Below are positions 1-64,000 of a DNA stretch of 64,000 bases, one piece after another. The first letter of the stretch is position 1. Each line of letters begins with the position of its first letter. Under the pieces are notes generated by a model, which did not search any database, was not told the DNA's origin, and saw only the letters and a program-made list of their open reading frames with translations. Source of the DNA: Paraburkholderia aromaticivorans (lineage in GTDB: Bacteria > Pseudomonadota > Gammaproteobacteria > Burkholderiales > Burkholderiaceae); NCBI RefSeq assembly GCF_012689525.1, contig NZ_CP051515.1:124001-188000 (forward strand), given 5' to 3'. Both the position numbers and the translations under genes were made by a program.

Positions 1-1
1 G

Positions 2-319
2 ATTGCGCAACTCGCCGGCGAACCGTTCGTGCTCGCATCCGAAGAAGTCGCACCGACGTTGCGCGCGACGATCCTAAAGCATTGCCGCTCCGGCGGCTTC
101 GAACCCGACATACGTTTCGAAGTGCAGTTGCAACAGACGGTGCTGAGTCTCGTCGACGAAGGGGTGGGCGTGGCGCTGGTGCCGGCTTCCATGCGCCGCG
201 CGCAACTAGCCGGCGTGGTGTTCCGGCCGCTGGTCGATGCGCCGCTGATCCAACAGGTGTTGGCGTGGTCGCCGGCGAATCGCAATCCGTGCCTGGCGCG
301 CTTTCTCGAACTGGCGTGA
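2..319 (+). CDS. LysR-type regulator, C-terminal part (cut by window edge)
   Basis: The open frame enters from the window edge and ends at a TGA at 317-319, so only about 105 C-terminal residues are visible. They read as the second half of a LysR substrate-binding domain: the segment around residues 45-60 (VDEGVGVALVPASM) is the usual effector-pocket/dimer region of LysR regulators, followed by the common tail ending near an LA dipeptide. The helix-turn-helix lies outside the window, so the target genes cannot be judged. The next gene is convergent, 9 bases away. Confidence 0.8.
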   Translation: MAQLAGEPFVLASEEVAPTLRATILKHCRSGGFEPDIRFEVQLQQTVLSLVDEGVGVALVPASMRRAQLAGVVFRPLVDAPLIQQVLAWSPANRNPCLARFLELA

Positions 320-328
320 GGGCCGGGC

Positions 329-1003
329 TCATGAACTGGCGAGGGGGTTTGTCTTTGTCGGGTCTACGGTGTCGTCCGGATAGCGCAGCGCATCTTGCTT
401 GATGAGCCGGCGGCACCAGAAGGTCCAGGCTGTCAGGCCGGCATAGACGCCGTACCTCAGCACGTTGGACGCGATGGCCGAGTGCGGGTCATCGGGCCAT
501 TGCCAGACGATCAGACTGCGCAAGATGTTCTCGCCCGTCAAGCCGATGCCCCACACGAGCGTCATCAAGCGGATGTACGCGACGAGCGAGGGACGTTCGC
601 GCCAATGCTTTTCGAAGCTCTCGATGTTGCGATGATCCTCACGCGACATGGTCGAGCGCGCGAGGTAAAACACGAGCGGCTTTGGCAATGCTAGCGACAC
701 CAGGAACGACGCGCCGATCATTCCGGACACCATCGGCTCTTCGATCTCGCGCATTCGAGCGTTGCCGCCGAGGCCCACGCTGATCGCCAACAGCGAAAGC
801 AGGATGCCGACCAGCACGAGCGCGCTGAGCGCGTCGAAATGGCGATAGCGAAGCAGATCCCAGCTCATCCACGCAATCAGCGGCAACGCCGACGCGGCCA
901 GCGCGCCGAGCTGGCCACAGTGCGGGAAGGCGAGCCGGTAGGCGAGCCAGGGCAAGGCGACGTTCACGATCAGCGCGGTGAGGTAGCGCAGGCGAGGTTT
1001 CAT
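329..1003 (-). CDS. VC0807-like integral membrane protein
   Basis: This 224-residue protein has at least five hydrophobic stretches and no recognisable catalytic motif. The layout (polar LLRYRHFDALS loop, two long helices, a central loop near ALPKPLVFYLARS and a final helix before a basic tail) is like the VC0807 family of unknown function. I start at the ATG at 1003 because the 26 residues upstream are arginine-rich and unlike a membrane protein N-terminus. It is convergent with the LysR tail and faces the GNAT gene at 1194. Its function is unknown; the family call is moderate. Confidence 0.65.
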   Translation of the reverse strand: MKPRLRYLTALIVNVALPWLAYRLAFPHCGQLGALAASALPLIAWMSWDLLRYRHFDALSALVLVGILLSLLAISVGLGGNARMREIEEPMVSGMIGASFLVSLALPKPLVFYLARSTMSREDHRNIESFEKHWRERPSLVAYIRLMTLVWGIGLTGENILRSLIVWQWPDDPHSAIASNVLRYGVYAGLTAWTFWCRRLIKQDALRYPDDTVDPTKTNPLASS

Positions 1004-1193
1004 CGACGGAGCGGTGGTGAGCGTGGCAACGATGTATGGCCGTACCCGGCGAGTGTAGGGCGAAGTCTCTTCGCATGCCATAGCTTGCGGCGTGCACGGC
1101 CAGGATTTTGTCCACGTCCCAGGCGCGCAAAAAATCTGCGATCATCGAACCGCTGTTTGCCGAGCCACTCCATCAACTATCCGCTCCTACGCA

Positions 1194-1727
1194 ATGTCGA
1201 TTGCTCCCCCACTCCTCACCACCCCCCGCCTCACCCTGCGACCCCACACCCGCGACGATTTCCTCGAAAGTTACGCGATGTGGTCCGATCCCGAGGTGAT
1301 CCGCTATATCGGCGGCAAGCCCTTCACGCGCGAGGAAGTCTGGGCGCGTCTGCTGCGTTACGCCGGTCATTGGGCGATGCTGAACTATGGCTATTGGGTC
1401 GTGCGGGAAAAGGAGAGCGGCCGGTTTCTCGGCGAAGTCGGCTTTGCCGACTACCATCGCGAGATCGAGCCGTCATTGATGGTGCCCGAAGTCGGCTGGG
1501 CGCTGGACCCGGCCGTGCATGGCCGCGGCTACGCGACCGAAGCCGTGCGTGCCGCGCTGGAGTGGGCCGACCAGCAATGGCCGGATGGCGAGACGGCCTG
1601 CATCGTCGCGCCGGAGAATCTGCCGTCGCTGCGCGTCGCTCATAAGTGCGGCTATCGTGAGCAACATCGCACCACGTACAAAGGCAAGCCGACCATCGTG
1701 CTGCGTCGGCAGGCACATACAGGTTGA
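1194..1727 (+). CDS. GNAT family N-acetyltransferase (RimJ/RimL type)
   Basis: The 177-residue product opens with TPRLTLRPHTRDDF, the typical first strand of RimJ/RimL-like acetyltransferases. The acetyl-CoA binding motif A lies near residues 100-120 (VGWALDPAVHGRGYATEAV, with the G-R-G-Y-A core). The family transfers acetyl from acetyl-CoA to an amine or a protein N-terminus; the substrate here is unknown. The ATG at 1194 is preferred over an upstream in-frame ATG because family similarity begins there. A perfect hairpin follows directly downstream. Confidence 0.85.
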   Translation: MSIAPPLLTTPRLTLRPHTRDDFLESYAMWSDPEVIRYIGGKPFTREEVWARLLRYAGHWAMLNYGYWVVREKESGRFLGEVGFADYHREIEPSLMVPEVGWALDPAVHGRGYATEAVRAALEWADQQWPDGETACIVAPENLPSLRVAHKCGYREQHRTTYKGKPTIVLRRQAHTG

Positions 1728-1729
1728 GC

Positions 1730-1748
1730 CGGCGCGCGGCGCGCGCCG
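1730..1748. terminator. GC-only hairpin after the GNAT gene
   Basis: An 8-bp perfect stem with a 3-base loop (arms 1730-1737 and 1741-1748) starts 3 bases after the stop codon at 1727. There is no T tract, so termination is only a guess; it may instead act as a 3' stability element. Confidence 0.3.
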
Positions 1749-1802
1749 CAGTTGCCGGTTACGTCGAGCGAGCCGTGTGCGCCGGCCGGCTCGACAATCA
1801 GC

Positions 1803-2543
1803 TCACTGCGCGTCGCCGCTTGCCAATGACCGCTGCTGTGCGATCAGATCCACCAGCCGTTCGACCTGCTGGCCTTGCGCATCGAAGTTGCCGGTATCCA
1901 GCCATCGCGTGTAGCTCGGACGCAGTGCGGGCCATTCACTGTCGATGATCGAAAACCACGCGGTATCGCGATTGCGTTCGCGATATACGATCGCCTGACG
2001 GAAGATCCCCTCGAACGTGAAGCCGTAGCGCAACGCCGCCGTGCGCGACGGCTCGTTCAACGAATCGCACTTCCATTCGAAGCGCCGATAGCCGAGTTTG
2101 TCGAACACCTGCGTCATCAGCAGAAACATCGCTTCGGTGGCGATGCGCGTGCGCTTCAGGCGCGGCGAATACGTGACGTGGCCGACTTCGATCACGCCGT
2201 TCGCGCGGTCGATGCGCATCAGCGCCAGCGTACCGACAGCCTTGCCGGTCGCCAGATCGATCACCGTGTGGTGCAGCGGATCGGTGGAGGCGGCGGCGCG
2301 CGTCAGATGCTCGCGATAGGCGGCGAGACTCTCGAACGGACCGACCGTCAGATAGGTCCAGTCGCGGCCGTCTGTGGCGGAGCTGTAAGCGTCGTAGAGG
2401 TCCTCGGCGTGACGTTCCACGTCCACCGGTTCGATCCGGCAATAGCGGCCTACCAGCGGCTCGCGGCCAGGGGCCTGAGCGCCGTTCCAACCCGGCACGG
2501 GGGCGCCGATCGGCTGGTCGAATGCGTTACGTCTGGATTCCAT
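1803..2543 (-). CDS. GNAT family N-acetyltransferase (RimL-like, long form)
   Basis: The 246-residue protein belongs to the large GNAT group that acetylates protein N-termini or small molecules. Visible landmarks are GRYCRIEPVDVERHAEDLY near residue 35, the beta-4 strand VIEVGHVTYSPRLKRTRIATEA (motif A, near 125-145) and RRFEWKCDSLNEPSRTAALRYGF near 165, a strong signature of the RimJ/RimL branch. Starts at 2543 and 2561 are both possible; I take 2543. It is divergent from the MocR regulator at 2668, which suggests but does not prove that the regulator controls it. Confidence 0.85.
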   Translation of the reverse strand: MESRRNAFDQPIGAPVPGWNGAQAPGREPLVGRYCRIEPVDVERHAEDLYDAYSSATDGRDWTYLTVGPFESLAAYREHLTRAAASTDPLHHTVIDLATGKAVGTLALMRIDRANGVIEVGHVTYSPRLKRTRIATEAMFLLMTQVFDKLGYRRFEWKCDSLNEPSRTAALRYGFTFEGIFRQAIVYRERNRDTAWFSIIDSEWPALRPSYTRWLDTGNFDAQGQQVERLVDLIAQQRSLASGDAQ

Positions 2544-2667
2544 ATCTCTGGTCCCATGCAAGATGGTTGCTGTCGGTTACGAATGATCGTCGATGATGGA
2601 GAACGATACGGCAAACGTGGTATGTTAAAAAGATCCACGCCAACCTCATTTGATAGGTCCAGCTGCG

Positions 2668-4191
2668 ATGATCGAGATCATTGGCCCGCTTGCCAGCCCG
2701 GCTGCGTCGGCGGCCGCCGGCAACGGTGCAAAGCCCGAGCCGCTGCAAAAACAATTGCTCGAGCGCCTGCAGCAGGCGATTCTCGCGGGCCGTTTGCCGG
2801 CGGGATCGCTGCTGCCGTCGTCGCGCCTGCTCGCGGCGGAAATGGGCGTCTCGCGCAACACGGTGGTGATCGCGTACGAGCATCTGGCCGCCGTCGGCTA
2901 TGTGGTCGCCGACAAGAAGGGCACGCGCGTGAGCCCGCTCTCCAGCCCGTCCGCACGCGGTGAGCCGCCCTCGCAGCCTGCCGCGCCGGAGGTGGCCTAC
3001 GCGTCGCGCGTCGGGCAGTTCGCGGCCACGCGCACCCACGCCGACAACACCTTCCCTCTGACGCCCGGCACGCCCGCGCTGGACCGATTCCCGGTGACCG
3101 CGTGGCGGCGCGCGCTCGAGCGCGCGATGGAGCGCGCATTGCCCCTCGCGCTGGGCTACGGCACGCCCGCTGGCGAGCCCGCGTTGCGCGACGCCATCGC
3201 CGCACATTTGCGCATGGCGCGCGGCGTGCGCTGCGAAGGATCGCAGGTGGTGATCACCGAGGGCGCGCAGGAGGCGCTGAACCTGTGCGTGCGCCTTTTC
3301 ACCAATCCGGGCGATGTCGCGTGGGTCGAGGACCCCGGCTATCGCGGCGCGAAGGCCGCGTTCAATCTGGGCGACCTGACCGCGCTGCCGATACCCGTCG
3401 ACGCGGAAGGCATGGCGGTGCCATCCGACGCATGGCGCACGCAGCCGCCGAAGCTGATCTACACGTCGCCCGCGCATCAGTATCCGACGGGTTCGGTGCT
3501 GTCCGTGGCGCGTCGTCTGGAGCTGATTGCCCAGGCGCGCCGCAGCGGCGCGTGGCTAATCGAAGACGATTACGACGGCGAGTTCCGCCACACCGGCGAG
3601 CCGATTGCCAGCATGCAAGGGCTGGTGGAGGACGCGCCGGTGTTGTACGTCGGCTCGTTCAGCAAAACGATGTTTCCCGCGCTGCGCATCGGCTTCGTGG
3701 TGTTGCCGCGACCGATCGCGGCGCACACTGCCGTCGCGGTGCAGGAGATGCTGCGCGGCGGCCATCGGCTGGAACAACTGGCGCTTGCGCATTTCATCGA
3801 GAGCGGCGAGTTCGGGCGGCATCTCGGGCGCATGCGGCGTCTGTATCGCGAGCGCCAGCAGGCGTTGCGCGACGCGCTGACCACGCATTTCGCGCCGTCG
3901 CAGATTCTCGGCGGCAATTGCGGCATGCATCTGACGCTGCGCTTGCCGCCGCGCATCGATGACCGGACCCTGGCCGAACGCGCGCTCGCGCAAGGGCTCA
4001 ATCCGCGTGCGCTGTCGGGTTTCGCGTTACAGCCGCGCGCCGAAACGAATGGGCTCGTGATCGGTTACGGCAATACGCCTGCCGAACGACTGGCGCCCGC
4101 AATTCGCGTGCTGGCCGGGCTCGCGGCCGAGTTGGACGGCAAGCCGAAGCGCCGTCCGGCAGCCACGTCGGGCACGAAGATGCACGTGTAA
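2668..4191 (+). CDS. MocR/PdxR-type transcriptional regulator
   Basis: A fusion of an N-terminal GntR winged helix (about residues 20-95, with SSRLLAAEMGVSRNTVVIAYE as the recognition helix) and a fold-type I aminotransferase domain (about 125-480). The PLP lysine is in SFSKTMFPALRIGF, and the cofactor-phosphate region EDDYDGEF is present. MocR proteins use bound PLP as a sensor; PdxR members regulate vitamin B6 synthesis. At 507 residues the length is normal. The first good ATG is at 2668; a TTG at 2650 is possible. The only divergent neighbour is the acetyltransferase ending at 1803, its most likely target. A PLP biosynthesis gene is not nearby. Confidence 0.9.
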   Translation: MIEIIGPLASPAASAAAGNGAKPEPLQKQLLERLQQAILAGRLPAGSLLPSSRLLAAEMGVSRNTVVIAYEHLAAVGYVVADKKGTRVSPLSSPSARGEPPSQPAAPEVAYASRVGQFAATRTHADNTFPLTPGTPALDRFPVTAWRRALERAMERALPLALGYGTPAGEPALRDAIAAHLRMARGVRCEGSQVVITEGAQEALNLCVRLFTNPGDVAWVEDPGYRGAKAAFNLGDLTALPIPVDAEGMAVPSDAWRTQPPKLIYTSPAHQYPTGSVLSVARRLELIAQARRSGAWLIEDDYDGEFRHTGEPIASMQGLVEDAPVLYVGSFSKTMFPALRIGFVVLPRPIAAHTAVAVQEMLRGGHRLEQLALAHFIESGEFGRHLGRMRRLYRERQQALRDALTTHFAPSQILGGNCGMHLTLRLPPRIDDRTLAERALAQGLNPRALSGFALQPRAETNGLVIGYGNTPAERLAPAIRVLAGLAAELDGKPKRRPAATSGTKMHV

Positions 4192-4421
4192 CTTTTTGCG
4201 TTTGTCCGCGCGGGCCATGTCGCGCTATCGTGTCGCTTATGCGCGGCGATTTCGGAGTGTGCGACATCGACGGATCGCCCGCAGCTCATGCCGCACGCGC
4301 CGCACTGCAACATCGCGTGATACGTGGTGCCGCAAGCGCGCTTACCGGGTCGTTGTTGGCCCGGGCATGAAGAATGCCTTTGTTGTGGTTATCTATGACG
4401 ATCTATCCGACCGGAGACGAC

Positions 4422-4754
4422 ATGAAGGAAATCGAACCGACCCCGTGGTTTGAGCTTGAGGCCCACACGCCCGTCCGTGAAGGCTGGTACGAGGTGCAGT
4501 TGACGAGCGGGGACACGGCTTTTGCGAAATTTGGCGACGGCGTATGGACGGAGAAGCCGTTGCTCGTATTTACACACTGGCGCGGCTTGTCCGCCGATCC
4601 ATCAACAGCCGGCGAAGGCGAGACCGAATCGATCGCCGCCGAGGCCACCGCGGCGCAAGGCGTGCGGGCCGCCTGGAACGCGTTCTTCCCGGGACTTGGT
4701 GAGGAACAGCACAAGCCACTGGACGCCGTCCCCAACGGTAAAGCGCCGCACTGA
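4422..4754 (+). CDS. Conserved-looking small hypothetical protein
   Basis: A 110-residue soluble acidic protein with no recognised domain. The start at 4422 is supported by a GGAGA sequence just upstream. The first 50 residues form a compact beta-rich stretch with several Trp residues (PTPWFELEAHTPVREGWYEV, then DGVWTEKPLLVFTHWRG), and the rest is low in hydrophobics. The 230 bases before it hold no gene. Coding bias matches its neighbours. Function unknown. Confidence 0.6.
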   Translation: MKEIEPTPWFELEAHTPVREGWYEVQLTSGDTAFAKFGDGVWTEKPLLVFTHWRGLSADPSTAGEGETESIAAEATAAQGVRAAWNAFFPGLGEEQHKPLDAVPNGKAPH

Positions 4755-4814
4755 GGCACGCCTGGGCGGCGGCTCACGAGTTGCCGCCCTGATTTGCCTG
4801 ACCTTACTTGCGCT

Positions 4815-5618
4815 TCAGCGCTTGAGCGCCTCGGCAGCCAGCTTGCCGATCTCCCTATCGATGTCGGGCGCCTCGCCCGTCTCGATAATCCACGCCGCGG
4901 ACAAACCGGACCACGCCAGTATCCACTGCAGCAGACGGCGCCGGTCGAGTCCGGCCATCCGCGCGACCCGTTCCACGCGACGCTCGAACGACCCCGGTCG
5001 CAATGCCGATTTGTCGTCGGGATTGCAGAAAATGTTCGCGTAGTCGAATCCGCGTTCGCCGTAGAGGCCTTTCGGGTCGATCGCCTGCCAGCCGCGCGGG
5101 CCGAAATCGAGTACGTTGCCGTGATGGATGTCGCCGTGCAGCACCACAGGGTCTTGCGGCGTGGCGAGTAAAGCTTGCGCGACGCTGGCGCTGTCCTGCA
5201 ACCAGCCGCCGTATTTTTGCGCGGCAGGCCAGAGGCTTGCAAACCAGCGTGGCAAATCGATCAATTCGGGCAGCGGTTTGTTTCGCGGCGCGTGGAGCCG
5301 CGCGGCGGTGGCGCAGAGAATGTCGGTGGCTTGGTCGTCGGCGTCGCTATTGCCGGTGCGTGCCAGATCCGCCAGCGCGTGACTGCTTTGCGCGCGCTCG
5401 AGCAGCAGGGCGTCGGCATCGTGCGCGAGCACGCGGGCCGCGCCTTCGCCGTCCCACCACAGCATCAACCGCGCGCCGAATTTCTCTTCGGGTTCCTGCG
5501 CGACTTTCAGCATTGCGGGCATGCCGTGGTGGCGCACCGGCAGCAGCCGGCTGCTGTGCGTGCGAATCGGCTCGCCGTCCTGCTGCAGATCCCATTTGAC
5601 GATGTACTCGGTGAACAT
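4815..5618 (-). CDS. APH(6)/hydroxyurea-type phosphotransferase
   Basis: A 267-residue kinase-fold protein of the aminoglycoside/hydroxyurea phosphotransferase family (streptomycin 6-kinase relatives). The catalytic loop VVLHGDIHHGNVLDF contains the Brenner motif H-G-D-x-x-x-x-N, followed by AIDPKGLYGERGFD, the metal-binding DPKG segment typical of this family. The MFTEYIVKW start at 5618 removes about 57 unrelated upstream residues. Chromosomal members may or may not confer streptomycin resistance; the true substrate is unknown. It stands alone between divergent and convergent genes. Confidence 0.85.
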   Translation of the reverse strand: MFTEYIVKWDLQQDGEPIRTHSSRLLPVRHHGMPAMLKVAQEPEEKFGARLMLWWDGEGAARVLAHDADALLLERAQSSHALADLARTGNSDADDQATDILCATAARLHAPRNKPLPELIDLPRWFASLWPAAQKYGGWLQDSASVAQALLATPQDPVVLHGDIHHGNVLDFGPRGWQAIDPKGLYGERGFDYANIFCNPDDKSALRPGSFERRVERVARMAGLDRRRLLQWILAWSGLSAAWIIETGEAPDIDREIGKLAAEALKR

Positions 5619-5811
5619 TTGAGCTTCAGTTCGCGAGCGCGGCGATGTTGCTGTTAGCGGTATGCAGGCAGACGATGCGCACGGCTCCTCCAACGAGTTC
5701 GACGGTCTTGCATTCTCGCCTGGATCGGCTAGAAATGGCACGCGCAGCGCGCAGCGCGTATCGAGCCCCGACGCTACAATCGCTCTCATTCATTTGACGC
5801 GGAATCTACGT

Positions 5812-6396
5812 ATGAAAATCACCCGAGAACCCGTGGCCTTGCCGCGGGCCACGCAGCTGCTGAATCATGGGCCGGTCACGATCATCACCAGCGCGCACGG
5901 CGGCCGCTCGAACGTGATGGCGGCGTCGTGGGCGATGCCGCTCGACTTCAATCCGCCGAAGGTCGTGGTGGTAGTGGATAGCCGCACGCTCACGCGACAA
6001 CTGATCGAGGCAAGCGGCGTGTTCGGACTACAAATGCCGAGCCGTGGATTCGCTGCGCAAACGCTGGCGGTGGGTACGAACGCGGGCACCGAACTCGACA
6101 AGTTCTCCGCCTTCGACCTGGAGACGTTCCCCGCGCAACAGATCGACGTGCCCATGCTCGCGGGTTGCATCACGTGGATGGAGTGCAGAGTCATTCCGGA
6201 CGATAGCCAGCGCCACGATCTGATCATCGGCGAAGTTGTCGCAGCGTATGCGGATAGCCGCGTGTACTCGAACAACCGCTGGCATTTCGGCGATGATCCC
6301 GATCTGCGCACCTGTCACTACGTGGCCGGCGGGACGTTCTTTGCCACGGGCGATGCGTTCGAGGTGGACGCCGTGGCGAATGGCGCGGCGGAGTGA
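5812..6396 (+). CDS. Flavin reductase-like FMN-binding protein
   Basis: A 194-residue split-barrel flavoprotein of the flavin reductase/flavoredoxin family. The N-terminal PVTIITSAHGGRSNVMAAS and the following SWAMPLDFNPPKVVVVVD form the FMN phosphate and isoalloxazine binding strands. Such proteins reduce free flavin with NAD(P)H or bind FMN in redox chains. The ATG at 5812 begins the family similarity. No monooxygenase partner lies beside it. Confidence 0.85.
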   Translation: MKITREPVALPRATQLLNHGPVTIITSAHGGRSNVMAASWAMPLDFNPPKVVVVVDSRTLTRQLIEASGVFGLQMPSRGFAAQTLAVGTNAGTELDKFSAFDLETFPAQQIDVPMLAGCITWMECRVIPDDSQRHDLIIGEVVAAYADSRVYSNNRWHFGDDPDLRTCHYVAGGTFFATGDAFEVDAVANGAAE

Positions 6397-6427
6397 GCGT
6401 CGGCGGGCGCGCAAACACGCGCAACAC

Positions 6428-6913
6428 TCACGCGTCGCCCTCGGCAAACTTCTTCAGCGCGTCTCCCGCCAACCGATACCGCACCCATTCGCTTTGCGCG
6501 CTCGCGCCGATCGATTCATAGAAGCCGATGGCCGGCTCGTTCCAGTCGAGCACGCTCCATTCGAAGCGGCCGCAACCGGTGTCGCAGGCAATGCGCGCGA
6601 GGTGGCGCAGCATCTGTTTGCCCGCGCCACTGCCACGCGATGCCGGCGACACGTACAGGTCCTCCAGATAAAGCCCCTGCTTGCCGAGCCAGGTGGAGTA
6701 CGAAAAAAAGTAGACGCAAAAGCCGATGGGCTCCCCGTTCATCTCGCAGATCAGCGCCTTCGCGCTGGAAGCGGCGGAAAACAGGCTCGCTTCGATGTCG
6801 TCGACGGTCGCGACGACTTCGTGCTTCGCCTTTTCGTACACCGCGAGTTCGGTGATGAAGCGAAGAATCAACGCTGCGTCGGCGGCGTAAGCGGGACGGA
6901 TATGGATAGTCAA
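6428..6913 (-). CDS. GNAT acetyltransferase, diamine/thialysine (SSAT-like) type
   Basis: A 161-residue protein close to the spermidine/spermine or thialysine N-acetyltransferase branch. The ELAVYEK helix near residue 24, YSTWLGKQGLYLEDLYV near 75-92 and SRGSGAGKQML (acetyl-CoA pyrophosphate loop) match that branch well, as does WNEPAIGFYESIGA near residue 125. It would acetylate a polyamine or amino acid side-chain amine with acetyl-CoA. It is convergent with the flavin reductase gene, 31 bases apart, and divergent from the ThrRS leader region. Confidence 0.85.
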   Translation of the reverse strand: MTIHIRPAYAADAALILRFITELAVYEKAKHEVVATVDDIEASLFSAASSAKALICEMNGEPIGFCVYFFSYSTWLGKQGLYLEDLYVSPASRGSGAGKQMLRHLARIACDTGCGRFEWSVLDWNEPAIGFYESIGASAQSEWVRYRLAGDALKKFAEGDA

Positions 6914-7038
6914 GGTCAGAGGCTCGATTGATCGGTTGAGTTGCAGACCGAAGTTTCGCGCAGACGCACGGGCTTCGGATCAGACATACATCGTAGCGTT
7001 TAACGTGCCGTTCTGACCAGAGCGCGACAAGAATGCGA

Positions 7039-7068
7039 TTGACGTCCCGTCACAAAATCGTTTACTGT
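7039..7068 (+). promoter_or_regulatory. Candidate promoter of the ThrRS leader
   Basis: TTGACG at 7039-7044 and TACTGT at 7063-7068 are separated by 18 bases. If used, transcription would begin at about 7075, the ATG of the leader peptide, giving a leaderless message. No Shine-Dalgarno sequence precedes that ATG, which fits. The -10 match is modest. Confidence 0.4.
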
Positions 7069-7074
7069 CGATCC

Positions 7075-7161
7075 ATGGACTTCCATTCGATTCCCTTCGC
7101 TGCCGTCACCACCACGACGACCACCTTCGCAGGCGGGTCGTCTGGAGGTTGCGCGCACTAG
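7075..7161 (+). CDS. Threonine-rich attenuator leader peptide
   Basis: A 28-codon frame runs from ATG at 7075 to TAG at 7159-7161. Codons 12-17 (7108-7125) are six consecutive Thr codons (ACC ACC ACG ACG ACC ACC). Just downstream are mutually exclusive RNA hairpins and then a ThrRS gene. This is the standard arrangement for attenuation by ribosome stalling at codons for the amino acid concerned, as in thr, his and leu operon leaders. The peptide itself is probably only a sensor of charged tRNA-Thr. Confidence 0.8.
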   Translation: MDFHSIPFAAVTTTTTTFAGGSSGGCAH

Positions 7162-7187
7162 AAGCAGGACGCTGTGGCAAACCACCA
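7116..7187 (+). promoter_or_regulatory. Pause and antiterminator structures of the Thr attenuator
   Basis: A 7-bp stem pairs 7116-7122 (within the Thr codons) with 7136-7142. An alternative stem pairs 7143-7150 with 7180-7187 (seven of eight positions pair; one A-A mismatch). The alternative would capture the first bases of the terminator 5' arm. A ribosome stalled on Thr codons would block the first stem and favour the second, allowing read-through. Folding was done by eye. Confidence 0.55.
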
Positions 7188-7219
7188 AAGGCCTCGCCGG
7201 AAACGGACGGGGCCTTTGG
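7185..7219 (+). terminator. Attenuator terminator hairpin upstream of the ThrRS gene
   Basis: A perfect 9-bp stem (CCAAAGGCC at 7185-7193, GGCCTTTGG at 7211-7219) encloses a 17-base loop. It lies between the leader stop codon and the synthetase start. The following sequence is only mildly T-rich, so the strength of termination is uncertain. Confidence 0.6.
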
Positions 7220-7279
7220 CGTTTCAGGACCTCCGTTTGCGGCATCCATTCGCGGTAACCGATCAAATGGAGCAAGACT

Positions 7280-8494
7280 GTGAACGACATCGACCATCGT
7301 GTACTAGGCAATAAACTCGACCTCTTCCATCAACAGGAAGAAGGCGCCGGCATGGTTTTCTGGCATCCGCGCGGCTGGGAGCTGTATCGCGTGCTCGAAG
7401 ATTATGTGCGTGCGCGCATGCGTCGCGCAGGTTTTCGCGAGATTCGCACGCCGCAATTGCTGGCGCGCTCGCTGTGGGAAAAGAGCGGGCATTGGGAGAA
7501 GTTCGGCGCGGCGATGTATTCGTTGGCCGATGCAGAAGAAGGCCGCGCGCTGTGTCTGAAGCCGATGAGTTGTCCCTGTCATGTGCAGGTGTTTAATCAG
7601 CGCGTGCGGTCGTATCGCGAGTTGCCGGTGCGGTACAGCGAGTTCGGCGCCTGTCATCGAGACGAACCGTCGGGTTCGCTGGAAGGGCTGAAGCGCACGC
7701 GTGCTTTCGTACAGGACGATGCGCATGTGTTCTGCATGGAGGCTCATATCGAGGCGGAAGTCGGCCGCTTCTGTGCGTTGCTGCGCGCGGTCTACGCGGA
7801 TCTCGGTTTTCCCGAGTTCAAGGTCGCGCTAGCGACGCGGCCGGCCATGCGCGCGGGCGACGATCAAACGTGGGAACGCGCGGAAGATGCGTTGGCGAAC
7901 GCGGCGCGTGCGGCTGGTCTTGAGTTCGACGTGCTCGAAGGAGAGGGCGCTTTTTATGGGCCGAAACTCGAATTTCATCTGATGGACAGCCGCGCGCGGA
8001 GTTGGCAGTGCGGCACGATCCAGCTTGATTTCGTGTTGCCCGAGCGGCTCGACGCGGAGTTCGTCAACGAGCGCAATGAGCGTGAGCGGCCTGTGATGAT
8101 TCATCACGCGGTGCTTGGCAGCATGGAGCGGTTCATCGCGATGCTGATCGAGCACCACGAGGGATGGTTGCCGGTGTGGCTGGCTCCTGAACAGGTCGTG
8201 GTTGCGACGATTAGCGATGCGAATTGCGCTTACGCGCAAGAGGTCATGCAGGCGCTCGATGATGCCGGTGTCAGGGCGGTGCTTGATAGCAGGCCTGAAC
8301 GGCTGGAGAAGAAGATCGTCGATGCGCGCGAGAAGCAGGTGCCGCTTCTGGTCGTGGTGGGTTCGCGCGATGAGCGGGATCGGACGATTAGTATTCGCTT
8401 GCGGGATGGGCGGCAAATGACTTTGTCGTTTGCCGAGGGCGTCGAGTATTTGAGGGTGGCGGCGCGGCCGCCTGTGGTGGCGTCGAGGATTTGA
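7280..8494 (+). CDS. Threonyl-tRNA synthetase paralogue lacking TGS and editing domains
   Basis: A 404-residue class II synthetase; full-length bacterial ThrRS is about 640 residues. Only the catalytic core (about residues 10-300) and the anticodon-binding domain (about 300-395) are present. The zinc ligands align as Cys98 (MSCPCH), His149 (QDDAHVF) and His275 (IHHAVLGS). The motif 2 arginine is Arg127 in CHRDEPSG, so aminoacylation looks possible. The N-terminal TGS and the N2 domain that removes Ser from mischarged tRNA-Thr are missing. The GTG start at 7280 has GGAG seven bases upstream. A Thr attenuator precedes it. A canonical thrS presumably exists elsewhere. Third-position usage shifts toward G/T in the last 200 bases. 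Confidence 0.9.
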   Translation: MNDIDHRVLGNKLDLFHQQEEGAGMVFWHPRGWELYRVLEDYVRARMRRAGFREIRTPQLLARSLWEKSGHWEKFGAAMYSLADAEEGRALCLKPMSCPCHVQVFNQRVRSYRELPVRYSEFGACHRDEPSGSLEGLKRTRAFVQDDAHVFCMEAHIEAEVGRFCALLRAVYADLGFPEFKVALATRPAMRAGDDQTWERAEDALANAARAAGLEFDVLEGEGAFYGPKLEFHLMDSRARSWQCGTIQLDFVLPERLDAEFVNERNERERPVMIHHAVLGSMERFIAMLIEHHEGWLPVWLAPEQVVVATISDANCAYAQEVMQALDDAGVRAVLDSRPERLEKKIVDAREKQVPLLVVVGSRDERDRTISIRLRDGRQMTLSFAEGVEYLRVAARPPVVASRI

Positions 8495-8587
8495 CGTGAC
8501 GCTTGCTGGGGGGGCGTTTTGAGTCGCGCCCTCCGGTCTGTCGACTCGACGGCGGGCGGCGCGGCGTCATGGCTCAGAGGCAAGAAC

Positions 8588-9319
8588 CTACCGCACCTCC
8601 GCAAACAACCGCCCCCACCGCCCCAACGGCTCCATATCCACCCCCACCATCCTCAACGCCTTCCAAACCACCGTCGCCACCGTGTCATACGCGGGAACAT
8701 CCGTAGCCGTCTCAAACGCACGCACCAGATGCGCCGCATGCAAATTCGTGCAGAAGGTCGTCACCGCATCCGGTCTCGCGAACGCGGCTTCGCGCATCAT
8801 GATCGAGAGTTGTGTATCGGGCACTTCGGCAAAGCTGAAATTATCCTGCAGCCCCAAATGCCGCTCAGCCACGCATTCGATGCCAAGCTTCTCGTAGTTA
8901 CGCACGATCCGCTGCTGAACATCATCGGTATAAGGCGAAACGAGACCCAATCGCCGTACGCCGGTCTTCTCAAAGATCTCGTTAAGCGCCAGCACTGAAG
9001 TCGTCGCAGGAATGCCCGTCGCCTCCGTAATCTGTCGACACAGCGCCTGATCGCGCTCGAACCCCAGCCACCCCGCCGACGTGCCGCTCCAGCCGATCAC
9101 GTCCACCCGCGCATCGCCCAGTTGACGCGCGGCCGCCAGAATCCGGCTCACATCGAACTGGCCGAGCGCCTGCTCGGACAACGCGATCTCCGTCACCGTG
9201 AAGCGGGCAAAATGCGCGCTGACGCGCGGCAGTTCGCTCAGCATCGCCGCCGTCATCGGCTCGAGCGCGGTGTTCGACGACGGCGTCAGAATACCGAGCC
9301 GGATTCGTTTGCTTTGCAT
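8588..9319 (-). CDS. Asp/Glu racemase superfamily, arylmalonate decarboxylase/maleate isomerase-like
   Basis: A 243-residue member of the superfamily that includes maleate isomerase, Asp/Glu racemase and arylmalonate decarboxylase (AMDase). The PSSNT start is typical of the maleate isomerase branch. The first catalytic Cys is replaced: the segment reads G79-T80-S81, as in AMDase (G74-T75-S76). Tyr130 and Cys190 match the AMDase oxyanion-hole Tyr126 and proton-donor Cys188. One-base proton chemistry such as decarboxylation is therefore more likely than two-base isomerisation (inference). It is the last gene of the eight-gene minus-strand operon, 24 bases after the deaminase gene. Confidence 0.75.
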   Translation of the reverse strand: MQSKRIRLGILTPSSNTALEPMTAAMLSELPRVSAHFARFTVTEIALSEQALGQFDVSRILAAARQLGDARVDVIGWSGTSAGWLGFERDQALCRQITEATGIPATTSVLALNEIFEKTGVRRLGLVSPYTDDVQQRIVRNYEKLGIECVAERHLGLQDNFSFAEVPDTQLSIMMREAAFARPDAVTTFCTNLHAAHLVRAFETATDVPAYDTVATVVWKALRMVGVDMEPLGRWGRLFAEVR

Positions 9320-9343
9320 CGCAGCGTGTCCTTGACTCTTAGC

Positions 9344-10729
9344 TTAATCGGCCAGCAGCAACTTCACGCCCTCGGCGGCTTCATAACGAAGCGCGTCGAG
9401 ATCGAGACCCGGAATCACGCCGTTATCGACCACCACGCGGCCATTCACCACGTTGTAGCGAACGCGCGCCGGCTCGCCCGCCGTCACCGGCGCAACGGCA
9501 ACATCGTGAAAACCGTTGAAGCGCAGGTCGCTAACGTCATACAGCACGAAGTCCGCCGCCTTGCCGACTTCAAGCGTCCCGACCGCGTCGAGTCCGAGCA
9601 CGCCTGCGCCGCCTGCGCTGCCCCAGTGGATCGTCTCTTCCACAGTGGTCGCGGACGCGCCCTGCGCCGCGCGATGCACGAGCCACGCGAAATGCGCTTC
9701 GTTGGTCATGCTGCCGGATTCGTTCGACGCCACGCCATCCACGGCGAGCGACATCGGCACGCCCGCGGCCGCCATTTGCGGCGCAGGCGCGATGCCGCTG
9801 CCCAACCGCGCATTACTGACCGGGCAATGCGAGCAACCGCTGCCAGTTTCAGCGAGCATCGCGATCTCGCTCGCTTGCAGATGCACGAGGTGCGCAAACC
9901 AGACATCGGGTCCAAGCCACTCGTGATCGGCAACGAACTCCACCGGCAGTTTGTTGAAACGCTCCTTGCAGAAATCGACGTATCGGGTCGTCTCGGACAG
10001 ATGCGTATGCAACCTCAAACCCATCCGCCGAGCCGCGCGCGCGACTTCAGGCAACAGTTCGGGCGGCAAGGAAAACGTCGGCGTGGTCGGCGCGACGACA
10101 ACGCGACGCATCGAAGCCTCGCCACCATCGTGATAGCGCGACTTCAAACGTTCGATATCGGCGAGCATCTGATCGAGCGTCTCAGGCTTGAGCGCGACTT
10201 TGGAAAAACCCGGATGATCTCCCGCCGCCTGCAATGCGCCGCCACGACACAGCACGAAGCGCATGCCGAACGAAGCCGCTTCGTCGAATAGCAGATCGCC
10301 GGTTTCGGTGGTGCCGTCCGCGTGATAGAGATAGTGATGATCGGCGCAGGTCGTCACGCCGGAGAGCAGCAACTCGGCAAGACCCAGGCGAGCGGCAACG
10401 CGCGCCAGATCCGGCGTAAAGCGCGCGAGACGCGGATACGGCACGGCAGCCAGCCATTCCTGCAAATCCGCATTGATACCAGACGGCACGGCCTTCAGCA
10501 GGTTCTGGAACAGATGATGGTGCGTGTTCACCCAGCCCGGATAAACCACACAGGAACGCGCGTCGATCACGCGTTCATCGGCACGAGGTTCGAGATTCGG
10601 CGCGATGGATTCGATGCGGCCTTGGCGAATCCGCAGATCGACCTGGCCGAGCCTTGCGCGCTCGCCGCCCATTCCGCTCATCACGGCGGCAGGGTTCTTG
10701 ATCAGCAACGCTTCAGTTTGCATGCTCAC
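9344..10729 (-). CDS. COG0402 amidohydrolase (8-oxoguanine/hydroxyatrazine deaminase-like)
   Basis: A 461-residue metal-dependent hydrolase of the cytosine deaminase/AtzB superfamily. The N-terminal metal motif is NTHHHLFQN (H-x-H), further ligands are in HTHLSETTRY and HLVHLQ, and the catalytic Asp is in LAVDGVASNE. These enzymes remove amino groups or other leaving groups from purine, pterin or triazine rings. The GTG at 10729 is 9 bases from an AGGA, better spaced than the ATG at 10723. Its place between an NCS2 permease and a decarboxylase-like gene suggests an imported amino-substituted N-heterocycle as substrate. Confidence 0.8.
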   Translation of the reverse strand: MSMQTEALLIKNPAAVMSGMGGERARLGQVDLRIRQGRIESIAPNLEPRADERVIDARSCVVYPGWVNTHHHLFQNLLKAVPSGINADLQEWLAAVPYPRLARFTPDLARVAARLGLAELLLSGVTTCADHHYLYHADGTTETGDLLFDEAASFGMRFVLCRGGALQAAGDHPGFSKVALKPETLDQMLADIERLKSRYHDGGEASMRRVVVAPTTPTFSLPPELLPEVARAARRMGLRLHTHLSETTRYVDFCKERFNKLPVEFVADHEWLGPDVWFAHLVHLQASEIAMLAETGSGCSHCPVSNARLGSGIAPAPQMAAAGVPMSLAVDGVASNESGSMTNEAHFAWLVHRAAQGASATTVEETIHWGSAGGAGVLGLDAVGTLEVGKAADFVLYDVSDLRFNGFHDVAVAPVTAGEPARVRYNVVNGRVVVDNGVIPGLDLDALRYEAAEGVKLLLAD

Positions 10730-10758
10730 GATTCGATGTCCTTTCAGTTACTGCGAAG

Positions 10759-10782
10759 CGGCCGTCTTTGCAAGGACGGCCG
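10759..10782 (-). terminator. Intercistronic hairpin between permease and deaminase genes
   Basis: A perfect 8-bp stem (10759-10766 with 10775-10782) and 8-base loop lie 20 bases after the permease stop and 29 bases before the deaminase start. There is no T tract. It may lower expression of the last two genes or protect the upstream message. Confidence 0.3.
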
Positions 10783-10802
10783 TGCTCGTCATGCAGCGTC
10801 CG

Positions 10803-12143
10803 TTATTCGCGGACCATGTTGTGCGCCGGCACCACGTCTTCTTCATGCGCGCCGTTGAGCACCGCGTTCAGCACCACGGAAACGAGGCACGCCAGCACCA
10901 CGCCGCTATGCAGGAACGGTTGTGTCCAGTCGGGCATGTGCTTGAAGACTTGTGGCGCCATCACCGGAATCAACGCGGTGGCGATCGTAAAGCCGACGAT
11001 CAGCACGTTGTAGCGATTGCGCTCGAAGTCCACCTTCGCCAACGTCTGCACACCCGCCGCGACCACTACGCCGAACATGGCGATACCTGCGCCGCCGAGC
11101 GCCGCGGAGGGCGTCGAGGCTACGACCGCACCAATCTTCGGCACTAGCGCCACTACGCACATCAGCACGCCGCTGATCGCCACCACCCAGCGGCTGCGCA
11201 CGCCGGTCAGAATGACGAGCCCGACGTTCTCCATGAACGCGATGAACGGAAACGCCGCGAACATGCCGGCAATCGCGCTCGCCAGACCGTTGGCGCGCAT
11301 GCCGCGCACCACGTCCTCCTCACTCACGTCCTTATCGACGATGTCGCCGATCGCGACGAACAGGCCCATGGATTCGACCATCTGCACCACCATCACGACG
11401 ATCATCGTCAGCACCGGCACCAGCGAAAACACGGGCGTGCCAAAGTGAAACGGCATCGGCATGGTGAACCACGGCGCCTGCGCCACGCTCGTGAAGTTCC
11501 CCATGCCGAGCGAGCACGCCAGAACGCCACCGGCAATCAAACCGATCAGCACTGACAGATTGCGCAGGAACGCATTGGCAAAGCGGTTGATCGCGAGAAT
11601 CACCAGTGCGACGAACAGCGTGACGCTCAGGAAGGGCAGCGCGCCGAACTGCTGTTGCGCGGCCTCGCCGCCACCGGCCCATTGATATGCGACGGGAAAC
11701 AACTGCAAGCCGATCACCGTCACGATGCAGCCGGTCACCACGGGTGGGAAGAATCTTCGTAAGCGCCCGACCAGCGGCGCGGCGAACATCGTGAACAGAC
11801 CCGCGCCAATCACCGCGCCACACACGCCGGCAAAGCCGACGCCCGGACTCGTGCCGATTGCGATCACCGGCCCGACGCTGCTGAATGCGACGCCTTGCAG
11901 AATCGGCAGACGCACACCGAACTTCCAGACGCCGACGGTTTGCAGAATCGTCGAGATGCCCGAGCAAAACAGCGCCGTGCTGATGAGCACGGTGGTGTCG
12001 GCCGGCGACATCTTCAGTGCCGACGCGACGATCAGCGGCACCGCAATGGCGCCGATGTAAGCCACTAGCATGTGCTGCAAACCGAGCGTGATCATCTGGC
12101 GCTTCGGCAGAATGCGATCGACGGGGTGTATGGCGGTGTTCAT
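10803..12143 (-). CDS. NCS2 family nucleobase (uracil/xanthine-type) permease
   Basis: A 446-residue polytopic inner-membrane protein with about a dozen hydrophobic segments. The start near residue 15 (KRQMITLGLQHMLVAYIG) is the classical NCS2 opening, and FMENVGLVILTGVRSRWVV near residue 295 is the conserved substrate and cation region. NCS2 proteins import uracil, xanthine, urate or similar rings by proton or sodium symport. The start is ATG 12143; the upstream extension is not membrane-like. Within the operon it is the likely entry route for the pathway substrate. Confidence 0.9.
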   Translation of the reverse strand: MNTAIHPVDRILPKRQMITLGLQHMLVAYIGAIAVPLIVASALKMSPADTTVLISTALFCSGISTILQTVGVWKFGVRLPILQGVAFSSVGPVIAIGTSPGVGFAGVCGAVIGAGLFTMFAAPLVGRLRRFFPPVVTGCIVTVIGLQLFPVAYQWAGGGEAAQQQFGALPFLSVTLFVALVILAINRFANAFLRNLSVLIGLIAGGVLACSLGMGNFTSVAQAPWFTMPMPFHFGTPVFSLVPVLTMIVVMVVQMVESMGLFVAIGDIVDKDVSEEDVVRGMRANGLASAIAGMFAAFPFIAFMENVGLVILTGVRSRWVVAISGVLMCVVALVPKIGAVVASTPSAALGGAGIAMFGVVVAAGVQTLAKVDFERNRYNVLIVGFTIATALIPVMAPQVFKHMPDWTQPFLHSGVVLACLVSVVLNAVLNGAHEEDVVPAHNMVRE

Positions 12144-12232
12144 GACGTGTCTCCAGATTATGTTTATCGATCGGAGCGCGCCGCGCGGACCTAGCCGCGC
12201 GGCACTACATCGCGCGCCGACCGGATCTCCCG

Positions 12233-13333
12233 TCAGGCCGCAACCGGCACGGCAAGACAGGCATGGAAGCGGTCGGTCAGTGCGGCGCGATCGAGATCGC
12301 GTCCGATGAAAACGATGCGGCACGAACGCGGCTCACTGCCCCACACTTGCGCCGCGCGCAGTTCGATGACGTTGTGCACGCCTTGCAGCACATAGCGATG
12401 CGACTGGCCTTGCACGGCGAGAATGCCTTTCATACGGAACAGGTTCGCGGCATCCGAGTCGCGTAACTCGGCGAGCCACGCTTGCAGTGCATCGAGGTCG
12501 ATATCCGCATCGACTTCGATCCCAACCGAGGAAACGCTTTCGTCGTGCTGGTGGTCGGCGTGATCGTCGTCGTGATGAGCGTGCTCGTGCTCGTGCTCAT
12601 GCTCATGCTCATGGTCTTCATGGCCATGCGCGTGTTCTCCTTCATGCAAGCCATCGGTCTCGACGAGAATCTGCGAGAACTCGTTCGCGCCTACGCCGAG
12701 AATCTTCCCGAGGTCGATCTGCGCATAGCTCGACTCGACGATTTCCGCCGTGGCATTGAGTCCGCGAATGCGCTGCGTGAGCGAAGCGATATCGTCCGGT
12801 CCCACCAGATCAACCTTGTTGATGACGATACGGTCCGCGCACACGATCTGATCGACGGCCTGATTGTCGCTGCCGTCGAGTACCAGATCGTCCAGATGCG
12901 CAGCGATATGCTTCGCGTCCACCATCGTGACGACGGCGTCGAGGGTGACTTGTTTGGCGATGGGATCATCGAGAAAGAACGTCTGCGCAACCGGATACGG
13001 ATCGGCGAGCCCGCTGGTTTCGACGATGATGTGATCGAGCCGGTCCGGCCGTTCTACCAGCATACGCACGATCCTCACCAGATCCTCGCGCACCGCGCCG
13101 ACGCAGCACACGCAGCCGTTCGTCATTTCGTAAATCTCTTCGGTCGATTCGAGCACGAGGCCACCGTCGATGCCGATTTCGCCGAACTCGTTTTCGATCA
13201 CCGCGATCTTGCGGCCGTGCTTCTCGCGCAGGATGTAGTTGAGCAGTGTCGTTTTGCCGGCGCCGAGAAAGCCGGTCAGCACCGTGACGGGGATTTTCTC
13301 GATTTCGTTGTGGGTGGTGTGAATGTGATTCAT
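12233..13333 (-). CDS. CobW/COG0523 GTPase metallochaperone with His-rich loop
   Basis: A 366-residue G3E GTPase. The Walker A motif is GFLGAGKTT (21-29), the metal-binding CVCC motif is at 74-77, and the guanine-specificity motif is in VINKVDLV. A very His/Asp/Glu-rich stretch at residues 230-263 (repeated HE pairs) separates the GTPase from the C-terminal CobW domain. COG0523 proteins deliver zinc or similar metals to client enzymes. Three metal-dependent amidohydrolases are in the same operon and are natural clients (inference). It starts 40 bases after ubiX. Confidence 0.9.
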
Positions 13334-13373
13334 GGCTCGTCTCCGTTTCTTCGTTCGTACTGCGGTTCGGCTA

Positions 13374-13964
13374 TCAGGCGATATACGGTGCTTGTGTTTC
13401 AACTTCTCGCCAGCGTTTGACGGTGCCCGCTTCGAGGCCGAACAGATCGAGCACGCGGCCAAGCGTGTGATCGATCATCTGGTCGAGGGAAGCGGGGCGC
13501 GCGTAAAACGCCGGCACGGGTGGCGCGACGATCGCGCCCATTTCGGTTACGGCAATCATGTTGCGCAGATGCGCCAGCGTGTACGGCGTTTCACGCGCCA
13601 GCAGTACTAGCGGGCGGCGCTCTTTCAACGTGACGTCGGCGGCGCGTGAAATCAGGCTCGACGACATGCCGCTGGCAATTTCGGCAAGTGTCTTCATCGA
13701 ACACGGCGCGACGATCATGCCCAGCGAGCGGAACGAGCCGCTGGAAATGGCCGCGGCCATGTCGTCGCAACGATAGGTGGCGCTGGCCAGCGCGCTGACG
13801 TCGGCGAACTTGTAGTCGGTTTCGTGCGTCATCGTGAGCAGCGCGCTGCGCGAGACGGTCAAATGCGTTTCGATATCGAGTTGACGCAGCAATTGCAGCA
13901 GGCGTACACCGTACGCAAAGCCGGATGCGCCGCTGATGCCGACCACGAGTCGCCGCGCGCTCAT
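13374..13964 (-). CDS. UbiX-family flavin prenyltransferase
   Basis: A 196-residue protein with [15 protein letters not shown] at the N-terminus (FMN phosphate binding), [16 protein letters not shown] in the middle and the [16 protein letters not shown] segment with the dimethylallyl-phosphate binding residues. The family makes prenylated FMN, the cofactor of UbiD decarboxylases. Its ATG overlaps the ubiD stop in an ATGA (13961-13964), so the two are translationally coupled. A longer frame to 14186 is antisense-like noise. Confidence 0.93.
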
Positions 13965-15355
13965 CGCTGTGCTCCGGCGGCGCGGGCCAGAATGTCGATG
14001 GCCTGTTGCGAGGCGCGTTCGCTGATGCGAGCGCGGATGCCGTCGAAATGCGAGCCGCGTGTCGCGTCGATACCCATACGCGACGTGGTGCCCGCCGCGG
14101 ACGACGAAGGATCGAGCGGACTGCCCGGCAGGCCATCGACGATAAACACGTCCTGGTGCGGCTGAAAATGCGTGGCGATGGCCCACAGCACTTGCGAGTC
14201 GTTGGCGATGTCGATGTCGCTATCCACTGCCACGACGTTCTTCAGGTACGGATCCCAGCCGAGCAGCGCGAGCATGATCTGGCGCGCTTCGCCGTCGCGA
14301 GTCTGATTCAGCGCAACGTAGCAGTGAAAATGCGTGCCGGAGTTGGGGTAATGCAACGCGGTGACCGACGGAAAGCGCGCCTTCAACTTCTCGCTCATCT
14401 CCGCTTCGCGCGGCAAACGCGCAAGCGTCAGATGCTCTGCGTACGGGCCGCCGACCACGTCGACGAGCCAGGCATCGTCACGACGCATCATCGTGTCGAC
14501 GCGCAATACGTTGTTGGTCGAGCGGTCCGATGAATAGCCGGTGAATTCGCCGAACGGGCCTTCTTCGGCGTGGGCTGAAGGATCGATCGTGCCTTCCAGC
14601 ACGAACTCGGCGGAAGCGGGCACGCCGATGCCGTAGCGCGGCGTGCGCACCAGTTCCAGCGGCGCACCGAACAGACCGCCTGCGATTGCGCGTTCGTCGG
14701 TGCCGAACGGCACGCGCGCGGCGGCCGCCAACATGAACAGCGGATGCGCGCCGATCACCATCGCGACTTTCAACGTGTCGCCGCGTGCCTGGGCGGTTTG
14801 CAGCATGCGCCAGAGATGGCCGCGCGAATGCAGGCTGGTGGCCAAAGCGTTTTTCGCGTGCCGCATCGAGCGGTGATAGCTGAGGTTCGCCACGCCGGTG
14901 ACCGGATCTTCGGCGACGATTACGGCATTCGTAATGTACGGGCCGCGGTCGGTATCGAAGTGGCGGATCATCGGCAGTTGCGCGAGATCGACGGCGTCGC
15001 CTTCGATCACCTGATCCAGCACGGGACCGTTCGCCACATATGCCGGCGCAATTGGCGCATTCGCACGCTGTTGATATGCGTCGAACAAACCAGACGCATC
15101 GACATCGAACAGGCGCCCAATGCGTGTACGTGACGCAAAGAAATTGGTGACGAGAGGCGTTGCGATACCGTCGACTTTTTCGCAAATCAACATGGGATGC
15201 TGCCCGCGCGCCGCGAGTTCGGCGACCACCGCCGTGACATCCTGATCGGCGGATACCGGCTGCGAGAGCGTCAAAACATCATCGGGATAGTGCTCGCGAT
15301 ACGCATGCCCAAAGCGATGAAAATCCTGCGTGGCGCGGAAGAGGTTATCCGCCAT
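13961..15355 (-). CDS. UbiD-family prenyl-FMN-dependent (de)carboxylase
   Basis: A 464-residue UbiD enzyme. Landmarks are GPYITNAVIVAEDP (prenyl-FMN and metal region), the Arg-containing NLSYHRSM strand, and EEGPFGEFTGYSS, which holds the Glu residues of the E-R-E catalytic network. UbiD enzymes reversibly decarboxylate unsaturated or aromatic acids. The ATG at 15355 has GGAG 7 bases upstream and is preferred to a TTG at 15376. The operon contains its own prenyltransferase. The substrate is unknown; context suggests a heteroaromatic acid. Confidence 0.92.
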   Translation of the reverse strand: MADNLFRATQDFHRFGHAYREHYPDDVLTLSQPVSADQDVTAVVAELAARGQHPMLICEKVDGIATPLVTNFFASRTRIGRLFDVDASGLFDAYQQRANAPIAPAYVANGPVLDQVIEGDAVDLAQLPMIRHFDTDRGPYITNAVIVAEDPVTGVANLSYHRSMRHAKNALATSLHSRGHLWRMLQTAQARGDTLKVAMVIGAHPLFMLAAAARVPFGTDERAIAGGLFGAPLELVRTPRYGIGVPASAEFVLEGTIDPSAHAEEGPFGEFTGYSSDRSTNNVLRVDTMMRRDDAWLVDVVGGPYAEHLTLARLPREAEMSEKLKARFPSVTALHYPNSGTHFHCYVALNQTRDGEARQIMLALLGWDPYLKNVVAVDSDIDIANDSQVLWAIATHFQPHQDVFIVDGLPGSPLDPSSSAAGTTSRMGIDATRGSHFDGIRARISERASQQAIDILARAAGAQR

Positions 15356-15430
15356 AGTGAACTCCGTGTGAGACAACAGAGGCAGGCACGGCGCTGACCG
15401 CGCCTGCTTTGAACCATCAGTCAGTCAGCG

Positions 15431-16357
15431 TTAAGCCGGCTGCGTGACGTCATTCACATAAGTCGCCTTCAACCGCTTCTCCGCTTCAGCGAGGTCCTTC
15501 GGCGGCTTGGTCGGTTCGATTCCGACCAGACGGGCGATGTTATTGCCCATATAGTCTTCGAGACCGTCCTCATCCAGATTCATGCCTTGCGGCGTGGGAC
15601 CGCACAGCATTTCCAGTTCGCGCAGCCACATGCCCGGCTCGTTCGGCGGCGAATCCGTGCCGAAAACGATCTTGTTGCGCGGCAGTTCGCGAGCGAATTC
15701 GACGATGCGCGACTGATAGCACCAACCCGATTCGCAATACACGTTCGGCGTATCCATCGCCATCCAGAAGGCTTCGAACGAGTAGTTGCCGCCCGTCTGA
15801 ATCCCGAAGTGACCGATGATGAAATTCACCATCGGGAATTCGCGGATGATCGGATAAAACTGCGTCGGAATCGTGTACGGCCCATCGCCGGTGTGAATCA
15901 GCACGACCACGCCCAATTCCGCGCACTTCTTCATCGCAGGACGCAACCAGTCGAGCGCGCGATCCGGCCGATAGCCGTGCATGTTCGCGTGCAGCTTGAG
16001 CATCTTGAAGCCGTATTCCTTGACGTGGAATTCGAGCTCGGCTGCGCCATTCTCCGGACCCCAACGCGGGTTGTACGTGAAGTTGCCGATAAAGCGATCC
16101 GGGTACTTCTGCGTCAATTCGGCGATATACGACATGTAATCTCGAATGCCTTCACGGCCGCGTCGATTGCCGTCGCGATAGCCCGTGTTGCCCGGCGGCG
16201 GCTGAATGAAGCCCATGTCGATACGGCGCGGCTTGCCGTTGATGATGTACGGACCGTCCATCATCTTCAGCAGACGTTCGCCGGTGAATGGCTCGCCGGT
16301 ATGGCGCCAGGCTTCGTCGACGAGATTCGTGGGGTGCAGATGGGTATCGATGATCAT
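15431..16357 (-). CDS. Amidohydrolase 2 (ACMSD-like), intact metal site
   Basis: A 308-residue TIM-barrel enzyme of the ACMSD/gamma-resorcylate decarboxylase family. The first metal motif is intact (DTHLHP, His6 and His8). Further ligands are in VLIHTGDGPYT and IIGHFGIQTGG, and the catalytic Asp is in FGTDSPPNEPG. The family decarboxylates or hydrolyses aromatic and semialdehyde acids with Zn or Mn. It is a close paralogue of the gene just upstream and overlaps its stop by one base (TGATG at 16355-16359), so the two are probably made in equal amounts and may form a heteromer. Confidence 0.85.
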   Translation of the reverse strand: MIIDTHLHPTNLVDEAWRHTGEPFTGERLLKMMDGPYIINGKPRRIDMGFIQPPPGNTGYRDGNRRGREGIRDYMSYIAELTQKYPDRFIGNFTYNPRWGPENGAAELEFHVKEYGFKMLKLHANMHGYRPDRALDWLRPAMKKCAELGVVVLIHTGDGPYTIPTQFYPIIREFPMVNFIIGHFGIQTGGNYSFEAFWMAMDTPNVYCESGWCYQSRIVEFARELPRNKIVFGTDSPPNEPGMWLRELEMLCGPTPQGMNLDEDGLEDYMGNNIARLVGIEPTKPPKDLAEAEKRLKATYVNDVTQPA

Positions 16358-17313
16358 CAGCGGGCTCCTGCGTAGTCGGCCTGGCCCGCGTGTTTCTTCG
16401 CGGCGCCGGCATGGTGTTTCAGATAGGCTTGCGCTTCTTCGACGCTTCTCGGCCGCGCGCTCGGCTCAATGCCGATCATGCGGGCCAGGTTGTTGCCGAG
16501 ATAATCCTCGAGCGTGTCTTCGTCGAGATTCAGGCCTTGCGGCGGTTCGTGACACAGCACTTCGAGCAAACGCAACCACATGCCCGGCTCGTTCGGTGGC
16601 GTGTCGGAGCCGTAAAGGATCTTGTGCGTGGGCAGTACCTTCGCGAATTCGACGATGCGCGATTGCAGGCACCAGCTCGATTCGCAATACACGTTCGGTG
16701 TATCGAGCGCCATTTGATACGGTTCGAAGCAATACACGCCACCCGTCTGCACGCCGAAGTGCGCCATGATGAAATTCACCGACGGGAATTCGCGGATCAG
16801 CGGATACCACTCGCTCGGAATGCTGTATGGGCCGTCGCCGGTATGCAGCTTCACGAGCAGGCCGAGGTCCGCGCATTTGCGCAACGCGGGGCGCAGCCAG
16901 TCGAGCGCGCGGTCGGGACGGTACGCATGCATGTTGGCCTGCAACTGCACCATCTTGAAGCCGTGTTCCTTCGCGTAGAACTCGATCGCTTCAGCGCCGT
17001 TCTCCGGACCGCAACGCGGGTTATAGACAAAACAGCCCAGCAGACGGTCCGGATACTTCTGAACGCATTCCACGGTGTACGCCATGTAGTCGTCGATCGA
17101 CTCGCGGCCCGAGCGTTCGCCGTCCGTCCACGTATAGATGGTGTTGCCTTGAGGCGGTTGAATAAACGCCTTGTCGATACGGCGAGGCTTGCCGTTGATG
17201 ATGTAGGGGCCGTCCATCACCTCGATCAGACGCTCGCCGGAAAATGGCTCGCCGTCATGGCGCCACGCGAGGTCGACCAGGTTGGTCGGATAACAGCTAG
17301 TGTCGATGATCAT
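16357..17313 (-). CDS. Amidohydrolase 2 (ACMSD-like) paralogue without the HxH metal motif
   Basis: A 318-residue protein and the first gene of the operon. It closely resembles the following paralogue (shared NLVDLAWRH, DGPYIINGKPRRID, HTGDGPYSIPS, AHFGVQTGG, DTPPNEPGMWLR). The N-terminal metal motif is changed: DTHLHP in the partner is DTSCYP here, so both first-site histidines (positions 6 and 8) are Ser and Tyr. The later His and Asp ligands remain. It may be a non-catalytic partner or use a different metal site. The ATG at 17313 has AAGGAGA upstream; the longer frame to 17403 is unlikely. Confidence 0.85.
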   Translation of the reverse strand: MIIDTSCYPTNLVDLAWRHDGEPFSGERLIEVMDGPYIINGKPRRIDKAFIQPPQGNTIYTWTDGERSGRESIDDYMAYTVECVQKYPDRLLGCFVYNPRCGPENGAEAIEFYAKEHGFKMVQLQANMHAYRPDRALDWLRPALRKCADLGLLVKLHTGDGPYSIPSEWYPLIREFPSVNFIMAHFGVQTGGVYCFEPYQMALDTPNVYCESSWCLQSRIVEFAKVLPTHKILYGSDTPPNEPGMWLRLLEVLCHEPPQGLNLDEDTLEDYLGNNLARMIGIEPSARPRSVEEAQAYLKHHAGAAKKHAGQADYAGAR

Positions 17314-17553
17314 GTACTCGATCTCCTTGAGAGGAACTGGTGTATCCAGTTGCCGGATCGCGGGCAGGCGCATCGATGGACTCAGCCCGTTGGGCTTGCC
17401 CATGCGGCCCTTTGCAAGGCGCCGTGTTCGTGCGCCTTCCCCTCGCCGGCATCGAGTGTCACACTGATGTGCACTGCTGCTTGCGATGCAGTCTCACAAG
17501 ATAAAAACGCTCTGTACAATATTTTTTAACCACGATCTTGATACGTTTGCGAT
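17314..17553. promoter_or_regulatory. Divergent control region, heterocycle operon and LysR gene
   Basis: A 240-base intergenic region separates the minus-strand operon from the LysR gene, the usual arrangement for LysR autoregulation and activation of the divergent operon. The last 70 bases before the LysR gene are AT-rich, with TACAAT at 17515-17520 as a possible -10 for lysR. I could not fix a single LysR box by eye. Confidence 0.5.
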
Positions 17554-18441
17554 ATGGACATCCGGCTGTTGCGTTACTTCGCGGTACTTGCCGACGAACT
17601 GCATTTCGGCCGGGCAGCCGCGCGGCTGCACATTTCCCAGCCGCCGCTGAGTCAGCAGATTCGCATCCTCGAAGAGGAGATGGGCACCGCGTTGTTCTCG
17701 CGCTCGCAACATCGTGTCGAACTCACCGAGGCAGGGAAAACACTTAAAGAGCAGGTGCCGTTGATCTTCGCGCAGTTCGAACGCGCGATCGATCTGACGC
17801 GCTGCGCGGGGCGTGGCGAAGTGGGGAGCCTCGAGATCGGCATCATCAGTTCGGCGATGGTCGAGCCGATTCCGCGCGCGCTACGGGTATTCGCGGAGAA
17901 GCATCCGCAAGTGCGGTGGACGCTGCATGAGATGACGCCGGCCGCGCAGATTCTCGCGTTGAAAGAGCGCCGGCTCGATGTGTGTTTCTTCCGCGTCTCG
18001 CATGAAGACCCGGAGATTCGCAGCGAAGTGGTGATGCGCGAGTCGGCGGTGGTCGCGTTGCCGTTGGGGCATGCGCTGGCGTCGCGTGGGGAGATTGCGC
18101 TTCGGGAGTTGGAGGCCGAGCGTTTCGTGTCGTTCGGTTTGCGGCAGTCGCAACTGGCGCGCTTTCTACAGGACTGTTGCGTCGAAGCAGGGTTTACACC
18201 GCGCATCGAACAGGAAGTGGTCGAGGTGCATACGCTGTTGTGTCTCGTGCGCGAAGGGTTGGGCGTGGCGCTGCTGCCTTCTTCCGCGCGGCAGTTGTCG
18301 ACAGGCGGCGTCGCATTTGTGCCGGTGGCCGCGCCGCGACCCGAAGTGTCGCTGCACGCGCGCTATCGGGCCGAGACGCCTTCGCCGGTGTTGTCGCGGT
18401 TTCTCGATACCGTGCGGGAAGTGGCGGCTAGTACGACCTAA
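17554..18441 (+). CDS. LysR-type regulator of the divergent operon
   Basis: A 295-residue LysR protein of the CatM/BenM-like group. The N-terminal helix-turn-helix is DELHFGRAAARLHISQPPLS (about 14-33), with the linker helix to residue 90 and the effector domain after that; LVREGLGVALLPSSARQL is the typical C-terminal subdomain strand. It is divergent from the eight-gene operon and is its probable activator. Effectors of this subgroup are often the pathway intermediates. Its 3' end overlaps the convergent LysR gene by 4 bases (18438-18441). Confidence 0.92.
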   Translation: MDIRLLRYFAVLADELHFGRAAARLHISQPPLSQQIRILEEEMGTALFSRSQHRVELTEAGKTLKEQVPLIFAQFERAIDLTRCAGRGEVGSLEIGIISSAMVEPIPRALRVFAEKHPQVRWTLHEMTPAAQILALKERRLDVCFFRVSHEDPEIRSEVVMRESAVVALPLGHALASRGEIALRELEAERFVSFGLRQSQLARFLQDCCVEAGFTPRIEQEVVEVHTLLCLVREGLGVALLPSSARQLSTGGVAFVPVAAPRPEVSLHARYRAETPSPVLSRFLDTVREVAASTT

Positions 18442-19334
18442 CGCGCGCTGTTAGTTTGTGCGACCAGGTTGCGGATCACGTCGATTAGCGGCGCCACACG
18501 CTCGGCTTTCTCACGCGGCCACACGGCGTAGAGGTTGTAGTGCGTTGGAATTTCCACTTGCGTGAGTTCGACCAGACTGCCGTTGCGTTGGGCGTCGGCG
18601 GCGAGCAGGCCGCGCGCCAAACCTGCGCCGACGCCTGCGCTGGCGGCGGCGATCAAGCCTGCGGCGTTATCGAAAACCGCTACGGCGTCGGGCTCGACCT
18701 CGGGCAGGCCCGCTGCGGCGAGCCAGGGAATCCACGAACGCTTCGTATAGCCGAGCAACGGCAAATCCAGTAGCTGCTCAGGCGTGAGCGGCACGTTGAG
18801 CCCGCGTGCCTGTAATAGCGACGGCGAGCCCACCGCCGTCAGACGGTCGCCGCAAATCAATGCGTTTTCGAACCCGTCCCATTCTCCATACCCATACCGC
18901 AGCGCCATATCCACGCGCTCGAACGCGCTGCGGTCATGACGCGGCGTGGACAGGACAGTGAGCGACGTGCCCGTCAACGCGCCGAGTAACGCCGGCAAAC
19001 GCGCCACCAGCCAGCTCTGCGCGAGTTCGGGATCGACGTCGAGTGTGATGGACTGCTTGACCTTGCGTTCCTTCACCGACGACAACGCACGATCGATCTG
19101 TTCGAAGCCATCCGCCAACTGATTCGCGAACAGCACGCCCGCATCGGTCAGCACCACGCGGCCGCTTTCACGCACGAAAAGCGGCTGGCCGACGAACTCC
19201 TCGAGCGTGCGGATCTGCTGGCTGATTGCGCTATGCGTGAGCGACAACTGCCGCGCCGCGCTCGAAAAGCTGCCGACGCGCGCGGCCTGCAGGAAGGCCT
19301 GCATCGACTGAATGGACGGATAGCGCTTCAACAT
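18438..19334 (-). CDS. LysR-type regulator, GcvA-like
   Basis: A 298-residue LysR protein. The helix-turn-helix [19 protein letters not shown] lies at about 22-40, and the effector domain has the GcvA-type features of a [19 protein letters not shown] stretch near 150 and a [19 protein letters not shown] tail. It is divergent, by 147 bases, from the molybdenum hydroxylase genes at 19482 and is their likely regulator. Confidence 0.9.
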
Positions 19335-19481
19335 GGTGTTAGCCGGACTGACAGACGGTGGAAGAAATGGTCGCTGGCGTTGCGCTTAACGGCTTTCAAT
19401 AATGGCCGCAAGCACGCGGCCCTTGTCATGCATCCACTCATGCATGCGCCGCGCTGCACAACGACATTCAGGAGACAGCGC

Positions 19482-20009
19482 ATGATCGAGATCGTGGTCA
19501 ACGATACGCGGCACTCGCTCGACAATGTACCGGAAGACATGCCCCTGTTGTGGGTGTTGCGCGACCGGCTCCAATTGACCGGGACGAAATTCGGCTGCGG
19601 CGGCGGTTTTTGCGGCGCGTGTACGGTGCATCTGGAGGGCGAGGCGGTGCGCTCCTGTTTGCTACCCGCTGTTGCCGTGGCCGGCAAACGCATTACGACG
19701 ATAGAAGGGTTATCGAAGGACGGCCGGCATCCGCTGCAACTCGCGTGGGTCGCCGAGGATGTGCCGCAATGCGGCTACTGCCAGTCCGGACAGTTGATGC
19801 AGGCGGCCGCGTTTCTCAAGGACAAGCCGACCGTCAACGACGAAACCATCACGACGGCGATGTCGGGCAACATCTGTCGATGCGGCACATACTCGCGGAT
19901 TCGCAAGGCGATCAAGCGGGCGGCGTCGGGCGATCCGGCGTTGGCGGCTGTAGATACACCTGAGTGTGCGGCGGCCTGCTCGTCCTATGTCACGAACGAG
20001 GAGGCCTGA
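19482..20009 (+). CDS. Molybdenum hydroxylase [2Fe-2S] subunit
   Basis: A 175-residue xanthine oxidase-family small subunit. The plant-type ferredoxin cluster is in [18 protein letters not shown] with a fourth Cys in VRSCLLP. The second cluster uses CGYCQSGQ and [10 protein letters not shown]. It is the isoquinoline 1-oxidoreductase/aldehyde oxidase small subunit that passes electrons from the molybdenum site. The start at 19482 has AGGAGA upstream. It abuts the large-subunit gene with no gap. No FAD subunit is encoded here, so electrons probably go to a cytochrome or another carrier. Confidence 0.92.
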
Positions 20010-22268
20010 ATGTACAACGACAAAGAAGTGTTGACCAGCGCTCGCGGCACCGCGCGTCGTCGGTTTATCAAACAGAGTTCGGCGTTGTTGGCTTCGGGTC
20101 TCGCGATCGGCTTCCAGTTGCCCGAAGCCTTCGCCAAGGGCGACAACAAAAGCGGCGACCCCAAACCGCAGGCCGGTGAATTCGAACCGAATGCGTGGGT
20201 GCGCGTGCTGCCGGACGATACGATCAAGCTGGTTGTTCATAAACACGATTCCGGTACGGGGACGCGTACCGCGCTGGCTGCGATGGTCGCGGAAGAACTG
20301 GACGTCGATCTGTTTCGCGTCGATGTGATCACGCCGGAGAATCCGTTTTACGGCGACTACATTCATCCGTTGTGGAAGGTGTTTTCGACGGGTGGGAGTA
20401 CGAGCGTGTCGTTGGAATACGAGCGCTTGCGGCGTGCGGGTGCGACGGCGCGCGCGATGTTGATTGCTGCGGCCGCGAAACAATGGAATGTGGCACCGTC
20501 GACGTGTTCGACGGAAAACGGCTTCGTGGTCAATAAGGCCAGCGGCAAGCGCGCGAACTATGGGTCGCTTGCGCAGGTCGCGGCGCAAATGCCCGCGCCG
20601 AAAGACGTCGTGTTGAAAGATCCGTCGCAGTTCAAATACATCGGCAAATTGCGGAAGAAACGCGGCGCTGCGGAGAAGGCGAGGGGCGCGTTTCCGTACA
20701 GCATCGACGTGTCGTTGCCGGGCATGCTGGTCGCGGTCGTCACGCGTGCGCCGGTGATCGATGCGCGCGCGCGCAGCGTGGATGCCAAAGCGGCGTTGGC
20801 CGTGCCGGGCGTGCGGCAGGTGTTGCAGATTCCTGGGCGGCCCGACATTCTCGGCGGCAATCAGGCGGGCGTTGCGGTGTTGGCCGATGATTATTGGTCC
20901 GCGCATAAGGGGCAGGCGGCGTTGCATGTGGAGTGGGAAGATAGTCCGCTTGAGACTTTCGATAGCAGCACGCTTGCTGCGCGTCAGGCGGCGTGGCTCG
21001 ATGATCCTGCGGCGCGGGTGGTGCCGACTATTCAGAGTGGGGATCTGAAGACTGCGTTTCCGCACGGGGCGCGGGTGATTGAGGCTTCTTATTCGATGCC
21101 TTATAAGGCGCCGTGTCCGCTTGAGCCGATTAATGTGACTGCGTGGGCTAAGAAGGACGGTTCGATTGAGTATTGGGGTGGGCTGCAAGTGCCGTCGACG
21201 GTGCAGGAGGCGGCTGAGGTGATCGGCGGCATTCCTGCGAATCGTGTGGTGTTGCATGAGCTTGTTTCAGGTGGGAGCTTTGGGTCGCGTGAGTCGAAGT
21301 ACTGGCTTTTTGAAGTGACGTGGCTTGCGTTGAAAGTTGGGAAGCCGGTCAAGTTGATGAATAGCCGTGAAGATGAAATGCGGGCGCTTTATTACCACTC
21401 TGCGAGTTATCACCGGGCGAAGGCTGTGCTCGATGCGCGTGGGAATTTGGCGACGTTGCAGTTGCGTGCGGTGATGCCTGCTTCGCCGGAACAATGGGAA
21501 CCTGGGTACTTTGATCGGCCGGATCGGATGGATTACAGCACCACTGAGGCGATCAGTAAGTATGAGTTCGCTTATGGGGCGCCGCATGTGGATATTGGTT
21601 GGGTGCGGCATGAAACGGGTGTGCCGACTGGATGGTACCGGGCGGTGAGTTATATCCCGAATGTGTTTGCGGTTGAGTCGTTTGTGGATGAGGCTGCGCA
21701 TGCGGGGCATCGGGATGCGGTTGAGTTTCGGCTCGCGCATATGAAGGATCCGAGGCATCAGGCTGTTTTGCGGGAGGCGGCGAAGCGGGCTGGGTGGGGG
21801 AAGGCGTTGCCCGCTGGGACTGCTTTGGGCGTGGCGACTAATCAGGCGTATAGCAGTTATGTGGCGGTGGTGGCGCGGGTGGCTCGGAAGGGTGATGGGG
21901 TTGTGATTGAGAAGCTGACTTGTGTCGCGGATTGTGGGTTGGCGGTTTCGCCTGGTGGGGTTGAGGAGCAGCTTTATGGTGGGTTGATGTGGGGGCTTGG
22001 GCATGCGACCGCGGATCGGGTTGATATTCGGCATGGGCAGATCCAGCAGAAGAACTTTGATACTTACCGGGTTATGCGGATGAGTGATTTGCCGGAGGTT
22101 GATATTTTGATTGTGCAGGGGGATACCTCCAAACCCGGCGGCGTGGGGGAGTTGTCTAGTCCTTCGGTGGCGCCTGCGGTGGGGAATGCGGTTTTTAGGC
22201 TTACTGGGAAGCGGGTGAGGGAGACGCCTTTTGAGCTAGTGACGATGGGCGGGAAAGGGAAGGCTTGA
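20010..22268 (+). CDS. Molybdenum hydroxylase molybdopterin subunit with Tat signal
   Basis: A 752-residue large subunit of the isoquinoline 1-oxidoreductase type. The N-terminus has a twin-arginine motif (RRRFIK) followed by a hydrophobic stretch and an ALA-like cut near EAFAKG, so the folded complex is probably exported to the periplasm. Cofactor-binding segments are GGSFGSRESKYW and CGLAVSPGGVEEQLYGG; the catalytic Glu is in GGVGELSSPS. It hydroxylates a heterocycle or aldehyde at a carbon using water. From about 21000 on, third codon positions favour G and T strongly over C, unlike the first half. Substrate unknown. Confidence 0.9.
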   Translation: MYNDKEVLTSARGTARRRFIKQSSALLASGLAIGFQLPEAFAKGDNKSGDPKPQAGEFEPNAWVRVLPDDTIKLVVHKHDSGTGTRTALAAMVAEELDVDLFRVDVITPENPFYGDYIHPLWKVFSTGGSTSVSLEYERLRRAGATARAMLIAAAAKQWNVAPSTCSTENGFVVNKASGKRANYGSLAQVAAQMPAPKDVVLKDPSQFKYIGKLRKKRGAAEKARGAFPYSIDVSLPGMLVAVVTRAPVIDARARSVDAKAALAVPGVRQVLQIPGRPDILGGNQAGVAVLADDYWSAHKGQAALHVEWEDSPLETFDSSTLAARQAAWLDDPAARVVPTIQSGDLKTAFPHGARVIEASYSMPYKAPCPLEPINVTAWAKKDGSIEYWGGLQVPSTVQEAAEVIGGIPANRVVLHELVSGGSFGSRESKYWLFEVTWLALKVGKPVKLMNSREDEMRALYYHSASYHRAKAVLDARGNLATLQLRAVMPASPEQWEPGYFDRPDRMDYSTTEAISKYEFAYGAPHVDIGWVRHETGVPTGWYRAVSYIPNVFAVESFVDEAAHAGHRDAVEFRLAHMKDPRHQAVLREAAKRAGWGKALPAGTALGVATNQAYSSYVAVVARVARKGDGVVIEKLTCVADCGLAVSPGGVEEQLYGGLMWGLGHATADRVDIRHGQIQQKNFDTYRVMRMSDLPEVDILIVQGDTSKPGGVGELSSPSVAPAVGNAVFRLTGKRVRETPFELVTMGGKGKA

Positions 22269-22283
22269 GACAGCGGCTGGCCG

Positions 22284-22484
22284 GTCAAATTGTGGTATCC
22301 CAAGGGACGATAGCTTGCGTATCGCGACCGATACCTTGGTTTCCGCAAGTCGGCCATTGCCGACATTGGGAGAGGCCGGGTTCCATGTCAGCAATGTGGC
22401 GGACAGCTGACGATGACGGCATCGAACACTCGACGTCGGTTTCCTGCATCAGCGAAATCACACTCACGCCCCATTGACGACGGT
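22284..22484 (+). repeat. Degenerate dispersed repeat, copy A
   Basis: This stretch aligns with the reverse complement of 31625-31827. The best block, 22387-22420 against 31742-31709, is identical at 31 of 34 positions. Other shared blocks include CCAAGGGAC and TTCCTGCAT. No frame is conserved between copies, so it looks like a decayed mobile or repeated non-coding element. Confidence 0.6.
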
Positions 22485-23192
22485 CGTCTCACCACAGTGA
22501 CGGGCAACTATCGAGCCGCCATAGGACACTCGAAGCCGCAGACAATTTTTGATTTCGGCATTCAATGTTAGGTGGATTGAGCCTCGGTCCTCACTGTGCA
22601 CGGGTAGCGCGCTTTAGCGATAGTCGATGGGTTTTGGCATCATAGCGTCACGTTCGGCGTTCAGAAGATCCATAAGACGCATTGATAGTGCTATCACGCG
22701 CCCTCCAGCCCAGTTGAATAAGCATTGTCTCGATGGGCAAACGAGGCGGAACGGGCCACAGCACGATGGGCAAATCGGGCCGTTGAGCCGCTCCCGGCCT
22801 GGCCGGACCACGGCACGGCGAAAGCGGCGCACCACCGTTCAGGGCGCTTGCAGCCGCTGGTGGCCTCACTTCGCGAAGGACTTCGACAGCGCGATGCGTT
22901 GCACCCCGTTGAGATACCGGTGTAAATGCTCGTTCGCGAAAAAATAAGATGCAGCGCTCATACGTATCGGGTACGCCACCACGCAGTTCTTCGGCGTGCG
23001 TGCCGTCGCGCATGTGTTCGCCGATAGCCGCGTCGGCGAACATCCTCGCACCTTCCTTGGCGAATGGCGGGGCAAACTGGTACGTGATGATCCAAGTGCC
23101 TAGAAAGAGGGCTTTCGGCAAGGCATGACTGAAATCGGGTGTGTTCCAGATCCGCGCCGAAAACTCCTCGAACCGCAAAAGAACCACGAGAG
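22485..23192. other. Gene-poor stretch, no gene supported
   Basis: About 700 bases between repeat copy A and the CoA-transferase gene. Minus-strand frames at 22614-22835 and 22648-23226 exist but show no recognised family and switch plausibility between frames. A short minus-strand tail reading VIALSMRLMDLLNAERDA near 22650-22710 looks protein-like, so this may be remains of a decayed gene. The stretch is more AT-rich than its surroundings in places. Confidence 0.5.
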
Positions 23193-25685
23193 TCAGAGGG
23201 GAAGATAGTGATGCAGTACAGACCACCCGTCTCTGGTGATGCCTCGTTCCTTCAACTCAGCGATTTCCTCGGGGCCAAATCCGAAATCCCGAAGAACCTC
23301 TGTTGTGTCGGAACCGGGAAGCGGCGCCGACCGAAGTTGCGCGATGGGAGTGCGAGCCGTCCGATACCACGTGGGCAAAAGCGTTGAGACGGCGTAACCA
23401 CTGGGATGGTCAAAGTGCTGCATCACGATGGAGCGCTTGTCCGCTGCATTGGGACTTTTTTGAATTCCTTCCAGCTCATACTCCGCGCGAAGCTCGTCCA
23501 GCCGTCGAACCGCGACCGCCGCAGTAAGTGGGACGCACGCAACTGCCTCCGAGACCTCCCGCTTGCCGAGTTGGCGAATTCTGGCTGCGATTCCGTCGTA
23601 ACTCGTGGCGTCGGCCTTCAGCGCGTCGGCAATCGCTTCAATAGACGACTTTCGGCCCCCAAGGTAAACCCAGCCGTCTGCCGCACGATAAACGGCCTGA
23701 ACCGGGCCATAGCCGGTAGCGCTCGATACTTCTGGCTCGTTCAGTCGACTTACGCTGTCGACGACATACGGGAACTGCACGAGCTGGCCGCCCATGCTCA
23801 GGGACGTTTGCACATTTGCGCTTCCGCGGCCCAGTTCTCTTGCTATCAGCGACTGAGCAATACCCAGGGCCGACAGGAAACCGGTTATGTAGTCGATACA
23901 CGATGCCAACCCGTGCAGGACCGGTTGCCCGGCGGTGCCGTAGCGGGAAGCAATGCCGACGCCGAACTGCACGACGGGGTCGTAGCCAGGGTCGTTCTTG
24001 CGGGGACCGCCCAAGGGGCCGCGCCATGCGGTTATCTGGGACGCAATCGCAGCAGGGTTGGCGTCAGAGATCTGAGGGAGCGAAATCCCCAGTTTCTGGC
24101 TCGACTCGTCGAGAAAATTCTGGATGACGACGTCGGATTGCTTAACGATCCGGCGCAGCGACTCGCGGCCTTCTTCGGCCTTCAGGTCGATGATGATGGC
24201 CCGCTTACCCTGGTTGACTTCCATGCCGAACCACATGGTGTGGCGAGGACCTGCAATCGGTGCCGGCGGATCAACGCGAATGACGTCAGCTCCGAATTCA
24301 GCCAGGACCCGCGCGGCCGCAGGGCCGGCAATCGTATTGGAGATATCCACCACGCGGATACCCTCCAGCACGGTCTGACGCCCGGCGTTGACTGCTTTGG
24401 TTTCGATACGTTTGCCGGACCACCGCGCCGCTAGCGGGTCGGCAATATGGCAGTACGGGCGCAATTCCGGTGAAACACTTTTACCATTCGCGCCAAGCAA
24501 GGTTACGAAACGACCGGCTTGACGAGTCTCGCCAAGGATCGGATCAACCAGTGACGTAACGTTGCCACCTTCCAGTGCAGATGGAAGCTGGAGCCATTCT
24601 TTGGTCGTGCGAACGATAGAGACAGGTACGCCGGCGTGGGCAAGGTGCATTTCCCATTCGGCGGCCGGTCGGGTGGAGATGCATTCTGCGATGGCTGTCC
24701 GCAACTTCTTCCGCCAACTGACGCTCAGCGTCGCCAGATTGACGTTGTTATCAGCTCCGCTCTCGTCGAACGGACTGCCAAGTACGAGTCCGTCGCCAAT
24801 CATGCGATCGAGCAACCCGAGTGCCTGCAGGAGCGCACGGGACTGCTGGACATGTTCCACCGCATTGATGAAGATCTGCCTGCCATCCGAGCAGCGATAC
24901 GTCGCAAACATCGGCCATGCGAAGTCGGACAGGTAGCCGTCCAACGCGGCGCGATGTTCGGCCGTGAGGTGCGTCGAAAGGTCCCGCAGAATCGGGAAAG
25001 CAACATCCCGCATCGCCTTTTCAACCGGCGGGAGGTCGAACCGCACGGGTTGGTTTTCAATATTAATCGCCAGCAGCGCCATCGCAGACATCGCCGCATC
25101 TGCCAGCGGGACTTCAATGTACTGTCCCATACCGCTGCGCAGTCGATGGAGATAGCCCATGCTTGCGGCAATCGCCCCGTGCACGCCGCCGTATGCCGAA
25201 GCCAGCGGAATGGACGTAAAGCGCGGGGCACCGCCACGCAACGGTCCGGCAAGATGGATGTCGGTGTACACGCCGCAGACCGCGTTGATCACGCCTTCCC
25301 AGCCGGGGATTTCGCTCTCCACGCTCTGTGATGCGAACGCAGGCAGCGAGATGTAGACGGTTGCAGGATTGAGTGCCTCGATTGCAGGATAGTCAATACC
25401 GAAACTTGCGCTTCGGCCTGGGCCGAGATTTTCGATAATGATGTCCGCGTCCTGGGCGAGCGCGACGGCGGCCCGGCGACCCGGTTCGGATTTGAGGTCG
25501 AGAGTTATGCCGGTTTTGCCGCGACCCAGCAGCGCATCTTCCGCGGAAGTTTGTCGATTCGGCGGCTCAATCTCGATGACTTCCGCGCCCTGGTCGGCAA
25601 GAAGCATTGCGGCAACCCGGCCGGCCCAGGCGCTGCCGAGATGGAGTACCCGGACATCTTTCATCGGGTAGGTGAGTTTGGTCAT
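23193..25685 (-). CDS. Tandem class III CoA-transferase (CaiB/BaiF) fusion
   Basis: An 830-residue protein made of two CaiB/BaiF CoA-transferase domains (about 5-400 and 430-810); the usual length is about 400 per chain. Domain 1 has RVLHLGSAWAGRVAAMLLAD and the catalytic Asp as D196 in EVPLADAAMS. Domain 2 repeats the fold start (IRVVDISNTIAGPAAARVLA), but the aligned site reads QTSLSMGGQ, so the catalytic Asp is absent. Normal class III enzymes are interlocked homodimers; here the pair is joined in one chain. ATG 25685 has GAGGAGA upstream. It lies 161 bases downstream of a class II aldolase gene on the same strand; the acyl acceptor is unknown. Confidence 0.88.
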   Translation of the reverse strand: MTKLTYPMKDVRVLHLGSAWAGRVAAMLLADQGAEVIEIEPPNRQTSAEDALLGRGKTGITLDLKSEPGRRAAVALAQDADIIIENLGPGRSASFGIDYPAIEALNPATVYISLPAFASQSVESEIPGWEGVINAVCGVYTDIHLAGPLRGGAPRFTSIPLASAYGGVHGAIAASMGYLHRLRSGMGQYIEVPLADAAMSAMALLAINIENQPVRFDLPPVEKAMRDVAFPILRDLSTHLTAEHRAALDGYLSDFAWPMFATYRCSDGRQIFINAVEHVQQSRALLQALGLLDRMIGDGLVLGSPFDESGADNNVNLATLSVSWRKKLRTAIAECISTRPAAEWEMHLAHAGVPVSIVRTTKEWLQLPSALEGGNVTSLVDPILGETRQAGRFVTLLGANGKSVSPELRPYCHIADPLAARWSGKRIETKAVNAGRQTVLEGIRVVDISNTIAGPAAARVLAEFGADVIRVDPPAPIAGPRHTMWFGMEVNQGKRAIIIDLKAEEGRESLRRIVKQSDVVIQNFLDESSQKLGISLPQISDANPAAIASQITAWRGPLGGPRKNDPGYDPVVQFGVGIASRYGTAGQPVLHGLASCIDYITGFLSALGIAQSLIARELGRGSANVQTSLSMGGQLVQFPYVVDSVSRLNEPEVSSATGYGPVQAVYRAADGWVYLGGRKSSIEAIADALKADATSYDGIAARIRQLGKREVSEAVACVPLTAAVAVRRLDELRAEYELEGIQKSPNAADKRSIVMQHFDHPSGYAVSTLLPTWYRTARTPIAQLRSAPLPGSDTTEVLRDFGFGPEEIAELKERGITRDGWSVLHHYLPL

Positions 25686-25846
25686 TCGCTGTCTCCTCGA
25701 GTCGTCCACTTTTAGAAGCGCACCGGCAAAGTCAGGTTTCGCGGCGAGATTAGTCAGGCTTTATCCGGTAGTTCCTGCTCGCCACGGAATTCGTCGCGCT
25801 CGATGACAATTTCAGCGACAGCTTGCAGATGGACGTGGCCACGGAC

Positions 25847-26746
25847 TCAGTCCAGCAGATCCGGTTGTTCCTTGGCGATGCGGGAATAGAGGAGCTGGAA
25901 CTGGAACCAGCCCGCCTGCGCGGAGCCGACGATCGAATGCGACTGGCGCGCGGCGGCATCGGAAATCGTCTTCAGCGGTGCGCCGGTGTGTGCCGCTGCA
26001 GCTTGCGCCATCAGTTGCACCTGGCATGAACGCTCCATGGTGATGAACCACCATGCGGCCTCGTCCACGGTCTTGCCAACAGTCAGCAAACCATGATTCT
26101 GCAGAATGGCCGCCTTGTTCGAACCCAGTGCATCGGCTATGCGCTGGCCTTCGTCCAACTCCACTGCCACGCCGCCGAATTCATCATAGAGGGCATGGTC
26201 GTTGTAGAAGGCGCAGACATCCTGCGTGATCGGGTCCAGCGGGCGGCCGAGCGTCGACCACGTTCTGCCGTAGGTACTGTGCGTATGCGCGGCTGCCATC
26301 GCGTCGGGACGGGCCTGGTGCACGCGCGAATGGATCGCAAAGGCCGCGGCGTTGACTGGGAGGTCTCCCTCCACGACTTTGCCATGATGGTCGCAGCGGA
26401 TCAGGTTGGACACCTTCATCTGACTGAAATGCACGCCGAACGGATTGACCCAGAAGGTGTCGCCAAACTCTGGATCGCGCATCGTGATGTGGCCCGCCGC
26501 ACCTTCGTCGAAGCCGAACTTGGAGAACAGCCGGAACGCAGCCGCGAGGCGCTGCTTGCCGTGCAAACGCGCCTGCGCCGGGGAATCGAACTCAGGTGGG
26601 CGAGAGACATGCTGGTATCGTGCCTTGAGTTCATCGGAGAGGCCCGTAGCCATATCAAAGCCGGGCGCAGCTTGCATTTGGGGGGACGTCATGTCGATTT
26701 TCGCCTGAGTGGATTTGCGAGTGAATGGATGGATACGTGCAGTCAC
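25847..26746 (-). CDS. Class II aldolase/adducin family protein
   Basis: A 299-residue protein of the fuculose-aldolase/adducin fold. The zinc ligands are in AAAHTHSTYG (two His) and LQNHGLLTVG (one His); the GFDEGAAGHITMRDP segment near residue 80 is the family N-terminal signature. Members cleave sugar phosphates, decarboxylate or are of unknown function; the long N-terminus is common in the bacterial adducin-like subgroup. A start at 26692 (MTSPQMQ) is also possible. It is the first gene of a pair with the CoA-transferase. Confidence 0.85.
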   Translation of the reverse strand: MTARIHPFTRKSTQAKIDMTSPQMQAAPGFDMATGLSDELKARYQHVSRPPEFDSPAQARLHGKQRLAAAFRLFSKFGFDEGAAGHITMRDPEFGDTFWVNPFGVHFSQMKVSNLIRCDHHGKVVEGDLPVNAAAFAIHSRVHQARPDAMAAAHTHSTYGRTWSTLGRPLDPITQDVCAFYNDHALYDEFGGVAVELDEGQRIADALGSNKAAILQNHGLLTVGKTVDEAAWWFITMERSCQVQLMAQAAAAHTGAPLKTISDAAARQSHSIVGSAQAGWFQFQLLYSRIAKEQPDLLD

Positions 26747-27279
26747 TGCGCTGCACTCTCACAATGACACCCGTTTCCATTCGGCTTGACCACATCCTAA
26801 GACCTCGCATAATCATTAATCTGCAAGATTTCTTCCATTTTCAGGTTTTCCGATGCAGTTTCTGATTCGCCCGGTTTTGCTATCGATAGTCTCCTGGTTA
26901 AGTACAAGCGGTCGCTGGTGGAGCACCTTCGAGTGAGCGGGTCTGGCCGATTGCACCCGCTGAGATCCTGCGTCACCAAGCTGCCCCTAGCGCCGGAAAA
27001 TTTTTTTGACTGGCAGCATACGGCTAACGTGGTTGGACGCGAACAATCGGCCAACTGCAGACGTTGGCACACCGGTTTACACGGACCTTCGAACGACCGC
27101 AGCATCCAGATACCGGACCTTCTCTAGCGGATCATGCCAGTCGGTGGGGTGCAGCCGAATCGGAAATTCGCAGCCGGTAGCACCTCTCATCCCTGGCAAT
27201 CATGACGCATGATCGTCGCATTTTGTGGGATGGGCGGTGCCGGGCGTCCACGCATGACAGAGCCGCGCGATAGCGCGAT
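26747..27279. other. Intergenic region, AT-rich promoter part and unassigned DNA
   Basis: About 530 bases between the aldolase gene and the formimidoylglutamase-like gene. The part next to the aldolase is AT-rich and contains a 10-base palindrome CTATCGATAG at 26880-26889, probably part of its control region. The remainder (26930-27240) has no supported frame and resembles neither neighbour. It may be another decayed repeat, but I could not align it to copies A and B. Confidence 0.45.
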
Positions 27280-28248
27280 TCAAAGCAGCCGGTACGCCAG
27301 TCGCATGGCCGCCCTCGCAGTGCGCTTGTCCTGATCGAGCGTCGGGTTGTACTCCGCGATATCCGCCACGCGCAGCTTACCCGAAGTCCGCACGTGCAGG
27401 ACCATCGCTTCGACCACCGATAGCGGTACGCCTAGCGCAGCGGGCGCCGACACACCCGGCGCCGTGCCAGCCGGCAACACGTCGAGGTCGATCGTCAGAT
27501 AGACGTCGTCCGCTGCGTCCAGGAACTGCTGAAGCTCATGCAGACGCTGCGACAGTTGCGTTTCCTGCATATCGACGTCAAGCACGTAGCGCACGCCGAG
27601 CCGCTCCGCGTGCGCGAACAGCGAAGAGGTATTGCCCAGATCGCTGATGCCGAAGCACACGTAGTCGAACGGCACACCTCGTTCTGCGCAGTCGAGCGCG
27701 ATCTGATCGAACGGCGTCCCGGAATTGGCGGGCCGCTTCTGGCGTAGATCGAAGTGAGCGTCGAAGTTGATGATCAGTAGTTTACGCAATGTGAGTGGCA
27801 CGGCTGCGTTGTCGGCTTCACGCTGCTGGTGCAGCCGCAGGCCGTTATACGTCCCCCACGCGACTTCGTGACCGCCACCAAACACCAGCGGCCGTCCACC
27901 GCTCGCCAGGACATCGCTAACCACCTGGGCCAGCTCCGCCTGCGCACCTTCGAGGTCGCCGTCATCGCACACGACGTCGCCTGCATCAGCAAGCGCGGCC
28001 ATCGACGCTTTGGCCGGCAAGCCCGCCAGCACACGGCGCAATTCCATGGGTGCATGCGCTGCGCCGATCCGCCCCTGGTTGCGGCGTACGCCTTCATCGG
28101 AGCCGAAGCCGACGATTACCGGCACATCGCGCCGCACCTGCACGGCGTTACTAAACGGTATCACCTGATTGAAAACGCGCCGCGTGTCGCCGGGCTCGCC
28201 GTCGTCGGACCGGCCTACCCACGCCCTGTCATTGAACGGAACTCTCAT
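27280..28248 (-). CDS. Formimidoylglutamase-like ureohydrolase (HutG/arginase family)
   Basis: A 322-residue arginase-superfamily enzyme. The manganese ligands lie in [20 protein letters not shown] and [10 protein letters not shown]. The HFDLR form of the second motif is typical of formimidoylglutamase, which splits N-formimino-glutamate into glutamate and formamide in histidine breakdown. No other hut gene is present. It overlaps the ABC ATPase stop by ATGA (28245-28248), so its substrate is probably what the transporter imports, either formiminoglutamate or another guanidino/amidino acid. Confidence 0.85.
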
Positions 28249-29021
28249 GCGCGTGACAACACCGCTTGCAGGAAGGCCCGGGTGCGCGGCTGCGAAGGCG
28301 CAGAGAATATCTCCGCCGGCGGCCCCGCTTCGACGATCACACCGCCGTCCATAACGACCACCACGTCGGCCACTTCTTTCGCGAAGCCCATTTCGTGCGT
28401 GACGACCACCATCGTCATACCTTCACTCGCGAGCAGTTTCATCACTTGCAACACTTCGCCGACCAGTTCGGGATCGAGCGCGGACGTCGGCTCGTCGAAC
28501 AGCATCACGCGCGGCTGCATCGCTAAAGCGCGAGCAATCGCAACCCGTTGCTTCTGACCGCCCGAGAGACTCGCCGGCATCACATGCGCCTTGTGCGCGA
28601 GTCCGACTTTTTCCAGCAGCGCGATCGCAGCCGCTTCGGCCTGCGCCTTACCGAGACCGCGCAACATGCGCGGACCGACAGTGATATTGTGCAGCACTGA
28701 CAAATGCGGAAACAGATTGAACGACTGAAACACCATGCCGACTTCGGCGCGCAGCGCATTCAGCGAACGCTCCTTGAGCATCTCGCCCTGCTCGACGAGT
28801 CGATGCCCGCAGATGTCGATCGTGCCGCCTTCCGCTTGTTCGAGTCCGTTGCAGCAGCGCAGAAAGGTACTCTTGCCCGAGCCGCTCGGCCCGATCACGA
28901 CCACGACCTGTTGTGGCTGGATATCGAAATCGATGCCGTTGAGGACGGTATGCGAGCCGAACGATTTGGTCAGCCCCCGAATGCTGACGATAGGCTCATT
29001 GACTTTGGCCACGGTATTCAT
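28245..29021 (-). CDS. Polar amino acid ABC transporter, ATP-binding protein
   Basis: A 258-residue ATPase. Walker A is [10 protein letters not shown], the ABC signature is [15 protein letters not shown], Walker B is VMLFDEP and the switch His follows in [14 protein letters not shown], typical of the GlnQ/HisP group. It acts on the cytoplasmic face, powering uptake. ATG 29021 overlaps the permease stop (29018-29021); longer frames upstream are out of family. Confidence 0.95.
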
Positions 29022-29686
29022 TGCACCATCCCTCCCGCACGCAAACGACGCTCGACGCGATGCAGTGCGTAATTGGTCGCCTGCGTCAACACCAGATACA
29101 CCAACGCGATGGCCAGATACACTTCGAGCGAACGATACGACACGCTGATGATCTTCTGACCTTCGTGCATCAGATCGTCGATCGTCAGCAGCGACACCAG
29201 CGCCGAGTTCTTGATCAACGCGATGAATTCGTTGCCGAGCGGCGGGATCATCCGCACGATGGCCTGCGGCAGAATGATCGCGCGCATCGCCTGCCCCGAC
29301 GACATGCCGATCGAACGCGCTGCCTCCATCTGTCCGCGATCGACGGACTGAACCGCGCCGCGCACGATCTCCGAGACGTAAGCCGCCGAATACAGGCCGA
29401 GCCCCAGCATGCCGCACACAAACGCCGGCAGCAGAATGCCGAATTGCGGCAGGCCAAAGAACAGCAGGAAGAGTTGCACAAGCAACGGCGTGCCGCGGAA
29501 GAACGTCAAATATGCGGTACAGAGGCCGTACACGATGCGCCGCTTCGGCGTCAGCCGGCCGATGCCGATCAACAGGCCAAGCACGCAACTGAGCGCGAGC
29601 GACGCGGCGGTCACTTCAACCGTCACCAATGCGCCGTGCATGATGTCTGGCCAACCGGCAATCACCGGCGAGAAATCAAGTTCCAT
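29018..29686 (-). CDS. Polar amino acid ABC transporter, permease
   Basis: A 222-residue permease of the HisM/GlnP family with about five hydrophobic segments. The conserved EAA loop is [23 protein letters not shown], ending with [25 protein letters not shown], which contacts the ATPase. The start MELDFSP at 29686 fits the family better than 29728. A single permease gene implies a homodimer. Confidence 0.94.
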
Positions 29687-29703
29687 TTCGTTTGCCCGGC
29701 CGT

Positions 29704-30459
29704 TTATTGCGCACTCGCGCCGAACCATTTCTTGACGATCGCCGCATACGTGCCGTCAGCCTTGATCTTGGCGAGCGCGGTGTTGAAGGCCGCTTTCAGT
29801 TGCGGCTCGTCCTTGCGCACGGCGATGCCGTAGGCTTCGGTCGTCAGCGTTTTGTCGAGCACGCGGAAGCCGCTGCGCGTTTTCGCGAGTTGATACGCGG
29901 CCGGCTTGCCCGTCACGGCAGCGTCGGCACGACCGATCCCCACCAGGTCGAACATTTCCTGGTTCTTCTCGACCTCGACGCGAGTGATCTGCGGGAAGTT
30001 GTCGCGCAGGAAGTTCACCGACTTCGTGCCCACCTGGACTGAAACTTTCTTGCCGTTCAGATCGGCTACCGTCTTGATCGGCGAATCGCTTTTCACCAGC
30101 ACGGCCAGACCGCCCGCATAGTACGAATCGGTGAAGTCGACCACTTTCGCGCGCTCGTCGGTAATGTAAATTCCTGAGATGGCAGCGTCGAAACGATGCG
30201 CGATCAAGCCTGGAATCAGCCCCTTGAAGTCGATGTCGGTCCATTGCACGCGTTTGCCCATCGCCTTCGCGAGCGCATTCATCAGGTCGACGTCGAAGCC
30301 GGTGCGTGCGCCGTTTTCGGTGTACTCCATCGGCGGGAAGGTGGCGTCGGTGGCCACGTTCAGCACGTCCGGCGTTTGTGCCGACGCCGCGCCGGAGAAG
30401 CCGGCAAACGTCACGGCGAACGTGACGCATGCGAGGGACAACAGTCGTTGCAGTTTCAT
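29704..30459 (-). CDS. Polar amino acid ABC transporter, periplasmic binding protein
   Basis: A 251-residue family 3 solute-binding protein with a Sec signal peptide (basic MKLQR, hydrophobic core, cut after ASA-Q near residue 27). The mature protein opens with LNVATDATFPPMEYTENG and has GFDVDLMNALAKAMG and GISGIYITDERAKVVDFTDSY, the standard pocket strands. The ligand is probably a polar or cationic amino acid. It is followed closely by the permease gene. Confidence 0.95.
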   Translation of the reverse strand: MKLQRLLSLACVTFAVTFAGFSGAASAQTPDVLNVATDATFPPMEYTENGARTGFDVDLMNALAKAMGKRVQWTDIDFKGLIPGLIAHRFDAAISGIYITDERAKVVDFTDSYYAGGLAVLVKSDSPIKTVADLNGKKVSVQVGTKSVNFLRDNFPQITRVEVEKNQEMFDLVGIGRADAAVTGKPAAYQLAKTRSGFRVLDKTLTTEAYGIAVRKDEPQLKAAFNTALAKIKADGTYAAIVKKWFGASAQ

Positions 30460-30543
30460 GGGGGTAGGCTCCTGGTGGTTCTATCGATTCGTGCGGTTCG
30501 TTCGGAATCCGTATTGAGGATGAAATTGAAAAGCTTCGTCCAG

Positions 30544-31308
30544 TCAATCGGTTTGCATATGCTCGGAAATGGCGCGGGCCGTACGTAGCGTCCCGTCGAT
30601 GAATTGGCTTTCGCGGCCGATAGCACGCGTGGACGGCGCCATCAACGTGATCGAGGCGCCGCTGCCGGCGCTGCGTCCACTGCGATGAAAGATCGGGGCG
30701 CTGACGCCCCACACACCCGGGTCGACTTCGCTGTCGCTGACGGCGTAGCCCTGGGCGCGAATCTGTTGAAGTTCTGCTTCGATCTTGGCACGGCCGACGG
30801 GGTCGTTGTCGAACACGCTGTCGAGCACTTCGGCACGCGCCTTGTCGGCCATGAACGCCAATAGCGATTTCGCCGAAGCGCCCGCTTTGAGCGGCACGGC
30901 GCGGCCTTTCTCGAACGAGCAACGCAACGAATGCTGACTGTCGACCATCTCGAGGCACATCACCTGATGCTTGACTGCGACCACCAGTCCAATGCTTTCC
31001 TGCGACGCGCGCGCGAGTTGCTGCATTTCGCTGCGACTGGCTTCTATGAGCAGCGAATTAACGTCGAAGCCAAGCGCGAGTTGCAGGCTGATCGGACCAG
31101 GCGCGTAATACCCCCCGTTTTCGGCAACGAAACCCCAGCGCTTGAGCAGCGTGATCTGCCGATACAGCGTGCTTTGCGCAAGGCCGGTCACGGCTAGCAG
31201 ATCTTTGACCGACAACGCCTTGCCCTGACTGGCGAGTGCGGCCAGCACCAGCAGTACCCGTTCGGCCCCTGTCACACCTTGTTCGACGTTCACGATCGCG
31301 CCACCCAC
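30544..31308 (-). CDS. IclR-family transcriptional regulator
   Basis: A 254-residue IclR protein: N-terminal winged helix (about 8-65, with LSVKDLLAVTGLAQSTLYR) and a C-terminal GAF-like effector domain with GRAVPLKAGASAKSLLAFM and EVDPGVWGVSAPIF. The start is GTG at 31308; another GTG at 31293 is possible and neither has a strong ribosome site. It lies upstream of the transporter operon on the same strand (84-base gap) and probably regulates it. Confidence 0.9.
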   Translation of the reverse strand: MGGAIVNVEQGVTGAERVLLVLAALASQGKALSVKDLLAVTGLAQSTLYRQITLLKRWGFVAENGGYYAPGPISLQLALGFDVNSLLIEASRSEMQQLARASQESIGLVVAVKHQVMCLEMVDSQHSLRCSFEKGRAVPLKAGASAKSLLAFMADKARAEVLDSVFDNDPVGRAKIEAELQQIRAQGYAVSDSEVDPGVWGVSAPIFHRSGRSAGSGASITLMAPSTRAIGRESQFIDGTLRTARAISEHMQTD

Positions 31309-31624
31309 AATCCAACAAGAGTTCAGAATGCCAGAGCATTCTCGAAATTGGAAAGCCTAATTCCTGGGTGACGGGAATCATGGGGCAGGGATTTCCCGGA
31401 GCAGTGCATCGGCGGGGCGGGATAGTCCCGTCACTCGACTGCCCTTAACGTTGAAAAGGGAAACGATTTCCAGAATGGACCGGGTTCATTGGCCCCAACC
31501 CATTCCAGCTGAAGCAACCATCCGGCGCGCTCGAATGTCCGGTTGTCGCGAACGGCCGAAGTGACCGAGGACGTAGCGACGAAAAAGGCGTCTGGAGCGG
31601 CAACTGCATCACTGTAATCTGCCC
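31309..31624. other. Intergenic DNA beside repeat copy B
   Basis: About 315 bases without a supported gene. The first 30 or so are the IclR upstream region; the rest (31440-31624) continues the low-quality sequence of repeat copy B and may be its distal part. Confidence 0.4.
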
Positions 31625-31827
31625 TTCAGCAACTGATGGGTCGAAAGACAGCAGTGGGTCGGGAGGGTGAGTTCGCAAATGCAGGAAGCGGCCGTCGAAT
31701 TGCTCCCTGCCGCCATCGTCAGCAGTCCGGCACATTGCTGACGTAGAACCCAATCCGCCTCAATGACAGCAATGGCCTAATTCCAGTCATCGCGACCTAT
31801 GCCGCTGTCCCTTGGACCAAATTAAAC
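31625..31827 (-). repeat. Degenerate dispersed repeat, copy B
   Basis: On the minus strand this matches copy A at 22284-22484 in order and spacing: a GGTCCAAGGGAC block, then the 34-base block at 31709-31742 (31 identities), then TTCCTGCAT and a CTCACCCTCCCGACCCA stretch. Short frames inside are not conserved between the copies. Confidence 0.6.
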
Positions 31828-32118
31828 ATTTAGCCTGCACAGTTGATAGCAACCCGTTTGCCCTGATTTATCATCTCCAAGTCGCTGGGAGACACCCGGC
31901 GACCAGGTTTAGCAGCCTGATCGTTACGTCCGCGCTCCTACCCAGGTGGGAGCGCGTCTACCGCTGCACGTCTATATTCCAATGGGCGGGTCGTGGTGGG
32001 GGAGCCGCGAGGCTCGCCGGTTTGACGTAACGCCGGTCTGCTAACCCCGTCACGTGCCCGCTCACCCCTTTGCAAGCGAGTGTCGGGCGATCCAGGGAAT
32101 CACCAGGGAGATCGCACC

Positions 32119-32585
32119 ATGACCAAGTCATCAAAAAAAACCAGCCAACCTCACGTCCACCTGTCGACGCACTCCAGTACGAAAAACTCGCCCTCTCAGC
32201 ATTCGATTTATGCGACCGGCAGGTGGGTCAACTGGACACATTGATCACACTTGCATCCTCGATATGTAGGAATCCTGCTATCACGAGTGACGAAAGACGG
32301 CGTCATCGAACGCTCCTTGAATTGCTGGTGGACACAGCAGAGCAATATCAGCAGGAGCTCGAATGCGACCGTGAACTGTTCCAGGTGATCGCACTCAATG
32401 CGAGGGGCGTCCCGCATAGTCGCATCACGGCACGTCACGCGGCAAACCTGTTGGCCGAGGCATCGCAGAGAGCGAAAGCATCCGAAGCTGCCGCAAGCGA
32501 GTCACAGCACAAAAGCCCATCATCGAAAGGTCCCGCAACGTTAAGCGCCGGCGCGGCGCAGCAACCGGCCGCCGCGCCTCACTGA
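32119..32585 (+). pseudogene. Small hypothetical gene, frameshifted at an A8 run near its start
   Basis: ATG 32119 has a good AGGGAG 8 bases upstream, but its frame (MTKSSKKTSQP) soon stops being plausible. From the A8 run at 32143-32150, the frame one base back reads a long, well-biased helical protein (ALQYEKLALSAFDLCDRQVG and on) to the TGA at 32583-32585, about 155 residues. One extra A, or -1 slippage on the A run, would join start and body. So this is a sequencing error, a recent mutation or a slippery or phase-variable gene. A TTG at 32070 in the body frame is a weak alternative start. Function unknown. Confidence 0.6.
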
Positions 32586-33198
32586 GGGATCGAGAAAAGG
32601 CGGCAGGCTGAGAAGGGCTATACCCCATCCTGATCAAAATCGCCAAGGGACTAACGCTGCCTACGCGCCGCTCACAGGCGTCACTGTGAGCGACAAGCTC
32701 TGGCAGACCCCGGAACACGGCGCGGAGGAGATCGGACCAATCGCCCATGCCTTGAACCTATTCGTCAAGCCCATTGTGCAAAGCAGCAGGTGTGGCGAAT
32801 CTGGACCTGATCGATTCACTGGACCTCATCAAAATCGCGCGGGAAGTGGGCCATTATTTGAACCGCTCATTACGCGAGGCGCTGGCGGAAGTCCCGATCG
32901 CGGGCGATGCGCACGGCGAGAGGAATGCTGGCGGCCATTAGCCTATCGCCAATCGGAATGACCTCCTCTTCTTCAATCCAGCGCTCAAGGTCAGCCCACC
33001 CATTGCTGCGCCGCTCCTTGACAACAACATCATTAGACGCGCCATCCTTCAAAGCGATATTCTGAACTCCACGCCTCCGCGTTATCCGATCCACGCGGAA
33101 GCGAACGTTACCGTCGACGCACCACCAGGCGCAATCGACGCGATCACCAGCGCACTTGCCACAAGCGAGCGCCTGAATCCACTCCGAGGAGACATAAA
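32586..33198. other. Intergenic region upstream of alanine dehydrogenase
   Basis: About 610 bases with no supported gene. A minus-strand frame at 32870-33217 contains a protein-like tail (IPIGDRLMAASIPLAVRIA) but no recognisable family and overlaps the ald start; I regard it as unproven. A perfect hairpin lies at 32669-32692. The ald promoter must lie in the last 100 bases, where GAGGAGA precedes the start codon. Confidence 0.45.
32669..32692. repeat. Perfect 9-bp inverted repeat
   Basis: CGCTCACAG (32669-32677) and CTGTGAGCG (32684-32692) flank a 6-base loop. It could be a bidirectional terminator without T tracts or a protein site; nothing else marks its role. Confidence 0.4.
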
Positions 33199-34317
33199 AT
33201 GAAAATCGCCGTACCAAAGGAAATCAAAACGCAGGAGTACCGGGTTGGTCTGACGCCGGTGTCGGTCGCCGAGTTGGTTCGACATGGCCATAGCGTCACC
33301 GTCGAGAAAGGCGCGGGCGAAGGATCAGGCATCGCTGACAGCGACTACGTCAAGGCGGGTGCAAGCATCGAGGAATCGGTCGAGCGCCTGTGGAAGGAGG
33401 CGGAGTTGATCGTCAAGGTCAAGGAGCCGCAAGCGATAGAACGCGCACGTCTGTCCCGCGGCCAGATCCTGTTCACCTACCTGCACCTCGCGGCCGACGC
33501 CGATCAGACGGCCGATCTGATCAGGAGCGGCGCCACCTGCATCGCATACGAAACAGTGACCTCGCGTTCAGGCGGTTTGCCTTTGCTGACGCCCATGTCG
33601 GAGGTGGCGGGCCGGCTTGCGCCACAGGCGGGCGCCCGTTGCCTCGAAAAATCGATGGGTGGCCGCGGCGTGCTGCTAGGCGGTGTGCCCGGTGTGCCGC
33701 CGGGAGAGGTGCTGATTCTGGGTGGCGGCGTGTCCGGCACACACGCGGCGACGATCGCGCTGGGCATGGGCGCGAAGGTGACCGTGGTCGACCGGTCCGC
33801 CGACGTTCTGAAGCGTCTGACGGTGCAGTTCGGCAGCGCGATCCAGACCGTCTTCTCGGTGCAGGCTCAAGTCGAGGAGCTGCTTGAACGGGCCGATCTC
33901 GTGATCGGATGCGTGTTGCTGCCCGGCGCGGCGGCACCGAAGTTGATCAAGCGGGAAATGTTGGCGCGCATGAAGCCGGGTTCGGTGATTGTCGACGTCG
34001 CGATCGATCAAGGCGGCTGCTGCGAGACCTCGCGGCCGACAACGCACGACGCACCCACGTACGTCGTCGACGGCGTGGTGCACTATTGCGTTGCAAATAT
34101 GCCCGGCGCGGTGGCGAGAACGTCGACATTCGCCTTGAACAACGCCACGCTGCCGTTCGTCGTCGATATCGCGAACAAAGGCTGGAAGCAGGCATTGCTT
34201 GACGATGAGTACCTGCGTCCCGGCCTGAATGTTCATGAAGGCCGGCTCACCTGCAAACCGGTCGGCGACGCGTTGGGGATAGATAGCTGGGAGGTCAGTG
34301 ACGTGCTCGCAGCCTGA
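33199..34317 (+). CDS. ald: Alanine dehydrogenase
   Basis: A 372-residue enzyme that interconverts L-alanine and pyruvate plus ammonia with NAD. It starts MKIAVPKEIKTQEYRVGLTP, the classical Ald/PntA N-terminus with the substrate Arg. The catalytic His is in TYLHLAAD and the Asp in DVAIDQGGCCETSRPTTH. The Rossmann motif is LGGGVSGTHAATIALGMGA. Length and motifs are standard. A strong GAGGAG precedes the ATG. It stands alone; a regulator is not adjacent. Confidence 0.96.
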   Translation: MKIAVPKEIKTQEYRVGLTPVSVAELVRHGHSVTVEKGAGEGSGIADSDYVKAGASIEESVERLWKEAELIVKVKEPQAIERARLSRGQILFTYLHLAADADQTADLIRSGATCIAYETVTSRSGGLPLLTPMSEVAGRLAPQAGARCLEKSMGGRGVLLGGVPGVPPGEVLILGGGVSGTHAATIALGMGAKVTVVDRSADVLKRLTVQFGSAIQTVFSVQAQVEELLERADLVIGCVLLPGAAAPKLIKREMLARMKPGSVIVDVAIDQGGCCETSRPTTHDAPTYVVDGVVHYCVANMPGAVARTSTFALNNATLPFVVDIANKGWKQALLDDEYLRPGLNVHEGRLTCKPVGDALGIDSWEVSDVLAA

Positions 34318-34489
34318 GTAGCGCCTGCTTGGTAATTCGAGGGCAATCTTTTTTCCGGGGCGGTTGCAACCGCGTGCGACCTCTCCGGATATTCAAGCAA
34401 TGACCTAGTGAAACACTCGCAAGATTCAATTGAAAAGTCGCGACCGATTTCGCGGCATACGGGCCAGCGTAGGCAGGAGGATAAGTTTC

Positions 34490-35497
34490 CTATCGCAGCG
34501 TTGCCTCAAAAAACTGCACCACGTCGGCGTTGAATTGCTTATGAAACGCCTCGCGGTCGAAGCCCGGCAGGCTGTTGCAAATTTCCGGCCGTAGCCGGGA
34601 AAGACGCGCATCGCAGGGTGGCAGGAAGTCGTAGTGGCCTGCGTTGGCAACGACGTGATATTCGGGCGCGTGGGGCAAGTCGTCGCGCACGGCCTCGTCA
34701 TAGTAGGGATGCGGCTGATGACGATCGTCGGCAGCGCTCCAGAGCTGGACCGGGGCGCGAACGCCGCCTAGCCTTGCGCTACCGAACGCAAACCCAAACG
34801 AAGGCGCGGCGGCGACGACGGCCCTGATGCGCGGATCGTGGACCCAGGCGCCGGCGGGGACATTCGCGCCGGCATGGAGGTCGACGCCGGCATGCCGCAG
34901 GGCTTCACACAGATCTTGATCCGGATGAGCCTCGCAAAACGGGGCGATTGTCGACAGATCCGGGATACCGCCTGCTGCCACGAGCACGGTGAAGCCGCCG
35001 TTAGAAAAGCCAAACGCACCGACGCGCGCCGCATCCAACTGTGCGTGCCCGTGCCACTTGTCGAGCATGTAATCAACCAGCCCGTGAAGATGGGCAGGAC
35101 GGCGCCAGAGTTGCAGGACCCGGCTCTGATCATCGAAAGTGTCACCGGCGTGACTGACCGCTGCCACGACGAAGCCCACCTGAGCCAACGCGAGAGCCGT
35201 ATCGTAATGCCCGCCGTACCAGCTTCCGCCGCCGTGCGACATCACCACGAGTGGCAGGCGATTGCCGGCGATGGGCGCGTCCGCTGCCACAGTCTGGGTG
35301 AAATTGCCCAAGACGTGTGACGTCGCCGGCGCATCAGTCGGATACCAGATGCCGACAGTGAGCGGCGGCTCAGCACCATTCGGTATCTTGACCTCCTCAA
35401 AGCCGACATTGGCCGCGAAGACGGGCGCGGCCACCAGCCCCAGAAGCAAGGTGACGATGGCCATCAATCTCACGGTGGTTTGCATCATTGTCGTCAC
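34490..35497 (-). CDS. Secreted alpha/beta hydrolase, PAF-acetylhydrolase/dienelactone hydrolase-like
   Basis: A 335-residue protein with a Sec signal peptide (hydrophobic core at about 10-28, cut after VFA-A). The mature part opens with a FEEVKIPNGAEPPLTVGIWYP strand as in the AcylPAF-hydrolase family. The nucleophile elbow is GAFGFSNGGF (Ser), the oxyanion loop VMSHGGGSW, and the late His is in NAGHYDFLPP. It probably hydrolyses an ester in the periplasm. The start is a GTG at 35497 or ATG 35488; neither has a clear ribosome site. Confidence 0.85.
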   Translation of the reverse strand: MTTMMQTTVRLMAIVTLLLGLVAAPVFAANVGFEEVKIPNGAEPPLTVGIWYPTDAPATSHVLGNFTQTVAADAPIAGNRLPLVVMSHGGGSWYGGHYDTALALAQVGFVVAAVSHAGDTFDDQSRVLQLWRRPAHLHGLVDYMLDKWHGHAQLDAARVGAFGFSNGGFTVLVAAGGIPDLSTIAPFCEAHPDQDLCEALRHAGVDLHAGANVPAGAWVHDPRIRAVVAAAPSFGFAFGSARLGGVRAPVQLWSAADDRHQPHPYYDEAVRDDLPHAPEYHVVANAGHYDFLPPCDARLSRLRPEICNSLPGFDREAFHKQFNADVVQFFEATLR

Positions 35498-35647
35498 TCA
35501 AACCGAATCGGACAAAGTAGGCACGGAGAAACGAGCAGTCGTATGAGCGAGACACATCGGTCGCATCGCGCCCATCCTATCAGCCGATAGCGGGGTTACC
35601 GGCGATGCACCTGCCACATGCATCGCCGAGACGAGCGGGCGGGCTCC

Positions 35648-36493
35648 TCAGGTCTTCAACGGCAACCAGATCTCAAGCCCGCCCATCCCGCTGACAGGAT
35701 CGAATTTCTCGTCATAGCGCTCGAAGTTCGGCGCATCGGCAGGAATATGTCCCGATGCCGGCAGCCACTGATTCCAGATCGTATTCCAGGTGCGCCGGAT
35801 AGTCGAAATATGCTCGCGATGGCTAAACACCGCATACCGCTGCGGCGAAATACGCAAGCGGCTCAGCTCAGCAGGCAACGCCGAGAAGTCGCTGACTTCA
35901 ACGCCACTCAGATAATCGATGTTGCCGCTGTCGTCAGCGTTATAACAAACGCCATACGCCACATTGCCGACCTGCCCCGGCACTTTGCCGAAGTAGTCAC
36001 CAAAGCGCTGCCACTGCGACGGAATCGCGGCACAGGTTTCGCTGGTATAGCGCTCACTCAGGCCCGCGACGAGAAACGCTTTGCCGTCCTCAAAGCGCGG
36101 CGGTTCGAGATGGGTAAGCAGGGTTTCGTCCATTTTGATCGGCTCCACGAGGGCGAGATTGTCGAGACGGCCACGCGCGCGCAGCGCGTCGGGCGTGAGC
36201 CCGAATTGCTCGCGAAACGCGCGCGTGAATGCCTCGTGAGAACCGTAGCCGGCGTCGATGGCAACCGCGAGGATATCCGGTGCGCCGCTCGCCAGCCGAC
36301 GCGCCGCTTCGCTCAAGCGACGCCCGCGCACATAGCGCATCACCGAAAACCCCGTGGCCGCTTCGAAGGCGCGCGCCAGATGAAAACGCGACACGCATCC
36401 GCCATTGGCGATGTCGTCGAGCGTCAACTCGTGGGCAAAGTGGCTTTCGATAAACCACAGCGCTTTTCCAACCGGGTTCATGTGGGGTCTCAT
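35648..36493 (-). CDS. AraC-family regulator with GyrI-like effector domain
   Basis: A 281-residue protein. The N-terminal AraC DNA-binding domain (about 8-108) has two helix-turn-helix units, LTLDDIANGGCVSRFHLARAF and ILAVAIDAGYGSHEAFTRAF. The C-terminal GyrI/Rob-like domain (about 120-281) usually binds small hydrophobic or cationic compounds. Such regulators often control multidrug efflux. It lies 74 bases downstream of the DHA2 exporter gene on the same strand, so the pair may be a drug-responsive unit. Confidence 0.9.
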   Translation of the reverse strand: MRPHMNPVGKALWFIESHFAHELTLDDIANGGCVSRFHLARAFEAATGFSVMRYVRGRRLSEAARRLASGAPDILAVAIDAGYGSHEAFTRAFREQFGLTPDALRARGRLDNLALVEPIKMDETLLTHLEPPRFEDGKAFLVAGLSERYTSETCAAIPSQWQRFGDYFGKVPGQVGNVAYGVCYNADDSGNIDYLSGVEVSDFSALPAELSRLRISPQRYAVFSHREHISTIRRTWNTIWNQWLPASGHIPADAPNFERYDEKFDPVSGMGGLEIWLPLKT

Positions 36494-36567
36494 GTCAGCA
36501 TGGAAGCAGCATAGCGAGCGCCGATCAGGGGTGTTTGATCGGGATTGCGGTTCTGCGGAAACGCGTT

Positions 36568-38076
36568 TTAATAGTTCTCGGTCACGGTTTTGTTGCCCGT
36601 GGCGGTGGAATGTCCATCCGTTGCCGTCACGTTGTGACCGTGAGCGTCTTCACTCGAACCCGCACCACCCGCGCGCCCCGTCCGCAACAACAAGCCACCC
36701 AGAATCCCCGCCACCGCCGCAAAAATCGCCCCAAACAAAAACGCGACGTGATACCCGCTATTCAGCGCCGCCACGGCATCGCCAGACGATGCCTGCATCG
36801 CGTCACTCCGCGCTGCGGCAAGACTCGCGAGCACCGCGAGCCCAAGCGCGCCACCCATCATGAACGACGTATTGACGATACCCGACGCGAGCCCCGAATC
36901 GCTAGGATCGACATCGCTCATAGCGGCCAGCAGCATCGGATTAAAGACGATACCTGCGCCGACGCCAAGCAGAATCATCCCCGGCATAACATCGAGCACA
37001 AAACTGCCGCCAACCGGCGCGCGAGCGAACAACGCAAGACCGCAAGCCGCGACCAGCAGCCCCACGGCTAGAGGAACACGCAGCCCAAAGCGCATCACCA
37101 CCCGCGCCGACAGCCCGAGCGAAAAGAACCCCATAATCAGATTAGCGGGCAGGAACGCAAGCCCAACCTGCAACGGCCGATAGCCAAGCACACGCTGCAA
37201 ATACAGCGCGGAGATAAAGAACCAGGCGAACATCGCCGCCGCCCACAGCACGCCGACCACATTCGCAGTCGCGACATTACGCAAGCGGAACAGACCCAGC
37301 GGCATCAACGGATGCTGCACGCGCGATTCAATCACCAGGAACACGGCCAGCAGCGCCAGCGCCGCAAACAGCAAACCAAGCGTCTGCGCCGAAGTCCAAC
37401 CCGCCTCATTACCATTCACCACCGCATACACGGCCAGCATCAGCGACACAGTGACGGATACCGCGCCGGCCACATCGAGGCGCTCGCCATGTGCATGCCC
37501 GCGCGCGGACGGCAACAGCGCGACACAGAGCGCGTACACAGCAATACCAATGGGCAGATTGACGAGAAAGATCCAATGCCAGCTCAGCAGATTAGTGAGC
37601 AGCCCGCCGAGCAACACACCGATACTGCCGCCACCCGCACACACGAACCCGTACACGCCCATGGCTTTCGCGCGCTCGCCGGGCTCGGTGAACAGATTCA
37701 TGATGAGCGACAGCGAAACCGCCGAGACGATGGCACCCGCTACACCTTGAACCGCACGCGCACAAACCAGCAGCCCTTGTGAGTTCGAAATGCCGCAGGC
37801 AAGCGACGCCAGCGTAAACAACGTGATACCGATAAGAAACAGCTTGCGATGCCCATACAGATCGCCGAGCCGCCCACCGAGCAGCAGGCAACCGCCGAAC
37901 GTCAGCATATACGCATTCACCACCCACACGAGCGACGTCTCGGTAAACCCAAGATCCGCCGCGATGGACGGCAGCGCAACGTTCACGATCGTCGTATCGA
38001 GCACGATCATGAGCACGCCGAGGCACAGCACGATCAGTGCGAGCCAGCGTTTGTTGCCGTGGATGGAATGGGTCAT
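36568..38076 (-). CDS. DHA2-family (EmrB/QacA-like) MFS drug exporter
   Basis: A 502-residue protein with 14 likely membrane segments. Motif A is LGGRLGDLYGHRKLF near residue 67, motif C is in GGGSIGVLLGGLLT and the opening LDTTIVNVALPSIAADLG is the DHA2 motif D1. These exporters use the proton gradient to expel drugs or detergents. The C-terminus is polar and rich in Gly, Ser and Thr. The AraC/GyrI regulator follows it. Confidence 0.92.
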   Translation of the reverse strand: MTHSIHGNKRWLALIVLCLGVLMIVLDTTIVNVALPSIAADLGFTETSLVWVVNAYMLTFGGCLLLGGRLGDLYGHRKLFLIGITLFTLASLACGISNSQGLLVCARAVQGVAGAIVSAVSLSLIMNLFTEPGERAKAMGVYGFVCAGGGSIGVLLGGLLTNLLSWHWIFLVNLPIGIAVYALCVALLPSARGHAHGERLDVAGAVSVTVSLMLAVYAVVNGNEAGWTSAQTLGLLFAALALLAVFLVIESRVQHPLMPLGLFRLRNVATANVVGVLWAAAMFAWFFISALYLQRVLGYRPLQVGLAFLPANLIMGFFSLGLSARVVMRFGLRVPLAVGLLVAACGLALFARAPVGGSFVLDVMPGMILLGVGAGIVFNPMLLAAMSDVDPSDSGLASGIVNTSFMMGGALGLAVLASLAAARSDAMQASSGDAVAALNSGYHVAFLFGAIFAAVAGILGGLLLRTGRAGGAGSSEDAHGHNVTATDGHSTATGNKTVTENY

Positions 38077-38261
38077 GCAGGCGACTCCTTAGGCATGGTC
38101 GATCGAATGCCGAGCATGCCGCTGCCGAAACAGGCACCGCGCCAAAAGAACCGGCGCAGTCCAGCCCAACCGGTAGGCAACTCGTTGACGACAATAGGAT
38201 TTGTCAGTCTAGCATCCGCGAATTTCGACCCACAACTACGAGTTCCAGGTTTGCGCGAACC

Positions 38262-38939
38262 TCAATCGCCGCCGAGCAATTCGTACTTGCCGCCGCGCTC
38301 CAACGCCCGCTGATAAGCCGGCCTCGCATGAATGCGCTTGAGGAAATCGACCACTGCCGGAATTTGACCTTCCATCCCGCCGCGCGCCGTGGCGGCTTCG
38401 AGCGGGAAACTCATCTGTACATCAGCCGCCGTGAAGTCGCTGCCGACGAACCAACCGGTCGCGCTCAGTTCTTTGTTGATGTAACCCAGGTGCAGCTTCA
38501 ACTGCGGATCGATGAAACTCGATTGCAGCGTGCCGGCGATTTTGCGCGCGATCGGCTTGGCGAAAAACGGCATCGGCGCGCTGGCAATCCGCAGCGCCAC
38601 GAGCTTGAGCAGCAGCGGCGGCATCGCCGAACCTTCAGCGTAATGCAGCCAGTATGTATAACGCAGCCGCTCCGGCGTGCCCGGTGCCGGCGCAAAACGT
38701 CCCTGCCCGTATTTGTCGATCAGATACTCGATGATCGCGCCCGATTCGGCGATAGTCTGGCCGTCGTCGGTAATCACGGGCGACTTGCCGAGCGGATGCA
38801 CCGCGCGCAATTCGGGCGGCGCGAGCATCGTCTTCGGATCGCGCTGGTAGCGCTTGATCTCGTACGGAACGCCGAGTTCTTCGAGCAGCCACAACACACG
38901 TTGCGAGCGGGAGTTATTCAGATGATGGACGATCAGCAT
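38262..38939 (-). CDS. Glutathione S-transferase
   Basis: A 225-residue GST. The thioredoxin-like domain (1-80) starts LIVHHLNNSRSQRVLWLLEE, with Asn-Ser-Arg-Ser at the GSH-activating site, and has the cis-Pro in GKSPVITDDG and ESGAIIEYLI. The all-helical domain follows. It starts 73 bases after the DLH-SnoaL gene on the same strand and may be the last gene of the aminobenzoyl-CoA cluster, although it has no known role in that pathway. Confidence 0.92.
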   Translation of the reverse strand: MLIVHHLNNSRSQRVLWLLEELGVPYEIKRYQRDPKTMLAPPELRAVHPLGKSPVITDDGQTIAESGAIIEYLIDKYGQGRFAPAPGTPERLRYTYWLHYAEGSAMPPLLLKLVALRIASAPMPFFAKPIARKIAGTLQSSFIDPQLKLHLGYINKELSATGWFVGSDFTAADVQMSFPLEAATARGGMEGQIPAVVDFLKRIHARPAYQRALERGGKYELLGGD

Positions 38940-39012
38940 GGGTCGAGGGACGGTGGCCAGTAAGGTGTCACATCATAAGGATGTTGTGCAGAGGCGGGCC
39001 TCTAGTCGCACT

Positions 39013-40236
39013 TCACACGCGTGATTTGCTACCCATCAACTGATTCGACGGCAGCGTTTCGTCGAGCAGCTTGCGCGCGCTCTCGATACCGGCCACCGGC
39101 AGTCCCTCGGGGTTCAACAAGCCCACCTGCACCAGCACGGAAGCCTGATCCCAATAGATGTGCTCGTTATAGAGCTTGTCGCCTCGGAAACAAACGACCG
39201 CGAGCATGGGCACCTCGAAATACTTACCGGTCGGTGCAACGCCGGGCAGCAACCAGTCGATTTCGCAGCTATGTGTGCAGCTAAAAATAAATTCATCGAC
39301 GATGCGATCCGCACCGATGGTGCGCGAAATCGGAATCAGCTTCGTATCGACGGGATTCGAGTTGACGAAGTGATGCGTATAGAAACGCTTCAGGTTGTCA
39401 TGACCGACTCCGCCGGTCATGGTCGGAACGTGATTGACATAGGGTTGCGCGACCATGGTCGGCATGACGGCATCCACGTCGCGCGTGGCGAACTCATAGT
39501 AGCAATGCGCTTCCCACAGCGCGTTGAGATCGTAGACCGGCCCGAGCACTTTGCGCAGCAGCGCGAGCGTACGCGAATACGCCATCATCGCTGCGGGCTT
39601 GTCGTATTGCGGGCGCGACGGTGCCGCGAACGCGTGACCGCAACCCGGGTACACGTATTGCTCGATTTGCGGCCGCGTGCGCAATGCGGCGCTGATGCGT
39701 TCGCGGATTTCCGGCGGGCAGTGCGAGTCGTTTTCGGGGAAGTGGAACACCATCGGGCAGCGAATCGCGGGCACTTCATCCAGATGCGCTTCGAGGCCGA
39801 CGCCGTAGTAGCTGACCGCGCAGTCGACATCGGTTCGCGCGGCGCTCAGGAACGCGAGCTTGCCGCCGAGGCAGTAGCCCACCGTGCCGACTTTGCCGGC
39901 CTGTTCAGGCATGGCACGCATTGCGGTGAGCGTGGCGGCGATATCGTCGATGGCCCGATCCGTGTCGAACTGACCGAGATAGTCGAGCGCCTGTTTCATG
40001 TCGGCTTCGCCGTAACCGAGCACGATGCCCGGTTTGATCCGCCAGAACAGATCGGGCACCAGCACCACATAACCCTCTTCGGCGAAGCGGTCGGCCATCG
40101 CCTTCATCGTGTCATTGATGCCGAAAATTTCCTGCAGCAGCACGAGTCCCGGGCCCGACCCTTGCGCGGGGCGCGCGACGTAGGCATTGAAACGGCCGCC
40201 ATCCTGGGCGACGACTTCGATGAAAGAGGCGGTCAT
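39013..40236 (-). CDS. Dienelactone hydrolase fused to a SnoaL-like domain
   Basis: A 407-residue two-domain protein. Residues 1 to about 230 are a dienelactone hydrolase with the Cys nucleophile in GTVGYCLGGKLAFL, Asp in PENDSHCP and His in PGCGHAFAAP. Residues 240-407 are an NTF2/SnoaL-type cone (WEAHCYYEFATRDVDAVMPTM and later), which normally binds or isomerises small hydrophobic molecules. The fusion suggests one catalysing ring or lactone opening and the other handling its product. The second Met (40236) is preferred over 40251. It follows the ligase gene by 29 bases. Confidence 0.85.
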   Translation of the reverse strand: MTASFIEVVAQDGGRFNAYVARPAQGSGPGLVLLQEIFGINDTMKAMADRFAEEGYVVLVPDLFWRIKPGIVLGYGEADMKQALDYLGQFDTDRAIDDIAATLTAMRAMPEQAGKVGTVGYCLGGKLAFLSAARTDVDCAVSYYGVGLEAHLDEVPAIRCPMVFHFPENDSHCPPEIRERISAALRTRPQIEQYVYPGCGHAFAAPSRPQYDKPAAMMAYSRTLALLRKVLGPVYDLNALWEAHCYYEFATRDVDAVMPTMVAQPYVNHVPTMTGGVGHDNLKRFYTHHFVNSNPVDTKLIPISRTIGADRIVDEFIFSCTHSCEIDWLLPGVAPTGKYFEVPMLAVVCFRGDKLYNEHIYWDQASVLVQVGLLNPEGLPVAGIESARKLLDETLPSNQLMGSKSRV

Positions 40237-40265
40237 GCGGTGTGTCTCCATGCAGGTAATTTGAG

Positions 40266-41909
40266 CTATGCCATCGTACGCAATTCGAAGCGTTTGAGCT
40301 TGCCGGTTTCGGTGCGCGGCAATGAATCGACGAAAACGATGATGCGTGGATATTTATACGGCGCCACGCTATTTTTCACGAAATCCTGCAGTTGTGCGAC
40401 CAGTTTGCCGTCGCGCTCGTAACCGGGATTCACCACGACGAACGCCTTGACGATCTGCCCGCGGGTGTCGTCCGGCACGCCGATCACGCCGCATTCGGAC
40501 ACCGCGTCGTGTTGCAGCAGGACGCTTTCCACTTCGGGCCCGGAGATGTTGTAGCCGGCGGAGACGATCATATCGTCGGCGCGCGCCTGGTAGAACACGT
40601 AGCCGTCTTCGTCGAGATAGACGGAATCGCCGGGCAGATTCCAGCCGTCGCGCACGAACTTCTTCTGCCGCTCGTCGGCGAGATAGCGGCAGCCGGTCGG
40701 GCCACGCACCGCGAGTTTGCCAATCGTGCCGGGCGCGACCGGCTGCATGTCGTCATCCACGGCTTGCACGACGTAACCCGGCACCGCGCGGCCGATGGCG
40801 TTCGGGCGAATCTCGTCGCCCTGCGCCGAAATGAAAATGTGGATCAACTCGGTGCCGCCAATACCGTCGATCATGTCGATGTCGGTCGCGTCACGCCACA
40901 GACGCCGTGTCGAATCCGGCAACGCCTCACCCGCCGACACGGTTTTTTTCAACGAAGAGATGTCGTGGTGCGCAACCAGCGGCGCCATCTGTCGATAGAA
41001 AGTCGGCGCGGTGAACATGACGGTCGCATGAAACCGCTCGACGGTCTGCAACAATGTCTCGGGCGTGAGCCTCTCGATCAGCACCGTGGATGCGCCCACT
41101 CGCAACGGAAAACACAGTAAGCCGCCAAGCCCGAACGTAAACGCGAGCGGCGGTGTGCCGCAAAAAATATCGCTCGACGTCGGCTTGAGCACGTGACGCG
41201 GAAACAGATCGCACATGGCCACGACATCGCGATGAAAGTGCATGCAGCCTTTCGGCGCGCCGGTCGTGCCGCTGGTGAAGGCGATCAGACAGACGTCATC
41301 GGCGGCGGTGTCGCACGCGGAGAAGTGGTCGGGCTTGTTGATCGCGAGCGTGTCGAGCGAATCGGCGGCGTCGTCGTGGAAGAGGCGCGTTTGCTTCAGG
41401 CCCGCGCAGTAAAACTCGTCTTCTGGATCGCTGCAGCGCGCGAGTTCGGCGGTCAGACGGGCGTCGCACAACGCTGCACCAACTTGCGCTTTCTCGATGA
41501 TCTGCTTCAGTTCCTTGGCTCGCAGGAGTGGCATGGTCGGCACCACGACGAGCCCGGCCTTCAGCGCCGCGAGCGCGGTCACCGCCATATGCAGCGTATT
41601 CGGGCCGCGCAGTAAAACGCGGTTGCCGGGCTGCAGTCCCATTTCGTCGACCAGCACGTGCGCGCTGCGATTCACGAGCGCCAGCAATTCACCGTATGTG
41701 GTGGCGCGCGGCGTGCCATCCACATCGGACCAGATCGCGGGGTCATCCCGATGGCCCGCGTCGATGGTTCTGTCGAGCAACTCCGTCGCGCAGTTCAAGC
41801 GCGCCGGGTACGCGACGTCCGGATTGTCGAGCAGAAAGACGGGCCACTGATCCTGCGGCGGAAGATTGTCGCGCGCGAAGGTATCGACGTGTGCTGACGG
41901 TTCCATCAT
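40266..41909 (-). CDS. 2-Aminobenzoate-CoA ligase (benzoate-CoA ligase family)
   Basis: A 547-residue AMP-forming acyl-CoA ligase. The AMP-binding P-loop is IAFTSGTTGAPKG and the terminal catalytic Lys is in LPRTETGKLKRFEL. The DQWPVFLLDNPDVAYPARLNCATE N-terminus region is shared with aminobenzoate and benzoate CoA ligases. Together with the monooxygenase/reductase fusion at 46234-48606, the aminobenzoate substrate is most likely. GGGAG lies just upstream of ATG 41909. It activates the substrate at the pathway entry. Confidence 0.88.
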   Translation of the reverse strand: MMEPSAHVDTFARDNLPPQDQWPVFLLDNPDVAYPARLNCATELLDRTIDAGHRDDPAIWSDVDGTPRATTYGELLALVNRSAHVLVDEMGLQPGNRVLLRGPNTLHMAVTALAALKAGLVVVPTMPLLRAKELKQIIEKAQVGAALCDARLTAELARCSDPEDEFYCAGLKQTRLFHDDAADSLDTLAINKPDHFSACDTAADDVCLIAFTSGTTGAPKGCMHFHRDVVAMCDLFPRHVLKPTSSDIFCGTPPLAFTFGLGGLLCFPLRVGASTVLIERLTPETLLQTVERFHATVMFTAPTFYRQMAPLVAHHDISSLKKTVSAGEALPDSTRRLWRDATDIDMIDGIGGTELIHIFISAQGDEIRPNAIGRAVPGYVVQAVDDDMQPVAPGTIGKLAVRGPTGCRYLADERQKKFVRDGWNLPGDSVYLDEDGYVFYQARADDMIVSAGYNISGPEVESVLLQHDAVSECGVIGVPDDTRGQIVKAFVVVNPGYERDGKLVAQLQDFVKNSVAPYKYPRIIVFVDSLPRTETGKLKRFELRTMA

Positions 41910-41985
41910 GGTCTCCCGGGCGTTGAGCCGGCTAAATGCGCTTCGGTTGGCTTGGTGGGTTCTTTTCGTGTGCTTTGTTGCTCTG

Positions 41986-42381
41986 TTACTGAGGGACCAC
42001 CGCGGTCGCCTCGATTTCAACTTTCGCTTCGTCTTCGATTAGCGCAACCACTTGAACCGCGCTCATCGCGATGTCGTAGTCGCCGATCAACTCGCGAAAC
42101 GCGCGGCCGATGTCTTTCAACGACGCGAGATATTCACGTTTGTCGGTGACGTACCACGTCAATCGCACCAGGTGCTCGGGCTTGCCGCCTGCCTCATGCA
42201 AAACGGCGAGCACGTTCTTGAGCGCCTGGATGGCTTGCGCGGCGAAGTCGGTCGTCTGGAAACGCGCCTGTTCGTCCCAGCCGATCTGGCCGGCGATGAA
42301 CACCTGCGTGCCGGTTGCCGCGACGCCGTTAGCGTAACCACGCGGCTTGACCCAGCCGGCGGGGAGAAGAGCTTTTTTCAT
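41986..42381 (-). CDS. Rid-family (YjgF) protein without the RidA arginine
   Basis: A 131-residue trimeric-fold Rid protein: GQIGWDEQARF, AIQALKNVLAVLHEAGG and a DEAKVEIEATAVVP tail. RidA proteins hydrolyse reactive enamines and imines using an Arg (Arg105 in E. coli) in the VEVARL strand. Here the strand reads VQVVAL, so Ala113 stands where Arg is expected, and a classical 2-aminoacrylate deaminase is unlikely. The pathway produces enamine or imine CoA esters, so it may bind or hydrolyse these by other residues. It overlaps the thioesterase gene by ATGA (42378-42381). Confidence 0.88.
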   Translation of the reverse strand: MKKALLPAGWVKPRGYANGVAATGTQVFIAGQIGWDEQARFQTTDFAAQAIQALKNVLAVLHEAGGKPEHLVRLTWYVTDKREYLASLKDIGRAFRELIGDYDIAMSAVQVVALIEDEAKVEIEATAVVPQ

Positions 42382-42821
42382 GAGCGATGCGCCTCAGTGG
42401 AGTCGGGCTGTGGGGCAAACGTCGCGAGCGCGCTCGCGATGTCGGCGGGAATGTCGATGGATGTGCCGCGTTCGAGCGACGTCGTTACAAGCACCTGTTT
42501 CGCGCGGAAACGGGTTTCGCCGTTGCAATGGCCGACGATCTCGATGCTGATCGAGCGTCGGCCGATCGCGATAACGTTGAGTGTCAGCGTGATCGTTTCG
42601 CCCATCTGGCTCGGCCGCGAAAACTCGCAATCAAGTTTGACGATCGGCAAACCGAGGCGGCGTTGCGCGATCATGTGCGCGTAGTCGATATGCAGGCCTT
42701 CGTTGAACCAGTCTTCGACCAGCGCGTTGGTCATCACCAGATATTGCGGGAAGAACACGATGCCCGCCGGATCACAGTGCGAGAAGCGAATGCGTACGGG
42801 CCGTTCGAAAGACGCGCTCAT
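42378..42821 (-). CDS. 4-Hydroxybenzoyl-CoA thioesterase-like hot-dog protein
   Basis: A 147-residue hot-dog thioesterase. The [14 protein letters not shown] helix contains the catalytic Asp of the Pseudomonas 4HBT branch. It could release CoA from a dead-end acyl-CoA and so protect the CoA pool. Its ATG overlaps the acyl-CoA dehydrogenase stop (42818-42821) and its stop overlaps the Rid start. Confidence 0.9.
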
Positions 42822-44026
42822 TTGGCGTTGTCTCCGGCAGTCGCGGCTGCGTGCGCTTTCAACAGATCGCGTCCGATAATCAGTTGCTGCACTTCGGTCG
42901 CGCCTTCGTAAATGCGCAGTGCGCGGATCTCGCGATACAGCATCTCGACGGCCGTGCCGCTTTGCACACCCATGCCGCCGTAGAGTTGCACGGCTGCGTC
43001 GATCACCTGTTGCGCGCCTTCGCTCGCATGCCATTTCGCCATCGCGGCTTCACGCGTGACGCTTTCGCCTTGATCGCGCAGCCACGCAGCGCGGTAGACC
43101 AGCAACGCGCTGCTGTCGATGGTCAACGCCATCTGCGCGAGTTTGGCTTGCGTCAGTTGAAAATCGCCGAGCGTCTGCCCGAACATCTTGCGCGACGCAG
43201 CGCGTGCGAGACCTTCGGCCATCGCATGACGCGCGAAGCCGAGCGACGCAGCCGCCACGGAGGTACGGAAAATATCCAGCGTGCGCATGGCGAGCTTGAA
43301 CCCTTCGCCGGGCGCGCCGAGCATCTGGCTGCGCGGCACGCGCGCGCCGGCAAAATGCAAACGCGCGAGCGGATGCGGCGCGATCACGTCGATGCGTTCA
43401 GCGATCTCCAGTCCTGGCGTATCCGCATCGACAATGAATGCGCTGATGCCGCGCGCACCGGGCGCTTCGCCGGTTCTTGCGAACACCACATAGAAATCGG
43501 CGATGCCGCCGTTGGAGATCCACGTCTTGTCGCCGTCGAGCACGTAGGCGTCGCCGTCCTCGCGAGCGGAGAGCGCCATGGCGGCGACGTCGGAGCCGGC
43601 TTCAGGTTCGGACAGCGCGAACGCTGCGAGCGCCGTGCCGTTGGCGACGCGCGGCAGATAGCGGGTCTTTTGTTCGTGCGTGCCGCCGAGCGAGATGGCG
43701 CCCGAACCGAGTCCCTGCATCGCCAATGCGAAATCCGCGAGTCCGGAATGTTTGGCAAGCGTTTCGCGCAGCAGGCAAACGGCGCGCGTGTCGATCGTGT
43801 CGCCGTGGCCGCCGTACGCGACGCCGCCCACGCCATATTTCAGCCAGCCCGCCGCGCCGAGTTCACGCACCAGACGGCGACAGGTTGCATCGACGTCCTT
43901 GTGGTCTTCGTGCGAGAGGTTCGCGCGGCACCATGCCTCGATACCCGCAGCCAGTTCGCGATGGCGCGGCTCGAAGAACGGCCACGCCAGCGCGCTATGC
44001 AGATCCAGATCGGTGTTGGCGCTCAA
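42818..44026 (-). CDS. Acyl-CoA dehydrogenase
   Basis: A 402-residue flavoprotein with [15 protein letters not shown] and [16 protein letters not shown] (FAD and substrate strands) and the C-terminal [17 protein letters not shown], where Glu is the catalytic base. The start is read as TTG at 44026, 6 bases after AAGGAG, because similarity begins at [12 protein letters not shown]; upstream ATG starts would overlap the crotonase gene. It would desaturate a ring or ring-derived acyl-CoA. The TTG start suggests reduced translation. Confidence 0.88.
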
Positions 44027-44027
44027 T

Positions 44028-44879
44028 TCAATCTCCTTCGAACACCGGACGCGACTTCGCGGCAAACGCACTGTAGGCGCGCTCGAAATCGCGAGTGCTC
44101 ATGCAGATGGCTTGGGCTTGCGCTTCCGACTCGATCGCTTCGTCGATACTCATGCTCCATTCCTGATGCAGCATCTTCTTGGTGATGCCGTGTGCGAAAG
44201 TCGGACCGGCGACGAGATCGGCGGCGAGCTTGTGCGCTTCTTCAAGCAGCGCGGCGGGTTCGCACAACCGGTTGTAGAAGCCCCATGCGTGGCCTTCGTC
44301 GCCGCTTGCCGAGCGTCCGGTGAAGAGCAGTTCGGCGGCGCGTCCCTGGCCGATGATGCGGGGCAGAATCGCGCAAGCGCCCATATCGCAGCCGGCGAGA
44401 CCGACGCGCGAAAACAGAAAAGCGAGCTTGCTGCGCGCGGTGCCGAGCCGCATGTCGGACGACATCGCGAGAATCGCGCCGGCGCCGGCGCAGACGCCGT
44501 CGACCGCTGCAATGACCGGTTGCGGGCAATGGCGCATGGCTTTCACCAGATCGCCGGTCATGCGCGTGAAGAGCAGCAACTCAGGCATCGGCAGATCGAT
44601 CAGCGGCGCGATGATGTCGTGCACGTCGCCGCCGGAACAGAAGTTTTCACCTGCGCCGTGAATCACCACGGCCTTGACATCGGTCGCATAGGTCAATTGC
44701 CGGAACAGATCGCGCAACTCCGCATACGACTCGAAAGTCAGCGGATTCTTGCGCTCGGGGCGGTTCAGCGTGATCGTCGCGACCTTGTCGGCGACCGACC
44801 AGCCGAAGTGCCGCGCTTCGTAGCCGGCCAGCGTGAGGCGATTGCCGGCCAGCAGGGCGTCGGCGTTGGATCGTGTCAT
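44028..44879 (-). CDS. Crotonase-superfamily protein (enoyl-CoA hydratase-like)
   Basis: A 283-residue crotonase fold. The oxyanion loops are [12 protein letters not shown] and [17 protein letters not shown]. At the sites of the two hydratase Glu residues (in G-G-C-E-L and P-E-I of the rat enzyme) this protein has Ile (GAGAILAM) and no acid in FSRVGLAGC. It is therefore probably not a simple hydratase and may be a ring-opening hydrolase or isomerase (inference). It follows the marR gene by 27 bases. Confidence 0.82.
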
Positions 44880-44906
44880 GAGTCTCTCTCCGCGGTTCGA
44901 TGTCGA

Positions 44907-45467
44907 TCAGTCTTTCAGACTGTCGAGCAGATGTTGCTTGAGTTTGCCGAGGCGCTGATGGGTCCGCGATTTTTCATCGAGACTCAAACCGCCGAACAGT
45001 TCGACCACCCATTGCTCGTGCGCGACCGCCATCTTGTCGAACGCTTTGCGTCCGGCCGGCGTCAGGCACACGCTGATCGAGCGTCGGTCGTTCGGATCGT
45101 TATCGCGCGACACCAGGCCTTCTTTTTCGAGCTGATCCGTGATGCCGGTGATGTTCCCGCCCGTCACCATCAAGCGACGCGACAGTTCGGTCATCTTCAA
45201 GCCTTCAGGATGACGCTCCAACTGCGCCATCAGATCGAAACGCGGCAACGTGGTGTCGAATTCGTTGCGCAGACGCTTGCGCAGTTCCGCTTGCACGAGG
45301 TTGGTCGTCGTCAGCATGCGCAGCCACAGACGCAAGCCCATGTGGCTATCCGCGCCCGTGCTCATTTCGAGGTCCACGACGTTCTCCGCGGGTTTGGGGA
45401 CGCCTTTGCGCGGCGGTTTCGTGTCAGCCGCCGCCGCGGGCTTCTTGATGTTCGATGACTTGGTCAC
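44907..45467 (-). CDS. MarR-family regulator of the aminobenzoyl-CoA cluster
   Basis: A 186-residue MarR protein. A Lys/Pro-rich N-terminal extension (about 40 residues) precedes the winged helix, whose recognition helix is LSRRLMVTGGNITGITDQL and wing is RDNDPNDRRSISVCLTPAG. MarR proteins of CoA-dependent aromatic pathways sense the aryl-CoA thioester. It overlaps the SDR gene by ATGA (45464-45467), so it is co-transcribed and probably autoregulated through the palindrome at 48660-48676. Confidence 0.9.
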   Translation of the reverse strand: MTKSSNIKKPAAAADTKPPRKGVPKPAENVVDLEMSTGADSHMGLRLWLRMLTTTNLVQAELRKRLRNEFDTTLPRFDLMAQLERHPEGLKMTELSRRLMVTGGNITGITDQLEKEGLVSRDNDPNDRRSISVCLTPAGRKAFDKMAVAHEQWVVELFGGLSLDEKSRTHQRLGKLKQHLLDSLKD

Positions 45468-46237
45468 ATGACTTCTCCACCGGAGATGGAAATGGATTGC
45501 CCCGTGATGGCGTCCGAGCCGGGTTGGCAGAGCCAGAGCACCGCATTGGCGACCTGTTCCGGACTCACGAAGCGATGTTGCGGATTCGAGCGAAGCAAGC
45601 TTTCGCGCGCCTGTTGCTCGGTGCGCGAGGTCTTGCCGGTGATCTGTTCAAGCGATGCGTGCAGCAGTTCTGTTTCCGTGTAACCGGGGCAAACGGCGTT
45701 GACGGTGACGCCTTTTTTCGCGACTTCCAGCGCAAGCGAACGGGTGAGACCGATCACGCCATGTTTCGCGGCGCAATAGGCGGCGACGTACGCGTAGCCG
45801 ATCTGTCCCGCCGTGCTGGCCACGTTGACGATACGTCCGTGGCCGCGTTCGAGCATGCCGGGCAATACCGCGCGCGTGCCGAGAAAGACGCCGGTGAGAT
45901 TCACGTCCAGCATGCGCTGCCAGAGCGCCATGTCGGTGTGCGTGAACGGCGCGGCCTGCGCCTGGCCCGCGTTGTTGATGAGGATGTCGACAGCGCCGGC
46001 CTCGGTGAATGCACTCGCGACGGAGTCTTCCTGCGTGACGTCGACGCTGATGCAAGCCACGTCGCCCAGCGCGCGACATTTCTCGCGCTGCATGTCGAGA
46101 CGTTCCGCGTTGCGGCCCATCAACGTGACGCGCGCGCCGGCGCGTAGCAGAGCTTCCGCGACGGCGGAGCCGATGCCGCTGCCGCCGCCGGTGACGACCG
46201 CATGCTGGCCCGCGAGGGTGGAATTGAGCGTGTTCAC
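45464..46237 (-). CDS. Short-chain dehydrogenase (3-hydroxyacyl-CoA type)
   Basis: A 257-residue SDR with [16 protein letters not shown] (cofactor), INNAGQAQ, and the catalytic Ser-Tyr-Lys in [20 protein letters not shown]. It would oxidise or reduce a hydroxy/oxo acyl-CoA intermediate. The GTG start at 46237 overlaps the monooxygenase stop by four bases (GTGA), so the first two pathway genes are coupled. Longer upstream starts lie inside the previous gene. Confidence 0.92.
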
Positions 46238-48606
46238 ACGGTTCCTTCGGCGCGTTGCGCGCGTTCTTGCGCCGACAGTCCGGCGTTCGCGGCGGCTTGA
46301 GCGCGCTCGCGTTCGAGGTTGCGTTCGAGTTGAGACTTCGCTGCGGTGTAGGGCTTCGGCCACATCACGTCGAAATAGCCGATCTTGGCCGCTTCGTTCA
46401 ACGTCCACGAAGGATTCGCCAGATGCGGGCGCGCAATCGCGCACAGATCCGCGCGGCCCGCCGCGATGATGCTGTTCACGTGATCCGCTTCGGAGATCGC
46501 GCCGACCGCGATCGTCGCGATGCCCGCTTCGTTGCGCACGCGGTCGGCGAACGGGGTCTGGAACATGCGGCCGAATACCGGCTTTTCTTCCTTGCTGACC
46601 TGGCCCGACGAGACATCGATCATGTCTGCGCCGGCTGCCTTGAAGGCTTGGGCGATCTTGACTGCGTCGTCGGGTGTCGTGCCGCCTTCGACCCAATCGT
46701 TCGCCGAGATACGCACGGAAATCGGCTTGTCCTGCGGCCAGACCGCGCGGATCGACTTGAAAACCTGCAACGGATAGCGCAGACGATTTTCGAGCGAGCC
46801 GCCGTATTCGTCAGTTCGGTGATTGGTGAGCGGCGACAGGAAGCTCGACAGGAAATAGCCGTGCGCGCAATGCAATTCGAGCCAGTCGAAGCCTGCCTCG
46901 GCCGACATTTGTGTGGCGCGGACGAACTGCGCTTCGATTTCGCGCAGTTCGTCTTGCGTGGCTTCGCGCGAATGCTGGCTGACGTCACGCAGATATTGTT
47001 GCGGCGATGCGGAGATGAGCGGCCAGTTGCCTTCCGCGAGTGGCTGATCGATGCCTTCCCACGAGACACGTGTTGAACCTTTCGCGCCGGAATGGCCGAT
47101 CTGGATGCCAATCTTCGCATCCGACTGACGATGCACGAGGTCGACGATACGCTTCCAGGCGGTGAGATGCTCGGGCGCATACATGCCGGGACACGCGGGC
47201 GTAATGCGCGCTTCGGGGGAGACGCAGGTCATTTCCGTCATGACCAGCCCTGCGCCGCCCATGGCGCGAGCGCCGAGATGCATCAGGTGATAGTCGCCCG
47301 CAATGCCGTCGACGGCGGAGTATTGCGCCATGGGCGATACCACTACGCGGTTTTTGAGCGTCACGCTACGCAACGTGAAGGGCGTGAACATGGGCGGGAC
47401 GGAGTGCTTCTCGGGCGCGCGATTCACGCCGGAGCGCTGGGCGAGCCAGTCTTCGAAACCGGATAGATACTGCGCGTCACGTTCACGCAAATTCTCGTGT
47501 GGGATGCGCTGCGAGCGCGTGAGCAGCGAATACGCGAACTGTTCCGGCTCGAACGACGTATAGCGGTCGACATGCTCGAACCATTCCGTCGAATTACGCG
47601 CCGCGTTCTGAATACGCAATACGTCGATGCTGCGCACGTCGGTGTAATGCTTCAGCGCGGCCGACAGATCACCCGGATGCGCGCCCATGCTGTTGGCGAG
47701 TTCGATCGAATCTTCGAGCGCGAGCTTGGTGCCTGAGCCGATCGAGAAGTGGGCAGTATGCGCGGCGTCGCCCATGAGGACGACCGGCGTTTGCGTGCCG
47801 TCAGCGTTGCTGCGCCAATGCACCCATTCGTCGTTGACGACACGTGGGAAACGAATCCACTGCGACGAGCCGCGCAAATGCGTCGCGTTCGACAGCAGGG
47901 CGTTGCCGTCCAGATACTTCGCGAACAGTTTCTCGCAGAAGGCGATGCTGTCTTCCTTGCTCATTTCGTCGAGGCCGGCAGCACGCCACACGCGCTCCGG
48001 CGCTTCGACGATGAACGTGGAGGTCTGATCGTCGAAACGATAAGCGTGCGCCTGGAACCAGCCGAATTCGGTTTCCTCGAAGGCGAAGGTGAAGGCGTCG
48101 AAGAGTTTTTTGGTGCCGAGCCAGACGAAGCGGCAATCGCGCATGTCGATGGCGGGCCGATAGGTGGCCGCGTACTTTTGACGAACCGCGCTGTTGGCGC
48201 CGTCGCAGGCGATGATCAGGTCGGCTTCGTAGACGCTGTCGTCCGTGACCTGGGTTTCGAAAACCAGCTTGACGCCGAGTTCTTCGCAGCGCGCCTGCAG
48301 GATATTCAGCAGACGCTTACGGCCGATGCCGCAGAAGCCGTGACCCGACGAACGGATTTGCCGGCCGCGGAAATTGATCTCGATGTCGTCCCAGTGATTG
48401 AAGGCATCGAGGATCGCGTCGGCGCTGGGGGCGTCGGCGGCGCGCAGATTGCCGAGCGTCTGGTCGGAGAAGACGACGCCCCAGCCGAAGGTGTCGTAGG
48501 GACGGTTGCGCTCGACGACCGTGACGTCGTAGGCCGGGTTCCGGCTTTTCATCAAGAGGCCGAAGTACAGGCCGGCTGGGCCGCCACCAATGCAAACGAT
48601 GCGCAT
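46234..48606 (-). CDS. 2-Aminobenzoyl-CoA monooxygenase/reductase (salicylyl-CoA 5-hydroxylase-like)
   Basis: A 790-residue fusion. Residues 1 to about 390 are a class A flavin monooxygenase ([13 protein letters not shown] for [19 protein letters not shown] as the second FAD motif). Residues about 395-770 are an old yellow enzyme-like reductase ([20 protein letters not shown], then [16 protein letters not shown] with the catalytic Tyr region). The family in Azoarcus hydroxylates and then reduces the ring of 2-aminobenzoyl-CoA; some databases call it salicylyl-CoA 5-hydroxylase. It is the first gene after the cluster promoter. Confidence 0.9.
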
Positions 48607-48642
48607 GCTTGTTCCCCATATGTGAACGCTGCTGATGGGGGT

Positions 48643-48671
48643 AATTTAGGCTTCGATAGTTTAGATGTCAA
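48643..48671 (-). promoter_or_regulatory. Sigma70 promoter of the aminobenzoyl-CoA cluster
   Basis: On the minus strand TTGACA (48671-48666) is followed by a 17-base spacer and TAAATT (48648-48643). The -35 is consensus and the spacing optimal. It lies 37 bases upstream of the first gene of the cluster. Confidence 0.7.
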
Positions 48672-48676
48672 GTAAA
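48660..48676. promoter_or_regulatory. MarR-like operator overlapping the -35
   Basis: A 17-base imperfect palindrome of form TTTA-N2-TG-N-CA-N2-TAAA covers the -35 box. MarR operators are commonly of this size and placement; the co-transcribed MarR gene at 44907-45467 is the likely ligand. Confidence 0.55.
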
Positions 48677-48882
48677 TTTGGGGGTGGAGGGCGCGTCGGT
48701 GCCCGCCAACATGACGAGCACCGACGGCCTACGGCGTTCACATTGCGATAGATCGGAAAGTTGAAACCATCATCTCGCTGTACGCGCAGGCATTAAAGAG
48801 CAAAAACTTGCGCCCAACCTCGGGCCCGGCTCCCTTCATGAAAGCGCAATAGCGAGCAAGCGCGAACCTATCCAGGACTCGA

Positions 48883-49482
48883 CTAGCGAAAGCCGTAGAC
48901 CAGGACCTTTTTCCCCTCAAAGCTTTCTTGCACACCTTGCGTGCAACTCGGGGGGCATATTGTGCCGTCCGGCGTCTGGCCAGCTACGGTGACCGCCTTG
49001 GAGACAACCGATTCGACGACCGACCCGTCGGCAGCGACGACGATTTGCAGGTCAGTCTCGACGCCGGCCGGCACGGGTCCGGCGGTATAGATGATTTGCA
49101 TGGTGCCGGTGCAATCCGAGTTCACCGTGTAGGTGCCGTTCTGGTTCGGATTGAATGTCGTCTGCCCCCCTTTCGGCAGGCCGGCGATTACCCCGTAGTC
49201 GGTGCGTGAGAATTGGCCTGCACCGTTGAACGTCACGAGGGCGACGTCATCGAGGATAGACGGGGACGCGTACGGATGCACCAAATTATCCGGACCGATC
49301 AATCCAAGAATTTGTCCGTGACCGATAAACGCATACGGTCCCTTTAGCGTTGCGTTCGAACAAAGGCCGCCGGAATGGTCGCCGCCGCCCGCATGCTCGC
49401 CGCCGCCAGCCTGCGCGGCGCCGCTGAGCGAGAGAAGCGCAACGGCAGTTGCCGACAGAATGCATAAATGCTTGATCTTCAT
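48883..49482 (-). CDS. Secreted hypothetical protein
   Basis: A 199-residue exported protein. A Sec signal peptide (basic start, hydrophobic core, cut after AQA near residue 24) is followed by a Gly/His-rich stretch (GGGEHAGGGDHSGG) and a beta-rich domain opening CSNATLKGPYAFIGHG, seen in several families of secreted proteins of unknown function. Four Cys residues could form disulfides. ATG 49482 is 6 bases after AAGGAG, better than the overlapping ATG at 49488. Convergence or operon partners are absent. Confidence 0.75.
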   Translation of the reverse strand: MKIKHLCILSATAVALLSLSGAAQAGGGEHAGGGDHSGGLCSNATLKGPYAFIGHGQILGLIGPDNLVHPYASPSILDDVALVTFNGAGQFSRTDYGVIAGLPKGGQTTFNPNQNGTYTVNSDCTGTMQIIYTAGPVPAGVETDLQIVVAADGSVVESVVSKAVTVAGQTPDGTICPPSCTQGVQESFEGKKVLVYGFR

Positions 49483-50340
49483 GGTCATCTCCTTGTTAGC
49501 GAATCAGGCGTTTAACATCACAGCGCGCAGGAGGGCTGTCGCCTGGCTGGATCAGGTGTCCAATTCAAACAAACAAAATTAAAAATCGCCGCCGTTTGCG
49601 GAGCAAGCAATGAGAGAACGCGAGGCCGTGGGTGCGGCCGGCTGTTCCGGAGAGTGAGGCGAGAAAGGCCAGGCGTAGGCCAAAGCAATCAATGGCGAAA
49701 TGCTTCACCAAGCGGTCATTTTTCGCTCGATGTCGGCGGACACGTGCGGAAGGGGTGCACACAAGCACGCGCAATGGTGACTTCGTGAGTCGGCCACGCT
49801 TTAAAGTCGCATAGCAAAAAAAGTGTAATCCACGATATGCGGGGGTGCCAGATGAATATCGGACAAAAGACAGGCGCATTCAGAATCGCGTGATGAGGAC
49901 AATGCGCAATCGGCGGTTAGCGAATGACTGCGGAGGCCTCATAGGTCGGCCGGCACGTAGGCGGGATTGTCGACGTCACGGCAACACGGCAACACGGCAA
50001 CACGGCAACACGGCACTCTGGCCGAGTTGCACCAAAGCAAGCTCTCGTACGTGGACTTGCGGTCGTTCGTTGGTGAATTGCACGAAGCCCGAGTTCCATC
50101 ATCCTTGCGTTGACGTACCTCGCGATTCGCGCTCATGCCAACATCGCGATCGGGCGGTAGATACATCAACCCAATGTGTGCCGGCACGACGCGCCGAACT
50201 CGACACGATCCTGTCGGCCGCGATCTGGATTGGCTTGTCGGAGCAACGAACCACTTCTGATGCGACAGCAGGCTAACGCTGTTGGTGAACCATGGCCGCA
50301 TCTTCACGCGCCAGAGTGAGAAGCGCGTTAGCTCGGACAG
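49483..50340. other. Long intergenic region with an octamer repeat
   Basis: About 860 bases without a supported gene. The 80 bases next to 49482 are the upstream region of the secreted protein. The middle has mixed composition and only short frames. The tandem octamer at 49978-50015 is the only clear structure. No tRNA or IS end was recognised. Confidence 0.5.
49978..50015 (+). repeat. Tandem octamer repeat (ACGGCAAC)n
   Basis: Four perfect copies of ACGGCAAC are followed by a partial fifth unit. It lies outside any supported gene. Copy number of such repeats often varies between strains. Confidence 0.9.
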
Positions 50341-50898
50341 TCAGTAAGACCAGTAGCCGAAGCGTTGCGGGTAGCCATAAACGACGGGAGCCGGTGCATA
50401 CGCGACGGGAGGCGGAGCGTAGACAGGCGCGGTGGTATAGACGGCCGGCTGGGAAATACTGTTGCCCTTCGAGGCCATGCATTGCGCGTAGGCGGCGTTG
50501 TATCGCGCCTGCAGACTGGCCGAAGTGGCTTGCGCGCCGTTTGCACCGACGGCACTGCCAAGCAGCAGGCCCGCGCCCGCACCGATCGCTGCGCCAATGC
50601 CGGCGTCGCCTGCCGCAGCGCCGAGCAGCGCGCCAGCGGCCGCTCCGCCCACGGTTCCGATCGCACTGCTGCCGACGCCCTCAGGTATTGCGCCGTGTGC
50701 CGGTGCGGCGGCATTGTCCGAGCGGAACGCGTAATCCCGGCAAGCGTAGTCTTCCTGCTGGAACACGCTTATCGGTTTGCCGCCTGGCGGCAATGCAACG
50801 ACCGACGGGCCGGTCGGCGGCATGACGGCGCAGCCGGTGAGCGCAACGGTGACCAAGCATACGGGCAAGGCTATGCGCGCGGTTCTTAAGAGCTTCAT
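50341..50898 (-). CDS. Glycine-zipper outer-membrane lipoprotein
   Basis: A 185-residue lipoprotein. The signal peptide ends in a lipobox VALTGC at about residues 18-23. After a short Pro-rich linker, a glycine-zipper region (about 75-120, AAAGALLGAAAGDAGIGAAIGAG) could insert into or associate with the membrane. The C-terminal 45 residues are rich in Pro, Ala and Tyr. A Cys pair flanks the zipper (YACRDYAF, AQCMASKG). Similar proteins are common in Burkholderia; function unknown. Confidence 0.85.
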   Translation of the reverse strand: MKLLRTARIALPVCLVTVALTGCAVMPPTGPSVVALPPGGKPISVFQQEDYACRDYAFRSDNAAAPAHGAIPEGVGSSAIGTVGGAAAGALLGAAAGDAGIGAAIGAGAGLLLGSAVGANGAQATSASLQARYNAAYAQCMASKGNSISQPAVYTTAPVYAPPPVAYAPAPVVYGYPQRFGYWSY

Positions 50899-50944
50899 GA
50901 TGTCACGTCCCCTGATTCGATGACGCCATCTTGAACGCGCACAA

Positions 50945-51106
50945 TTAGCCCTGAATTAGCTTGACGCCGCGCAGGGCGGGCGAGGGTTTGTCTAACCCCA
51001 TTCCTTCATCACCGCCGTCGGCTTCCCGGGATGATTCCACCATAGCTATGACGCGCTTGAGGTTGTACGCCAATACCCGAAGCTTGCGGATAGTCGCCTG
51101 ACGCGA
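50945..51106 (-). pseudogene. Transposase C-terminal remnant (IS1182/IS5-like)
   Basis: A minus-strand frame of 53 codons without a start reads IRKLRVLAYNLKRVIAMVE, which matches the characteristic end of IS1182/IS5-type transposases (R-V-L-A-Y-N-L-K-R-V). It then runs into unrelated sequence and a TAA at 50945-50947. The rest of the element, including inverted repeats, is gone. Confidence 0.6.
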
Positions 51107-51146
51107 CTAAACAGCAATGTCCGATGCGCTATCGGCCGTTACGGCA

Positions 51147-51944
51147 TCACCCGCCGCTCGGAAAATACGATGCGTCGACGAGATAGTGCTCGCGGGTGAA
51201 CGCGCCGTAGATATATTGCGGATTCTCGACGTCCTTGTTGTAGTACTCGTGCCACCAGCTTGCCGACTGCCAGATCGCCTCGGGGCAACTGGACCGGCTC
51301 TCAAGTCCGGGCGTGAGATCGAATCCATTGGCCGCATACGCCGTCTCCAGCATCGCGGCCGAAGGCATGCCGAAGCCTTCGCCCAATGGATTCGACGGCA
51401 CGCCGCAACCCCAGGCATAGCCTATCCAACGCAGCAGCAGACTCGACAGATCAATCGACATGCGCTCACGGTGCAGTTGCGTGAGACTCGCTTGAATCGC
51501 TTCGCCCGCGACGGGCCACACGATGAGCGCCACGTTCGGATACTGTTCGGGGGAATCGATATGCGCGAGCGTGCCTGTCTGGATCGCATTGCAGATGGGC
51601 GCAAATCCGTCCGGCGGATACCAGGCTTCCGGCGAAAGCGACACGCTGATCACTTCCGTGTCTTTCGTCGCGGCTTTGCTTTTCACGCCAATGAACATCG
51701 CCTGCGACCACGAACTCGGCGACATGTCACTGCGCACGTGCGCCTGCGCGAGTCTCAAGCGGAACGACAGTGGATCGGCGCCGCCGATCAACAGGATGAA
51801 ACTGTGCTCCTTGATGCCTTTCAACGGGACGCTCTTGAGCGCCCGGTTGATCCACACGATGTTGCCTTCCTTCTTCTTCCGTGTCAGCGCGAGCAGATTC
51901 TTATTGCGGGCTGCCGCTCTGGACCGGCGTGCGATGACTGACAT
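51147..51944 (-). CDS. Hypothetical protein paired with a PhoD-like phosphatase
   Basis: A 265-residue protein with a basic N-terminus (RRSRAAARNK, then TRKKKEGNIVWIN) and no signal peptide. No known domain was recognised; the C-terminal half is rich in Trp, Tyr and Pro (QSASWWHEYYNKDVENPQ). It starts 23 bases after the phosphatase gene on the same strand, which suggests co-expression. ATG 51944 has GGGAG upstream at a somewhat long spacing. Confidence 0.7.
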   Translation of the reverse strand: MSVIARRSRAAARNKNLLALTRKKKEGNIVWINRALKSVPLKGIKEHSFILLIGGADPLSFRLRLAQAHVRSDMSPSSWSQAMFIGVKSKAATKDTEVISVSLSPEAWYPPDGFAPICNAIQTGTLAHIDSPEQYPNVALIVWPVAGEAIQASLTQLHRERMSIDLSSLLLRWIGYAWGCGVPSNPLGEGFGMPSAAMLETAYAANGFDLTPGLESRSSCPEAIWQSASWWHEYYNKDVENPQYIYGAFTREHYLVDASYFPSGG

Positions 51945-51967
51945 GATGGTGGTCTCCCTTGATCGTT

Positions 51968-53515
51968 TCAGTGAGCGGCCGTCAGTTTGAAATGCGCGCT
52001 CCAACGCGTTTTCGCATTCACTTCCTGATCGCGATGAAGCGGCACGCAGTCGACCTGAACATTGAGAGACCCGCCCACACGTTGAATGCAGAGCATCAGC
52101 GCAAGATTGCCTCTCATCGTTGACGAGGGGCGAGGGTTGAGGGTCGTCGGCAGCAGGAGCGACTGATAGTCGCCCAGGCTGCCGAATCTCGATGGCGGAT
52201 CGCCGGGGTTAGGGTGCGTGGGCCAGGGATCGCGTGGCCCGAACCAGCCGGCAATCGCCGACTTGACCTTCTTGAATTCGTCGATCCCAAGCGACTTGAC
52301 CAGCGACGTGGGCGATGAAATCACTTCATAGACCGGGCCGCGGTTCAACGTATCGGCGCGCAGTATCCTGCCCCAGTGAACATCGCCGGTCAGGCAGGTC
52401 AGCGGCAATCCCGCAGTCGAGACGCGTTCGATCTGTTCCACCATGAAGCGATAGTCGGCTTCGTAATTCGCCAACTCGTAGTCCGCAACGTGGCCATCGA
52501 ACGCGCTCGCCGGATCGGCAAAGAGCGATTGTCCCGTCAATAGAAAACCGTAACGGGGGTTGGGCATGTTCGCGGAGGCAACGAGCGTGTTCACCCATGC
52601 GGCGAGCGCGTCGCGGCCCGCGTTGCCAAGCAGCGCACCTGACGGGTTGAGCATGGTTGCGTGATCAGGCGCATTGCCGACGCCTCTTTCGCGCTGACTG
52701 CGCGTATCCAGCAACAGGATCGAAAGAGGCTCTATGTCGATCACGCGTGGCTGCCCCAGCGGGCCCGGGTAGCCTTGCTGAAACATGCTGAAGCCGATTT
52801 CGGCTGCGGTGCGCCAGCGGTCCCTGCCCGCTTCGGTCCAACTATTCTGGATGAGCGGGCTCTTGAAGGGGGCGTTGTTCCAGTACTCGTGATCATCGGG
52901 AATCGACGCGACGGGCGCCAGCGAGAGCAATTGCGGAAACCCTTCTGGAATGCCGCTTCCATTCGCGGGCGACGCACCGGGCGCATACCAGTTGCTCACG
53001 TAGTCTTCCTGGAACTTTGCTTCGAGCCAGGCCTGGTTATTCGAAAAGTTGAGTTCCGTGGGCAGGTCCAGATAGACCTGATCGCCTGCGAACAGCACGA
53101 GGTCTGGACGCGGCTTATATGACGAGATCCATCTGCCCGCTTCGCCGTGCCGGTCCTGTGCGCCGTGAAAACATGACAGAAGCAGCAGATTGAATCGCTC
53201 ACCGAATTCCTGAGGGATCGCTTGAGGCAGGGTGCGAAATGACCGCACGACGGGCGCGATGGCGTCGAGGCTCAATCCGGCTTCATGCTCGGAAGCCGGC
53301 GCAAGGCCACTGAATTCGACAACCGTGGAGCAGAAAGGGAGCTTTCCCTGAACTTTCCAGCACTGCAGCGGGCGCACGGTCGAAGGCACGACCGGTTTGC
53401 CGCCGAGTGTCCAGGCCAGCGCCGATGCAGTGCCATTGGCAGCCGCGAGAATGCCGGCCCATACGCGTAACGTCGTGGCGTTATCGGCGACGTGATTCAC
53501 AAGAGACACGATCAT
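51968..53515 (-). CDS. PhoD-like metallophosphatase
   Basis: A 515-residue protein with the metallophosphatase blocks LFAGDQVYLDLP, ASIPDDHEYWNNA (D-D-H-E) and TCLTGDVHWGRIL in the right order, as in PhoD-like alkaline phosphatase/phosphodiesterases. LLLLSCFHGAQDR supplies the first metal region. Classical PhoD is Tat-exported; here no twin-arginine signal is visible with the start at 53515, so it may be cytoplasmic. The substrate may be a phosphoester or phospholipid. It is the first gene of a two-gene unit. Confidence 0.85.
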   Translation of the reverse strand: MIVSLVNHVADNATTLRVWAGILAAANGTASALAWTLGGKPVVPSTVRPLQCWKVQGKLPFCSTVVEFSGLAPASEHEAGLSLDAIAPVVRSFRTLPQAIPQEFGERFNLLLLSCFHGAQDRHGEAGRWISSYKPRPDLVLFAGDQVYLDLPTELNFSNNQAWLEAKFQEDYVSNWYAPGASPANGSGIPEGFPQLLSLAPVASIPDDHEYWNNAPFKSPLIQNSWTEAGRDRWRTAAEIGFSMFQQGYPGPLGQPRVIDIEPLSILLLDTRSQRERGVGNAPDHATMLNPSGALLGNAGRDALAAWVNTLVASANMPNPRYGFLLTGQSLFADPASAFDGHVADYELANYEADYRFMVEQIERVSTAGLPLTCLTGDVHWGRILRADTLNRGPVYEVISSPTSLVKSLGIDEFKKVKSAIAGWFGPRDPWPTHPNPGDPPSRFGSLGDYQSLLLPTTLNPRPSSTMRGNLALMLCIQRVGGSLNVQVDCVPLHRDQEVNAKTRWSAHFKLTAAH

Positions 53516-53942
53516 TTCGATGGCCCGGAAGAATGATTCGTTCTTGTGTTTCGAACGGGCAATACCTGTCCGGCGCAATCAAAGTTGCGCGGACGAGCAC
53601 GGCATTCGATGGCCCACTCGATCAGGATGGAATTCTCCAATCAGCATAGAAATAGACCTGACAATTTGTAATGAGGGTTTTCCGGACCACCAGACAGGCG
53701 ATCAATCGCTCCAACGTGCGGAAGTCAACATTCAATCAGGCGCGCAAGGCGTATGAAAGCATCGTTGAAAGCAAAAAAGAAAACTAATGCGCCGACGGTC
53801 TATCCAGGGCGGCTGACGGGCGAGAGAGCCATCCGGGGAAGCTGCATTCGGTCGAGGAGATCGATACGGAAATGCAGAAACGCTTCGGGAACATGAATCC
53901 CCGAGAGCCTGTCTCCGATCCTGATGAACGGAGGTGATTGCC
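53516..53942. other. Intergenic region with possible tiny ORF before the M6 pseudogene
   Basis: About 430 bases. A plus-strand frame open from 53788 to TGA 53935-53937 (DTEMQKRFGNMNPREPVS and so on) ends inside the ribosome site of the next gene, as a coupled upstream gene would, but it has no good start. ATG 53754 opens a 46-codon basic frame in another phase. Neither is called. The promoter of the phosphatase gene is on the other side. Confidence 0.4.
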
Positions 53943-54948
53943 ATGCGTTGCCACGTCAAGCCTATCCGCAATCATGTTTGCACCCACGCGTTTTGCCGCG
54001 TGCCGCTGTCGCCAGACGCAATCGCTCAACTCTATGCGCGCTTCATGGAGCTCAAGGAAAAGCGCCGGTTGCCAAAGAGCATGACGTTCGACTAGTACTA
54101 TTCTGTTTGGCGCAGCAGCAGGCGCGGCGAGAATTTCGTGGGTCTGGACGACGGCGCTCTTTATCATCCATGCGGGCGGCGGAGCGGAGCAGACATTGTC
54201 GCGCGACGACGTATGGAGCCACAAATGGGTCATTCCAGACGGCGTGAAGGTTGGCCCCAAACTTACCGTGCAAACTTATCTGACGGTGCCGGAAGATTGC
54301 AACATGGGCGTATGCGCGCACGAATGGGGACATCTCGCCGCGCGCTGGGCCGACTACTACGACACGGGCCGCGTTCAGCAGATGCAGTCGAACGGGCTCG
54401 GCAATTACTGTCTGATGGCGGCGGGCTAGTGGGGCAACAACGGACTGACGCCCGTGCTTCCGAACGGCATGCTGCGCATGTTTCATAGCTGGATCGAACC
54501 AAGGCTCGTCACGAAGACGACGAAGAACATTGACCTCGAACCCGCGGCCGAGGGCGGCAGCATCGTCTATATCAACAACGCTGCGCGAATGGTCGAAGAG
54601 CAGTACATCATCGTCGAGTATCGGCGGCGACGCGGACAGGATTCGTTTGCGCCGGATAAGGGCGTGGCAATCTATGTCGTGGACGAGCGGATCGACAACG
54701 TCAACGACGAACAGCATCTCGCCATCGAACTGATGCAGGCCGACAACCGGCGCGATCTCGCGAAGATTTTCGAACAGGGTAATCGCCGCGACTCGACGGA
54801 CCTGTATCCGAACGGCACCAAACGCTCGATCGGCAAGGCAACCAAGCCCGCGCTCCATTTGCCCGATGGCAAATGGAGCGGCGTGACGATCACCGTGTCG
54901 GGAACGCCTGGGGCTGACAAGATGAAAATTAGCGTGACGATGGAGTGA
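53943..54948 (+). pseudogene. M6-like metallopeptidase, broken by two stops and a frameshift
   Basis: ATG 53943 follows a strong GGAGGTGA. The frame reads a helical N-terminus (DAIAQLYARFMELKEKRR) to a TAG at 54093-54095, continues readable to about 54170, then the match moves one base (LFIIHAGGGAEQTLSRDDVW). The catalytic HEWGH at about 54320 is intact, with YYDTG and YCLMAAG following. A second TAG at 54427-54429 replaces a residue where a Ser is usual; the frame then continues to the real end at 54948. M6 peptidases (immune inhibitor A type) are secreted Zn proteases. Three lesions mean it is inactive unless expressed in pieces. Confidence 0.8.
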
Positions 54949-55233
54949 GGCGGGCGCAGCGCAGTATCGGCGAAGGCCGGACCGGACGAGATGAACGCGT
55001 TCGGTCGGGCCTCCCGTGCGCGAGGTAATGACTCTTCTGTTCCGAGAGCTGCCGCTTAACTGATCGTGCGGCTACCCGCCAAAATGGGGCGAAAGTAGCG
55101 CTGACGCGACAGACTATATCTCGCGGTCACATACGAGTTTCCTTGGTGTTGCGTGTCAAGATGGCGGAGACCGGTCCCTACCAGTATGCTATCGGACTCG
55201 GCGATCGATCCACGCATGCAACACGGGAGCAAC

Positions 55234-55605
55234 GTGAAAAAGACGGAGTTGCGAAACGACCTATTGGAACTGCGCGAACTCATCCGCGAGTTTGTCAGCG
55301 AGCGCGACTGGGACCAATTCCACACGCCGAAGAATCTGGCAACGGCGCTAAGTGTCGAGGCAAGCGAACTGCTCGAACCTTTTCAATGGCTTGTTTCGGG
55401 TGACAAAAGCGAACTCGACGAAGCGAAGGAAACAGCTATCCGACACGAAATGGCCGACGTTCTGGTGTACCTCGTTCGCCTCGCCGACAAGATGGATGTC
55501 GACCTGTTTCAGGCTGTGGTGGAAAAGATGGCGCTCAATCGGCAAAAATATCCCGTCGACAAAGTGCGCGGCGACTCGCGAAAGTACTCCGAGTACAAAG
55601 ACTAA
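55234..55605 (+). CDS. MazG-like nucleotide pyrophosphohydrolase
   Basis: A 123-residue all-alpha NTP pyrophosphatase of the RS21-C6/dCTPase type. It shows the motif E-A-x-E-L-L-E (VEASELLEPFQW) and the downstream E-x-x-D metal motif in HEMADVLVYLVRLADK. Such enzymes hydrolyse non-canonical or excess dNTPs to monophosphates. GTG 55234 has GGAG four bases upstream; an ATG at 55216 lacks one. The MFS gene follows after 51 bases. Confidence 0.88.
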   Translation: MKKTELRNDLLELRELIREFVSERDWDQFHTPKNLATALSVEASELLEPFQWLVSGDKSELDEAKETAIRHEMADVLVYLVRLADKMDVDLFQAVVEKMALNRQKYPVDKVRGDSRKYSEYKD

Positions 55606-55656
55606 AGCAGCGAGCCGTTCTCGCAGCCTCACCCCGCAATTCAGGAGTGTCAGCCG

Positions 55657-57093
55657 ATGTCGGCTTCGTCATCCGCCACCGCACACCCCGGCGCTTCCTC
55701 GCTGATCACCTCGCTGGTCGCGGCCGCGTTGTTCATGGAAAACCTCGACGGCTCGATTATCGCAACCGCGCTGCCGCAAATGGCGCATTCGTTTCATATC
55801 ACGCCGGTCGAGCTGAGCATCGGCATCACCTCGTATCTGTTGACGCTCGCGGTATTCATCCCGATCAGCGGCTGGATCGCCGACCGGGTCGGCGTGCGCA
55901 CGGTGTTCACGGCGGCGCTTGCGATCTTTACCTCCGCATCGGTGCTGTGCGGATTGACCGACAACCTCGTCGAATTCACCGGCGCGCGGATTTTGCAAGG
56001 CATAGGCGGCGCGATGATGGTGCCGGTGGGACGGCTCGCCGTGTTGCGCGCCACGCCGAAAGAAGGCCTGATGCGCGCGATCTCGATCATCACGTGGCCG
56101 GGGCTGGTCGCGCCGGTCCTCGGACCGCCGCTCGGCGGCTTCATCACGACGTACTCGTCGTGGCGCTGGATCTTCTATCTGAACGTGCCGCTCGGACTCG
56201 TGGGCATGGTGCTGGCCTGGCGCTTCATCAGCGCGGAACGCGACACGGATCGCCGTCCGTTCGACATGCTGGGTTTCGTGCTGACCGGCGTCGCGGGCAC
56301 CTCGGTGATGTACGCGATGGAGGCGATCGGCCGCGCGGACTCGTCATGGCGCACGGCGTTGGTGTTTCTGGCAATCGGTCTCGCGGCTTGCGCGGGGGCG
56401 TGGTTTCATCTGCGACGCAGCGCGCATCCGATGGTCGATCTGTCGGCGTTCCGGATCAAGACGTTCATGGTGGCGATCGGCGGCGGGTCGCTGTTCCGGA
56501 TTGCGATCGGCTCGGTGCCGTTCCTGCTTCCGCTGATGTTTCAGGTCGGCTTCGGCATGAATCCGTTTCAGTCGGGCTTGCTCACGCTCGGAGTATTCGC
56601 CGGCAATCTGTCGACGAAACTCGTCACGACGCGGATCTTGCGGCGCTTCGGCTTTCGCTCGGTGCTCCTGTACAACGGCGCGTTCGCCGCGGTGACGCTG
56701 GCGAGCATGAGTCTGCTGACGGCCTCCACGCCGTATGGATGGATCCTTTTCGCGTTATTCGTCAGCGGCGTCGCGCGGTCGTTGCAATTCACGGCGATCA
56801 ACACGCTCGGCTTCGCGGATGTGCCGAAGCAGCAGATGAGCGGCGCGTCGACCTTATCGAGCACCTTGGGTCAGATGACGATGGGGATGGGCGTCGCGGC
56901 TGGTGCGATCGCGTTGCGGATCGCCGCGTGGTGGCACGGACACGACGCACAAACATTGGCGCCGGCCGATTTCACGATCGCGTTTCTGATAATGGCGGCA
57001 TTGAGCGTGATCGCGATAGCGGATGTCATTTCGTTGTCGCCTGATGCTGGCGCGCATGTCAGCGGGCATCGGCGGGCGGGCGAAAAGTCGTGA
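55657..57093 (+). CDS. DHA2-family MFS transporter
   Basis: A 478-residue transporter with 12-14 hydrophobic segments. It opens MENLDGSIIATALPQMAHSF (motif D1 of DHA2), has motif A in GWIADRVGVRTVF and motif C in APVLGPPLGGFI. It is a proton-driven exporter of unknown substrate. It is convergent with the SDR gene at 57177. Confidence 0.9.
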   Translation: MSASSSATAHPGASSLITSLVAAALFMENLDGSIIATALPQMAHSFHITPVELSIGITSYLLTLAVFIPISGWIADRVGVRTVFTAALAIFTSASVLCGLTDNLVEFTGARILQGIGGAMMVPVGRLAVLRATPKEGLMRAISIITWPGLVAPVLGPPLGGFITTYSSWRWIFYLNVPLGLVGMVLAWRFISAERDTDRRPFDMLGFVLTGVAGTSVMYAMEAIGRADSSWRTALVFLAIGLAACAGAWFHLRRSAHPMVDLSAFRIKTFMVAIGGGSLFRIAIGSVPFLLPLMFQVGFGMNPFQSGLLTLGVFAGNLSTKLVTTRILRRFGFRSVLLYNGAFAAVTLASMSLLTASTPYGWILFALFVSGVARSLQFTAINTLGFADVPKQQMSGASTLSSTLGQMTMGMGVAAGAIALRIAAWWHGHDAQTLAPADFTIAFLIMAALSVIAIADVISLSPDAGAHVSGHRRAGEKS

Positions 57094-57176
57094 CGAAACG
57101 GGTGAACTGCACACCCAACGTTCTACGCCCGGCTTAGACAATAAATCCGCGACACCCGAACATCGCGGCCCGCGAC

Positions 57177-57947
57177 TCAAATCGACTTCACTTCTCCACC
57201 GTCCATCCGCAAGCTCGATCCTGTCATCCAGCGCGCCTCGGGCGATACGACAAACGCCATCAACGCGGCAATCTCCTCCGGCGTGCCGTAACGCGTAATA
57301 CCGGCTTCAACGGGAAACTTTGCCGTCGCTTCTTCGACGGACATGTTGTGCAGCGGAGCCCAACGCTCCAGATACGAGCGGCGCCGGCCGGTCATCACGG
57401 GCCCCGGCAGCACGCTGTTCACCTGCACGCCATCGGTGATGCCACGATCCGAGAACGCTTTCGCCAGCGCCACGATCGCCGCGTTGATCGTGCCCACGGC
57501 CGCATAGGGCGCCTTGGGGAACAGCGCAGAATTCCCCGACATCAGCACGACCGATCCTGAACTCTCCTTCAGCGCCGGCCACGCCGCGATCGTCAATCGA
57601 CGTGCGCCGTGCAGCTTGAGCGCGAGACCGCGGTCCCATTGCTCGTCGGTCATCTCCAGCACATCGATCTGCGGCACCGCGCCGGCAATGTTGAGCAAGG
57701 CGTCGATCCGCCCGAACGTCGCGAGCGTCTGCTCGACGACTTGCCGCGCGACGTCGGGTTCAGAGAGGTCGACGTCGATAACGAGCGTCGCGGCGCCGGC
57801 CTTCTTCACCTCCACAGCGGTTTCTTCGAGGTTCGCGCGGTTGCGTGCCACGAGCACAATCGAATCAAAATCCCGCGCCAGTCTGATGGCGGTCGAACGA
57901 CCGATACCCTGGCTTGCGCCCGTCACGATGGCGACTTTGCTGGACAT
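57177..57947 (-). CDS. SDR-fold protein with a changed active site
   Basis: A 256-residue Rossmann protein of the short-chain dehydrogenase family: TGASQGIGRSTAIRLA for the cofactor, DVDLSEPD, LNIAGAV, Ser in MSGNSALF and Tyr148 in APYAAVG. The Lys that should follow the Tyr by four positions is Gly152, so normal proton relay is lost; some catalytically altered SDRs of this kind are known. It is first in a minus-strand group after two hydrolases, with a gap of 51 bases from the one upstream. Confidence 0.88.
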   Translation of the reverse strand: MSSKVAIVTGASQGIGRSTAIRLARDFDSIVLVARNRANLEETAVEVKKAGAATLVIDVDLSEPDVARQVVEQTLATFGRIDALLNIAGAVPQIDVLEMTDEQWDRGLALKLHGARRLTIAAWPALKESSGSVVLMSGNSALFPKAPYAAVGTINAAIVALAKAFSDRGITDGVQVNSVLPGPVMTGRRRSYLERWAPLHNMSVEEATAKFPVEAGITRYGTPEEIAALMAFVVSPEARWMTGSSLRMDGGEVKSI

Positions 57948-57998
57948 GTTGCTTCTCCTGATTGATTGAATGAAGCACGGTTCAGTGCTTCGGATAGG

Positions 57999-58853
57999 TC
58001 AGTGGTCGAGGAAGTCCGAAATTGCCGCGGCGATTTCCGTGGCGTGCGTCTCCAGCGCGAAGTGGCCGGTATCGAAGAAGCGCACCACGGCGCCCGGAAT
58101 GTCGCGCCTGAATGCGTCGGCGCCAGCGGGCAGAAAGAAGGGATCGTTTTTTCCCCACACGGCGAGCAGGGGCGGTTGATGCGTGCGGAAGTATTGCTGG
58201 AATGCCGGGTACAGCGCGACGTTGCTTTGATAGTCGCGGAACAGATCGAGTTGTACCTCGTGCGCACCCGGCCGGCTCAGATAGAAGTCGTCGAGCGAGT
58301 AACCGTCAGGCGACACGGACGCCGTGTCGGACACACCGTGCGTGTACTGCCAGACGGTCGTTTCGTGCGTCAGCAGCGCGCGAAGCGCGTCCCGATTCGA
58401 CGGCGAAGCGTCTTGCCAATAGGCACGGATAGGATTCCAGCCTTCGCTCAATCCTTCTTCGTAGGCGTTGCCGTTCTGCGAAATGATCGCGGTGATTCGC
58501 TCGGGATGGCGGATTGCAAGGCGGAAACCGGTCGGCGCACCGTAGTCGAATACATAGACCGCAAAACGGTCGAAGCCGATCACCTCTGTGAAATGCTCGA
58601 TAACGTTGGCGATGTTGTCGAACGTGTAAGCAAAATCGTCGCGACTGGGCATGTCGGACTGCCCGAAGCCCGGCAGATCCGGCGCGACGATATGGAAACG
58701 GTCGGCGAGCTTCGGAATCAGGTCCCGAAACATATGGCTCGAACTCGGAAAGCCGTGCAGGAGCAGCAGCTTTGGCGCGCCCGGGCGGCCGGCTTCGCGG
58801 TAGAACACCTTGAAGCCGTCGACGTCGGCGTGACGATAGGCAATTGAAGTCAT
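57999..58853 (-). CDS. Alpha/beta hydrolase with Asp nucleophile (haloalkane dehalogenase/epoxide hydrolase-like)
   Basis: A 284-residue hydrolase. The oxyanion motif is LLHGFPSSSHMF, the nucleophile elbow VYVFDYGAPTGFRLA carries Asp instead of Ser, and DTGHFALETH carries the His. Asp nucleophiles are characteristic of haloalkane dehalogenases and epoxide hydrolases. The true substrate is unknown. It starts at ATG 58853; the 25 upstream residues are arginine-rich. The next hydrolase gene ends 92 bases upstream. Confidence 0.88.
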   Translation of the reverse strand: MTSIAYRHADVDGFKVFYREAGRPGAPKLLLLHGFPSSSHMFRDLIPKLADRFHIVAPDLPGFGQSDMPSRDDFAYTFDNIANVIEHFTEVIGFDRFAVYVFDYGAPTGFRLAIRHPERITAIISQNGNAYEEGLSEGWNPIRAYWQDASPSNRDALRALLTHETTVWQYTHGVSDTASVSPDGYSLDDFYLSRPGAHEVQLDLFRDYQSNVALYPAFQQYFRTHQPPLLAVWGKNDPFFLPAGADAFRRDIPGAVVRFFDTGHFALETHATEIAAAISDFLDH

Positions 58854-58945
58854 GATTTCCCTCCTGAGGGGAACAGAGTTAAACGGGTGACGTAGGCGCC
58901 GTGCGATGTTGGGTATCGCAGGTCGCATAGAACTCGCGGATAACG

Positions 58946-59641
58946 TTAGCGAGCGGAAACCGACTGGACTGCTTCGGCGATGACATGCGTCACAGCATCC
59001 GAAGCCGTCACGATCGGCGTGTGGTCGGCCTGATACGACCGCACGTGCGCATTCATGCGAGCCGCCATGAAATGCTGGGTTTCAGGGTTGATCATCCGGT
59101 CCTGTTCGGCGATCAGGAACCAGCTTGGACGATCTTTCCACAGCGGACGCCCGACTGCTTCGCCAATGCACGCCACGGAAATCGGACGCTGCACCGCAGC
59201 GAGCATCGCCAATTCTTGCTGCGTTGCGTGCTGCGCAAACGCCTGGGCGAACGCCTCTTGCGGCAGCCATATCAATCCGTGTCGATCCGGCGCGAGTGTC
59301 GGCGCCAGCGGATGCGTTTCGCCGCGATAGAACACGTCACCGACCGTTTCGCCTTCATCGGGTGCCAGCGCGGCGACGTAGACCAATGCCCTGATTTTTT
59401 CGGACCGGCTCGATCCGATCACGGCGCCGGCATACGCATGGCCGGCTAGCACCACCGGGCCATCGATCCCTTCGAGCGTCCGGTCGAGCGCGGCCACGTC
59501 CTCGCTCAGCGACGTGAGCGGCAGCGGAGCCGCAACCGCATCGATCCCCTGTTTCTTCAGACCTTCGATCACCTTGCCCCAGCTCGATCCGTCCGCCCAC
59601 GCGCCGTGCACCAGCACTGCGCTCGCCTTGCCAGAAGACAT
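58946..59641 (-). CDS. EstC-like alpha/beta hydrolase lacking the nucleophilic serine
   Basis: A 231-residue member of the EstC/hydroxynitrile-lyase-like group: VLVHGAWADGSSWGKVI, the Asp in IAEQDRMINPETQ and the His in QADHTPIV. The nucleophile elbow, normally G-H-S-Y-A-G, reads G-H-A-Y-A-G with Ala69 (codon GCG, one base from TCG). Ester hydrolysis should be lost or very weak; a binding role or lyase-like chemistry is possible. It is divergent from the CGNR regulator. Confidence 0.85.
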   Translation of the reverse strand: MSSGKASAVLVHGAWADGSSWGKVIEGLKKQGIDAVAAPLPLTSLSEDVAALDRTLEGIDGPVVLAGHAYAGAVIGSSRSEKIRALVYVAALAPDEGETVGDVFYRGETHPLAPTLAPDRHGLIWLPQEAFAQAFAQHATQQELAMLAAVQRPISVACIGEAVGRPLWKDRPSWFLIAEQDRMINPETQHFMAARMNAHVRSYQADHTPIVTASDAVTHVIAEAVQSVSAR

Positions 59642-59704
59642 GTCCCACTCCTTTGAAGATAGTGAATGCTGCTTGCGAAATGCGGCCAGATTCGCCGTAT
59701 CTAG

Positions 59705-59778
59705 GTAACCTGTTTGACGCTGTTTTAAAGGTTACTTATTTAAGATGTAACTTGTCAAGTGCGTTTTTAGTGGTTACG
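59705..59778. promoter_or_regulatory. Repeated GTAAC half-sites in the divergent hydrolase/CGNR promoter
   Basis: GTAACCT at 59705-59711 and AGGTTAC at 59729-59735 form a perfect 7-bp inverted repeat; more half-sites are GTAAC at 59747-59751 and GGTTAC near 59772. The region is AT-rich. It may be the operator of the CGNR protein. Confidence 0.4.
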
Positions 59779-59814
59779 ATACTGACATCGTCATTGCAGA
59801 TTGATCACAAGAAA

Positions 59815-60447
59815 ATGGACTACCGTCAGATTCCCGCGATATTCGTAGCCGATGCGCCGGGCCTCGATTTCCTGAACTCGGTCGCGACGCCGGTGGATGA
59901 ACAGGTCGACTGGATCAGCGATGGAGGCGGATTGCTGGCCTGGCTGGAGCAGGCTGGACTGGCACCGCGCGCCGCGCTTGCGGCACTGCGGTCGCAGTCC
60001 ACGCCGGCCGAACTCGACGCTGTGGCGGAGCAGGCTCGCGCGCTGCGCGAGTGGTTCAGGGTATTTGCGCAGAAGAGGAAGGGGCGGCCGTTGACCGCGA
60101 GAGATTTGCGTGAGCTCGCGCCGCTGAATCAACTGCTCGAGCGCGACGACCGGTATGGAGAAATCGTCGCCGATGCGACGGGCGAAGTGTCGCCTTTTGA
60201 GTTCCGGACGAATCGGCGTTGGAAGTCGCCGGAGTCATTGCTGATGCCCATCGCGGAAGCGTTGGCGAACCTGGTGTGTGTCGAGGACTTCACGCACGTG
60301 AAGGCATGTGAAGGTCCGCGCTGCACGCTGATGTTTGCCGATCACACGCGGGGGCACGCGCGCCGCTGGTGCAGCATGGCAATTTGCGGGAATCGCGCGA
60401 AGGTGGCCGCTCACCGGAAGCGGCTCAAGGAACAGCAAGGCGAGTGA
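59815..60447 (+). CDS. CGNR zinc-finger protein (ABATE domain)
   Basis: A 210-residue protein with the N-terminal ABATE region (DAPGLDFLNSVATP, then a helical middle) and a C-terminal CGNR zinc finger: CEGPRCTLMFAD, then RRWCSMAICGNRAKVAAHRKR, four Cys in a C-x4-C...C-x4-C pattern. These proteins are putative stress-related transcription regulators. It is divergent from the hydrolase-SDR group and probably controls it. ATG 59815 begins the family. Confidence 0.9.
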   Translation: MDYRQIPAIFVADAPGLDFLNSVATPVDEQVDWISDGGGLLAWLEQAGLAPRAALAALRSQSTPAELDAVAEQARALREWFRVFAQKRKGRPLTARDLRELAPLNQLLERDDRYGEIVADATGEVSPFEFRTNRRWKSPESLLMPIAEALANLVCVEDFTHVKACEGPRCTLMFADHTRGHARRWCSMAICGNRAKVAAHRKRLKEQQGE

Positions 60448-60501
60448 CGTAACGTGGTTCGCGAGTCAGCGTTGTACTGAGGTCTGTTTGGGAGGCGTGA
60501 T

Positions 60502-60789
60502 ATGGACCACATCAAAGCAATTGCATTCGATTTGTACGGCACCCTTTACGATGTCCACTCAGTGGTGGCGCGGTGCGATGAACAATTTCCGGGGCGCGGG
60601 CGTGAAATCAGCACGCTCTGGCGACAGAAGCAACTCGAATACACGTGGCTGCGGAGTCTGATGAACCGCTACGTTACCTTCGAGCAGGCGACGGAAGACG
60701 CATTGCGCTTTACCTGCCGGCACCTTCGGTTCGATCTGGATGATGAAGCCTACCCGACTGGCAACTGCAAGGTCTTGACGGATTGCTAG
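60502..60789 (+). pseudogene. Truncated haloacid dehalogenase-like gene
   Basis: The 95-residue frame starts with [18 protein letters not shown], motif I of type II haloacid dehalogenases (nucleophile Asp in FDLYGTL), and continues through the cap region to LRFDLDDEA. It then reads an unrelated tail and stops at 60787-60789. The usual length is about 230 residues; motifs II-IV are missing, so the 3' part was probably lost by deletion. Confidence 0.75.
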
Positions 60790-60918
60790 CGCTATTCGAT
60801 GGCGGCGCCGGCGGGTCGACGCAGCGCTGATCCCTGGTGCATGCCGTTCGAGCGAATCTGTGAACGCTTCCGGCGCGCAGCTATAATCGCGCTCGAACAT
60901 GGCTAGGGGAAGTTACTC

Positions 60919-61374
60919 GTGAAAAAGATCGCCGCCTTTGCGCTCGTTGCGCTTGTCCTGACTGGTTGCTCGTCTGCCGAAAAGCAGGAGCAGCAAGCAC
61001 AGAAGTTCCTCCACAACGAAACCAACCTTGCCGCCGCTCAACGCAATGCGGCGGTCGACTGCGAACCGGCGAACTGCGACGCCGCTTGGGCGCTCACGAA
61101 ACGCTATATCGAGCAGCATTCCGATACGGCCGTGACGCGCGCGGACGCAGTCGCAATCGACACCGACGTGCCGGGTGGTTCAGGCAAGGTCGCCTTTTCC
61201 GCGACCCGCGCTGCAAAAAGTGCGGGCGCGACCTTGACGCTCTTTGCGCAGTGCCGCGGTATGTATGGGCCGGAGAACGCAAAGGGTTCGGACTATGACG
61301 AGTGCGCCGAGAAAATCCTCAAGGCGCAGAACGGCTATGTGGCGTTTCTTAGGGCGCACGCGTCCGGTCAGTAA
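60919..61374 (+). CDS. Hypothetical lipoprotein
   Basis: A 151-residue protein with a lipoprotein signal peptide: basic start, hydrophobic core and lipobox LVLTGC at about residues 12-17. The mature part has a coiled QEQQAQKFL helix and four Cys residues that could pair (VDCEPANCD, FAQCRGMY, YDECAEK). The start is GTG at 60919. Function unknown; the location is envelope. Confidence 0.8.
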   Translation: MKKIAAFALVALVLTGCSSAEKQEQQAQKFLHNETNLAAAQRNAAVDCEPANCDAAWALTKRYIEQHSDTAVTRADAVAIDTDVPGGSGKVAFSATRAAKSAGATLTLFAQCRGMYGPENAKGSDYDECAEKILKAQNGYVAFLRAHASGQ

Positions 61375-61492
61375 CGCCTGGAGCTGGCGCAGCCTCGACG
61401 ATCTGTCGGCCCGCGCTTATCGACTCGCCGGCATGCACTGCGCACTTACTAGCATCACTACGAGCCGCTGATGTCGGAAGCTTTCTCCCGCA

Positions 61493-61915
61493 TCAACGCA
61501 CCCTCCGTCCCGCACTATCGATCACCTGTTCGCCGTCCTCTTTTACAAACGCACGTTGTTGCCCGGCGGGGAGGATGTCGAGCACGATTTCAGAAGGTCT
61601 GCATAAGCGCACGCCGAGCGGCGTGACGACAATCGGACGATTGATGAGGATTGGATGGGCCAGCATGGCGTCGAGTAACTGCTCATCGCTCAGCGTCGTA
61701 TCAGCGAGGCCGAGTTCGTCGTAGGGCGTGCCTTTTTCGCGTAGCACGGTTCGCACGGTAAGGCCCGCGCGTTCGATCAGGTTCTTCAGCGTGTCCCGAT
61801 CGGGCGGGCTGTTCAGATACTCGATGATCTCCGGCTCGATGCCGGCATTGCGAATCATCGCCAACGTATTGCGCGAAGTGCCGCAATCCGGATTGTGATA
61901 GATCGTGACGCTCAT
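61493..61915 (-). CDS. arsC: Arsenate reductase (glutaredoxin-dependent)
   Basis: A 140-residue ArsC of the E. coli R773 type. The catalytic Cys is in NPDCGTSRNTLAMIR (Cys11 by this start), and arginines follow in INRPIVVTPLGVRLCRP. It reduces arsenate to arsenite with glutathione and glutaredoxin. The ATG overlaps the acr3 stop (61912-61915). It is the last gene of the ars operon. Confidence 0.95.
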   Translation of the reverse strand: MSVTIYHNPDCGTSRNTLAMIRNAGIEPEIIEYLNSPPDRDTLKNLIERAGLTVRTVLREKGTPYDELGLADTTLSDEQLLDAMLAHPILINRPIVVTPLGVRLCRPSEIVLDILPAGQQRAFVKEDGEQVIDSAGRRVR

Positions 61916-62997
61916 ACACGTTGTCCTTTCACGCCTGGTTTCGTCTCGTACCAGTGCTGCGAACGATTGACGACGCCGACCACCAGCAGCATCACCGGCA
62001 CTTCGATCAGCACGCCTACAACGGTAGCTAGCGCGGCGCCCGAGTGGAATCCGAACAGACTGATCGCCGTGGCGACCGCCAGCTCGAAGAAATTGCTCGC
62101 GCCGATCAGACTCGACGGACCCGCCACACAATGCGCAACGCCGAGCCGGCGATTCAGCAGATACGCGAGTCCGGAATTGAAAAACACCTGAATCAGAATC
62201 GGCACCGCGAGCATGGCGATGACCAGTGGTTCGTCGACGATGGCCTGTCCCTGGAAGGCGAACAGCAACACCAGCGTGGCGAGTAGCGCGCCGATCGAGT
62301 AGGGGCCGAGATGGGCGACCACCTGCTGGAAGTTGGCGTCGCCCCTGGCCAGCAGACGCCGTCGCAGTAACTGGGCGAGGATGACCGGAACGACGATGTA
62401 CAGACCGACTGATGTGATCAGCGTGTCCCATGGCACCGTGATGGCTGATAGACCCAGCAAAAGCGCGACCAGTGGCGCGAAGGCCACGATCATGATGGAG
62501 TCGTTGAGCGCCACTTGTGAGAGCGTGAAATACGGGTCGCCCTTGCAAAGCTGCGACCAGACGAACACCATGGCCGTGCAGGGTGCCGCGGCCAGCAGGA
62601 TGAGGCCTGCGATATAGCTGTCGAGTTGAGTGGCGGGAAGCCAGGGCGCAAAGACATGCCGGATAAAAATCCAGCCGAGCAGCGCCATCGAAAACGGCTT
62701 GACGAGCCAGTTCACAAACAAGGTGACGCCGATGCCGCGCCACTGGCTTTTCACCTGCGTCATGGCGGTGAAATCGATCTTGATCAGCATCGGAATGATC
62801 ATCACCCAGATCAACACGCCGACCGGAAGATTGACCTGCGCCACTTCCATACGGCCGATCGCCTGGAACAGCAGAGGTAGCCATTGTCCAAGCGCGACGC
62901 CGCACACGATGCACAGCGCGACCCACACGGTCAGGTAACGCTCGAAGAATCCAATCGCGGGCTGCGCGCCGCGAATCGTCGTGACAGTGCTGGTCAT
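61912..62997 (-). CDS. Acr3-family arsenite efflux permease
   Basis: A 361-residue membrane protein with ten likely helices. APCTAMVFVWSQLCKGDP near residue 130 contains the conserved Cys that binds As(III), and FFELAVATAISLFG is a later conserved helix. Acr3 exports arsenite from the cell using the proton gradient. Its ATG overlaps the arsR stop by four bases (62994-62997). Longer start 63033 is inside arsR. Confidence 0.95.
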   Translation of the reverse strand: MTSTVTTIRGAQPAIGFFERYLTVWVALCIVCGVALGQWLPLLFQAIGRMEVAQVNLPVGVLIWVMIIPMLIKIDFTAMTQVKSQWRGIGVTLFVNWLVKPFSMALLGWIFIRHVFAPWLPATQLDSYIAGLILLAAAPCTAMVFVWSQLCKGDPYFTLSQVALNDSIMIVAFAPLVALLLGLSAITVPWDTLITSVGLYIVVPVILAQLLRRRLLARGDANFQQVVAHLGPYSIGALLATLVLLFAFQGQAIVDEPLVIAMLAVPILIQVFFNSGLAYLLNRRLGVAHCVAGPSSLIGASNFFELAVATAISLFGFHSGAALATVVGVLIEVPVMLLVVGVVNRSQHWYETKPGVKGQRV

Positions 62998-63320
62998 TTT
63001 TCGCAGCAGCCCGGAAGATCCGTGGCGCTGCACGTCGCGCCGGCACAGCAGTTTTCCGTGAGGAAGCCGATCAGGTCCGTCATGGAATCGAAATTCGCCG
63101 AATAGATGACGAAGCGGCCGTCTTGCCGCGGCTTGACCAATTCAGCATGCGCCAGATCCTTGAGGTGAAAGGACAGGCTGGACGGCGAGAGCCCCAACTG
63201 TTGCGCGATTTCACCGGCAGCCATGCCGTCTTTCCCGGCGACAACCAGCAGGCGGAAAATCGCCAGGCGAGATTCATGAGCGAGCGCGCCAAGGACGCGT
63301 ACCACGAGGTTCGAGTTCAT
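62994..63320 (-). CDS. arsR: ArsR-family arsenic repressor
   Basis: A 108-residue winged-helix repressor with LGLSPSSLSFHLKDLAHA as the recognition helix. The classic Cys pair in the DNA-recognition helix region (ELCVCDL) is absent; instead there is a C-terminal Cys cluster, ENCCAGATCSATD and GCCEK. This resembles repressors of the Acidithiobacillus type that sense arsenite with C-terminal cysteines. It is first in the arsR-acr3-arsC operon. Confidence 0.94.
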   Translation of the reverse strand: MNSNLVVRVLGALAHESRLAIFRLLVVAGKDGMAAGEIAQQLGLSPSSLSFHLKDLAHAELVKPRQDGRFVIYSANFDSMTDLIGFLTENCCAGATCSATDLPGCCEK

Positions 63321-63348
63321 GACCGAACGATACGCCCTTCGTTTTTAT

Positions 63349-63368
63349 ATTTCAAGTATTGTTGAAAT
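63349..63368. promoter_or_regulatory. ArsR operator
   Basis: A perfect inverted repeat ATTTCAA-N6-TTGAAAT lies 28 bases upstream of the arsR start codon, in an AT-rich patch. Size and form fit ArsR-family operators and it would overlap the arsR promoter. Confidence 0.7.
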
Positions 63369-63552
63369 GACGCCGTGAACATCGCGACTGCAACAGGTCA
63401 CACGCAGGGCGCTTTCTATTGGAATTTCGCAGGCGCTGATCGGCTGAACTTCACGGGATGACCCTGCATGCACGCTTGACTTAACCCAGATTGCATTTGC
63501 TCTCCGCGCGAACCATACTTGTTTTCTCTTTTATTGCTCGCGGTGAACGGCG

Positions 63553-64000
63553 ATGAACGGTAACGATCACGATGGCGATCACCCCGCGCACCCGCACACC
63601 GACACGCACGACCACCACGCTAGTGCTTTGTCGGAGATGGATCTGCGTGTTCGTGCTCTGGAGTCCCTGCTGGTCGAGAAAGGGTATGTCGATCCGCAGG
63701 CGCTGGACATACTCGTCGAAACCTATGAGCACAAAGTCGGGCCGCGCAATGGTGCCCGCGTGATCGCAAAGGCGTGGCGTGATCCGGCGTACAAACAATG
63801 GCTGCTCGACGACGCCACCGCGGCGATCGCGTCACTCGGCTACACGGGCCGACAGGGCGAGCACATGATCGTGCTGGAGAACACACCCGCGACGCACAAC
63901 ATGGTGGTCTGCACATTGTGCTCGTGCTACCCGTGGCCTGTGCTCGGACTTCCGCCGGTGTGGTACAAATCGGCGCCTTACCGGTCGCGTGCCGTCATCG
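63553..64000 (+). CDS. Cobalt-type nitrile hydratase alpha subunit (cut by window edge)
   Basis: The open frame from ATG 63553 runs off the window after 149 codons. It has the alpha-subunit landmarks [21 protein letters not shown] and [13 protein letters not shown], and the metal site [10 protein letters not shown] (C-x-x-C-S-C), whose Thr is the cobalt form; iron enzymes have Ser there. Nitrile hydratase turns nitriles into amides. The first 20 residues are His/Asp-rich ([18 protein letters not shown]), an unusual metal-binding-like extension. No strong ribosome site precedes the ATG. The beta subunit is expected just beyond the window. Confidence 0.9.

Follow-up and report, generated by a model that had tools for sequence, protein, structure and literature searches.

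The Thr-rich leader and the short ThrRS gene

The stretch of DNA analysed here, 64,000 nucleotides in length and referred to as the window, contains on its plus strand a short leader open reading frame (7075-7161), a GC-rich hairpin, and a GTG-started ThrRS-like gene (7280-8494), in that order (Table 1). The region upstream of the leader (6428-6913) holds a gene of the opposite strand that encodes an acetyltransferase domain, and therefore the leader needs a local promoter of its own. A preliminary description of this DNA had pointed out a frame of 28 codons with six consecutive Thr codons, which is indeed present, and the observation as a whole, namely the anatomy of a Thr attenuator in front of a ThrRS paralogue, was confirmed and found to be kept in orthologues.

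Table 1. Features of the leader region and of the gene behind it (window coordinates)
Feature	Position	Strand	Details and basis
Promoter-like pair	7039-7066	+	TTGACG 7039-7044 and TTTACT 7061-7066, 16-nt spacer; transcription predicted to begin on or beside the leader ATG
Leader peptide ORF	7075-7161	+	28 codons, MDFHSIPFAAVTTTTTTFAGGSSGGCAH; probably leaderless; basis: ORF and conservation
Six consecutive Thr codons	7108-7125	+	predicted stalling site; basis: ORF and alignments
Segment 1:2 hairpin core	7116-7142	+	GACGACC 7116-7122 / GGTCGTC 7136-7142; in the MFE fold
Antiterminator 2:3 (predicted)	7132-7198	+	GGCGGG 7132-7137 / CTCGCC 7193-7198; inner helix 7143-7150/7180-7187; basis: covariation and folds
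Terminator 3:4 (predicted)	7185-7219	+	7185-7199/7204-7219, 15 bp, GAAA (GNRA) loop, one bulged A, interrupted T tract
Possible SD-masking hairpin 5:6	7231-7272	+	CTCCGTTTG 7231-7239 / CAAATGGAG 7264-7272; weak to moderate support
Short ThrRS paralogue	7280-8494	+	GTG-started, 404 aa; no domains besides the class II catalytic core and the anticodon-binding domain

The encoded protein matches the Pfam families PF00587 and PF03129 only, the N-terminal TGS and editing domains being absent; its TIGR00418 score of 461.9 bits, against a curated cut-off of 383.65, identifies it as a ThrRS, and it aligns to solved ThrRS catalytic cores. There is a separate full-length ThrRS in the same genome, 52% identical over residues 5-380, and this, together with the two-domain architecture, bears out the earlier statement that the synthetase is a non-standard one. 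A tree of 77 ThrRS catalytic regions (without L013, L133 and L222, where the script's motif was not found) splits into 60 short and 17 full-length sequences at one branch with a support of 100/100. The clade of short enzymes comprises alpha- and betaproteobacteria, and its sole member labelled as coming from outside these classes (L062, of a Woeseiaceae bin) has a long branch and almost no upstream sequence. The clustering of L036, from a bin labelled Acidocella, with Burkholderiaceae suggests either transfer or mis-binning. Within the genus of the window, 55 of 144 genomes have a copy that is clearly nearer to the window protein than the housekeeping ThrRS is (E ≤ 1e-150), some of these copies being truncated. 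A plasmid collection yielded 737 records that match the window's ThrRS, most of them presumably ordinary ThrRS, with the best places, in Caballeronia, 72% identical.

A Thr-rich leader was defined as at least four Thr within eight residues in an ORF of at most 70 codons, and was looked for at 80 loci kept from 297 relatives found in named genomes (58 short ThrRS and 22 full-length ThrRS). Such a leader is present before 50 of the 58 short-ThrRS loci, and before none of the 22 full-length genes in a scan upstream of the full-length frames. Another four short-ThrRS loci (L038, L047, L049 and L054; three labelled Ferrovibrio and one an alphaproteobacterium) have a related leader in which Ile, Val and Thr codons are mixed, and the four without a leader consist of L037, L057 and L062, each with at most 95 bases upstream, and L034, which is N-terminally truncated. 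The short-ThrRS loci fetched from the genus search have a Thr-rich leader in every case (30 of 30). Thus, the leader is more than a chance occurrence, because it is conserved across short-ThrRS loci; within its Thr run, synonymous codon changes among relatives were noted by eye in the alignments.

RNA helices, predicted mode of control and start of the leader

The RNA of 7075-7225 folds at -71.6 kcal/mol, compared to -52.05 ± 3.97 kcal/mol for shuffled sequences (z -4.92); this fold contains both the terminator and a hairpin of the 1:2 type. The three stems of the preliminary description were largely retained: the stalling-region stem is present in the MFE fold, and the terminator stem of 9 bp (7185-7193/7211-7219) is present and extends to 15 bp by way of a bulged A, whereas the competing stem survives as the inner helix of the antiterminator but contains an A-A mismatch, the core lying instead at 7132-7137/7193-7198. 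Covariation was assessed in an alignment of 42 non-redundant ThrRS leaders (A2) against 500 shuffles that ignore relatedness. In the terminator, 92.3% of cells are paired and 24 are doubly changed (8.7 ± 2.3 in shuffles); in the antiterminator, 84.5% are paired and 30 are doubly changed (14.8 ± 2.9 in shuffles). As many doubly changed pairs occurred in 5 of 500 shuffles for the terminator and in 199 of 500 for the antiterminator, which by this count shows no excess over shuffles in A2. The outer six pairs of the antiterminator are almost invariant (98.4%), and the evidence from covariation is confined to its inner helix. When the RNA from segment 2 to segment 3 is folded, the antiterminator core forms in all 66 rows, a result that the cut favours because it ends in the two arms. 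The predicted terminator and the antiterminator, mutually exclusive with it, are supported by covariation.

Alignment of the orthologous leaders, which had been suggested as a check, showed a conserved Thr run and compensatory changes in the terminator and antiterminator, in support of the earlier reading as an attenuator; in betaproteobacterial rows the 1:2 stem varies too little for such a test, and alphaproteobacterial rows offer CCCGC/GCGGG instead (by eye). In a separate set of 31 leaders of hydrolase genes (A3), GGCGGG/CCCGCC and the terminator are kept in most rows, with an innermost terminator pair that is A-T in 23 of 31, compared to G-C in 39 of the 42 ThrRS leaders.

The leader is very probably a ribosome-mediated transcription attenuator that senses the charging of Thr-tRNA and controls the short ThrRS; its anatomy points to stalling, to termination and to Thr-tRNA charging as the signal. 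Transcription would begin on the leader AUG or beside it, and the leader peptide would be read from a leaderless transcript. With charged Thr-tRNA plentiful, the ribosome would pass the Thr codons and reach the stop codon, making segment 2 unavailable; with no ribosome loaded, hairpin 1:2 would form and segment 2 would likewise be unavailable. Either way, terminator 3:4 would form and the short ThrRS would not be made. When Thr-tRNA is scarce, the ribosome would stall on the Thr run, cover segment 1 and free segment 2 to pair with the 5' arm of the terminator, and RNA polymerase would continue into the ThrRS gene.

Beyond the terminator, the Shine-Dalgarno (SD) sequence GGAG of the ThrRS gene sits inside the second arm of hairpin 5:6, and segment 5 can alternatively pair with the 3' half of the terminator (4:5). 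Hairpin 5:6 would mask the ribosome site, and 4:5 would be open only when the terminator is unformed, which makes translational control possible. In 71 of 87 distinct loci, the 4:5 complementarity is 7 bp or longer (hydrolase 25/35, betaproteobacterial ThrRS 30/31, other ThrRS 16/21, counted as distinct sequences), as against a fraction of about 0.32 in shuffles that keep CTCC. For a column test of 5:6, the pattern was found in 42 of 47 hydrolase and 55 of 66 ThrRS loci, and those lacking CTCC (7 and 4, respectively) were dropped, which left 28 and 41 distinct sequences. In all 28 hydrolase leaders, the base that precedes CTCC, close behind the terminator, can pair with the base that follows the SD GGAG (T-A in 19, G-C in 9; shuffled mean 15.8); the other six of the seven positions are not above shuffles in hydrolase leaders, and two of the seven reach P of about 0.03 in ThrRS leaders. 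A flank-shuffle test gave p ≤ 0.05 in 10 of 45 hydrolase leaders, in 3 of 60 ThrRS leaders (6 of 66 had no SD match) and in 0 of 4 further ThrRS leaders (15 of 19 were skipped by the script), and the notion that the 5:6 helix is longer than chance in ThrRS leaders was dropped. Equilibrium folding was likewise rejected as proof that the SD is switched: most rows mask it in either state, and antitermination opens it by more than 0.2 in 9 of 66 rows and closes it in 3 of 66.

The perfectly covarying pair of the hydrolase leaders and the 4:5 complementarity would also suit a mainly translational control, in which the GC-rich hairpin does not terminate and stalling on the Thr run refolds the RNA and unmasks the SD of the ThrRS gene. 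The nature of the T tract agrees with such control as well, since the tract after the terminator stem core is interrupted in the window (TTTGGCGTTTC), 50 of 66 ThrRS leaders have a stretch of three T as their longest in the 14 nt behind that core, and a consensus terminator scan at its thresholds listed none in the window. The relatives L151 and L194, however, have an ordinary T tract (GGGGCTTTTTT) behind the same stem, and the masking of the SD in both states and the chance length of the ThrRS-leader 5:6 helix also speak against mainly translational control, which is considered unlikely. Transcription attenuation is the preferred reading, to which the SD-masking hairpin may add translational control; this layer is kept as a hypothesis because the related sequences are not independent of each other and the equilibrium folds do not switch clearly.

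The start of the leader was surveyed in 102 leaders, comprising 66 distinct ThrRS leaders and 36 others including L210. In 86 of these, TTGAC begins 35 to 37 nt ahead of the leader ATG (-35 in 17, -36 in 58 and -37 in 11). Matches to the SD (at least 4 nt of AAGGAGGTGA) precede the leader ATG in 7 leaders and are lacking in 95, whereas the same criterion is satisfied before the ThrRS start in 62 of 66 and at about 18% of random positions of the same loci. Given a usual spacer, the nearly fixed distance of TTGAC would place the start at the AUG, and the leader is probably translated from a leaderless transcript. The preliminary description had placed a promoter-like pair so as to start transcription at the leader ATG, had seen no ribosome site there, and had suspected leaderlessness. 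The pair is present, although its -10 box is weak and a consensus promoter scan at its thresholds listed no promoter in the window; the missing SD sequences, and a -35-to-ATG distance that is nearly fixed across genera and classes, back the other two points.

Transcription from further upstream with an ordinary start, for example at the in-frame ATG at 7033, would agree with the silence of the promoter scan and with the position of that ATG, 42 nt before the leader ATG. It is quite unlikely, as only 8 of 66 ThrRS leaders have an in-frame ATG 42 nt upstream, the conserved ATG without SD lies at a nearly fixed distance from a -35-like box, and the opposite orientation of the upstream gene requires a local promoter.

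As to physiological role, we infer that the paralogue is a spare, editing-less synthetase that would be kept off until the housekeeping ThrRS or the supply of Thr fails. Membership of the paralogue in a zinc-starvation (Zur) response, to which the Thr leader would be secondary, is very improbable: the whole window has no match, with up to three mismatches, to one Zur-box-like palindrome, and the active-site metal ligands look unchanged in alignment. Such a response would have precedents in the Zur-regulated ThrRS paralogues that have been reported, namely the second ThrRS of Anabaena and some paralogues of beta- and gammaproteobacteria (PMC2770081, PMC4787780). Finally, that the conserved small ORF acts as a peptide itself, with the RNA structures as by-products, is scarcely credible even though Sinorhizobium leader peptides are reported to be able to act in trans (PMC7298713) and a Gly-Gly motif is widely conserved behind the Thr run, because it is these two Gly codons that make up the antiterminator arm GGCGGG, and the N-terminal halves of the peptides vary in length and sequence whereas the RNA helices covary.

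A wider leader family and a possible link to ThrRS inhibitors

A covariance model (R1) was built from the leader and searched at E ≤ 0.001 in the family and at E ≤ 1e-4 in one other genus. The genome of the window has two strong matches: the present leader (122.4 bits) and the leader of a DUF2917 gene, with a different peptide (57.3 bits). Within the family, 133 of 299 genomes, belonging to 12 of the 25 genera, have a match, and so have 74 of 149 genomes of a further genus in this class, which we take to be Pseudomonas; in either group, some of the matches lack the Thr run. Of 398 genomes of the phylum, 66 have matches, many of them weak. A script tally of 132 loci assigned 46 to hydrolase, 22 to short ThrRS, 3 to MFS transporter, 3 to monooxygenase and 2 to full-length ThrRS genes, with 12 left unclear and 44 without a Thr-run leader, since R1 also matches GC-rich hairpins that lack the Thr run, including those of DUF2917 and DUF1127 groups. 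The tally mislabels L162, counted as full-length ThrRS, which is a hydrolase, and L121, L127 and L143, which are short ThrRS. Among the 29 loci newly fetched from the other genus, 28 are of hydrolase genes and one is of an MFS gene.

Thus, the earlier reading, which was limited to ThrRS control, keeps its target, but the leader family also precedes other genes. Thr-run leaders closely similar to that of the window lie before genes for an isochorismatase-domain hydrolase (PF00857 in L134 and L193), MFS transporters (MFS_1, PF07690, in L145 and L228), an ABM monooxygenase (PF03992 in L152) and one full-length ThrRS. The hydrolase and MFS proteins have only subthreshold NCBIfam matches, and the ABM protein has none. 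The MFS genes behind the leader retain a ThrRS-like N-terminal stretch. The hydrolase resembles solved structures of the isochorismatase family. R1 also picks out, in another gammaproteobacterium (L210), a leader rich in Thr and Ile (33.5 bits); it precedes an amino-acid-kinase/ACT-domain gene, and genes of this kind are where Thr attenuation is classically found.

In L133/L222, a Thr-run leader precedes a full-length ThrRS with TGS, SAD, core and anticodon domains, which reads GAFYSPK where the others read GAFYG. At the site aligned with Gly463, the matches have 139 G and 2 S, both S belonging to this one gene, which was fetched twice. ObaO proteins are reported to have Ser at the Gly463 site of E. 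coli ThrRS, a change that confers resistance to obafluorin and borrelidin (PMC11252418). It is mainly because of the ObaO-type Ser in this leader-bearing enzyme that the Thr-run leader system is suspected of being, possibly, a response to ThrRS inhibitors. There are two ObaO-like ThrRS in the 299 genomes (L222 and L227), both with Ser at this site; L227 has no Thr-run leader within 400 bases upstream, and therefore counts against a strict link between leader and ObaO. Judged by this residue, resistance of the ObaO type is not supported for the window enzyme, which keeps Gly at the site (AFYG in the alignment), and the Asn and Met substitutions of ObaO were rejected as diagnostic, as a solved ThrRS (6vu9) also shows Asn and Met at the aligned sites.

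A wider proposal, which is tentative and more doubtful than the attenuator itself, is that leaderless Thr-run attenuators of alpha-, beta- and other gammaproteobacteria, placed before unrelated genes, form a scattered Thr-tRNA-charging regulon of defences against ThrRS inhibitors, with chained helices that act on both transcription and translation. Its members would be the spare editing-less ThrRS, the ObaO-like ThrRS, the MFS pump and the small isochorismatase-domain hydrolase; the chain would be off with 1:2, 3:4 and 5:6, and on with 2:3 and 4:5. Should the wider family prove to be a response to inhibitors, it would offer a sequence-based route to genes that act on natural products targeting ThrRS, the hydrolase first.

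Comparison with known systems

Proteobacterial attenuators are mostly known for biosynthetic operons. The thr operon leader of gammaproteobacteria (thrL; Rfam RF00506, Thr_leader) has a Thr-rich peptide, overlapping 1:2, 2:3 and 3:4 helices and a terminator before the gene, features that are seen or predicted in the present leader as well; the latter differs in that it would control a synthetase rather than a biosynthetic operon and in being probably leaderless. RF00506 aligns to 7085-7223 of the window with 15.1 bits (E 2.2 over 321 bases), below its gathering score of 55. The second ThrRS of Bacillus subtilis, thrZ, is controlled by a T-box and induced when tRNA-Thr is uncharged; it resembles the present gene as a spare ThrRS that responds to uncharged tRNA-Thr, as would be expected here from the leader, but a T-box reads the tRNA directly, whereas here a translated Thr run would do so. 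The T-box RNA model has no match at its gathering score, nor is it among the 5 matches at E ≤ 10. Archaeal editing-less ThrRS exist, as do duplicated ThrRS with poor or absent editing. The latter are reported to include ThrRS T2 of Anabaena, which, unlike the present enzyme, is under Zur control and keeps its N-terminal domains (PMC4787780).

Among leader peptides placed before synthetase paralogues, those of hisS*/hisZ in bacilli are predicted to control their genes (PMC2965389); they concern His and Firmicutes, and are not described as leaderless in the parts of that source that deal with them. The leaderless form has its counterpart in trpL/rnTrpL of Sinorhizobium meliloti, whose RNA is reported to have its 5' end at the leader ATG (PMC7298713), as is predicted here; trpL has Trp codons and trpE(G) as its target. 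The obafluorin-immune ThrRS ObaO, as reported (PMC11252418, PMC10619133), is matched by the leader-bearing ThrRS with Ser at the Gly463 site (L133/L222), but not by the short ThrRS of the window with its Gly. In the open literature, with subscription journals mostly outside it, no Thr leader before a ThrRS paralogue or hydrolase is described in the titles and abstract starts among the matches listed.

The present leader is known in kind, but apparently new in what it targets, in being a probably leaderless Thr leader and in the range of possible defence genes that its relatives precede. If the proposed mode of control is true, the leader and its gene would be for these bacteria what a spare synthetase under T-box control is for Firmicutes, with an editing-less synthetase as the guarded gene, and would show how a potentially error-prone enzyme may stay silent until it is needed.

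Other features of the window and its genome

Scanning the whole window against Rfam gave one sole match at gathering level, a C4 antisense RNA, which presumably signals prophage or plasmid-type sequence close by. The arylmalonate-decarboxylase-like gene is oriented towards the gene of the short ThrRS paralogue.

Features in the window and the related leader elsewhere in the genome
Feature	Position	Strand	Basis
C4 antisense RNA (RF01695)	window 31978-32069	+	Rfam match, 61.5 bits
Arylmalonate-decarboxylase/Asp-Glu-racemase-like protein	window 8588-9319	-	PF17645
Leader L114, own genome	C2:2656870-2656994		related hairpin

Threonine leaders upstream of other genes

In three loci (L144, L145, L228) the gene following the Thr leader encodes an MFS transporter that retains at its N-terminus a ThrRS-like stretch (MMDDCDRRVSG..., MDDFDHRALRNKLDL), as if the leader and the start region had been captured together. 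Thr leaders also precede a gene for a small ABM-domain monooxygenase-like protein (L152, L157, L158), and a leader rich in Thr and Ile, MLKTQIIITPKTTRLRGTLRVCAI, lies upstream of a semialdehyde dehydrogenase gene (Pfam) in L208, a weak match to the leader covariance model (33.9 bits).

Leaders with other peptides

Four short-ThrRS leaders (L038, L047, L049, L054) encode MQSIILTV(A/V)TIKVT..., in which mixed Ile, Val and Thr codons replace the Thr run. The P. aromaticivorans leader L114, with the peptide MLTHITIANAITHPKRAIIGWPLGVRAR, precedes a gene for a DUF2917 protein (Pfam); by eye, similar leader and gene pairs seem to be repeated across the family (for example L161, L167, L171, L172, L176, L181, L186, L188 and L189), with no clear single-residue run. 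Six leaders from one alphaproteobacterial-looking genus (L195, L196, L197, L199, L200, L202) share a conserved peptide with an MTR..(W/R)AV.GV.R-like end; the following gene encodes a DUF1127 protein in L199 (Pfam) and, by eye, in L200, and all six have the same terminator design.
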